Source: a virus. From it: a DNA stretch of 32,606 nt. The first letter of the stretch is position 1, and each line of letters starts with the position of its first letter. This document shows positions 1 to 32,606 of this stretch, one piece after another. The DNA is taken from positions 1 to 32,606 of the IMG/VR virus record IMGVR_UViG_3300007960_000096, one strand, 5' to 3'. The notes below the pieces were generated by a model, which searched no databases, was not told the origin of the DNA, and saw nothing but the letters and a program-made list of their open reading frames with translations. Made by a program: the position numbers and the translations under genes.

Positions 1-360
1 AGCAACGATGAGTTACAAACTCTTGACCTTTCGGTTGGGAACATTGAGAAGGCTTACGAGGCTTTCCGTCAAGAGCAGTTAGAAAAACTTGCTTACGACA
101 ATCTCCAAAAGTCCTTTGCTGCTCGTTTTGAGCAAGAAGTTGCTTCCCGCGAGAATGTAATCGCAAAGCAGAACTATGATGCTGCTGCTGAGATTGCTTC
201 CCTTAAGGACGAATTTACCGAGTTGCGTAAGTCTCTTACATCTGAGCGCGAAGTAATCGCCAAGGCTCAAAAAGAGGCTGTTGCTAACATTCCCACGATG
301 GACGATATCGCCAAGATGGATTGGTCTGATGTTCACCGTCTTATCGGAGGAAACCTTTGA
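1..360 (+). CDS. C-terminal end of a coiled-coil protein, probable capsid scaffold (partial)
   Basis: The frame is open from the first base of the window to the TGA at 358-360, giving 119 residues of a protein whose start lies outside. The visible part is rich in Glu, Lys, Ala and Gln, with long charged stretches typical of an alpha-helical coiled coil, and ends in a less charged tail (MDWSDVHRLIGGNL). It lies 11 bases upstream of the major capsid gene, and its stop codon forms part of that gene's ribosome binding site. In HK97-type viruses this position usually holds the scaffold or the protease-scaffold fusion, and a helical, charged C-terminus fits. No enzymatic motif is visible in the part present. 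Another head protein cannot be excluded. Confidence 0.6.
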   Translation, partial: SNDELQTLDLSVGNIEKAYEAFRQEQLEKLAYDNLQKSFAARFEQEVASRENVIAKQNYDAAAEIASLKDEFTELRKSLTSEREVIAKAQKEAVANIPTMDDIAKMDWSDVHRLIGGNL

Positions 361-371
361 GGTGATTTAAC

Positions 372-1715
372 ATGACAGGTTATATTAACACAATTGCAGA
401 CTTAGAAGCACAAACATACGGCGTAGGAAACTTTGGAGCAGGTAATTCTCTCTTAAAGCAAGCAGGTCTTGTTGGCGGTATTCATACCGGCCACGATACC
501 TCTTTAGGTCTTGGTTCCGCCACAACCGGAATTAGCGACGTTACTGCGCTTTACAACGTAGTTTACGGACAAAAGGTTTGGTCTATGCTTAACCGTGAAT
601 GCAACGCTCTTTCGATGATTTCAAAGCGTCCCTATACTTCTTCCGGTTGGCGTGTCCTTAAGTCCCGTCCTGCCGGTGGTAGCGGAAATCTCTTTGATGT
701 TGCGAGAAGCGGCACATTGAATGATGCGTTATTGGGTGATGATGCTCCCCGCGCTGATGCTATCGGTGGTGTTCCTGAAAATGCGGGTCTTTCAACCGCT
801 GCTGATGGACTTGGGCCAATTGCACCAACATACGCTCAACTCTTCACTTCTCCGAAGGTTATTGCTCACCAATTCGACTTCTCTGAGTTGGCTATGGAAT
901 TGGCTCAAATTGATGACGGTATTGGCGACATTCGCGCTCAAATGCGTGAAGACATGGGTAAGCACCATTCTGAAGTTCAGAACAAGATGCTGGTTATGCC
1001 TCTTGAAAACTACGGTGAAACTGTCGCAATGCCTCACATTGAGCGAAACTACACATCTTTGATGAAGGTCGTTACAAGCCGTGCTGAATTATTAGCACTT
1101 GATGGTGGTGTTCTTGCTACTGACGCGCTTTCAACTACTAACAACCTTGGTAAGATTTACGGTAGTGAGCGAGCAACTGCGGCTTCGTTCTTAGATGCTG
1201 AAGTGGACTTTGGTGCTGATTACACCGCAGGTAGTGTTCGCGCATTAACCCTTACTTTGCTTAACAGCATGATTCGCAACCTGCGTCTTTCGGGTGGTTC
1301 GCCAAAGGTCATCTTAACCGGATATGATACAATTCAGTCCATTGCTGACCTTCTGCAAAGCCAAGAGCGTTTCATGGACCGTAAGGAAATTGTTCCGACT
1401 GTGAACGGTGTTCGTGGCGTAAAGGGTCAAGAAGTTGGTTTCCGTGTTTCGACATACTACGACATTCCTCTGATTCCGGTCAAGGATATGCCTGCTACAT
1501 CCGGTGCTTCGACCACAATTACGGATATGCTCTTCCTTGATACCGACCACCTTTGGTTGTCTGTGATGAAACCCACACAATACTTCGAGGACGGTATTTC
1601 CAACGGAAACCCCTTCGGTGTCGGAACCCTCGGCAACCGTGCGCTTTACCGCACAATTGGTGAAATTGGTTGTTCCTTCTTCAAGGGCCAAGGAAAGATT
1701 ACCAACCTGCAATGA
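372..1715 (+). CDS. Major capsid protein, HK97-fold type (probable)
   Basis: A 447-residue protein starting at ATG 372 behind TGAGGTGATTTAAC, a strong Shine-Dalgarno. Length, position after a scaffold-like gene and before small head proteins, and composition (few Cys, many Gly/Ala/Thr, an N-terminal flexible region followed by a mixed alpha/beta core) fit an HK97-fold shell protein. The N-terminal 50 residues are Gly-rich and low in charge (LGLGSATTGISDV), as in arms of this fold. A helical stretch at about residues 170-215 (FDFSELAMELAQ, then DMGKHHSEVQNKM) could be the spine helix. The codon use is richer in C and G third bases than most other genes here, as expected for a highly expressed product. 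I cannot confirm the fold from sequence alone; assignment rests mainly on context. Confidence 0.75.
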   Translation: MTGYINTIADLEAQTYGVGNFGAGNSLLKQAGLVGGIHTGHDTSLGLGSATTGISDVTALYNVVYGQKVWSMLNRECNALSMISKRPYTSSGWRVLKSRPAGGSGNLFDVARSGTLNDALLGDDAPRADAIGGVPENAGLSTAADGLGPIAPTYAQLFTSPKVIAHQFDFSELAMELAQIDDGIGDIRAQMREDMGKHHSEVQNKMLVMPLENYGETVAMPHIERNYTSLMKVVTSRAELLALDGGVLATDALSTTNNLGKIYGSERATAASFLDAEVDFGADYTAGSVRALTLTLLNSMIRNLRLSGGSPKVILTGYDTIQSIADLLQSQERFMDRKEIVPTVNGVRGVKGQEVGFRVSTYYDIPLIPVKDMPATSGASTTITDMLFLDTDHLWLSVMKPTQYFEDGISNGNPFGVGTLGNRALYRTIGEIGCSFFKGQGKITNLQ

Positions 1716-1725
1716 GGTGGATTAG

Positions 1726-2004
1726 TTGGCATTTACAGCAACAACTAGTTCCATTACGGTTTTTGGTAACAAAAGAATCGTAATTGGTTCTTACACCAAT
1801 ACTGCTGGTTCGTCCGGTGGTGATATTGTGACAGGGCTTCTAAGTGTAGATTTTGTCTCACTTACCCCCAATGTGGCGGCAGTTTTACCAACTACCTCAG
1901 TAGGAGTAGATGAAACTTTACCGCTATCAGGTGGAACTGTGACAGTTGCTACAGGCACGGATGAAAACGGCTATTTCATGCTCGTTGGAACCGGAAGCGC
2001 ATGA
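1726..2004 (+). CDS. Small beta-rich head protein, possible capsid decoration protein
   Basis: A 92-residue protein starting at TTG 1726, placed by the ribosome binding site TGAGGTGG that contains the stop of the capsid gene. It is almost entirely Thr, Ser, Val and Gly with short alternating hydrophobic stretches (ITVFGNKRIVIGSYTNT, SVDFVSLTPNVAAVLPT), which predicts a beta sandwich. Small beta proteins directly after the capsid gene are commonly decoration or cement proteins, and that is the best guess. There is no signal peptide and no metal-binding motif. Confidence 0.5.
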   Translation: MAFTATTSSITVFGNKRIVIGSYTNTAGSSGGDIVTGLLSVDFVSLTPNVAAVLPTTSVGVDETLPLSGGTVTVATGTDENGYFMLVGTGSA

Positions 2005-2014
2005 AGGTGATAAA

Positions 2015-2371
2015 GTGGTTCAAGTCAAACTATCCGATAAATCGGTGATGGGAAGACTTGAGATTGTTGGAACAGACGGGCGGAGCGAAATTACACGCGA
2101 TGATGCCTGTTCTGTTCCTTCAAATTGGGCTTTAATCAGACTTTCTGACCCAAATTTGATGTTTACTTTTGAGGAAGAAGATAGAGCAATCTTATCTTCT
2201 CTTGAAGGAAAAATGTTAGAGTTGGTTGGAAAGCAATTAGGTTTAGAAACTGCTGAAGCAATTGAAGCAGAATTGTTACCTACGGTTAAGAAGTCCAAAC
2301 TCTCTTCGATTACATCAAAGAAGACTGAACCTGCTCCTAAGGAAGAAGCCTCGGAATCTGACGATTCTTGA
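2015..2371 (+). CDS. Small acidic-tailed head-module protein, unknown
   Basis: The start is taken as GTG 2015, because AAGGTGATAAA lies directly upstream and overlaps the previous stop (TGA 2002-2004); the in-frame ATG at 1946 has no such site and would overlap the previous gene by 59 bases. The product is 118 residues. Residues 1-45 look beta-rich (VQVKLSDKSVMGRLEIVG), the middle is helical (EEEDRAILSSLEGKMLELVGKQL), and the C-terminus is a low-complexity Lys/Ser/Glu/Asp tail ending in SESDDS. Disordered acidic tails occur in head-tail joining and tail-assembly proteins. I do not recognise the family. Confidence 0.55.
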   Translation: MVQVKLSDKSVMGRLEIVGTDGRSEITRDDACSVPSNWALIRLSDPNLMFTFEEEDRAILSSLEGKMLELVGKQLGLETAEAIEAELLPTVKKSKLSSITSKKTEPAPKEEASESDDS

Positions 2372-2421
2372 AGCACTATTCTTAAGTAGTGGGTTCGCGT
2401 AGGATAAATAGAGGCGATAGC

Positions 2422-2706
2422 ATGGGTTCCTTAGGCGCGTGTCGTAGTAGCGGTGTTATGACTACATCTCAAACAGTAGTTTCAGGTCGTGCAACATTAG
2501 TTAGCATTCATGCTGCTGAAGTTGCCGGTGCTGCGGCAATTGTGAAGATTTGGGATAATACCGCTGCTTCAGGAAAAGAATTGGCTAGAATTGTTCTTGC
2601 TGCTAATCAAACAATTGAGTTTGATATGCACGGTGTTCTTTGCACTAACGGTATTTACTTTGAAGAAGATACCGGAGCAGTAGCAGTTTCTGTCGAATAT
2701 GCGTGA
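2422..2706 (+). CDS. Small beta-sandwich structural protein
   Basis: ATG 2422 is preferred over the in-frame GTG 2389 because GAGGCGAT lies at the right distance before it. The 94-residue product has an even beta-strand pattern (ATLVSIHAAEV, AAIVKIWDN, ELARIVLAANQTIEFDM, VAVSVEYA). Proteins of this look, with the WDN...ELA.I...QTIEFD pattern, are frequent in structural modules of marine tailed viruses, probably as head-decorating or virion surface components. This is recognition of a pattern rather than a firm family call. Confidence 0.5.
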   Translation: MGSLGACRSSGVMTTSQTVVSGRATLVSIHAAEVAGAAAIVKIWDNTAASGKELARIVLAANQTIEFDMHGVLCTNGIYFEEDTGAVAVSVEYA

Positions 2707-2715
2707 GGTGTTATC

Positions 2716-3105
2716 TTGGCTGCATTAAATCAAGATACCCGACTCGTCATGACTATTCTTTTCTGTGGTTGTCTTAGTGGAGCAAATGTCTTCTTTTATG
2801 CAAAGTATGGAATTGATTTTCCATATACCCATCTTGCTCATTCAATTCTTTTTGGATTAGTTACTGTTGGAGCAATTATGATTATGAAGGCAGTTGGGGA
2901 TTTATTCCTAAACGAGCGCATCGAGTTGTTCTTGCTTGATAGGAAGATTGAAACCTATTGGGCTAGAATGAGTCGAGATGAAACCCAAAGAAAGAAACTC
3001 ATTGAGACTTCCAAACAGTTTAAGAATGATTTTAACCGAACACCTCAATTTTCTTCTTATCAGGAAAATTCAGTTGGTTCTTCATTTTTAGAGGCACTAC
3101 AATGA
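2716..3105 (+). CDS. Two-pass membrane protein, unknown
   Basis: TTG 2716 follows TGAGGTGTTATC, in which the TGA is the stop of the preceding gene. The product is 129 residues with two clear hydrophobic segments at about residues 10-30 (VMTILFCGCLSGANVFFY) and 39-62 (LAHSILFGLVTVGAIMIM). A charged cytoplasmic-type helix follows (ERIELFLLDRKIETYWARMSRDETQRKK), then a Ser/Gln-rich tail. A membrane protein between capsid and connector genes is unusual. It is followed at once by a second small membrane protein and a membrane-anchored GTPase, so the three may act together on the host membrane, for example in assembly, entry or release. That role is inference. Confidence 0.65.
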   Translation: MAALNQDTRLVMTILFCGCLSGANVFFYAKYGIDFPYTHLAHSILFGLVTVGAIMIMKAVGDLFLNERIELFLLDRKIETYWARMSRDETQRKKLIETSKQFKNDFNRTPQFSSYQENSVGSSFLEALQ

Positions 3106-3117
3106 AGGTGATGGAGT

Positions 3118-3333
3118 TTGCTCAATGATTTGTTGGGTATGAATGACATTGACTTTATGTATAATCAAAGCCGAGCGCATTCAGCCGACTTGATGTTTCT
3201 TAAACTAAAGGCTTGGTTTTACGGAATTACATTTTCTGTAGCCACTTTGTTACTAGGAAACATTGGTGGAGTATTCGGTATAAATATTATGGGATGGATT
3301 ATTGATAAAATTTTTGGAATTTTTGGTCATTAA
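3118..3333 (+). CDS. Small membrane protein with amphipathic C-terminal helix
   Basis: TTG 3118 is chosen because the site TGAAGGTGATGGAG precedes it and the frame has no better start. The 71-residue product has a soluble N-terminus (about 30 residues), one membrane segment at residues 32-56 (WFYGITFSVATLLLGNIGGVF), and a final stretch (MGWIIDKIFGIFGH) that can form an amphipathic or membrane-lying helix. Small proteins of this shape include holins and membrane-remodelling factors, but there is no decisive motif. It sits 15 bases upstream of the GTPase gene, with which it is probably co-translated. Confidence 0.55.
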   Translation: MLNDLLGMNDIDFMYNQSRAHSADLMFLKLKAWFYGITFSVATLLLGNIGGVFGINIMGWIIDKIFGIFGH

Positions 3334-3348
3334 GGGGGTTTTAGATGA

Positions 3349-4011
3349 ATGTCACTACTGACAGGTTTTGCTGTAATTGTGACGGAGGCTGTTTATGCCT
3401 TTTACAAAAGAGTCCACGCAATCAATTTTGGAGTCTATGGAGCAACAATGGTTGGAAAGACAACACTACATCATCAATTGAGAACTCGTGGTGAAGTCCC
3501 TCAAATTAATCATAGAACTGTAGGAAGAGGAAAGGCATCAAGAAAATACGTTAAACTAGATGGTGAAGGGCATACTGTTAAAACCTCAGATATCGGTGGA
3601 GAAGCAATTTATTGGAAAGAATGGATTAACGATATAAGAGAAAGAGATGTTAAATATATTATTTTTATGATTGACCACAGGCATTTAGATAATGATTCTA
3701 ATATGGACCACCAAGTTGCATGGAAGTTTTTAGTTGATGAATTAACCAAACAATTCTGGCCGGATGGAAAAAAGAAGAAAGAAACAGATTACCCTATTGC
3801 AGTTGGTCTTTGGGCAAACAAATATGACATTTGGGGAGAAAAATACCCAACAAAAGATTCAATAGAGAAACATAAAATTTTTGAACCGTTTAAATATGGA
3901 ATGAGAAAACTTAACGAGAGAGGTATTCCTTGTTACAGATATATTATTTCTGCAAAGTCTGACCCTGAAATGGTTTATAGAGGCATATTCACAATGATAA
4001 AAGATTACTGA
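3349..4011 (+). CDS. Ras/Arf-like small GTPase with N-terminal membrane anchor
   Basis: A 220-residue P-loop GTPase. All diagnostic boxes are visible: G1/Walker A GATMVGKTT at residues 31-39, a Thr in the likely switch I (RTVG, residue 57), G3 DIGGE at 81-85, G4 NKYD at 157-160 and G5 SAK at 201-203. The DxGG form of G3 and the MIDHRHLD segment resemble Arf/SR-beta-type GTPases. Residue 85, where these enzymes usually have the catalytic Gln, is Glu, so hydrolysis may be slow or need a partner. Residues 3-19 are hydrophobic (LLTGFAVIVTEAVYAFY) and precede the G domain directly, as the single membrane anchor does in SRP receptor beta. The start ATG 3349 lies after GGGGGTT. A small GTPase in a viral head module is odd; its neighbours are two membrane proteins and several orphans. 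GTP binding is well supported, the role unknown. Confidence 0.85.
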   Translation: MSLLTGFAVIVTEAVYAFYKRVHAINFGVYGATMVGKTTLHHQLRTRGEVPQINHRTVGRGKASRKYVKLDGEGHTVKTSDIGGEAIYWKEWINDIRERDVKYIIFMIDHRHLDNDSNMDHQVAWKFLVDELTKQFWPDGKKKKETDYPIAVGLWANKYDIWGEKYPTKDSIEKHKIFEPFKYGMRKLNERGIPCYRYIISAKSDPEMVYRGIFTMIKDY

Positions 4012-4021
4012 GGTGTTAAAG

Positions 4022-4255
4022 ATGTGGTTTGATATACTTAAAAACAAAATGACGAGAGAAGAGTTTGAAAAAAGAGGAAGGCAGATATTAGAAATGCCTT
4101 TTGGTAATGAAACAGATAAAAGAGATGCTCAGAGTCTTTTTAATGGAATGTTAAAAGATGGAGAAAGTAGATTCTTATCATATGCAAATGCTATAAGAAC
4201 TATGGAAGACTTTAGGGATGGAAAGATTTTAGATTTAGCACCGGCAGATAGGTGA
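4022..4255 (+). CDS. Small helical protein downstream of the GTPase, unknown
   Basis: ATG 4022 is placed by TGAGGTGTTAAAG, which overlaps the stop of the GTPase gene. The 77-residue product is charged and predicted mostly helical (KMTREEFEKRGRQILEMPF, DAQSLFNGMLKDGESRFLSYANAI). It has no Cys, no membrane segment and no known motif. Its tight coupling to the GTPase gene suggests a partner or regulator of that protein, but the sequence does not show this directly. Confidence 0.55.
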   Translation: MWFDILKNKMTREEFEKRGRQILEMPFGNETDKRDAQSLFNGMLKDGESRFLSYANAIRTMEDFRDGKILDLAPADR

Positions 4256-4259
4256 TAAA

Positions 4260-4910
4260 ATGTATCAACAACCACTATTAGTGGGAATGCATTCTGCTCA
4301 GGCTTCTTTAGCCTTTCTTCCGAAGTTACCAATGTATCGTTCTCCCGGTCAAATTGAAGAATATAAATATGACCAAATAAAACCTAAGAAGCAACTCAAA
4401 GAAATCAGAAAGGTTTTACTTCCTGAGAAAAAGAAGTTCTTTATCTTCCGCTTTGGAAAGAAGTTTAACCTAAAAGACCGTTGTGTTGTTTGTGGTGTTA
4501 ATCATTCTTGGGATGCAGGAGATTACTTAAGACCGCCTATTCCCCTAGATGAAGTCCATAAAGGACGCCCTCTTCGTGGAACATACTGCCCTAAACACGC
4601 CGCTATCTTCATGCAAATGGAAATGCTAGAACAACAGATTCTTGCTGAAGAACACGGTCTTGAGTTTAGAGGATTTAAACCAAAGATGCCTTCTATTGTT
4701 AATAAAGGCCCACTTAAAACCTTAACACAAGAAGACGTTATTTCACTTACCGCCGCCGGATGGTTGATAAAGGCTCCCTCCCCTGTCGAATCTGAGGAAG
4801 GGAAGCAGACCGCTATGAGCCTTTTAGCGGAAATGAATGCCTCAATGCAAAAACTTAACTTTTTGGTAAATAATGGAGTTGAACTCGATGGGACAGAAAG
4901 ACGTAATTAG
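4260..4910 (+). CDS. Zinc-finger-like protein of the head module, unknown
   Basis: ATG 4260 follows AGGTGATAAA, where the TGA is the previous stop. The 216-residue product contains a probable treble-clef or zinc-ribbon site made of C75-x2-C78 (RCVVCGVNHSW) and C110-x2-H113 (GTYCPKHAA), with a basic run before it (PEKKKFFIFRFGKKFNLKDR). The C-terminal part (residues 115-216) is helical and could be a coiled coil (MQMEMLEQQILAEEH, LLAEMNASMQKLNFLV). The finger and basic patch point to nucleic-acid or protein binding. In this position it may be a virion or assembly protein. I do not recognise a named family. Confidence 0.6.
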   Translation: MYQQPLLVGMHSAQASLAFLPKLPMYRSPGQIEEYKYDQIKPKKQLKEIRKVLLPEKKKFFIFRFGKKFNLKDRCVVCGVNHSWDAGDYLRPPIPLDEVHKGRPLRGTYCPKHAAIFMQMEMLEQQILAEEHGLEFRGFKPKMPSIVNKGPLKTLTQEDVISLTAAGWLIKAPSPVESEEGKQTAMSLLAEMNASMQKLNFLVNNGVELDGTERRN

Positions 4911-5520
4911 TGCGATTACAACGCAAAGCGATACGACCTTTAAAACGGTCAATAACTTGCTTTCACTTCAAGACAATCATGTTGAAGAATTCTTTCAATA
5001 TCATGGAAAGCAATTCCTTGAAATGCTTGAAAAGATGATGGAAGACGTAACTGAAAGAGTCGTTAGTCAAATGCTTGCAAAGTTAGCATTTACTGTTGAA
5101 GCAAATAAAATCACAATTGACCCTGATGCTATGCGTGATTTTGAGAAAATAACCAAAGAAAACATTGACTTGGATATTGAGAGGATTTTACAATCTGCTT
5201 TGAATACAGAAGTGATAAACCAGCGCAAACTTGCGAAGCAACAATACCTTGAATCTCAAGGCTTTAGTGGTGCTTCTCCATCTGCCGGTGCTTTTGGTGG
5301 TGCTATGATGGGTGGTGCTGTTGCCGGTGGCTATCAAATGCAGGGAGCCATGCAAAACGGTTCAGGATATCCCGTCCCACCTTCGGGAACAGACGGATAT
5401 GGGCGTCCTTATTGGATTGACCCAAATAACGGACAAATGAGTTATGAACCACCACAAAGCGGGTTACATTTGATGCAAGTTGCTCAGAAAGGAGCGGCTT
5501 GGGCAAAATGGCTAATGTGA
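4888..5520 (+). CDS. Helical protein with Gly-rich C-terminal region, unknown
   Basis: ATG 4888 is chosen over ATG 4873 because GGAG at 4875 can serve it; either start overlaps the end of the zinc-finger gene. The 210-residue protein has a helical N-terminal half (LLSLQDNHVEEFFQYHGKQF, EMLEKMMEDVTERVVSQML) and a low-complexity middle of Gly, Ala, Met, Gln and Ser (residues about 132-165, including FGGAMMGGAVAGGYQMQG). After that comes a Pro/Tyr/Gly segment with YGRPYWIDPNNGQ. Such tails are seen in virion surface or flexible linker proteins. No homologous family is evident to me. Confidence 0.55.
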   Translation: MGQKDVISAITTQSDTTFKTVNNLLSLQDNHVEEFFQYHGKQFLEMLEKMMEDVTERVVSQMLAKLAFTVEANKITIDPDAMRDFEKITKENIDLDIERILQSALNTEVINQRKLAKQQYLESQGFSGASPSAGAFGGAMMGGAVAGGYQMQGAMQNGSGYPVPPSGTDGYGRPYWIDPNNGQMSYEPPQSGLHLMQVAQKGAAWAKWLM

Positions 5521-5530
5521 GGTGGTATTA

Positions 5531-6820
5531 TTGAAATACTTCAGTCGTTCCGGCCAAAAGCGACCCGACGATACTGATAGTCTTCAGTTTCGAGAGTTGA
5601 TTCTTGGTGCTATTGTTTCTGAAGTATTATCTTCAAAGAGCGAAGATTACTCTAATAACCTCTATAATATTGATGACATTTTTGACCTTACCGAAAATAA
5701 GGAAAGTCAAGAGTTTGACGAAGAAGGATTTAAGGCTGAAGCAAAAAGGGTAATTAAAGAAATAATGGATGAACCATTGGGTTCTATCTTACCTAATTTG
5801 ACTTTTCAGAAAGAATACTCCGAGTTTAAAAACTTAACTTTGGCTGAAATTACTGACAGGGAAAGAGTAAAGGAATTACTTAAAACCAAAAGAGGAGAAC
5901 GACCTCCTGTTATGGAACCAAGTGAAGACTTTATTTCTCTTGATTATATCAAGAAAAACTTCGTTAGTGTCGAGGGAATAGATAAAACTAAAAATGATGA
6001 GGGTAAAATAGTAAAGGAAGAATACACCGAATATATTTGGGATGAAGCAAAATCACAAAAAAAGGATGACTACCACCCAGAATCAAAAATAGGCTGGCTT
6101 AAAAGGCATCCAGAGTATTCTGCATATTTAACTACTTCTGAATCTTCTAGTCCTGAAGTGACTATTGGAATGGGTGCAATTAAAAATAAATCAGATAAGG
6201 AAAAACTATTTGATAGAATTAATTCTCTTAAAGAAAAGGAAGACAGTTCTGAATTTAACCAAATGGTTGATGAAATTGTAGCATACGAACCAAAGGAAGA
6301 AGAATCTTCTAAAGATGTTGATAGCGATGATTCATTAGTTGATGATGAAAAGGAAGCCTTCAAACTTAAGATTCATGAAAAATATCCTAATGAATATATG
6401 AAATTATATGACCGAAATTATTTTTATAAAGACAAACAATTATTTGAGCATTTATATAACACTTCGCCTTTAGAAGAAGATGAAATTTCGGAAGAAAGGT
6501 CCGGCGACCCTGAATTAGTTAAAGAAGCCCATGAAGACCCATTTTCTTACATTAGAAGAATTTGGCCGACTGAATGGAATTTATACATAATCAAGTTGAA
6601 GTTATACGACAACAAACAGAAATTTAGCATCAAGATTGATAAAACCCATGAGTTGTTCCAAACGGGAATTAGAAGAGGAACAGGTTCAGGTGAAGGCTTC
6701 AAAACAACCGGAAGCAGAAGGCTCTCACCAATAGAACAAGAATACGACCTCAAACATCTAAGAAACTTCATTGAAGAAGTTGTCGAAGAATACCGTGATT
6801 TGAAGGAATTATTGGGGTGA
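5531..6820 (+). CDS. Large acidic protein of unknown function
   Basis: TTG 5531 follows TGAGGTGGTATTA. The 429-residue product is very rich in Glu, Asp, Lys and Ser, especially at residues 225-310 where there are long acidic runs (EEESSKDVDSDDSLVDDEKE). There is no P-loop, zinc site or membrane segment. Shorter ordered parts may lie at the N-terminus (LQFRELILGAIVSEVL), at SKIGWLKRHPEYSAYL, and at the C-terminus, where SYIRRIWPTEWNLYIIKLKLYDN precedes a basic Arg/Gly stretch. It is the last gene before the connector genes. A highly acidic protein could be a DNA-mimic, a scaffold or a head-interior protein; the sequence does not decide. Confidence 0.6.
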   Translation: MKYFSRSGQKRPDDTDSLQFRELILGAIVSEVLSSKSEDYSNNLYNIDDIFDLTENKESQEFDEEGFKAEAKRVIKEIMDEPLGSILPNLTFQKEYSEFKNLTLAEITDRERVKELLKTKRGERPPVMEPSEDFISLDYIKKNFVSVEGIDKTKNDEGKIVKEEYTEYIWDEAKSQKKDDYHPESKIGWLKRHPEYSAYLTTSESSSPEVTIGMGAIKNKSDKEKLFDRINSLKEKEDSSEFNQMVDEIVAYEPKEEESSKDVDSDDSLVDDEKEAFKLKIHEKYPNEYMKLYDRNYFYKDKQLFEHLYNTSPLEEDEISEERSGDPELVKEAHEDPFSYIRRIWPTEWNLYIIKLKLYDNKQKFSIKIDKTHELFQTGIRRGTGSGEGFKTTGSRRLSPIEQEYDLKHLRNFIEEVVEEYRDLKELLG

Positions 6821-6824
6821 GTAA

Positions 6825-8132
6825 ATGCCCGTAGCCTCATCACCAAGCGATTATACTTCAATCGCTCCTGACTATGAAAATGGTTACGGGTATTATACTG
6901 ATGTAGTAGCAGTATCAAATATGCTTCAAATTCCAGAATTTACTGATTTAACTAATCCAACAGAAGGGCAGGTTGGTTTAATAATTAAAAGAATTGAAGG
7001 CATTGTTGATGATGCAGCAAAGAGGTCATACAGACCAATTGTCTATAAAAATGAAGTTCATAATTTTGAATTTACTAGACACCCAATGCATTCCTATTAT
7101 GGTGGGTATGTCGGTTTTGTTCAGTTAGATACTATGAAAGTAAGAAAGATTGTTTCTCTTAGAGTTTGGCAAGGCAATCATTATGAAGAGATTGCTTCTG
7201 CACAAGCATCAATTACATTTTTAGAAAATTTTAGAGACTTGACTTCAGTTGCTTTGCAGTTACCAAACTCAGGAACAGAATTTTCCATTATTGTAAGCAC
7301 AGATGGAACGCCATTGTCTTCTGAATTTGATGTTAGTTTTGGGAAGAAGACAGCAATTGCTGAATTAGCCCACGCAGTAAATGAAGAGTTTCCGGCCAAC
7401 ACTTCTCAGTTTACAGGTGCTACGGCTGCAAAAAGCATCAATGTTGGGTCTAGACACATTTCTGACTACTTCTTCGGCACGAAGGACTCAGAAAACGGGG
7501 CGCGTCTGCTCATCTCATCCCTGCTTTCCGGCGAAGACGGCTCCGATTGTGTGCTGAAAGCGAGCATACAACAGGCCATCACTCATGTAAATGCTAGCAC
7601 CAACTTAGTAGTTGCAGATAGCAGTAAATTAAAGGTAGGTATGACTATTGTGGATAGCAACAATCACATTCCATCTAATACAACTATTACTGCTATTGTT
7701 GATTCAACAAATGTAACTATGTCTAATGCGGCAACTCAAAGCGGAAGCGGCACAGCAACATTTACTTCTTCAAATGGTATTCCTACTGTTTGTGATGTTG
7801 AGATTTTTACTGATAAAGATGACATGCAACGCCTTGGTTCTTATTGGACTATTGGCGATGAAGGCCGTATTTTTTTCCTTAGAGATTATCCTTATCATAC
7901 ACAAAATTCTGTTATTGTTTCTTATGTTTCAGGTGATGGGAGAGTTCCTGCCGCTATCCATGAAGCCACAACAAAATTAGTTTGTGCTGAAATTTTACGA
8001 CATGACGACCAAACTATTCTTATTGCTGAAACAGGCGGAAACATCAGCACTAAAGAAAAATACGATATTCTTAGAAAGGAAGCATTTGAAATCCTTTCAG
8101 GTAAAAGCGACATAGTTTATTTTATTGATTGA
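6825..8132 (+). CDS. Head-tail connector (adaptor-like) protein with inserted beta domain
   Basis: ATG 6825 follows GGGGTGAGTAA, containing the previous stop. The 435-residue protein has an N-terminal helix pair typical of adaptors (LIIKRIEGIVDDAAKRSYRP) and a C-terminal helical part (IHEATTKLVCAEILRHDDQT, then KYDILRKEAFEIL), as in gp6-like connectors that sit under the portal. Between them is a long beta-rich insertion (residues about 70-370) with a Thr/Ser/Val-rich module at 258-320 (STNLVVADSSKLKVGMTI). The usual adaptor is only 100-200 residues, so this one has been enlarged. Bases 7447-7575 have clearly higher GC and different codon choice than the rest of the gene. The assignment fits its place before two small neck-type genes and the tail tube. 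Confidence 0.55.
   Translation: MPVASSPSDYTSIAPDYENGYGYYTDVVAVSNMLQIPEFTDLTNPTEGQVGLIIKRIEGIVDDAAKRSYRPIVYKNEVHNFEFTRHPMHSYYGGYVGFVQLDTMKVRKIVSLRVWQGNHYEEIASAQASITFLENFRDLTSVALQLPNSGTEFSIIVSTDGTPLSSEFDVSFGKKTAIAELAHAVNEEFPANTSQFTGATAAKSINVGSRHISDYFFGTKDSENGARLLISSLLSGEDGSDCVLKASIQQAITHVNASTNLVVADSSKLKVGMTIVDSNNHIPSNTTITAIVDSTNVTMSNAATQSGSGTATFTSSNGIPTVCDVEIFTDKDDMQRLGSYWTIGDEGRIFFLRDYPYHTQNSVIVSYVSGDGRVPAAIHEATTKLVCAEILRHDDQTILIAETGGNISTKEKYDILRKEAFEILSGKSDIVYFID
7447..7575 (+). other. GC-rich patch inside the connector gene
   Basis: Within an AT-rich gene this segment switches to GC-rich codons such as GGC, GCG, CTG, CTC, TCC and CGT, then switches back at about 7580. It encodes the residues around DYFFGTKDSENGARLLISSL. 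The open frame continues through it. A recombined or recently acquired segment is a reasonable explanation. Confidence 0.5.
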
Positions 8133-8133
8133 C

Positions 8134-8346
8134 ATGGCATTTGAAATTGATATCAGTCATTTCAAGAAGTTTCTTGAAATCCAAGAAGAAAGACAGAAGG
8201 CCATGCTTGAAGTCTCTCAAACTCTTGGTATTGATATCACAATGTCAGATGAAGAAAAAATTAAATATGCAGAACAAGATTTTGCTAAATATCTTGAAGA
8301 GGCGATTTATAAGGAGGTGGCTGCATGGATGAAGTCAGCCTTATAA
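8134..8346 (+). CDS. Small helical protein of the connector region, unknown
   Basis: ATG 8134 lies one base after the preceding stop, with no clear Shine-Dalgarno, so translation probably depends on coupling. The 70-residue product is charged and helical (HFKKFLEIQEERQKAMLEVSQ, EQDFAKYLEEAIYKEVAAWM). Its 3' end carries AAGGAGGTGG, the ribosome binding site of the next gene, which it overlaps by 22 bases. It may be a minor neck protein; there is no family match that I recognise. Confidence 0.5.
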   Translation: MAFEIDISHFKKFLEIQEERQKAMLEVSQTLGIDITMSDEEKIKYAEQDFAKYLEEAIYKEVAAWMKSAL

Positions 8347-8834
8347 TTGATATCTTAACTAATAATTGGTCTGCATCTGTTACTGCTCTAACAGATGCGG
8401 GGGTTATCACCGCAACTCACAATTCAACACCTAATTTTGTTGATGTTAGAACATTGCAGAAAAATCAAGGTGTTCGCTACGACCTTTCTTCTAAAGATGT
8501 AATTATTATCTTTGAAGATTCACAATCTATTCAATATCCAACTATTCATTATGATATGCGTAATGAGACATATGGTTTCACTATGCACATTCGCACTATA
8601 CACGATGAAAGGGCAGGGGGGTCAGAAGATTTTGGCCGCGAAAGGCTCAGGGCTTTATACTTGATTGCTCGTCATGTGCTTGAGGGAGTCCGACGAGGCT
8701 ACACGGCTACTGATGGCTCCTGTTTTAATCAATTATTCGTTGGTTCGAGAACTGAATCGAATGATAGAGCAAAGAGATTATTTGGCTATAAAGTAAGCAT
8801 TGAAGCAAAGAGATTTGCCCTCACAGTCCCGTAA
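8325..8834 (+). CDS. Neck or tail-completion protein (probable)
   Basis: ATG 8325 follows a strong AAGGAGGTGGCTGC. The 169-residue protein has an alpha/beta layout with an N-terminal helix (VSLIIDILTNNWS), central strands (DVIIIFEDSQSIQYPTIHYDM, YGFTMHIRTIHD) and an arginine-rich helix (RERLRALYLIARHVLEGVRR), then strands to the end (KRLFGYKVSIEAKRFAL). This order resembles tail terminator or minor tail proteins that sit at the head-tail interface. Its place just before the tail tube gene agrees. The exact role (stopper or terminator) cannot be told apart here. Confidence 0.5.
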   Translation: MDEVSLIIDILTNNWSASVTALTDAGVITATHNSTPNFVDVRTLQKNQGVRYDLSSKDVIIIFEDSQSIQYPTIHYDMRNETYGFTMHIRTIHDERAGGSEDFGRERLRALYLIARHVLEGVRRGYTATDGSCFNQLFVGSRTESNDRAKRLFGYKVSIEAKRFALTVP

Positions 8835-8861
8835 GTTTGTTTTACGAGGGGGAATTGATTT

Positions 8862-10418
8862 ATGACAGTTTGTAACACCGATATTTTTCTAGGAAGCGGA
8901 GCATCGCTTACCTTTGTGCCTGAAAATGATATTTACGTTCCTTTCGCTTCATTGAACGGGGACCGAAACACCTTAACTGTAGCAACTGCGTTTTCAAACG
9001 CATACAGTTTAGTTAACAATTTATACGTTGGTTGTGTTTTGGAATTCTATGATGATTCTGAATCCACTTGCTCTATGCACAGAATTACTGCGAATGATGC
9101 AATAACTATTACATTTACTCCTGCACTTCCGGCTTCCCCCGCCGCTGTTGCAGGAACCGACTATTTCCATATTCGCGGCTATGGTGCGCCTGTTCCTGCT
9201 CCAACATCAACGGCCAAAAGACTCCTTGCTGATGAATGGTTAGGTATTCTTGAATCTGCTACATTCCCAACTACTGAAGTGGAAATGAAACAAGTGAATC
9301 TTGCTCTTGGTGGTTCAAGAAACTACACTTATCAATATAAGGGTATCGAAACGGCTAGCGGTGCAAACTTAGGAATTGTTGCTAACCATGCTGCTTGGTT
9401 ATACTATTTCTTAGGAAAATGCACAGCCGCCACAGGAACAACTGCTACTGAATCCTTAGCCGCTGGTGATGAATTTACTGCACAAACAAGTGGTGCTGTT
9501 TATATTGATAATGGCGCACACGTTGAAACAGGCCCTATTTTCTATCGTTCCATCGGAACCACTATTTGTCCTCCAATTTTGAAGGGACAAGATGCTTTAG
9601 CCGACATGGATAAATTAACCCTTCCAACTGAAGTGTCTAATGCAATTACTAATTCTATTTCCTATACCTTTGCTGAACAAGATACTGATAACCTTCCCTC
9701 GTTTGCAATTGAGCAGGTTCTTAGTAAGTTACCTTCAACTAACACATATAGAACAGAAAACGTTTCGGGTGCGGCTGAAACAAAGAACTTCGTTAAGATT
9801 GCAAGAGGAAACCGAGTTAATACCTTAACTCTAACAGCAAATGAGAATGAAGAAATTAAGATGACTCTTGACCTTAACTCTCGCGCTGTTCATTCTCTTG
9901 AACAGGATGAACTGTATGACGCCAGAAGAGGAGTAACTGATGAAACTACTTTCTTTAACTACGGGTCTGCTCCAACTTTCCTTGAGCCATTCTTCTTCTC
10001 TCGTGGATATTTTAAGATTTTCGGTCAAACTTACCTGAAGATTAACACTCTTACATTAACTATGAACAACAATCTCCAAGACCGCAGATTCATTGGTGTA
10101 GGAAATACTTCTATCAAGGAAGGTATTCCTGCCCAACGAACCTATGAATTATCTTTCACAGGACACGTTACCGATGATTCGCTTTACACAGAATTAGTTA
10201 GCCGTAGCGGTGATAACACCGCATCAGACGAATACATTGAATTACACTTCGAGAAGGCAAACGGGGAATCCTTTACTCTGAAATTTACAGATTATCAAGT
10301 GTCAGCAAACAACTTCCCAATCCCTGATGATAAGGGACCGATTGCAGTTGAAGCAACAGTTATGCCGAGAACCCTGCAATCCTGCACCGCAGTAACGCAT
10401 TGGATTCTTCAGGGGTGA
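8862..10418 (+). CDS. Major tail (tube) protein, probable
   Basis: ATG 8862 follows CGAGGGGGAATTGATTT. The protein has 518 residues and is beta-rich throughout, with a repeated TLT.N/TFT pattern. The C-terminal third (LTLTMNNNLQDRRFIGVG, then RTYELSFTGHVTDDSLYTEL, then EANGESFTL-type strands) resembles tail tube proteins that end in a conserved beta domain. Tube proteins are commonly 150-350 residues, so extra surface domains are likely in the N-terminal half (residues 20-120). It is placed between neck genes and the tail chaperone/tape-measure pair, which is the usual order in siphoviruses. Codon use is again biased to C/G third bases, consistent with high expression. Confidence 0.65.
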   Translation: MTVCNTDIFLGSGASLTFVPENDIYVPFASLNGDRNTLTVATAFSNAYSLVNNLYVGCVLEFYDDSESTCSMHRITANDAITITFTPALPASPAAVAGTDYFHIRGYGAPVPAPTSTAKRLLADEWLGILESATFPTTEVEMKQVNLALGGSRNYTYQYKGIETASGANLGIVANHAAWLYYFLGKCTAATGTTATESLAAGDEFTAQTSGAVYIDNGAHVETGPIFYRSIGTTICPPILKGQDALADMDKLTLPTEVSNAITNSISYTFAEQDTDNLPSFAIEQVLSKLPSTNTYRTENVSGAAETKNFVKIARGNRVNTLTLTANENEEIKMTLDLNSRAVHSLEQDELYDARRGVTDETTFFNYGSAPTFLEPFFFSRGYFKIFGQTYLKINTLTLTMNNNLQDRRFIGVGNTSIKEGIPAQRTYELSFTGHVTDDSLYTELVSRSGDNTASDEYIELHFEKANGESFTLKFTDYQVSANNFPIPDDKGPIAVEATVMPRTLQSCTAVTHWILQG

Positions 10419-10423
10419 AACTC

Positions 10424-10516
10424 TTGGACCGATTCGAGAAGCGCAGACTTAACTTAGAAAAGGATACTAAGCCAAAACCAAAACCTGCTCCTGTAAAGTC
10501 TAAATTACAAGAATGA
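10424..10516 (+). CDS. 30-residue microprotein after the tail tube gene
   Basis: A short frame from TTG 10424 to TGA 10514-10516, encoding MDRFEKRRLNLEKD followed by a Lys/Pro repeat (TKPKPKPAPVKSKLQE). Its start is preceded by GGGGTGAAACTC, where the TGA is the stop of the tail tube gene, the same arrangement used by several proven-looking genes here. The product is basic and probably unfolded apart from a short N-terminal helix. It could be translated simply as a coupled leader between tube and chaperone genes. No function can be assigned. Confidence 0.4.
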   Translation: MDRFEKRRLNLEKDTKPKPKPAPVKSKLQE

Positions 10517-10565
10517 TATTCCACCAACATACGTTTGTTTGTTTGTTGGTTATGAAGGTGGAAAC

Positions 10566-10934
10566 ATGATTACAGATAAGAAAGTAGTAAGTAACAAAGA
10601 TAGCCTATTTGCAGCGACCGAAAGCCAAGTGCATTACTTAAAAGCACGACCGGACTCTGATGAATACCTTAAGGTATGGATTAGAGAACCGACATGGCTA
10701 GAGGCTGAAAAGGCTATGAATGCCGTAATGAAGATTGATTCTAAAACTCAATCTTTCGATTTAGACCTCAATGCTATGTATCGTTACATGGTTGAGAACT
10801 TTATCGAGAAAACGGAACCTTCCCTCTCCACACTTGATATGTTAAGGCTCAGTCCTTACATTGGAAACCAACTTAAAGAAATCCTCCCGAATCCCATGAA
10901 TATGCTTCAGGAGGATGAAGCAAAAAACGAGTAA
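10566..10934 (+). CDS. Tail assembly chaperone, short (0-frame) product
   Basis: ATG 10566 is chosen over TTG 10539 because GAAGGTGG lies just upstream. The 122-residue product begins with a short beta part (SQVHYLKARPDSDEYLKVWIREPTWLEAEKAM) and continues with helices (LDLNAMYRYMVENFIEKTEP). Its position between tail tube and tape measure is that of lambda gpG and related chaperones, which bind the tape measure during tail assembly. The gene ends two codons after an A AAA AAC heptamer, and the -1 frame continues for 72 codons, as in the G/GT system. Assignment rests on position, size and this frameshift layout. Confidence 0.75.
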   Translation: MITDKKVVSNKDSLFAATESQVHYLKARPDSDEYLKVWIREPTWLEAEKAMNAVMKIDSKTQSFDLDLNAMYRYMVENFIEKTEPSLSTLDMLRLSPYIGNQLKEILPNPMNMLQEDEAKNE

Positions 10935-11146
10935 TTCGGCAAGCATTCAAGGGGAAGGTCAATGACCCCGAAATTGCTTCCAAATTAGCCGTTTACTATT
11001 TGTCGAAAGGATTAGGAATTAGCCCTCTAGAAGTTTATAAAATGCCTGTTTCTATGGTAAAGGATTTCTTAGCAATTCATAACGAATCGGAAAGATTGCA
11101 AGCAGAAGAAATTGAAAAGGTAAAAAGGAGTGCTAAGAATGGCTGA
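10566..11146 (+). CDS. Tail assembly chaperone, long product by -1 frameshifting
   Basis: Ribosomes that slip back one base on A AAA AAC (10922-10928) would read CGA GTA ATT CGG from 10928 and continue without a stop to TGA 11144-11146. This adds 72 residues (beginning RVIRQAFKGKVNDPEIASKL, ending EIEKVKRSAKNG) to the first 121, giving 193 in total. The extension is helical and well formed, has ordinary codon use, has no Shine-Dalgarno-led start of its own, and runs 8 bases into the tape measure gene. In siphoviruses the long G-T form recruits the tail tube while G coats the tape measure. The slip itself is inferred from sequence, not measured. Confidence 0.75.
10909..10967 (+). promoter_or_regulatory. 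Programmed -1 frameshift signal: AGGAGG, A AAA AAC, hairpin
   Basis: AGGAGG at 10909-10914 lies seven bases upstream of the slippery heptamer A AAA AAC (10922-10928), which is in the correct frame (GCA AAA AAC). The zero-frame stop TAA follows at 10932-10934. An internal Shine-Dalgarno at this distance stimulates -1 slippage in E. coli dnaX. Downstream, GGTC-AAT-GACC (10957-10967) can form a short hairpin, with GGGG and CCCC able to pair alternatively, but it is some 28 bases away, farther than usual stimulators. Confidence 0.75.
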
Positions 11147-12767
11147 AGACTTAGCAAGCGTTACTTCTGACCTCAAGCAACTGATGAGTGTAACCATTTC
11201 TGCACAATCGGCATTTGGGGGCTTAGGTAAAGCACTTTCAAGTATTGCTAATGCTTCTTCTAAATCATCTAAGAATTGGACTATTTTTAGTCGTCTTGTT
11301 TCAGGAACTCCTATTTGGGCTATTCAAAACAAAGTAAGAGCATACGTTGATATTCTAGCGCAAGTTGATGAAAAGCAGAAGTCCAATACTGATAGCAGGA
11401 AAGCATATAATAAAGCAATCATTAATGAAATGAAATCATATGATGCAATTAAGGCCCAAATGATTGGTGTTTCTACACAATTTGAAAATTATGCTCAGGC
11501 TCAAAATTCCTTCGCATCAATGTTTGGTAGTCATGCTGCTACCCTTAGTCACCTTTCTTTAGAAACTAGAGAATTACTTGAAGCAACTGATTCCTATACT
11601 TTAGCAATTAAGGCGGGATATACAGAGTTTGAGGCATATTCTAAAGCAATGGAAGAAGTTAATCAACAGTATACTAACCTAGAGAAAAATGCAATAAAGG
11701 CACAAAAGACATTAGAGTATGAAAGGAAAATGCAAACAGCGCAAGGAAGAAAGGAAATTAGAGATGAGGAAAGAAAGCAACTTTCTGAATCTAATATGAA
11801 CAAACTAAATAAATTTGGTGAAAAAACTTCAGATTTATTAGAAAAAATCTTTCGTCAGAACGGACAAACTTGGGAAGTTAGAAAAAAGTTTGCAAAGGGG
11901 CAGGAAAAATACGATAAATTTGCAACTAGATTCCAAACAAAAATGCTAGGATTTGCTAATTTCACTAAAGGCGTCTTCCAATTACTTCAAAAGTATATCA
12001 TTATGGGTATGTTTGTTGCTATTGGTATTATTGCTGCTATTGGGGTAATTAAACAAATGAGTGAACAATTAGATTTTAGTGATATAATGGAAAGAATAGG
12101 AGGAATTATTGCATTAATTGCTTCAGGCATTGGTGACATAGTTGGATTATTTAGCGCATTGATGAGCGGAGATTTGGAAGCGGCTATGGACTATTTGCGT
12201 AGCATTTTAGAATCGGTAAATGACATATTAATAGAAACTCTTAAAATTGCTTTATTGGTTGGCTTTGAATTGCTTGTGGCAACTATTAAATCAATACCAG
12301 AACTACTTTCAAATCCAATATATACTGACGCTCTTTATGATATACTTTGGAGAGCATTGGTAGCATATTCAGTAATAATTGGTGTTAAAATGGTTGCTGT
12401 TGCACTATTACAGGTTGCTGCATTATACGCACTACCTGTTATGCTCGGAATCGTTATAGTTGCTGGATTGGTAGGAGTATTTAAGAGGGTATTTGGAAAA
12501 AGGGAAACCGGAGGTATTGTTCGAGGAAACGAATCAATGACCTTAGTTGGAGAAAGAGGCCCTGAGTTGGTTTCGCTACCAACAGGTTCAAAGGTATATA
12601 CCAACAACCAAACTAGCAAAATGACAGGTGGTGTAACTAATAACTTCAACATCACAATCCACGCCAAGGACACATCTGATGCTGAACTGCGAAGAATTGC
12701 TGAAAAACTTGGCGGCATGATTAGCAGCAAAATTAACAGAAGAAATTCTTCAAGCACTATGAGGTGA
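11139..12767 (+). CDS. Tape measure protein
   Basis: ATG 11139 follows AAAAGGAGTGCTAAG and overlaps the frameshifted chaperone end. The 542-residue protein has a long helical N-terminal half rich in Ala, Lys, Gln and Glu, then hydrophobic helices at about residues 286-304, 323-345, 371-390 and 420-448. Near the C-terminus is ETGGIVRGNESMTLVGERGP (about 455-474), a motif seen in many phage tape measure proteins, followed by a Thr/Asn-rich end. Tape measures set tail length at roughly 0.15 nm per residue, which would give a tail near 80 nm, on the short side for siphoviruses. The hydrophobic segments may insert in the host membrane during DNA entry. Confidence 0.85.
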   Translation: MAEDLASVTSDLKQLMSVTISAQSAFGGLGKALSSIANASSKSSKNWTIFSRLVSGTPIWAIQNKVRAYVDILAQVDEKQKSNTDSRKAYNKAIINEMKSYDAIKAQMIGVSTQFENYAQAQNSFASMFGSHAATLSHLSLETRELLEATDSYTLAIKAGYTEFEAYSKAMEEVNQQYTNLEKNAIKAQKTLEYERKMQTAQGRKEIRDEERKQLSESNMNKLNKFGEKTSDLLEKIFRQNGQTWEVRKKFAKGQEKYDKFATRFQTKMLGFANFTKGVFQLLQKYIIMGMFVAIGIIAAIGVIKQMSEQLDFSDIMERIGGIIALIASGIGDIVGLFSALMSGDLEAAMDYLRSILESVNDILIETLKIALLVGFELLVATIKSIPELLSNPIYTDALYDILWRALVAYSVIIGVKMVAVALLQVAALYALPVMLGIVIVAGLVGVFKRVFGKRETGGIVRGNESMTLVGERGPELVSLPTGSKVYTNNQTSKMTGGVTNNFNITIHAKDTSDAELRRIAEKLGGMISSKINRRNSSSTMR

Positions 12768-12771
12768 TTTT

Positions 12772-13386
12772 ATGCCTGACTATTACGTTTATCTTAAAAC
12801 AGGAAAACATGATGAAGGCGATGGTGCTACCATTAACACTATTCCCCTAAGAGTAAATAGTGTAAGCATTTCCACATCTAAGACTATTCCATCTTTTCCA
12901 ATCCCTCTTTCAGGATTAGCAACAGGTGAATCATTGACCGCCGCTCTCGATTTGGGTATGGCTACAAAGAACATTTCACTTAGCGGATTCATTGTTGAAA
13001 CTAGCATTCAAAGAGAAGACCACTTGGGAAATAATTTAAACGTAACTATGACCCCACAGGAAATTGCTCAATTAATCCATTCTTCTGTTGATTCGACAGG
13101 TCTGGCAGTAAATCAAGCAATTAAGGAACTAGTTATTCTAATTCCATCTAAAGTGAATGAGTCATATACTGAAGTTACTGAAAGGTTGATTCCTTGGACT
13201 TTTCGCGCAAGAGGCAACCCAGACACTTATGATAACGAAGGTGTTCCGGCTTCTAACAATTTCCCAACATCAGAAAGTAGTCCGGGTTTAGAGGGTTTTG
13301 TTAGGTCATTCTCAACAACGCTTGCAGGACTAACTGTTGAAATTGAATTTAGCCTAGAGTTTGAAGTTGCATCATTAGCACCTTGA
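12772..13386 (+). CDS. Distal tail protein, probable
   Basis: ATG 12772 follows TGAGGTGATTTT, including the stop of the tape measure gene. The product has 204 residues, mostly beta (IPLRVNSVSISTSKTIPSF, KNISLSGFIVETSIQ, LTVEIEFSLEFEVASL). It lies straight after the tape measure gene, where distal tail (Dit-like) or lambda gpM/L-like tip proteins are encoded. The N-terminal half resembles a ring-forming tube-like beta domain. No catalytic or metal-binding motif is seen. Confidence 0.5.
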   Translation: MPDYYVYLKTGKHDEGDGATINTIPLRVNSVSISTSKTIPSFPIPLSGLATGESLTAALDLGMATKNISLSGFIVETSIQREDHLGNNLNVTMTPQEIAQLIHSSVDSTGLAVNQAIKELVILIPSKVNESYTEVTERLIPWTFRARGNPDTYDNEGVPASNNFPTSESSPGLEGFVRSFSTTLAGLTVEIEFSLEFEVASLAP

Positions 13387-13395
13387 GGTGATTGA

Positions 13396-14490
13396 ATGTA
13401 TGACGTTTTGGTAGGAAAACAGCGTTCTCTTGTTTTTCCTGTTATGTGTAACGCATACGTCAAAATTGACTACGGTAGCAACGTAGCAACAACAGATTAC
13501 GGTATTTGGGACCATGAAGGTTCTTTTACTTTTGAAGCAATTGTTACACCTTATGATGTAAATGGATATTGCCGATTATCAACAGGTGGTTCACTTCCCG
13601 TTATTAGAGATTCAAAGAAAATTATGCCGGGATTTGATTCAAGAATTGCAGGGAATTATCAAAGCAACAAATATCTAAATATTGGAAATCGCCTTGTTCA
13701 TAAAATGTGTTTGTTTTATAGCACTTCTTTAAAAATCTATTTAGTGAACAGCACACTACACAATGAGAATAAACCTGCTGAATATAAAATTCAAGTTGAA
13801 ATGACCATTGGTGGAACAACTGAAACCTTTACTAGCGGTGCTGTCATTACTTCTAACTTAGACCAACAGTTTGACTATTCTGGTTCAGACCTTTCAGGGT
13901 TCAATAAATTAGGAAAACTCCAATATGATAAAATTACTCAAGTGAACGGTGACTTTACCGCTCCGGTGTCGTCGTTTGATGTGGACTCCGCTTCTCGCCT
14001 CCATGCTAACGCTCAGACCGTGTATATACGCGACGGATTCAACTTCGTGCCTGTTGGGACCATCTCAGGATTATCGGGCCTCACGGTTAGTCTAACGACG
14101 CCATATTCGGAAGGCTTAAGCAACAATACCGACCTGTTTCTTGAGGCTTACCGCGAACCTTCGTATATCAACTCCTTTTATCACATTGCAGTAACATATT
14201 CAAAAACTCTCAATACTATCACTTTATACCTAAATGGTCTTCAAGTATTGCAAGATACACATTCTAATTCAGGAACTTTTGCGTTTGACCAAGAAGACTT
14301 TTATATCGGGGCCAATAATACCGGCTCAAGGGGAGACAATTCAGCATTAGCAAATGAACAATTCATGGGAGAATTACATGAATTGTCTATTTCAAATGTT
14401 AAAAAGGATACCTTTCAAAGTTATTCTAACTTGATGCCTAATTTAAACAATGCTCTTCTTTATTTGAGATTTGAGGAGGTGGATAACTAA
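13396..14490 (+). CDS. LamG/concanavalin-like domain tail protein
   Basis: ATG 13396 follows TGAGGTGATTGA. The 364-residue protein starts with a beta region (about 1-180), contains an inserted segment at about 184-257 of different base composition, and ends in a LamG-like domain (about 258-362). The last is recognised by YHIAVTYSKTLNTITLYLNG, then DFYIGANNTG and ELHELSISNV, the usual strands of laminin-G/concanavalin sandwiches. The first half also has FTFEAIVTP, a typical first strand of the same fold, so the fold may be interrupted by the insert. Such proteins bind glycans. On a tail tip this would serve adsorption to the host surface. The stop codon overlaps the next start (TAATG). Confidence 0.65.
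   Translation: MYDVLVGKQRSLVFPVMCNAYVKIDYGSNVATTDYGIWDHEGSFTFEAIVTPYDVNGYCRLSTGGSLPVIRDSKKIMPGFDSRIAGNYQSNKYLNIGNRLVHKMCLFYSTSLKIYLVNSTLHNENKPAEYKIQVEMTIGGTTETFTSGAVITSNLDQQFDYSGSDLSGFNKLGKLQYDKITQVNGDFTAPVSSFDVDSASRLHANAQTVYIRDGFNFVPVGTISGLSGLTVSLTTPYSEGLSNNTDLFLEAYREPSYINSFYHIAVTYSKTLNTITLYLNGLQVLQDTHSNSGTFAFDQEDFYIGANNTGSRGDNSALANEQFMGELHELSISNVKKDTFQSYSNLMPNLNNALLYLRFEEVDN
13945..14165 (+). other. GC-rich domain-sized patch inside the LamG gene
   Basis: The gene is AT-rich up to about 13940 and again after about 14170. In between, codons such as GTG, GTC, CGC, CTC, ACG, GCC and GAC prevail. The patch encodes roughly residues 184-257, a compact beta module (ANAQTVYIRDGFNFVPVGTI, then LTVSLTTPYSEG). 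It matches the limits of the insert that separates the two parts of the LamG-like fold, so a single domain seems to have been acquired. Confidence 0.55.
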
Positions 14491-17400
14491 TGTCAACTCT
14501 TAGAGTTTTTAACAAAGGAGAAACTAGCGTTTCTTCTGTATTTAATACAAACTGTCCCACCAATGCAAAACTCACTACTCAATCAACAGGAACAGGACGA
14601 TTCTTTACTGTTATTCATTCCGATGATTCTCAAAATGCTACCTTTAGTGAAATTAAGGCAAGCACCGGATTGCTTACTGAGTATTCAAATCAAGCCAATA
14701 CAGAAGGCTTCAAAATCCGTTGCTATGATAGTGCAGATGATGTAGGTATTCAATTGAATGGTTTAGATGCTAACGATTATTACTTTGTTCTTATTCATTC
14801 TGATAATGAAAACATGCACCATTTTGCTAGGATTACTGAGTTTTTAACAGAAGATGTTGATGGTGATGCATTTGAATTTACTCCAAAATTGGGAAACCAA
14901 GTAAATAAAAATGTAAAATTTATGCTATTTAAAGGAACAAATATGAACACGGCGATTGCTGTATCTTGTGGTCTTAAAGAAGGATTACGAGATAATTTAG
15001 TTTGTGCTCGTCCTCTTTTCTATTTCCTTAATGGCTTAGATAAGAGTGGTGAATTAAACCATAACACGAAATATTACGCGGCAGTTGGATATACTTCAAG
15101 TGGTGCTAGCATTACACCAAACACCTTAACTACCACATTCTTAACAGAGCAAGATTATTCAAATAAAATCGTAGATTATAGTCTGTATTCACTTAACGTG
15201 ACCCTAACTGATTTAAACAGAGAGGGAGATATCGCGGCAACTCCGGTTGCACAGGAAACCTACGTTCTTCCCTCGGCAGATTATACTGACTATGAAGATG
15301 TTTTTTACAACGCCAGAAGAGAAACCTCAGATAATGCTACTGTTACGACATTAAGAGGTCCGACTCGATACGTTCATTATGATTATTCTCCAGACTATTG
15401 TAATCTAATGCAAGGTGTTTTTGAGACTGAAATTGAAGACTCGGTTGAAAGCAGGTCCGGTTTTGCAGAATCAACTGCAATTGATAATAAAAGGATTTAT
15501 CCAAAGAAGATTAGTGAAGATGAACCATACCGAATCCGCCACATGGTTCACACAGGAACAATTGATGAATGGTTTGAATTACAGGCGGAAGTATCTAATT
15601 ATATTTCTGCCTTTAGGAGATATATTTTTACTTCTGATTACCCTATTAACGATTTGATTGCAACTAATGACGTTGTTAAATTAAATGGTAGGTTACTAAT
15701 CGTTACATCAACAAGTGCTGGTAGCATTGATGTTTCAAATTACAGTAGATTAGAAACAGAAAGTGAATTTACCAATACCTTTACTAATTTTTCTTTATTG
15801 ACAGGTAGTTTATATCGTCGTGCTTACAGTCAAAGTAAAGGAACATTACTCACTACTTTCCCTATCATTGAAAGTCGAGATAGCAAAATATTCATTAGAT
15901 TTATGTCTAACAACTTCGGATTTATTTACGCTAACGTTAGTGATTCAAATAAAGTTCAACAGACTTTAACGCTATCTTTTTCAGGTGATTCATACCACGG
16001 CGAAATGCTAAAATATGTTTCAGGGAAGTATATCATTTTCATTGAAAGGTTTGATGGGGTGGTGGAATCCTTTGAGAGTTTTAAAGAAAATGGACAAACA
16101 ATGGCTACTGTTAAGGGCAGAAACAATTTTAGAAAGTTACTTTCCCCAATTGTTAATACTAACAAATTATTCTCTAGAGACATTATTTACAGTTCTAGGT
16201 CTTTCTATAATAAACTAACAGATACTACAAAAACTGTTGATACTACCAATTCAATAGTTGGAAATTCTAAAACCTTCGATGTTTCTTCTAGCGGTTTTTC
16301 TTTTGTTTCTGGCGATATTGTTTTTGTTAAGTTTGCAAATAATTCCATCGCTTATGTAGGCATTGTTGATTCCTACACATACCCGACAGTAACTCTTGAA
16401 GATTACCCTAAGTCGTTAGTTGAAGGAGCATCATCTGTTGGACTTTATGTTGCTAGAGATAAAAATTATATTTTGAACAAGGCTCTCTCTTCAAACGCAA
16501 ATCTATCCCAAACTGTTTCTTCCCTTAACGGAGCAGCAGGTAAAGGTATTTATTTTGAAGGTGGGACTAAATTACAGTCTAATGGTTCTGATGGTGAATC
16601 TCTAATTGGTTCTTCTTCTGATGATAATGCTAATGCTTTAGGCTATCCTATCTTTGAACCGGATGAGATTCTTTCGGATTTAGAATTCCAAACAAAACTT
16701 AAAGGAACTAGCACATCGGCTGAAACATTTGATACTGTAAATACTCTTATTGATTTTGAGGTATTGGGTATTAAAAATGAAGAGACATATTCTATTATTG
16801 AGTTGGCTCCATATTTACCTTTGACTTTAGGCCGAGTTGATTATCAATATAGTAATACCACAGATTCTTCTTTCAGCAATAGAGGTTCCGTTTCAGCAAC
16901 TACTAACTCTAAGTATTTTACCTGTTCTACAACAACAGCATTAATTTATAATGAACCATTATATGTTGATGGTGTATTTATTGGAAAATTTGTTTATCAG
17001 GTGACTAATTCTTCAAATGTTTCTGTTGTCTATATTGATAGAAAGGCTACATTTTCTTCTGGGCAACTGCAAGTTTTAGAAGATAAACAAGCAACATACG
17101 CTGAAAAAGAACATCCAATATATTCTATGTCTTTAGTTAATGGAGCACATTTGCATGGTGGAAAAGCAATTAGTTTATTACATCCATTTACTATTGATAG
17201 TGCAACTAATAATCATTTGACTACTTTTAACCCTGTAACCTTTTTTTCTGGTTCTTCATATGAAGAGAATTATAATGTCAAATTTGGTTCTCCATATTAT
17301 AGAATTATGAATTTAGAGTTTGGTAGAGTTGAAAAATATTCTAGCACAATTGCTGATTGGTCTGACGATTACGATTTAGATTATTATTCAGAAAATCCTA

Positions 17401-20400
17401 GTTCTATTAAGTATTATGGTGAAGCCTATCGTTTAAATCCGGGCTTTACGTCTTCAGTTGTTGCTACAACAGGGGTAGGAAAAACAGGGACTTCGACGTA
17501 TAATTATCAATGGTTATTTGAAACTAAAGGTATTTTACCTGCTTCGGGTTCTAGATTCTTTGATGAAATTTTCTTAGAGCAGAATGGAACACAAGATATT
17601 ATCTTTAAATCAGATATGAATGGTGTATATTCCCCTTATCGAACAAAAGACTTACTTGAACAGTTTGACACAAAGGTATCAAGGATGTTCTTATTTGCTA
17701 ATACTGATTTAGAGCCATATAGCGGAACAAGAAAAGATAATATCTTTGGAAGAGACTTGACAAACTATAGTTTGATTCTCAAAAAGAAAGAAAGACTTAC
17801 AGAATACACTTCTAACTCTGATATTAATGCATCTAAAACCACTTCACTATCTAATATTGATAATGATTATGTAAGTTTGCCAATTTTAGAAAACACGACA
17901 ATACCCGATGACATTCAATTTGGCCTTATGAGATTAACTGAAGTAGTATATGATTGGCATTTTAATCAAATTGACCCAGAAAACCTACCCTCCACTAAAA
18001 GAATAATGCCAAAAACTCCTTTGTTAGTTCATGATTTTGTTGATAGCGGTGACGATATTTCTAGCATTTCAGGTAACACTATTACATTAACTGCTACTAC
18101 AACAGGAACAATATCTAATGGTGATTTTGTTTGTGATGATGAAGGAAACTTTATTGGAACTGTTAGCGGAACTCCTTCAGGAACAACAGTTACTTTGATT
18201 TTAGATGCCAAAAAACAGCCGGGAAAATCAACATATTATAATGGAAGAATTTGGGTTGTTCAAAATACACAATACACTACATTAACAGGGCATGGACCTA
18301 AAAATTCTATTCTTTGGGATGAACCTATTCATATGTTAAAATCATTTGTTTATCAGGATGGTTGGGGAGGTGCTTCTAGTCAATTTAATCAAGCATATGG
18401 CTCAACTTTGTATGGTTTAATTGGTAACTACAAAGCAACAGTTTATCCGATTGATTTGGGTATATATTTAGACGGAACATATTCTATTCCGTCTAAGGTT
18501 CTTGATTTTTATCAAATTTTAAGTAACTCTTCTGCATATGATATTTATTCATTTGATTATCAATTACTTCCAATTTTGTTAGAAAAATTTGATGTTGATG
18601 ATGGGACAGGTAATATCACTAAGGGAATGGTTTTGCCTCCTATTAAGAAAATAGAACAAGATATACTAACAGGGACTAAAAAATTAAACATCATATCTAT
18701 TGGATATAATTATTCTTTGGGTAAAAATCCGGGATTATTTGCATATACAGACAAAGGCTATAATGCTAATTCTGAAGTTGAACTCGATGGGACATATTTA
18801 GGGTTTAAGCCTAGAATTAGAATTGACACTTCACTATCTTCCCAAACAGAAACTGAAATAACAAACAAAGTAGGAAACAGAAGTTTCTGGAAATATGAAT
18901 TAGAGGTATCAAGATGGAGTGGAGGATTTGATTACAGTAATTATATCTTACAATTTATAAATTCATTAGATGGATGTTATTTAGTTTCCGAGAAGGCCCA
19001 ATATACTTTAGAGGAATGGTCTGGAGCAGGACAAGAAACACCTGCCTATAAGGCATTAGATAATGTATCTTTAAATGATTCAATTCCAGAAACTATTGCT
19101 TATGTCGTTTCTCATGAAGTTAAAACGAATGATACCACTCTAAAACATGTTATCATTACTGATAAGCAATTAACTGATGATTACTTTAGGGTTATGCAAC
19201 CAAACCATACCTGTATGTATGAATTTACTCCTGAGATTAAACTAAATGAAATGAGTTCTAAATATACCAAGGTAAACGGAGAAGAAAAAACCTATTCAAA
19301 TATCAAGGGTTTCAATGTAGCAAGTAGTGGACAAGATAGATACATTTCTTCTTCAACCTCCACATTTACTGCAAGTCAGCAATTATACAATAGTGGTGGA
19401 GCAGAAGCAGCAATGTCTATGTATGTGGCAGTTGATTTGAATAACAAATCTTCTAGTGAATCACATATCGTTTATAGAAATGCTGCTAATTTAGATGACC
19501 TTTTACCCGATAGTTCAAATATCATTTATATGTCAGATGGAGAAACTAATAAAAAAACAGAATTAACAATATCCGAACATTTTGTAAATTCAAGCACTAC
19601 AACTAAAAAACTTCAGTTCGGTGAAAAGACAAAATTATTAGGTATTGTTTCAATTACACAACCATTTGAAATGATTGTTCCTAAGGATATTTCAGGTGAT
19701 TACTCACGCGCTATGATTGGCGCGGGCGTATCAGTAGCAAATGAAGCAACTAATATCATCAATGATTTACTCGAAGATAACGGAATTCAATTTGAAATTC
19801 CTGATATTGCATACTCTCATTACCTTGCACCTAACTTCCAAGGTATTGATTTGTTCTCGGCAATCAATTATATTCTAACCAAGAAAGATTACTCTCTCGT
19901 TGAAGATTCTGGTGTATTCAAGATTAGAGAAGGAACTGACTCTCTTCTATATTCAGGTGTTCTGATTTCAGATTACGGTGAATATCAAATCTTCGACTTC
20001 AGAAAAGAGAAGTCAACATTTGATAGATACAACGAAATTGTCGTTTATGGAAGAAGCCACAAAGCCGTAAGAAAGGACTTACGTTCCATTCAAAAGTCTG
20101 GAAGAAAAACATTAGAATCCTTCCAAAGAGAATTAAACTCACAACAAGACGTTGACCAAAGAGCAACAGAATTATTCTTACTTCATAACAGATTGAACGA
20201 AAAGATTGTTGTTGAAATTGGACACCAAGGCATTTCTCAGATTCAACCCGGCGATATTATTGAAGTTGAAATCAGAAGAGAAAACATCCCAAGAAGCCAA
20301 TACAAGGTTATTCAAGTCACGCACAAACTTACAGGCAATCTCGTTCTCCAACTTGGAAGATACTCCAAGAGGCTAGAAGACCAATTCTCTGAGTTATTAC

Positions 20401-20627
20401 TCAATGCTCAAAGAGTTAATTCAGCAATCAGGGAAACCGCATTTAACGAAAATGTAGTAAATTACGACTTCTTGGAAAACCTTAAGGTCAAGCCCCTTCG
20501 TCTGCTGATTAGGAAGCGGTCTTCATCAGGAGGCACTTTGGGTTTCGGTATTACCTTAGGTTTTGGTTCAACCTTTACAGGATTAGGAACAATTACAGAA
20601 ACTGAGTTAGAGGATGTGGAATATTGA
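14490..20627 (+). CDS. Giant tail tip/hub protein
   Basis: A 2045-residue protein, the largest in the window, beginning at ATG 14490 (overlapping the previous TAA, with GAGGAGGTGG upstream). Most of it is beta-rich repeats of Ser, Thr, Asn, Tyr and Asp. The C-terminal region (about 1765-1985) looks like a baseplate hub/tail-associated domain: GIDLFSAINYILTKKDYSLV, then RYNEIVVYGR, then GDIIEVEIRR and LQLGRYSKRLEDQ, a pattern seen in gp27/gpD-like hubs. It ends in a Gly-rich GFGITLGFGSTF segment and an acidic tail. This combines hub with an exceptionally long N-terminal extension, perhaps forming the tail tip body. Several small beta modules recur (about 1183-1245 and 593-655). It is probably virion-exposed and host-facing. 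Codon use becomes more C/G-rich again in the hub part (after 19690), so the N-terminal region may evolve separately. Confidence 0.65.
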   Translation: MSTLRVFNKGETSVSSVFNTNCPTNAKLTTQSTGTGRFFTVIHSDDSQNATFSEIKASTGLLTEYSNQANTEGFKIRCYDSADDVGIQLNGLDANDYYFVLIHSDNENMHHFARITEFLTEDVDGDAFEFTPKLGNQVNKNVKFMLFKGTNMNTAIAVSCGLKEGLRDNLVCARPLFYFLNGLDKSGELNHNTKYYAAVGYTSSGASITPNTLTTTFLTEQDYSNKIVDYSLYSLNVTLTDLNREGDIAATPVAQETYVLPSADYTDYEDVFYNARRETSDNATVTTLRGPTRYVHYDYSPDYCNLMQGVFETEIEDSVESRSGFAESTAIDNKRIYPKKISEDEPYRIRHMVHTGTIDEWFELQAEVSNYISAFRRYIFTSDYPINDLIATNDVVKLNGRLLIVTSTSAGSIDVSNYSRLETESEFTNTFTNFSLLTGSLYRRAYSQSKGTLLTTFPIIESRDSKIFIRFMSNNFGFIYANVSDSNKVQQTLTLSFSGDSYHGEMLKYVSGKYIIFIERFDGVVESFESFKENGQTMATVKGRNNFRKLLSPIVNTNKLFSRDIIYSSRSFYNKLTDTTKTVDTTNSIVGNSKTFDVSSSGFSFVSGDIVFVKFANNSIAYVGIVDSYTYPTVTLEDYPKSLVEGASSVGLYVARDKNYILNKALSSNANLSQTVSSLNGAAGKGIYFEGGTKLQSNGSDGESLIGSSSDDNANALGYPIFEPDEILSDLEFQTKLKGTSTSAETFDTVNTLIDFEVLGIKNEETYSIIELAPYLPLTLGRVDYQYSNTTDSSFSNRGSVSATTNSKYFTCSTTTALIYNEPLYVDGVFIGKFVYQVTNSSNVSVVYIDRKATFSSGQLQVLEDKQATYAEKEHPIYSMSLVNGAHLHGGKAISLLHPFTIDSATNNHLTTFNPVTFFSGSSYEENYNVKFGSPYYRIMNLEFGRVEKYSSTIADWSDDYDLDYYSENPSSIKYYGEAYRLNPGFTSSVVATTGVGKTGTSTYNYQWLFETKGILPASGSRFFDEIFLEQNGTQDIIFKSDMNGVYSPYRTKDLLEQFDTKVSRMFLFANTDLEPYSGTRKDNIFGRDLTNYSLILKKKERLTEYTSNSDINASKTTSLSNIDNDYVSLPILENTTIPDDIQFGLMRLTEVVYDWHFNQIDPENLPSTKRIMPKTPLLVHDFVDSGDDISSISGNTITLTATTTGTISNGDFVCDDEGNFIGTVSGTPSGTTVTLILDAKKQPGKSTYYNGRIWVVQNTQYTTLTGHGPKNSILWDEPIHMLKSFVYQDGWGGASSQFNQAYGSTLYGLIGNYKATVYPIDLGIYLDGTYSIPSKVLDFYQILSNSSAYDIYSFDYQLLPILLEKFDVDDGTGNITKGMVLPPIKKIEQDILTGTKKLNIISIGYNYSLGKNPGLFAYTDKGYNANSEVELDGTYLGFKPRIRIDTSLSSQTETEITNKVGNRSFWKYELEVSRWSGGFDYSNYILQFINSLDGCYLVSEKAQYTLEEWSGAGQETPAYKALDNVSLNDSIPETIAYVVSHEVKTNDTTLKHVIITDKQLTDDYFRVMQPNHTCMYEFTPEIKLNEMSSKYTKVNGEEKTYSNIKGFNVASSGQDRYISSSTSTFTASQQLYNSGGAEAAMSMYVAVDLNNKSSSESHIVYRNAANLDDLLPDSSNIIYMSDGETNKKTELTISEHFVNSSTTTKKLQFGEKTKLLGIVSITQPFEMIVPKDISGDYSRAMIGAGVSVANEATNIINDLLEDNGIQFEIPDIAYSHYLAPNFQGIDLFSAINYILTKKDYSLVEDSGVFKIREGTDSLLYSGVLISDYGEYQIFDFRKEKSTFDRYNEIVVYGRSHKAVRKDLRSIQKSGRKTLESFQRELNSQQDVDQRATELFLLHNRLNEKIVVEIGHQGISQIQPGDIIEVEIRRENIPRSQYKVIQVTHKLTGNLVLQLGRYSKRLEDQFSELLLNAQRVNSAIRETAFNENVVNYDFLENLKVKPLRLLIRKRSSSGGTLGFGITLGFGSTFTGLGTITETELEDVEY

Positions 20628-20959
20628 TTACAGATACATTAAGAAATACGTTAGCAACGTATATTAAAAATAATGTTGATGGTGGTAAAGTAGGTCTTGG
20701 TGGTAATTCAACAAGTCCTGCGGCAACAGACTTAGATGTTGAAGTTTCAGTTACACCAACAGTAACTACTGATATTTCAACGGCTAACGTAGTTGAAGTT
20801 AAATTGTCAATCCCCGGCTCTTCTATTTCAGGAAAAGTCATAAGAGAAGCAGGTTTCTTTGATGGAACTGATATGTGGGCAAGAGAAGCATTTGAAGGTG
20901 TAGGGCCTTTTTCTTCAACAGAAACGCTTGAAATTATCTTTATTTTAGAGGTGGAGTGA
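20624..20959 (+). CDS. Small tail-fibre-associated protein
   Basis: TTG 20624 overlaps the stop of the hub gene (TTGA), with GAGGATGTGG upstream. The 111-residue product starts with a helix (DTLRNTLATYIKNNV) and then beta strands. Its end has the pattern GKVIREAGFFDG followed by a strand pair to the C-terminus. This pattern is reminiscent of N-terminal parts of phage tail-collar or fibre proteins, where a strand pair joins the fibre to the baseplate. Here it would be a separate adaptor polypeptide between the hub and the fibre encoded next. Confidence 0.5.
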   Translation: MITDTLRNTLATYIKNNVDGGKVGLGGNSTSPAATDLDVEVSVTPTVTTDISTANVVEVKLSIPGSSISGKVIREAGFFDGTDMWAREAFEGVGPFSSTETLEIIFILEVE

Positions 20960-20960
20960 T

Positions 20961-22559
20961 ATGGTTAGCAATCCCGGATATTTTAGTCAAATGGCTTCAG
21001 GTGGAGCCTTAACGCAAGTTGAAGATGGTGTGGATAATCCACACACAGGCTTAATCAAGGCATTGAGTTTAGGCATGGGAGGCAATTATCCCATTAGTGG
21101 ATTTGATGCTACTTCTGTTACTGCAACAACGGCGACGATTGCTAATGGTGTAATTTTTAGAGATGGTTCTAAAGTATCAATTACAGGCGGAGGAATTACC
21201 TTAAGCACCACATACACAACGGGTTATCATTTATTGGTTGCCCGCGCTTCCGGTATTGTTTTGATTAATCCTACTGCTGTTGATAAAGTTCCTGAATATG
21301 CTTCCGGTGATGTAGTTATCGGTATTTTTGCTCACACAGGGACTAATCCTATGAGTATTCAATATCTTTCTATTGATAAGACAGCAAACTCATTAAGCAT
21401 CGGTTATGATTCTTCAGGATATACTGAAGCAGGAACAATTACCGGAAATGCTAATGGCGTTTTAATTACAGGAACATCAGATGTTACTTTAGACGGAGCA
21501 AACGATAGGGTTTACATTAAAGATGCGACTAATAATACGTTAAAAACAGTAACTCCTCAACAAATTAGAGATTTAGCACCCACTACTTCGGAAACATTAC
21601 AGACAGTAACGGATTCGGGAGCAACTACAACTAACAGCATTACCGCAAATAGTTTTGTTAAGACAGGCGGAACCTCTTCTGAGTTTTTGAAAGCAGATGG
21701 TTCTGTTGATTCAAATGTATATCTTACTACTGAAAGCGATACATTGCAAAGTATAACTGATAGAGGACGAACTACTACTTGGGATATTACTATTGACGGA
21801 TTGGTTAATAATGGAAAAACTGTAGTTCCTTCGGTAGACCCAATTACTTCCACTACGGAATTAGCAGCGATAAATTATGCTAATTCTATTTATTATATTA
21901 CCGCTAGTTTAACTTTAGCGGATGGAATGTCTGGACAAGTTATTCAAATTAAAAACGTAGCCGCTACTCAAGTAACCATTAATACAACTAGTAACGTTGA
22001 TGGGGCAGGAGCGGCTAGCGACCAAAGAAGAACAGGTGCTACACAAATTACGTTAGAATCAATGGAAGGAATTACACTACAATATGTTAATGACGTTGCT
22101 ACTGTTACGCCCGGTTGGTATATTCTTGATACTGATGTTGATACAGATACAGACACAGGTATTACAGATATAGTTGAAGATACTACACCGCAACTTGGTG
22201 GTAATTTAGATTTAAACTCTCAAGATATTACAGGAACAGGCAATATTAATATTACAGGCGATATTAATTGCGTTACTCTTACTGCTACTAAATTAGCAAC
22301 TGATACTAAAACCACATCAACATTAACAAGTGCAGATGCCGGTAAATATCTTTTCGTTACTGCTGCTAGCCAAACAATTACCTTACCCGCTAGTCATTCA
22401 GCAGGCGAACAATACAGCATTTTGGCAAACGGTAATGATGTAACCTTAGACGGTAATGGAAACAATATGAATGGTTCAGCATCATCAATCACAATTACGG
22501 CATATAATGGTGTAACCTGTATTTCTGATGGAACGAATTGGATAGTATTAGGTGCGTGA
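20961..22559 (+). CDS. Tail fibre protein
   Basis: ATG 20961 follows GAGGTGGAGTGAT. The 532-residue protein is dominated by Thr, Gly, Asn, Asp and Ser. Segments typical of phage fibres are visible: TLQTVTDSGATTTNSITAN and a second copy TLQSITDRGRTTTWDITIDG, SFVKTGGTSSEFLKADGS between them, and DTTPQLGGNLDLNSQDITG. The final domain (about 440-532) is a small beta structure found at many fibre ends (ITLPASHSAGEQYSILANG). The N-terminus (1-60) would attach to the baseplate. It acts as a trimeric, host-recognising fibre by analogy with phages. Fibre modules of this kind spread widely between viruses, so it says little about host domain. Confidence 0.75.
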   Translation: MVSNPGYFSQMASGGALTQVEDGVDNPHTGLIKALSLGMGGNYPISGFDATSVTATTATIANGVIFRDGSKVSITGGGITLSTTYTTGYHLLVARASGIVLINPTAVDKVPEYASGDVVIGIFAHTGTNPMSIQYLSIDKTANSLSIGYDSSGYTEAGTITGNANGVLITGTSDVTLDGANDRVYIKDATNNTLKTVTPQQIRDLAPTTSETLQTVTDSGATTTNSITANSFVKTGGTSSEFLKADGSVDSNVYLTTESDTLQSITDRGRTTTWDITIDGLVNNGKTVVPSVDPITSTTELAAINYANSIYYITASLTLADGMSGQVIQIKNVAATQVTINTTSNVDGAGAASDQRRTGATQITLESMEGITLQYVNDVATVTPGWYILDTDVDTDTDTGITDIVEDTTPQLGGNLDLNSQDITGTGNINITGDINCVTLTATKLATDTKTTSTLTSADAGKYLFVTAASQTITLPASHSAGEQYSILANGNDVTLDGNGNNMNGSASSITITAYNGVTCISDGTNWIVLGA

Positions 22560-22563
22560 TTAA

Positions 22564-23457
22564 ATGTATTTGGCCGTAGCAGGGTCTTGTGCTGAGGATA
22601 AAGCAAATAGCGTATCTGAATACGATTTATCTTTATTCTCACTTCCCGCTTCTTCTTCAGCGAACATAGTAGTAAGTGGTAAAGAAGCAACTGATTTATT
22701 TATTGGTGGCGGGACAATTTCATTTGCTATGACTGATGGTTATATCAGACAATATGATTTTTCTTCAGAAACATTGCCTGTTCCTAGATATGATACGACA
22801 AATACTATTTCTACTTTAAATACGGGTGTAACGGCAATCCGTGGTGCAACTTGGGGTAATTTTGGAACTAAATTAGTATACAGCGGAAGTAATGGAACTG
22901 CATACCAAAGAACATCTTCAGCATATACACTTACGGGTATTGGTTCTGCTTCCACGAATTCGCCCGGACTTGGCGACCTTCAGGGTGTGGCCTTCAATGA
23001 TACAGGAACTAAAGTATTTTATTGCCGTGCAGGAACAGTAAGTCAGGCTACTTTATCAACACCTTGGAACATTCAAACTCGTGGTTCATTTACTTCATTA
23101 ACCACATCAACAGATACAGATTCAGATGGAGGTTCAATTAACAATCTAACTTGTATTAGATTTTCGGCGGATGGGACAAAAATGTTTGTCTCATATAGAG
23201 ATAGTTTTGGAGATGGAACATCTCCTTTACATTATCCTGCAATTGCCCAATATGAATTGTCAACAGCATTTGATGTAACAACAGGAACATACTCTAAAAA
23301 TCTTAAAATGGATATTTCTATCGGAACTTACCCATCTTCTCCTTATGTCGGTTGGATTACATTTATTACAGGGTTTGATTGGAACGCAACAGGTGATAAG
23401 GTAGTTATTGTCGGAGCGCATCCTGCTGGAAATGGAAATGTTCTTTTATTCTCATAA
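22564..23457 (+). CDS. Beta-propeller-like fibre tip protein
   Basis: ATG 22564 lies four bases after the previous gene; no strong Shine-Dalgarno is visible, so coupling is likely. The 297-residue protein has repeated blade-like units with a GTK.(F/V)(Y/V) core: NFGTKLVYSGSNGTAYQ, NDTGTKVFYCRAGTVSQATL, ADGTKMFVSYRDS and ATGDKVVIVG, interleaved with strands such as AIAQYELSTAFDVTTG. This repeat is common in virion-associated propellers at fibre tips. Probable role is receptor recognition. It is the last + strand gene and ends 68 bases before the convergent gene. Confidence 0.65.
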   Translation: MYLAVAGSCAEDKANSVSEYDLSLFSLPASSSANIVVSGKEATDLFIGGGTISFAMTDGYIRQYDFSSETLPVPRYDTTNTISTLNTGVTAIRGATWGNFGTKLVYSGSNGTAYQRTSSAYTLTGIGSASTNSPGLGDLQGVAFNDTGTKVFYCRAGTVSQATLSTPWNIQTRGSFTSLTTSTDTDSDGGSINNLTCIRFSADGTKMFVSYRDSFGDGTSPLHYPAIAQYELSTAFDVTTGTYSKNLKMDISIGTYPSSPYVGWITFITGFDWNATGDKVVIVGAHPAGNGNVLLFS

Positions 23458-23501
23458 ATAAACTAATACGATTAAATTTCGGACCCAAATTCAAAATGCG
23501 T

Positions 23502-23535
23502 AAAAAAAATGGGAGGCCGAGGGTTTTACCCCTCG
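23502..23535 (-). terminator. Hairpin and T-tract at the convergence of the two modules
   Basis: CGAGGG (23518-23523) and CCCTCG (23530-23535) form a perfect 6-bp stem with a 6-base loop. On the - strand it is followed, nine bases later, by eight T residues (complement of 23502-23509), which would serve as a T-rich stop signal for transcripts of the replication module. The stem overlaps the end of the zinc-ribbon gene. The sequence 23458-23501 has no gene and no other recognisable signal. Confidence 0.5.
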
Positions 23536-23684
23536 ACCCCCCTTAGTGTCTGATTAGACCAAATACCCAAGCAATCACGGCATTCCCATAGTTTCACCTG
23601 TCCGGGCGAACCTACATAAAAGGCGATTAGCCGCTTCGCTAATGTCTGTTCTGTGCAAAACGGACATTGCTGCTTAAGAGCCAT
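23526..23684 (-). CDS. 52-residue zinc-ribbon microprotein
   Basis: The frame runs from ATG 23684 to TAA 23526-23528. It encodes a tiny protein with C7-x2-C10 (QQCPFCTEQ) and C35-x2-C38 (WECRDCLGIW), a four-cysteine zinc ribbon with strands between (LIAFYVGS, QVKLWEC). This arrangement is hard to obtain by chance. Its start overlaps the end of the preceding membrane-protein gene by 11 bases. Small zinc ribbons in archaeal viruses may act as transcription factors or as subunits of larger machines; which applies here is unknown. Confidence 0.6.
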   Translation of the reverse strand: MALKQQCPFCTEQTLAKRLIAFYVGSPGQVKLWECRDCLGIWSNQTLRGVEG

Positions 23685-23826
23685 CTTTCTCACGCTGATT
23701 TACTAACCTAGCCATATACTGCTCAACAGATTCATCGGTGATATTAGAACCACCAAATGCTGCAAAGAACAGCAATAAAACAACTAGCATAAATAAAATC
23801 AGAAAGAAAATTTCCCAACCTGTCAT
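23674..23826 (-). CDS. 50-residue single-pass membrane microprotein
   Basis: ATG 23826 overlaps the stop of the exonuclease gene (TGATG), and GGTG lies just upstream. The product starts MTGWEIFF, has a strong hydrophobic segment at residues 4-24 and a charged C-terminal helix (DESVEQYMARLVNQREKDGS). The arrangement N-out or N-in cannot be decided. Possible roles are membrane tethering of replication, holin-like activity or superinfection control; nothing in the sequence chooses between them. Clean coupling to genes on both sides supports that it is real. Confidence 0.55.
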   Translation of the reverse strand: MTGWEIFFLILFMLVVLLLFFAAFGGSNITDESVEQYMARLVNQREKDGS

Positions 23827-24419
23827 CACCAATCAACTCCTAAATCAACAAACTCTTCTTTTTCAATAGAGAAAGCCTTCACTATACCATTTTCTTGCCC
23901 ATACTTCCAAAGTTCATAGACTAATTGGCTATCCTTTAGGCAGTAATCCACGACCGTATCATAGTCCCCTGCCTTCCATAAGGCGGGAGCATCGGCTGAA
24001 TCCATCATCTTAGACGCATCTAAAGAACACTCGACTAAGTTTTGAAGTCTAAAGCGTTCACCGTGACCTTTCAGAAGAATCTTGCTAGTATCAATATACT
24101 GTTCTTCTTCTAAGAACTTACGAATGCAGTATATGTCCATAGAATCACGCAGGATAGGTAGGTCAAACGCCGCGATATTGTGGCCTAATAGCAGGCCACC
24201 TGCCTTCTGAAAATCGTCAAGGTCATATTTCAGGTCGCGCAGACTTTTGACGATGTGACCGCCCTTAGCAAAGGTATTCACGGCCTCATCAACATACGCC
24301 GTTCCTGTTGAGCCATCCCAAGTGGTTACGGTTGAAACTTGAAACATATGGGTATTACCAAAGCCACCGATTTCGTGAGACATATTCTTAGTCTCTAAGT
24401 CAATAGCCATTACGTTCAT
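23826..24419 (-). CDS. DnaQ-like (DEDDy) 3'-5' exonuclease
   Basis: ATG 24419 is preferred over the upstream GTG 24428 because GGTGAGTG serves it. The 197-residue protein has the three exonuclease motifs: Exo I AIDLETK (D7, E9), Exo II GHNIAAFDLP (N81, F85, D86) and Exo III YCLKDSQL (Y159, D163), the DEDDy form. It is a single-domain enzyme of the RNase H-like fold. The polymerase N-part has its own exonuclease domain, so this one may act separately, for example in end trimming, RNA/DNA turnover or extra proofreading. It lies near the end of the replication operon. Confidence 0.85.
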   Translation of the reverse strand: MNVMAIDLETKNMSHEIGGFGNTHMFQVSTVTTWDGSTGTAYVDEAVNTFAKGGHIVKSLRDLKYDLDDFQKAGGLLLGHNIAAFDLPILRDSMDIYCIRKFLEEEQYIDTSKILLKGHGERFRLQNLVECSLDASKMMDSADAPALWKAGDYDTVVDYCLKDSQLVYELWKYGQENGIVKAFSIEKEEFVDLGVDW

Positions 24420-24420
24420 T

Positions 24421-24639
24421 TCACTCACCAGACCACAGTTTGCTCAACTTTTCTTCTGATTTGTCTTTTGTTTGTTCTTCTTCGATACGACGCTTAAGAA
24501 ACACAACAATGTTCTGTCCTGCAACAGTTACCATTGATGAACATTCCCAACCATCAGCACCGTAAGTATCAAGGGCTTCAATAATTACTTTGGGTCCTTT
24601 TGATACTTCAAAAACTTTATATGTGTTTTCCCACTTCAT
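24421..24639 (-). CDS. DUF4177-like small protein
   Basis: ATG 24639 overlaps the stop of the AAA+ gene, with GGTGATGAAGA upstream. The 72-residue product starts MKWENTYKVFEV and has ALDTYGADGWECSSMVTV and IVVFLKRR, the strand-helix-strand pattern with the GA.GWE core typical of DUF4177 proteins. A charged tail follows (EEEQTKDKSEEKLSKLW). The function of that family is unknown. It is placed between helicase-like and exonuclease genes and is probably translated with them. Confidence 0.6.
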   Translation of the reverse strand: MKWENTYKVFEVSKGPKVIIEALDTYGADGWECSSMVTVAGQNIVVFLKRRIEEEQTKDKSEEKLSKLWSGE

Positions 24640-26081
24640 TCTTCATCACCTAGTAGTTTAATATAGACCGCTCGGCCTTTTTTATCTTCTTTGAATTTAT
24701 GCTGAATCTTTCTAAAATAATTATATACAGAAGGTTGTGATTTCTTTCCTTTTGTCATAACTTCAGAAAGCAAGTCTTTCTTTGAAACGAAGCCGTCTTC
24801 GTCCTTTTCCATGTCCGTATAGCATTTAACGAATAAGGGGAACATTGACTTTTCAGAAAGTGACTGACGCTTGACCCGTAGGCCCTGTTCCAACCAATCA
24901 ACCAATGTGCTATAACATTGTCGGACAACGCTACCTGCTTGACGGACGTTTCTTGGATTTACAATGAACCTTTGGCTTTTATCCTTAATTGATGGGGCTT
25001 CTGCAATCGAACACAGAACACTCATCTTCATGAGGATTTTCATCAATCTGGTAGTAAAGTTTTGCGCTACTTTACGAACTTCGGCGTTTGTGTTGTTAAT
25101 GTAAGACTCCATGTTTTCGTATTCAAGCATCAAGGCATCCTGAAAAGCCTCGGAGAACCGAATTGTTTCAAGAGAATTTCTTCCCGCATCATTGAACCTA
25201 TCGTATAATGCTTCATAAATCTTAAAAAGAGCATTTACATATTTATCAACGGGTTGGTTAACTTCTTCGTATGTTCCCGCTAATTCAATCTGCTTCCTTC
25301 TCATGTTTTGTTGGATGTGTTCAGGCGTGTCCCAAACATACAAAAGCATACGCTGAAGAACACCTTTATTCGCAATAACATCACTTAGGTTTTCAGGAGG
25401 ATACGTCATAGCCATAACAGAACGCTGACTAAAACAATACTTAACTTCATTATCGAATTGACGAAGTGCTTTACTAATTACCCAAGACTCACCAGCAAGA
25501 GTGTTCATTAGTGTGTTAAGATACACAATAGAAGATTCATTGTGTTGTGTTGGTTTAAACACACCTGAATACTCAAACTCGTCCCAATGAGCAAGACCCG
25601 CACCTTCTAAATGGCCGGGAACGTGTTCTAATTCAGTTTCTCCATCATCGTTGATTTTCTTGTTAAAACCACCGATAAGGGTTGCATCCGAGTAATCTGT
25701 AAGTGAGAAAATGTCAAAGTTTTGCGGGCGTGTTTCTTCATTCCAAACCATATTTGGGTGTTGACCCTTCTCATTAATTTTCTTAAAAACTCCCTTTGCT
25801 ACAGGACCAACAAAATTCCAAAGTGTTGATTTTCCTGTTCCTGAACTCTGAATCCAACAAAAATGGATTCGGCTATCTTCAATGTTTCGTCCCGCAGGAA
25901 TACGAACAAAATCCTTTGAGATTTGCCCTAACAAAACAAAAAAAGATACCGCCGCAGGAACATCGTTCATGTGCGATACTTCAAGAGCAGATTTCTGAAA
26001 CTCTCGCACAACGGCGGGAAGTGATTCAGAAAATGCTGCGGCGCGTTCTTCATAAATTTCAACGTAATCTTCATCAGTCAT
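24636..26081 (-). CDS. AAA+ ATPase, probable replicative helicase
   Basis: ATG 26081 follows GAAGGTGAAAAT and overlaps the previous stop (ATGA). The 481-residue protein has Walker A QSSGTGKST (residues 78-86), Walker B LAHWDEF (D167, E168), a sensor-1-like stretch SVMAMTYPP (221-229) and a probable arginine finger GVLQRMLLYVW (R244). The C-terminus (about 430-478) reads as a winged helix (SKKDLLSEVMTKGKKSQPSV). This layout suits an MCM-like or DUF3987-type replicative helicase loader/helicase, which the surrounding clamp, polymerase and primase genes lack otherwise. It lacks an MCM N-terminal domain and is shorter than cellular MCM (about 650). Which AAA+ clade it belongs to cannot be settled by eye. 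Confidence 0.7.
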   Translation of the reverse strand: MTDEDYVEIYEERAAAFSESLPAVVREFQKSALEVSHMNDVPAAVSFFVLLGQISKDFVRIPAGRNIEDSRIHFCWIQSSGTGKSTLWNFVGPVAKGVFKKINEKGQHPNMVWNEETRPQNFDIFSLTDYSDATLIGGFNKKINDDGETELEHVPGHLEGAGLAHWDEFEYSGVFKPTQHNESSIVYLNTLMNTLAGESWVISKALRQFDNEVKYCFSQRSVMAMTYPPENLSDVIANKGVLQRMLLYVWDTPEHIQQNMRRKQIELAGTYEEVNQPVDKYVNALFKIYEALYDRFNDAGRNSLETIRFSEAFQDALMLEYENMESYINNTNAEVRKVAQNFTTRLMKILMKMSVLCSIAEAPSIKDKSQRFIVNPRNVRQAGSVVRQCYSTLVDWLEQGLRVKRQSLSEKSMFPLFVKCYTDMEKDEDGFVSKKDLLSEVMTKGKKSQPSVYNYFRKIQHKFKEDKKGRAVYIKLLGDEE

Positions 26082-26773
26082 ATTTTCACCTTCTCTTCAG
26101 AGTTGAGGGTATTAACTACCCGTTCAGCGATTGTCGGTCCAATACCTTCAATCTTAGAAATTTCAGAGGGCCTTTGCTCTCCAATTTCCATAATAGAACC
26201 AAATTCTTCAATCAATTTTGTTGCCTTTGATTCTGAAATGCCCTTTATTGTTGAGAGGACATCAATTCTCATATCATCACTACTTAGCCTTTTATGAATT
26301 CTTGGCTTGATAGTTGGTCTATCTAACGGTTGCATTTTGCAAACTGCTGCAATAATTTCAGATGCTTCTTCTTCAGAAGATACCCACATGGGTTTTGCAT
26401 CCATATCTAAAACAATTCTGCCGTATGCTCCTAAGAATTTGTTTCTTAGTAAGATTGCTCTTGTGTGTCTTGGCATATTGTTAGGAGCATTATCAATTAC
26501 ATTATTGATTGCTTCTTCAATCGTTCCGTAAATCAAAACAATGTTTACTGAGTATGCCCTATCCATATTATCAATCTGAGTCCACATTCTCTTAGATAGA
26601 ACAGAACCTAAAAAGTCTGTAGTTGATTTGGCTTCAAAGCAAACATCATTGAAAACATAGTCTCCAATTTCAAGCCACTTCTTTTCAGTTTTGATGTTAA
26701 GCATTCTGGCCTTTTGCTCAACTAGTCTAACTAGTTTTGAACCTTCTTTTTCTCTAGAATCTATAATCAGCAT
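26078..26773 (-). CDS. XPF/ERCC4-family structure-specific nuclease
   Basis: ATG 26773 has a strong AGGAGGAATATCACA site. The 231-residue protein is an ERCC4 nuclease domain followed by tandem helix-hairpin-helix motifs. Catalytic pieces are IIDSREK (D5, R7, E8), IGDY (D38) and FEAKSTTDFLGSVLSKRMWT (E47, K49), where XPF enzymes usually have ERK. The (HhH)2 part is at about 175-225: TIKGISESKATKLIEEFGS and KIEGIGPTIAERVV. There is no helicase domain, as in crenarchaeal XPF. These enzymes cut forked or flapped DNA, usually with PCNA. Here it would resolve replication or recombination intermediates or help end processing. No PIP box is evident at its ends. Confidence 0.85.
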   Translation of the reverse strand: MLIIDSREKEGSKLVRLVEQKARMLNIKTEKKWLEIGDYVFNDVCFEAKSTTDFLGSVLSKRMWTQIDNMDRAYSVNIVLIYGTIEEAINNVIDNAPNNMPRHTRAILLRNKFLGAYGRIVLDMDAKPMWVSSEEEASEIIAAVCKMQPLDRPTIKPRIHKRLSSDDMRIDVLSTIKGISESKATKLIEEFGSIMEIGEQRPSEISKIEGIGPTIAERVVNTLNSEEKVKI

Positions 26774-26868
26774 TGTGATATTCCTCCTAATACATTAAAT
26801 AAAAAGGCAATGCTACCTATTGTGTAAAAAGCGAATCTTGAATAAAAAAGTAAATCATTTCTTTCCAT
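26767..26868 (-). CDS. 33-residue membrane microprotein between primase and XPF genes
   Basis: ATG 26868 is preceded by GGAGGTTCCCAA, an excellent Shine-Dalgarno formed within the last codons of the primase gene. The stop is TGA 26767-26769, seven bases inside the XPF gene. The product begins MERNDLLFYSRF and is hydrophobic from about residue 7 to 29 (FYTIGSIAFLFNVLGGI), one membrane helix. The 81-base gap between the two large genes would otherwise be empty in a genome packed this tightly. The function is unknown. Confidence 0.5.
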   Translation of the reverse strand: MERNDLLFYSRFAFYTIGSIAFLFNVLGGISQC

Positions 26869-27898
26869 TTGGGAACCTCCAGCATTTTCCTACACAATAA
26901 CCATTGGATATGAGTGTTTCGCACTTAGGAGAATATCTGTTATTTCTAACAATATAACTAACGTGCTTAAAAGATTCTCTTTCATTCCAATCTAGCCATA
27001 TTTCTTCAGAAGAACCGAACACATCATGTAATTCTTCCATTATTCTTTCAGACACTTCCTTTATTTGTTCTCCATTTAACCTAATACCTGAAGAACCTGT
27101 GAGGATATCTCTATACCATTGAACCAAATAAACTCGTGCAAAATGCCCGGGATTCTCAACCATAGTGGCGTTGTGCAAACAGGGAAGGATGGGGAGTTTA
27201 CCGTTGTGTTTAGGCACAGAAACTTCACCCTCCACCATCTCGATAGGGGGTTGTTCGGGGAAGACGACCCGCTGACTACCCGACTTTTGGAACGGAATAA
27301 GTCTTGGACTTCGCGCCATTAGAAGAATGTCTTCAAGGTTCATCGAAAACACGTCCTCATAGAAAAGCGGGATGCAATACAAAACATTACCTGAACCATC
27401 ATCAGATGCCATATTTACGGTATTTGGAACCCTTCGCAATCTTGAGGCTTGTCCTACTCTATCATCGAGAGAAGAGCCTCCACCATTCTCATACAGATAT
27501 TGCTTAACCACTTTGAAATAAGCCTGAATATCTCTAATATTGTCTGTGCGGTTTCCTTCAATGAATAAATGAAATCCCCTCCCTGAAAAGAACAACGTGT
27601 GTATTAAATCTTCATCCTTTACCATCTGCATTACGATTCTTACATCATCCAATGCTTTCTGTAACCGTTCTCCGTGAGCATCAAAATCAAGAAAGATGCG
27701 GTCAAGGATTACAGAAGATTCGATAGCAGTTGTTTCTGAAAATTCTTCAAAATCATACACAGTTGTATATACATTCGTTCTGTTGTTGTGTGCATTCACA
27801 AATTCGGAATACTCACTTTTTGTCAGAACTTTCTTTCTCTTCATCTGAGGGGCGTTTGGAATGTGACTCCCCGCCCAAACTAGTCTCGGAAATTTCAT
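26855..27898 (-). CDS. Archaeo-eukaryotic primase with PriL-like Fe-S domain (PriS-PriL fusion)
   Basis: ATG 27898 is chosen because GGTGGTAATA lies before it. The 347-residue protein carries the AEP catalytic motifs: FLDFDAHGE (D71, D73), SGRGFHLF (S105, H110) and DDRVGQASRLRRVPNTVN (D146, with the basic stretch). The C-terminal half matches the iron-sulphur domain of the large primase subunit: LPC(240)LHNAT, VENPGHFARVYLVQWYRDIL, and C326, C335, C339 in SPKCETLISNGYCVGKCWRF. Cellular archaea encode these on two proteins; here one short chain has both, as in some plasmid and virus primases. It would make primers for the polymerase encoded upstream. Its 5' end overlaps the preceding small gene by 86 bases. 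Confidence 0.85.
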   Translation of the reverse strand: MKFPRLVWAGSHIPNAPQMKRKKVLTKSEYSEFVNAHNNRTNVYTTVYDFEEFSETTAIESSVILDRIFLDFDAHGERLQKALDDVRIVMQMVKDEDLIHTLFFSGRGFHLFIEGNRTDNIRDIQAYFKVVKQYLYENGGGSSLDDRVGQASRLRRVPNTVNMASDDGSGNVLYCIPLFYEDVFSMNLEDILLMARSPRLIPFQKSGSQRVVFPEQPPIEMVEGEVSVPKHNGKLPILPCLHNATMVENPGHFARVYLVQWYRDILTGSSGIRLNGEQIKEVSERIMEELHDVFGSSEEIWLDWNERESFKHVSYIVRNNRYSPKCETLISNGYCVGKCWRFPNGKK

Positions 27899-28184
27899 TA
27901 TTACCACCAAAATTAACTGTTGCGCTATTTAACATTTCACGGATAATACCGGCTACTTCTGCCTGTAAAGAAGCCATGATTGCTTCACGCATAGCATCTT
28001 CAAATGTGCTTCCAACGAAAGCATCATTTACTCTAACATCTCTAATTAGTTGAAATCTTTCAGATAGTTTCATCTCGGAATATAGATTATTAGAAAGGGA
28101 TTCTATTGTTGATTTCAAGTTAGAAATTTCATTGAATGTCCAATTTCTTGCTAGCACTTTTGACTCTATCAAATCTCTAATCAT
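27813..28184 (-). CDS. Helical protein with charged tail, unknown
   Basis: ATG 28184 overlaps the stop of the Cas4-like gene (TGATG). In-frame GTG 28193 is an alternative. The 123-residue product has a helical core (NEISNLKSTIESLSNNLYSE, then EDAMREAIMASLQAEVAGII) and a polar, probably disordered tail (ESHSKRPSDEEKESSDKK). The last 86 bases are also read in another frame as the primase N-terminus, an unusually long overlap for this genome. It may be a replication accessory protein; no family is recognised. An alternative primase start farther in would reduce the overlap but has no ribosome binding site. Confidence 0.55.
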   Translation of the reverse strand: MIRDLIESKVLARNWTFNEISNLKSTIESLSNNLYSEMKLSERFQLIRDVRVNDAFVGSTFEDAMREAIMASLQAEVAGIIREMLNSATVNFGGNNEISETSLGGESHSKRPSDEEKESSDKK

Positions 28185-29089
28185 CACAACCACGAATCCG
28201 TTTGTGCTGCATCACACATTCCGAAGAAAGAACAATGTGTGCATGTTTTATAGTAAAACTTAGGAGCAAAGGTCTTCTGCTCATAAGCATACAGTAATTT
28301 GGCGATACCGTCGGCAACTGAGGTCATAGAGCGTTTCTTGACTTCCTCAACATAGAGGTAGTTAGAAACGGGGTAATACCATCCCCAATGAGTCACCTTC
28401 ATGTCTTTAGTCAAGCCGTTTTTGATGAGGACTTCCTCAGGCGCGGATTCAATCATCAATTGATAGAAGGCCATTTCCTTTCTCATCGTTGTTGTCTTGT
28501 AATCCTTCCACGGTCCGGTCTTCAACTCCATAGGAATGAGCGAATTTCCTTCGCGGAATACACGGTCAATGATACCTTGAAGGTGAATTTTGTAGTCACG
28601 CTGAAGAGGATATTTTGCGCTCTGATTTTTCTTGAAGGTAATTTCAGCATCAAACTTTCCTTCGTTCACTATCGGCAAAAACTCATCCAACTTCTTTTCA
28701 TCCCTGCATTCAATGAAACGCTCGGCTTCTGTTGATGCAATAGTTAGATAAATGTCTAGGTAATCATCAATCGGGAAAAGGCTTTGACAATAATCTAGAA
28801 TCTCTGTGTTGTTCATTGTTTCTGCCTTAGCAATATCGAAGTCCCTGAAGAAGTCCTCACGCGCATTGTGAACAATTGTTCCCTTAAGCATGGCTTCTGT
28901 TTGGTCTTGCGGAAGTCTTTGGATATAGGAAAAATCATACTTTTTAGGACACCAATCGTGAGAACCAAGAGAAGACTTGGTAATCTTCAAGATTGGTTTA
29001 GATGGGTCTTCCGACCAATCAGGGTTCCAATCATAAGTGTATTCATCCATTGATTTGATAATCGCTTCGTATTTTTCGTCGTTATTCAT
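28184..29089 (-). CDS. Cas4/RecB-like nuclease with Fe-S cluster site
   Basis: ATG 29089 follows GGTGGTAAA (the in-frame ATG 29104 has no such site). The 301-residue protein has the PD-(D/E)XK nuclease motifs: GTIVHNARED (H74), QGIIDRVF (D175), PMELKTG (E188, K190) and FYQLM (Q210). Cysteines sit as in Cas4 and AddB: C47 near the N-terminus, and C283-x2-C286-x5-C292 at the end (CTHCSFFGMC), which bind a 4Fe-4S cluster. There is no CRISPR array or other cas gene, so it is a stand-alone viral exonuclease of the type seen in many archaeal viruses. Likely roles are end resection for recombination, or DNA processing for packaging. Confidence 0.85.
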   Translation of the reverse strand: MNNDEKYEAIIKSMDEYTYDWNPDWSEDPSKPILKITKSSLGSHDWCPKKYDFSYIQRLPQDQTEAMLKGTIVHNAREDFFRDFDIAKAETMNNTEILDYCQSLFPIDDYLDIYLTIASTEAERFIECRDEKKLDEFLPIVNEGKFDAEITFKKNQSAKYPLQRDYKIHLQGIIDRVFREGNSLIPMELKTGPWKDYKTTTMRKEMAFYQLMIESAPEEVLIKNGLTKDMKVTHWGWYYPVSNYLYVEEVKKRSMTSVADGIAKLLYAYEQKTFAPKFYYKTCTHCSFFGMCDAAQTDSWL

Positions 29090-29090
29090 T

Positions 29091-29978
29091 TTACCACCAC
29101 TCATCTAGTGTTAATTGTATTCTATTCGTTCTGATGCTTGAAGTTTCCCACCCCATAGCCTTATACACAGGTTCTGCTTTTTTAATTACAGACTCAGCAT
29201 AATACTCATAATCTGCATTCCACTTATCAAACTCTTCATAAGTCGAAGCAGAAACATATTCCACCGGCTTCTTTTCCTTTGTTAAGGGATGGGTGTAAGT
29301 TTTACCCTGTGCATTTACCTTCAAGAAAAGGTAAGAATCATCAAACTCAGTATCTGTGTGTTCCCAAGCATAAAGAACACCTGCGATACCTTCTTTGATT
29401 GAAGGTTTTTTGTATTCTAAGGTAACGAAACTCGATGAATCTTTACCGCACTTTTCGCACCATTTTGAATGGAGCATATTTCTCAATTCATGATGTTTTT
29501 TACAGTCAGGGCATTTTACTGTCATCCTGTTGTCTTTTAGACGACTTCTCTTGATAATCGAAGCCAATGGAACATCGCCTTTCAGAACAGATTGATAAGT
29601 CTCATAGAGATAAGACGTAATTTCTGCCTGAGATTTTTGAGCAGCCCACATTTTCAGAACAGTTGTCTGAACTTCCTTCGAGAGTTTTGTTTCGCTAACT
29701 CTTTTTGCGGTGTAGCCGGTCATCGTGAATTTTTCTTTGTCTAAAAATACACCATCTTCCCAAGTAATCATGCCCGCGTTTCGATTCTTAGTTACACCCA
29801 CACCAAGAGCAGAAAAATACTTCTCAAACTCAAGGACAACGGGGTGTTCATCAAGATTCATTACGTTTGGAAAAATCTTACGAACTCGTTCTTGAATAAG
29901 AGCAACTTTTTCAAGTGCTTCTTCAACAGAATCAATCTGAACATAGATTGAATCTGTGTGTCCATAAACTACTTTCAT
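29091..29978 (-). CDS. polB: Family B DNA polymerase, C-terminal part (motif C, thumb, PIP box)
   Basis: ATG 29978 overlaps the stop of the coiled-coil gene (ATGA); TTG 29987 is an alternative. The 295-residue protein begins practically at catalytic motif C, KVVYGHTDSIYV (residues 2-13; D9 is the key acidic residue; His replaces the usual first Asp). It continues with the thumb region: KNRNAGMITWEDGV, TMTGYTAKRVSETKL (KKRY-type), and SVLKGDVPLASIIKRSRL. A four-cysteine zinc ribbon, C156-x2-C159 and C174-x2-C177, is inserted in the thumb. The chain ends QLTLDEWW (288-295), a PCNA-interacting (PIP) motif. It must combine with the N-terminal part to form an active enzyme, as in Methanothermobacter, where PolB is also two polypeptides. 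Confidence 0.85.
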   Translation of the reverse strand: MKVVYGHTDSIYVQIDSVEEALEKVALIQERVRKIFPNVMNLDEHPVVLEFEKYFSALGVGVTKNRNAGMITWEDGVFLDKEKFTMTGYTAKRVSETKLSKEVQTTVLKMWAAQKSQAEITSYLYETYQSVLKGDVPLASIIKRSRLKDNRMTVKCPDCKKHHELRNMLHSKWCEKCGKDSSSFVTLEYKKPSIKEGIAGVLYAWEHTDTEFDDSYLFLKVNAQGKTYTHPLTKEKKPVEYVSASTYEEFDKWNADYEYYAESVIKKAEPVYKAMGWETSSIRTNRIQLTLDEWW

Positions 29979-30193
29979 TTCCACCAACTACCATTTCCAT
30001 TATAATGCAAGAATTTTGAAGCAGGTGCTTCATGCATTTCTTGGATTTCTCGAATTGCTTCCCATATAGTTTTGAATCCTTCGATGGCGTTAAGAATATC
30101 TTCTCGCTCATCTTCCAATTCATTGATTCTATGAATCGCTTCTTCAAGTCGTTGTTCCAACAGATTTATTCTACTTTCATTATCTAGTTTCAT
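29975..30193 (-). CDS. 72-residue coiled-coil protein between polymerase parts
   Basis: ATG 30193 has an upstream GGAGGCGAATTGA and overlaps the previous stop. The product is almost one long helix with heptad-like spacing (NLLEQRLEEAIHRINELED, NAIEGFKTIWEAIREIQEM) and a short Asn/Gly/Trp tail. It is not similar to an intein or endonuclease. Since it lies between two halves of one enzyme, it could be an assembly factor or simply an inserted small gene. No known family. Confidence 0.6.
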   Translation of the reverse strand: MKLDNESRINLLEQRLEEAIHRINELEDEREDILNAIEGFKTIWEAIREIQEMHEAPASKFLHYNGNGSWWK

Positions 30194-30393
30194 TCAATTC
30201 GCCTCCAAAGTGCTTTTTGTGTTTTAACTACATTCGGGTGTCTGCTAAGAAAAAAAGATACCTGTCTTTGATTCTGCACAAACTTTTTCATTATAGGCTT
30301 GGACCTTTCCATAAATACATGAGATGAAAATTCCTCACCTACTTTAAATTCACTTTCTAAGATATCATTCATTCTTTCTTTTATTGTTATCAT
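30190..30393 (-). CDS. 67-residue basic protein, possible winged-helix
   Basis: ATG 30393 overlaps the stop of the polymerase N-part (TAATG), with AAAGGAGATGG upstream. The product is basic in its second half (FMERSKPIMKKFVQNQRQVS, FFLSRHPNVVKTQKALWRR). The pattern of a helix, then QVSFFLSRHP and a final KALWRR strand, resembles small winged helix-turn-helix proteins of archaeal viruses. A DNA-binding role is plausible but unproven. It is the first of two small genes that separate the polymerase parts. Confidence 0.55.
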   Translation of the reverse strand: MITIKERMNDILESEFKVGEEFSSHVFMERSKPIMKKFVQNQRQVSFFLSRHPNVVKTQKALWRRIE

Positions 30394-32057
30394 TATACCA
30401 TCTCCTTTGCTGCAAAGGCGGCTTCACGGATTGCTTCTCTCGCAGATGCGGTAATAGAAGCGGCTAATTCAACATCAGCCCAACCAAATCCTTGATAAGC
30501 AACGATGCCGTAAAAAGACGCCATTAGTCGCTTAACTGCCATTTGATTGTTATACCACTTACGGTATTCTAATTCATTACCCGCTTCGCGGGACTCTCTC
30601 ATCCTCCGCTTATAATCATTACGAAGATTCTTCAGATGAAGAACAGAACGTGGAAGAAGACCCAATTCATCTGTTTTATAGTAGCGCATTTCAAATACCC
30701 TTTCTTCAGAGAAATCACGAGGAGTAAGAATATTTACTCCAAACTCTGTTTCTTCAAATGACTTAGTTTCCCAAGAAATGTTCCGAGCAATCATCATTGA
30801 AGGATATAGACCTGCGAAGTCAAACGCCGCTACGTTGAGATGCAATCCAAACGTCCCTTCTGATGTTGGGTCGTAAATCATAGCACCTTCATATTCTTCT
30901 CGTTCTCCATCCTTAGAACCTGTTGGGGCCTTCCACCAAGCATTACGCATAAAGTAAATAGAACCCATGTGGCTCGCAAAGAAACAAGCATCAAAAGGAG
31001 CAATAAGAAGTCGTTGAAGTGAAATGATTGCTTCGCTTGTGAAGTTAGTTTCGTCAATCTTACGCAGAATATCAACGTCAACAAGAGCATATTGCAAATA
31101 AACGTCTGTGTCCTCTAACCATCCACGGCGATAAAACTCGTTAGGGTCTGTAAACTTGGAAGTCCAAACCTTACCTTGTCCGAAAAGAGTATTTGATACA
31201 TAGTCAAGAGAAAGACTCGGAAGGGTTCCGCGTTGTGAATCATTCCATTGACGTTCAAAAGCAAGGTCAAGATTCAAGGTAATACGTCCCTTGATAGGTT
31301 GAGAAATAGGAGCGAATCCTTTATCGCCCTTGTAATACTCAAAACCATCACGGGTTTTCTTAATTCCATCAACTGCATAAACGGGACTCAACTCGTTAGG
31401 GTTCAATCCATTAACACAAAGACGGTTCAGCAAAACAGGAAGGTCGAACTTTAGACCAAACCAAGCAATCAGCATATCAGGGTCTTTTGCTTGAACGGAC
31501 TTAACAAACGAAGCAAGCATATTTTTCTCGGAAGAAAAGATAAAGACTTCTGTATCAAATCCTTCAATCGCAGGATGCACAAACTTAGACTCTTCAGGAA
31601 ACCAAGTCCAAAGATAGAACCGCTTGTCATAGTTATCATAAACAGAAATAGCAGTAATAAAATCGTGGTATTCTCCACCTTGTTGCCATTCCATATCCCA
31701 ATACCACTTACGCATATCATATTCAGGTAAAGAGTCTAACTCATCAACGCAATACCTAAAGTGCAAAGGAACATCGGCTTCATATGTTTCGGGAAATAAC
31801 TTCCTTGCTTCACTAACATCATCAGCCTGTTCAACATAGACCTTAGTTAGAGAAATACCTCGAAGATTTGTTTCTTCAACATCTTCATATTTGAACTCTC
31901 GCTCGATGTATTTAGTTGGTCTATACTTACTAGGCTTCTTTGCATCTGAAGGAATATAGAAATACGGGCGAAATTCGACAACTTCTGTCTTTTTCTCTCC
32001 GTTTTCTCTCCAAGATTTAAAGATATGAAAACCTGTATTTAATTTGCTAATAATCAT
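30393..32057 (-). CDS. polB: Family B DNA polymerase, N-terminal part (exonuclease, motifs A and B)
   Basis: ATG 32057 is preferred over GTG 32066, because GGGTGTGTGAA serves it; the clamp gene ends at 32059. The 554-residue protein has an archaeal PolB N-terminal domain, then a 3'-5' exonuclease: Exo I WYWDMEW (D121, E123), Exo II WFGLKFDLP (F204, D205; the usual Asn is replaced by Phe) and Exo III YALVD (Y323, D327). Polymerase motif A is AFDFAGLYPS (D413) and motif B KRLMASFYG (K509-G517; Ala in place of the usual Asn). The chain stops about 38 residues after motif B, in the helix before motif C, ending FAAKEMV. Motif C is on the downstream gene, so this part alone lacks a catalytic aspartate. 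Confidence 0.9.
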   Translation of the reverse strand: MIISKLNTGFHIFKSWRENGEKKTEVVEFRPYFYIPSDAKKPSKYRPTKYIEREFKYEDVEETNLRGISLTKVYVEQADDVSEARKLFPETYEADVPLHFRYCVDELDSLPEYDMRKWYWDMEWQQGGEYHDFITAISVYDNYDKRFYLWTWFPEESKFVHPAIEGFDTEVFIFSSEKNMLASFVKSVQAKDPDMLIAWFGLKFDLPVLLNRLCVNGLNPNELSPVYAVDGIKKTRDGFEYYKGDKGFAPISQPIKGRITLNLDLAFERQWNDSQRGTLPSLSLDYVSNTLFGQGKVWTSKFTDPNEFYRRGWLEDTDVYLQYALVDVDILRKIDETNFTSEAIISLQRLLIAPFDACFFASHMGSIYFMRNAWWKAPTGSKDGEREEYEGAMIYDPTSEGTFGLHLNVAAFDFAGLYPSMMIARNISWETKSFEETEFGVNILTPRDFSEERVFEMRYYKTDELGLLPRSVLHLKNLRNDYKRRMRESREAGNELEYRKWYNNQMAVKRLMASFYGIVAYQGFGWADVELAASITASAREAIREAAFAAKEMV

Positions 32058-32058
32058 T

Positions 32059-32606
32059 TCACACACCCGCTACATACGGAGCCTTAATGATTCTCCTATC
32101 GTCAGCAACGACAAATAAAGGAGCCTCATCTAAGACATAAAAGGTAAGCATTTGGTCTTTCTCAAAGAAGTTATGGATTGGCCCTGAAAACTCAACAGTC
32201 GCAGGTTCACCACAACGAAACACCGTTTGGATTGTTTCCTTGTAATTGTTCGTTGTGTTAAACGTGCTTGAGAACTCTAAACTTTCTTCCTTAAAATCTA
32301 ATTTAAAGACACCGGAACCAACTAATTCACAAGAAGAAATCACATCAGAAAATACTGATGCTTGAACCATAAAGCAACCTTCATACTTAGCAAGACCGAC
32401 TGTTGGTAGTTTGTCTGCTTCATACTCAATAGATGCTTCATTTATGGCTTTACTCGCTCTCATGATTGAAGGTAAAGATGCCCATTCAACTACTCTAGGA
32501 AGGGAAGCCTTCTTAGAACCCGAAGAAATACTTAGGAAATCACCTCTTTCTAGGGAAACAATATCACCAAATTTCTTCAGGTAGTCAATAATAGGGGCAG
32601 ACTGTC
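32059..32606 (-). CDS. Sliding clamp, PCNA-like (partial, 5' end outside)
   Basis: The frame is open to the right edge of the window; an internal ATG at 32463 is not the start, because coding sequence of clamp type continues upstream of it (IIDYLKKFGDIVSLERGDFL). The visible 181 residues fit the second half of a PCNA: the strand pattern MVQASVFSDVISSCELVGSG, LEFSSTFNTTNN and ATVEFSGPIHNFF, then PLFVVADDRRIIKAPYVAG at the C-terminus, where PCNA has its last strand and the LAP-type end. It directly precedes and overlaps the polymerase operon, whose C-part ends in a PIP box. Divergence is considerable, so identification relies on pattern and context. Confidence 0.6.
   Translation of the reverse strand, partial: QSAPIIDYLKKFGDIVSLERGDFLSISSGSKKASLPRVVEWASLPSIMRASKAINEASIEYEADKLPTVGLAKYEGCFMVQASVFSDVISSCELVGSGVFKLDFKEESLEFSSTFNTTNNYKETIQTVFRCGEPATVEFSGPIHNFFEKDQMLTFYVLDEAPLFVVADDRRIIKAPYVAGV

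Follow-up and report, generated by a model that had tools for sequence, protein, structure and literature searches.

A Ras-superfamily GTPase module among the capsid genes of putative magroviruses of marine archaea

The window, meaning the whole 32.6-kb fragment of viral DNA analyzed here, carries a major capsid protein (MCP) gene followed by a run of small genes on the same strand (Table 1). Four of these, encoding two membrane proteins (denoted mem1 and mem2), a small GTPase, and a small helical protein, had been described in an earlier note as one unit. All four reading frames lie where that note placed them, the last being open from 4013 or 4022. The coupling of neighbors by overlapping stop codons and ribosome-binding sites, also part of the earlier description, is present at all three junctions. 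The stop codon of mem1 adjoins the ribosome-binding site of mem2. That of mem2, TAA, falls within TTAAGGGGGT and precedes the ATG of the GTPase gene by ~15 nt, and the GTPase gene in turn ends inside TGAGGTG, ahead of the ATG at 4022. Because of this last arrangement, 4022 is a likelier start for the fourth gene than 4013.

Table 1. Genes of the capsid region of the window and their place in the module.
Feature	Position	Strand	Remarks
Major capsid protein (MCP), HK97 fold, SU10/Druskaviridae-like	372..1715	+	Anchors synteny
Small protein preceding the module, possible capsid decoration protein	2389..2706	+	Weak major-head PHROG match, E 0.012
mem1, module member; two TM segments, charged helical tail	2716..3105	+	129 aa; segments 10-28, 43-61
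mem2, one TM segment, module member	3118..3333	+	71 aa; segment 37-55
Module core: small GTPase of the Ras superfamily, hydrophobic helix at the N-terminus	3349..4011	+	220 aa; G1-G5, fold, sister homologue
Tagged accessory protein, begins MWFDILK, not a module member	4022..4255	+	Variable insertion between GTPase and Zn-site protein
Zn-site protein (CxxC ... CxxH; CCCH), module member	4260..4910	+	Cys/His ~99% conserved, 77 sequences
Coiled-coil-like protein, Gly/Met/Gln-rich tail, module member	4873..5520	+	In 46/46 contigs

The fragment appears to come from a magrovirus, one of the tailed viruses that infect archaea of Marine Group II/Poseidoniales, and is probably Aoguangviridae-like. The family is proposed because a Druskaviridae-related MCP, a split PolB, a GroEL-type chaperonin, and a genome of ~92 kb match the published profile of the Aoguangviridae, a Poseidoniales-associated family of the order Magrovirales (PMC10768690). 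The chaperonin and the genome size are observed in close relatives only, on contigs of ~92 kb where the chaperonin scores as a divergent GroEL type. The MCP matches Pfam SU10_MCP (1e-6) and a PHROG major head family (1e-20) and is 24-25% identical to those of the Druskaviridae haloviruses HCTV-1 and HVTV-1. PolB occupies two minus-strand genes (30393-32066 and 29091-29987), the break immediately preceding motif C (YGHTDS). The stretch between the PolB halves, within 29091-32066, holds two small ORFs, of 67 and 72 aa.

The GTPase belongs to a unit of different extent from the one first described. Among 46 contigs collected by their MCP, just 2 have a detectable gene 4022, and the unit extends instead to the Zn-site and coil genes. 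As judged by gene order and conservation, mem1, mem2, the GTPase, the Zn-site protein, and the coil protein are a core magrovirus module and not a stray host gene. The five genes follow the MCP gene in this one order, wherever the contig reaches, in 80 relatives found through the GTPase. Collecting contigs by the MCP avoids selecting by the GTPase itself, and among those with at least 3.6 kb downstream all five are present in 46/46. The gene at 2389 is kept upstream of the module in nearly all relatives and in the same 46 contigs. Directly adjacent placement holds for mem1 and mem2 in 79/79 and for mem2 and the GTPase in 66/79, the remaining 13 genomes having inserted genes between the latter two. 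The GTPase is present in 17/17 long contigs, at one copy per genome except for two on a single 184-kb contig. This IMG/VR contig of 184,733 bases (L020 and L043) holds two different copies of the module together with two chaperonins and is probably two joined magrovirus genomes. Values of dN/dS range from 0.03 to 0.09 across mem1 (0.03), mem2, the GTPase (0.057), and the Zn-site protein, a stronger purifying selection than that on the MCP (0.118). Chance is excluded because of these values and because of the synteny in both the relatives and the MCP-picked contigs.

A distant match in a contig from a bacterial bin (L087), with a GTPase 32% identical, opens onto a second virus lineage, probably magrovirus group A/Apasviridae, which has strong thermosome-type chaperonin genes. 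L087 and L086, the two matches in a genome collection, are magrovirus-like contigs binned as ‘Cytophagaceae’ and ‘Maricaulis’ MAGs, a placement that is likely mis-binning. In nearly all of 81 loci of the second lineage, the order is TM-TM-GTPase-Zn-coil followed by a small TM protein, and a large terminase gene lies some 8 kb beyond the module. Comparison of the lineages by hhalign gives 100% for the GTPase and 96% for the Zn-site protein. A weak hhalign match (E 4e-4) and the matching gene position suggest that the coil proteins are homologous too. For mem1 and mem2, hhalign found no homology to the TM genes of the sister clade, and only position and build agree; a permutation test on the TM proteins ranked a mismatched pair first by z-score and is hence uninformative. 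Of the co-occurrence of four genes that the earlier note had offered for checking, that of mem1, mem2, and the GTPase is borne out in the relatives and the MCP-picked contigs, and TM-TM-GTPase recurs in the sister lineage. The GTPase was never seen alone or in scattered contexts, nor did it cluster with non-membrane cellular GTPases lacking an anchor, the two outcomes named beforehand as speaking against such a system, and its synteny in both lineages rules out a host-derived auxiliary gene of that kind.

The five G boxes read from the sequence at the outset are present residue by residue: G1 is G31-ATMV-GKTT39, G2 is T57 in RTVG, G3 is D81-IGG-E85, G4 is N157-KYD160, and G5 is SAK at 201-203. 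They are conserved in 80/80 relatives, the exceptions being Tyr159 of G4, replaced by Phe in three, and Ala32 of G1, replaced by Ser in nine. The sister clade keeps the boxes except for G5, which reads AT[KRN]. Residues invariant in both lineages include G28, Y30, G31, GKTT, T46-x-GE, R56-T57 of switch I, D81, G84, W89, W92, D95, R99, D109, and NKxD. Judged by its residues, the GTPase looks functional. The replacement of the catalytic Gln by Glu, pointed out in the earlier note, holds within the window clade, where E85 (the Gln61 position) is Glu in 80/80 relatives. At the same position the sister clade varies among Gln, Glu, and Asp (Q38/E14/D7), which rules out the substitution as a family hallmark. 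Glu is thus a trait of the window clade, and by this alignment the catalytic position is not strictly fixed. Ras carrying Q61E can still hydrolyze GTP, and a Glu at this position is therefore compatible with activity.

Pfam alone is weak for the window GTPase, giving MMR_HSR1 at 17.2 bits and SRPRB (PF09439) at 15.5 of 25 bits, both below cut-off, with Arf (PF00025) not listed; on sister-clade members Arf reaches up to 14.8 of 22.3 bits. The product is identified as a real Ras-superfamily GTPase because of its motifs, the conservation of G1-G5 in the 80 relatives, and its predicted structure. Modelled by AF2 from the two-clade alignment, the protein reaches pLDDT 79.7 and pTM 0.78, and residues 2-22 form a helix set apart from the rest; the single-clade alignment gives a poor model (pLDDT 62). 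Foldseek places Rab/Ras structures first (Rab33 E 1.1e-9, TM 0.68 of target, identity 16-19%), and the best 50 matches in its viral library come from giant viruses of eukaryotes, save one unnamed entry. Of the initial label Ras/Arf-like, the first half stands by motifs and fold; Arf membership does not, with Pfam weak and the structure nearest Rab/Ras. Arf-type likeness of the motifs (GKTT, RTVG resembling PTIG, DIGG[EQ], W92) was judged by eye. Membership in the curated Arf, SRPRB, and MMR_HSR1 families fails by scores below cut-off where these are shown, and MglA membership fails on D81 of G3, invariant in both clades, whereas MglA has Thr78 there. The GTPase is treated as a separate family within the Ras superfamily, in no curated small-GTPase family.

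Annotated phage records hold no match to the GTPase with either clade as the query, and neither do the records of two Druskaviridae and of two further archaeal viruses. A genome-collection search found no close cellular homologue, the profile search covering genomes other than those of the Poseidoniales hosts. These results bear on a possible role in host remodelling, in which the GTPase would mimic a cellular Arf/Rab-like switch and, as a host-takeover factor, reorganize the host membrane, division, or secretion. The Ras-superfamily fold is consistent with such mimicry, as is the predominance of giant viruses, carriers of Rab-like proteins, among the viral structure matches. However, the GTPase is never seen apart from the head cluster, and both genome-collection matches are virus-like contigs in bacterial bins instead of cellular relatives, which leaves host remodelling rather improbable.

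The N-terminus of the GTPase is a hydrophobic helix (residues ~2-22, about 18-20 residues long) that is conserved in the two lineages and in which G6 and A8 hardly vary. Its mean hydrophobicity is high and its moment moderate. It is borderline for a TM helix, and in the window lineage a conserved Glu13 lies inside it. The sequence supports a membrane link and would fit a helix inserted in the membrane or lying on its surface. The membrane anchor of the earlier note thus survives as a conserved hydrophobic helix and is weakened by its borderline character and Glu13. The same borderline character, together with the insertions that split mem2 from the GTPase in some genomes, would suit a soluble checkpoint in capsid, neck, or terminase assembly, with the membrane proteins as unrelated operon neighbors. 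The TM-TM-GTPase order in two lineages at different genomic locations and the conservation of the helix in both argue against this, and a soluble checkpoint seems very improbable. The membrane proteins themselves recall an exit device, in which mem1 and mem2 would be holin-like or budding proteins and the GTPase would time lysis or membrane remodelling. Two small TM proteins with charged tails do have a holin-like build, and their genes are on the structural strand. However, no lysis enzyme is recognized nearby, no holin family is matched in Pfam or PHROG, and Zn-site and coil proteins are atypical lysis partners, so that timing of exit appears quite improbable.

The fourth gene begins with a short tag, W-x-x-[ILV]-[ILV]-K (MWxx[IV][LI]K), which in the window clade heads 58 of 687 gene families against 0.26 expected, the expectation being taken from internal windows of the proteins. 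The codons of the tag vary, and once it is removed the proteins sort into 37 groups that show no detectable similarity to one another. In the sister clade a different version, PFDxAWxLLK, heads 51 families (3.8 expected) in 38 groups. Tagged genes are all on the head-gene strand and encode small, otherwise unrelated proteins; 20 of these have no match in Pfam. Further examples are at L025 2486 and 10669, L054 3814 and 4994, and L063 1448 and 1633, and in the sister clade at L143 197-3594 and L289 2989-4857, and there are many more. In phage T4, a conserved short N-terminal tag, the capsid-targeting sequence, is carried by diverse internal proteins (PMC3012670, PMC5694885). Both tags are short N-terminal peptides on otherwise unrelated proteins, and by this analogy the magrovirus tag is probably a capsid-targeting or protease signal. 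Because of this resemblance, the product of gene 4022 is probably packaged cargo, its gene having been inserted next to the module, and not a partner of the switch. The tag may deserve separate study.

An S78 prohead protease is encoded just upstream of the MCP gene in relative L025. The N-terminal region of the MCP carries LLK[AQ] near residue 28 in 57/61 distinct MCP N-termini, and this LLK (window 372-480), resembling the end of the tag, is a candidate maturation cleavage site. The head module of L025 also includes, just upstream of the prohead protease, a gene (L025:3339-5852) for a protein of 838 aa in which Pfam recognizes an ATP-dependent DNA ligase domain (7.6e-30).

Packaged cargo brings up an entry device, with module proteins in the virion acting at the membrane of a new host during genome delivery and the GTPase gating a mem1/mem2 channel. 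The module lies among virion genes, its coil protein weakly matches a PHROG ‘virion structural protein’ (E 0.001-0.004), and the genomes carry many tagged proteins that resemble packaged cargo. The tag, however, is on no module protein, and the searches with the module proteins find no tail or ejection-protein homology. A function in entry is accordingly held to be unlikely.

The reading tentatively preferred, at a confidence well short of even, is that the GTPase acts in head assembly or packaging as a GTP switch docked at the membrane. It is favored because the window lineage has the module beside the MCP gene and the sister lineage has it near the terminase gene, which makes head building or packaging the common denominator, and because of the precedent of T4, whose prohead assembles bound to the host membrane and is released from it before packaging (PMC5694885). 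In this scheme, mem1 and mem2 would form a platform in the host membrane on which the GTPase would sit through its N-terminal helix. The GTP state might then recruit the Zn-site and coil proteins, providing a link to the prohead, portal, or terminase, and hydrolysis could release the particle or mark completion of the step. The whole would be a GTP-timed version of T4-type membrane-bound prohead assembly, which is a guess. Several points count against assembly: gene order alone cannot separate it from entry or exit, the N-terminal helix is borderline for spanning a membrane and has the conserved Glu, the TM proteins of the two lineages show no detectable homology, and the cultivated Druskaviridae relatives have no GTPase match, which means that head assembly in tailed archaeal viruses is possible without one. 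A broader claim is doubtful, namely that magroviruses possess a dedicated GTP-driven TM-TM-GTPase-Zn-coil membrane machine, essential to building or delivering the tailed virion and with no phage counterpart, that would work with a lineage-wide tag loading dozens of accessory proteins into the head.

The hosts of magroviruses are among the most abundant archaea in surface seawater; to our knowledge, no magrovirus has been cultured, and their biology is known from genomes only. From their gene content, the head-tailed viruses of these commonest archaea all seem to carry a Ras-type switch and two small membrane proteins among their capsid genes. As far as can be told, such a switch has not been described for any tailed virus in the literature that could be searched. 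The magrovirus papers within reach mention no GTPase, in line with the earlier view of an undescribed system, and an unnoticed annotation in other magrovirus papers is possible. GTP may control some part of virion assembly, entry, or exit at the host membrane and, if so, a tailed virus makes use of a kind of control well known from membrane traffic. The finding is relevant to the question of how early, in archaea and their viruses, small GTPases acquired a link to membranes, and the five genes are open to expression and testing outside the uncultured host.

Known systems resemble the module in part. We know of no GTPase in T4 assembly; membrane-bound prohead assembly of T4 is alike in the proposed membrane step of head assembly, an analogy with no homology seen. 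Arf, Sar, and SR-beta appear to share GKTT, the switch I motif GE...xT[IV]G, the switch II motif D[IV]GG[QE] followed by Trp, and perhaps an N-terminal membrane-type helix, SR-beta having an N-terminal TM region (PMC8358228). The viral GTPase differs from them by falling below the Pfam cut-offs, by ranking Rab/Ras first in structure, by its own signatures around switch II and G4, and by its place in a viral head operon. Rab and Ras provide the best Foldseek matches (Rab33 E 1e-9), yet the viral protein is 16-19% identical to them, has a P-loop and switch motifs that look Arf-type, and bears its membrane element at the N-terminus and not the C-terminus. The MglA/MglB polarity switch is likewise a single-domain prokaryotic Ras-type switch, but MglA lacks the G3 Asp (PMC4316618) that is invariant in the viral GTPase, which has no recognized MglB/Roadblock neighbor. 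The Ras/Rab-like GTPases of giant eukaryotic viruses are virus-encoded members of the same superfamily and account for almost every leading structural match in the viral library. These are named after eukaryotic Rab, Ran, and Ras, whereas the magrovirus GTPase is a core gene in the head cluster of a tailed virus.
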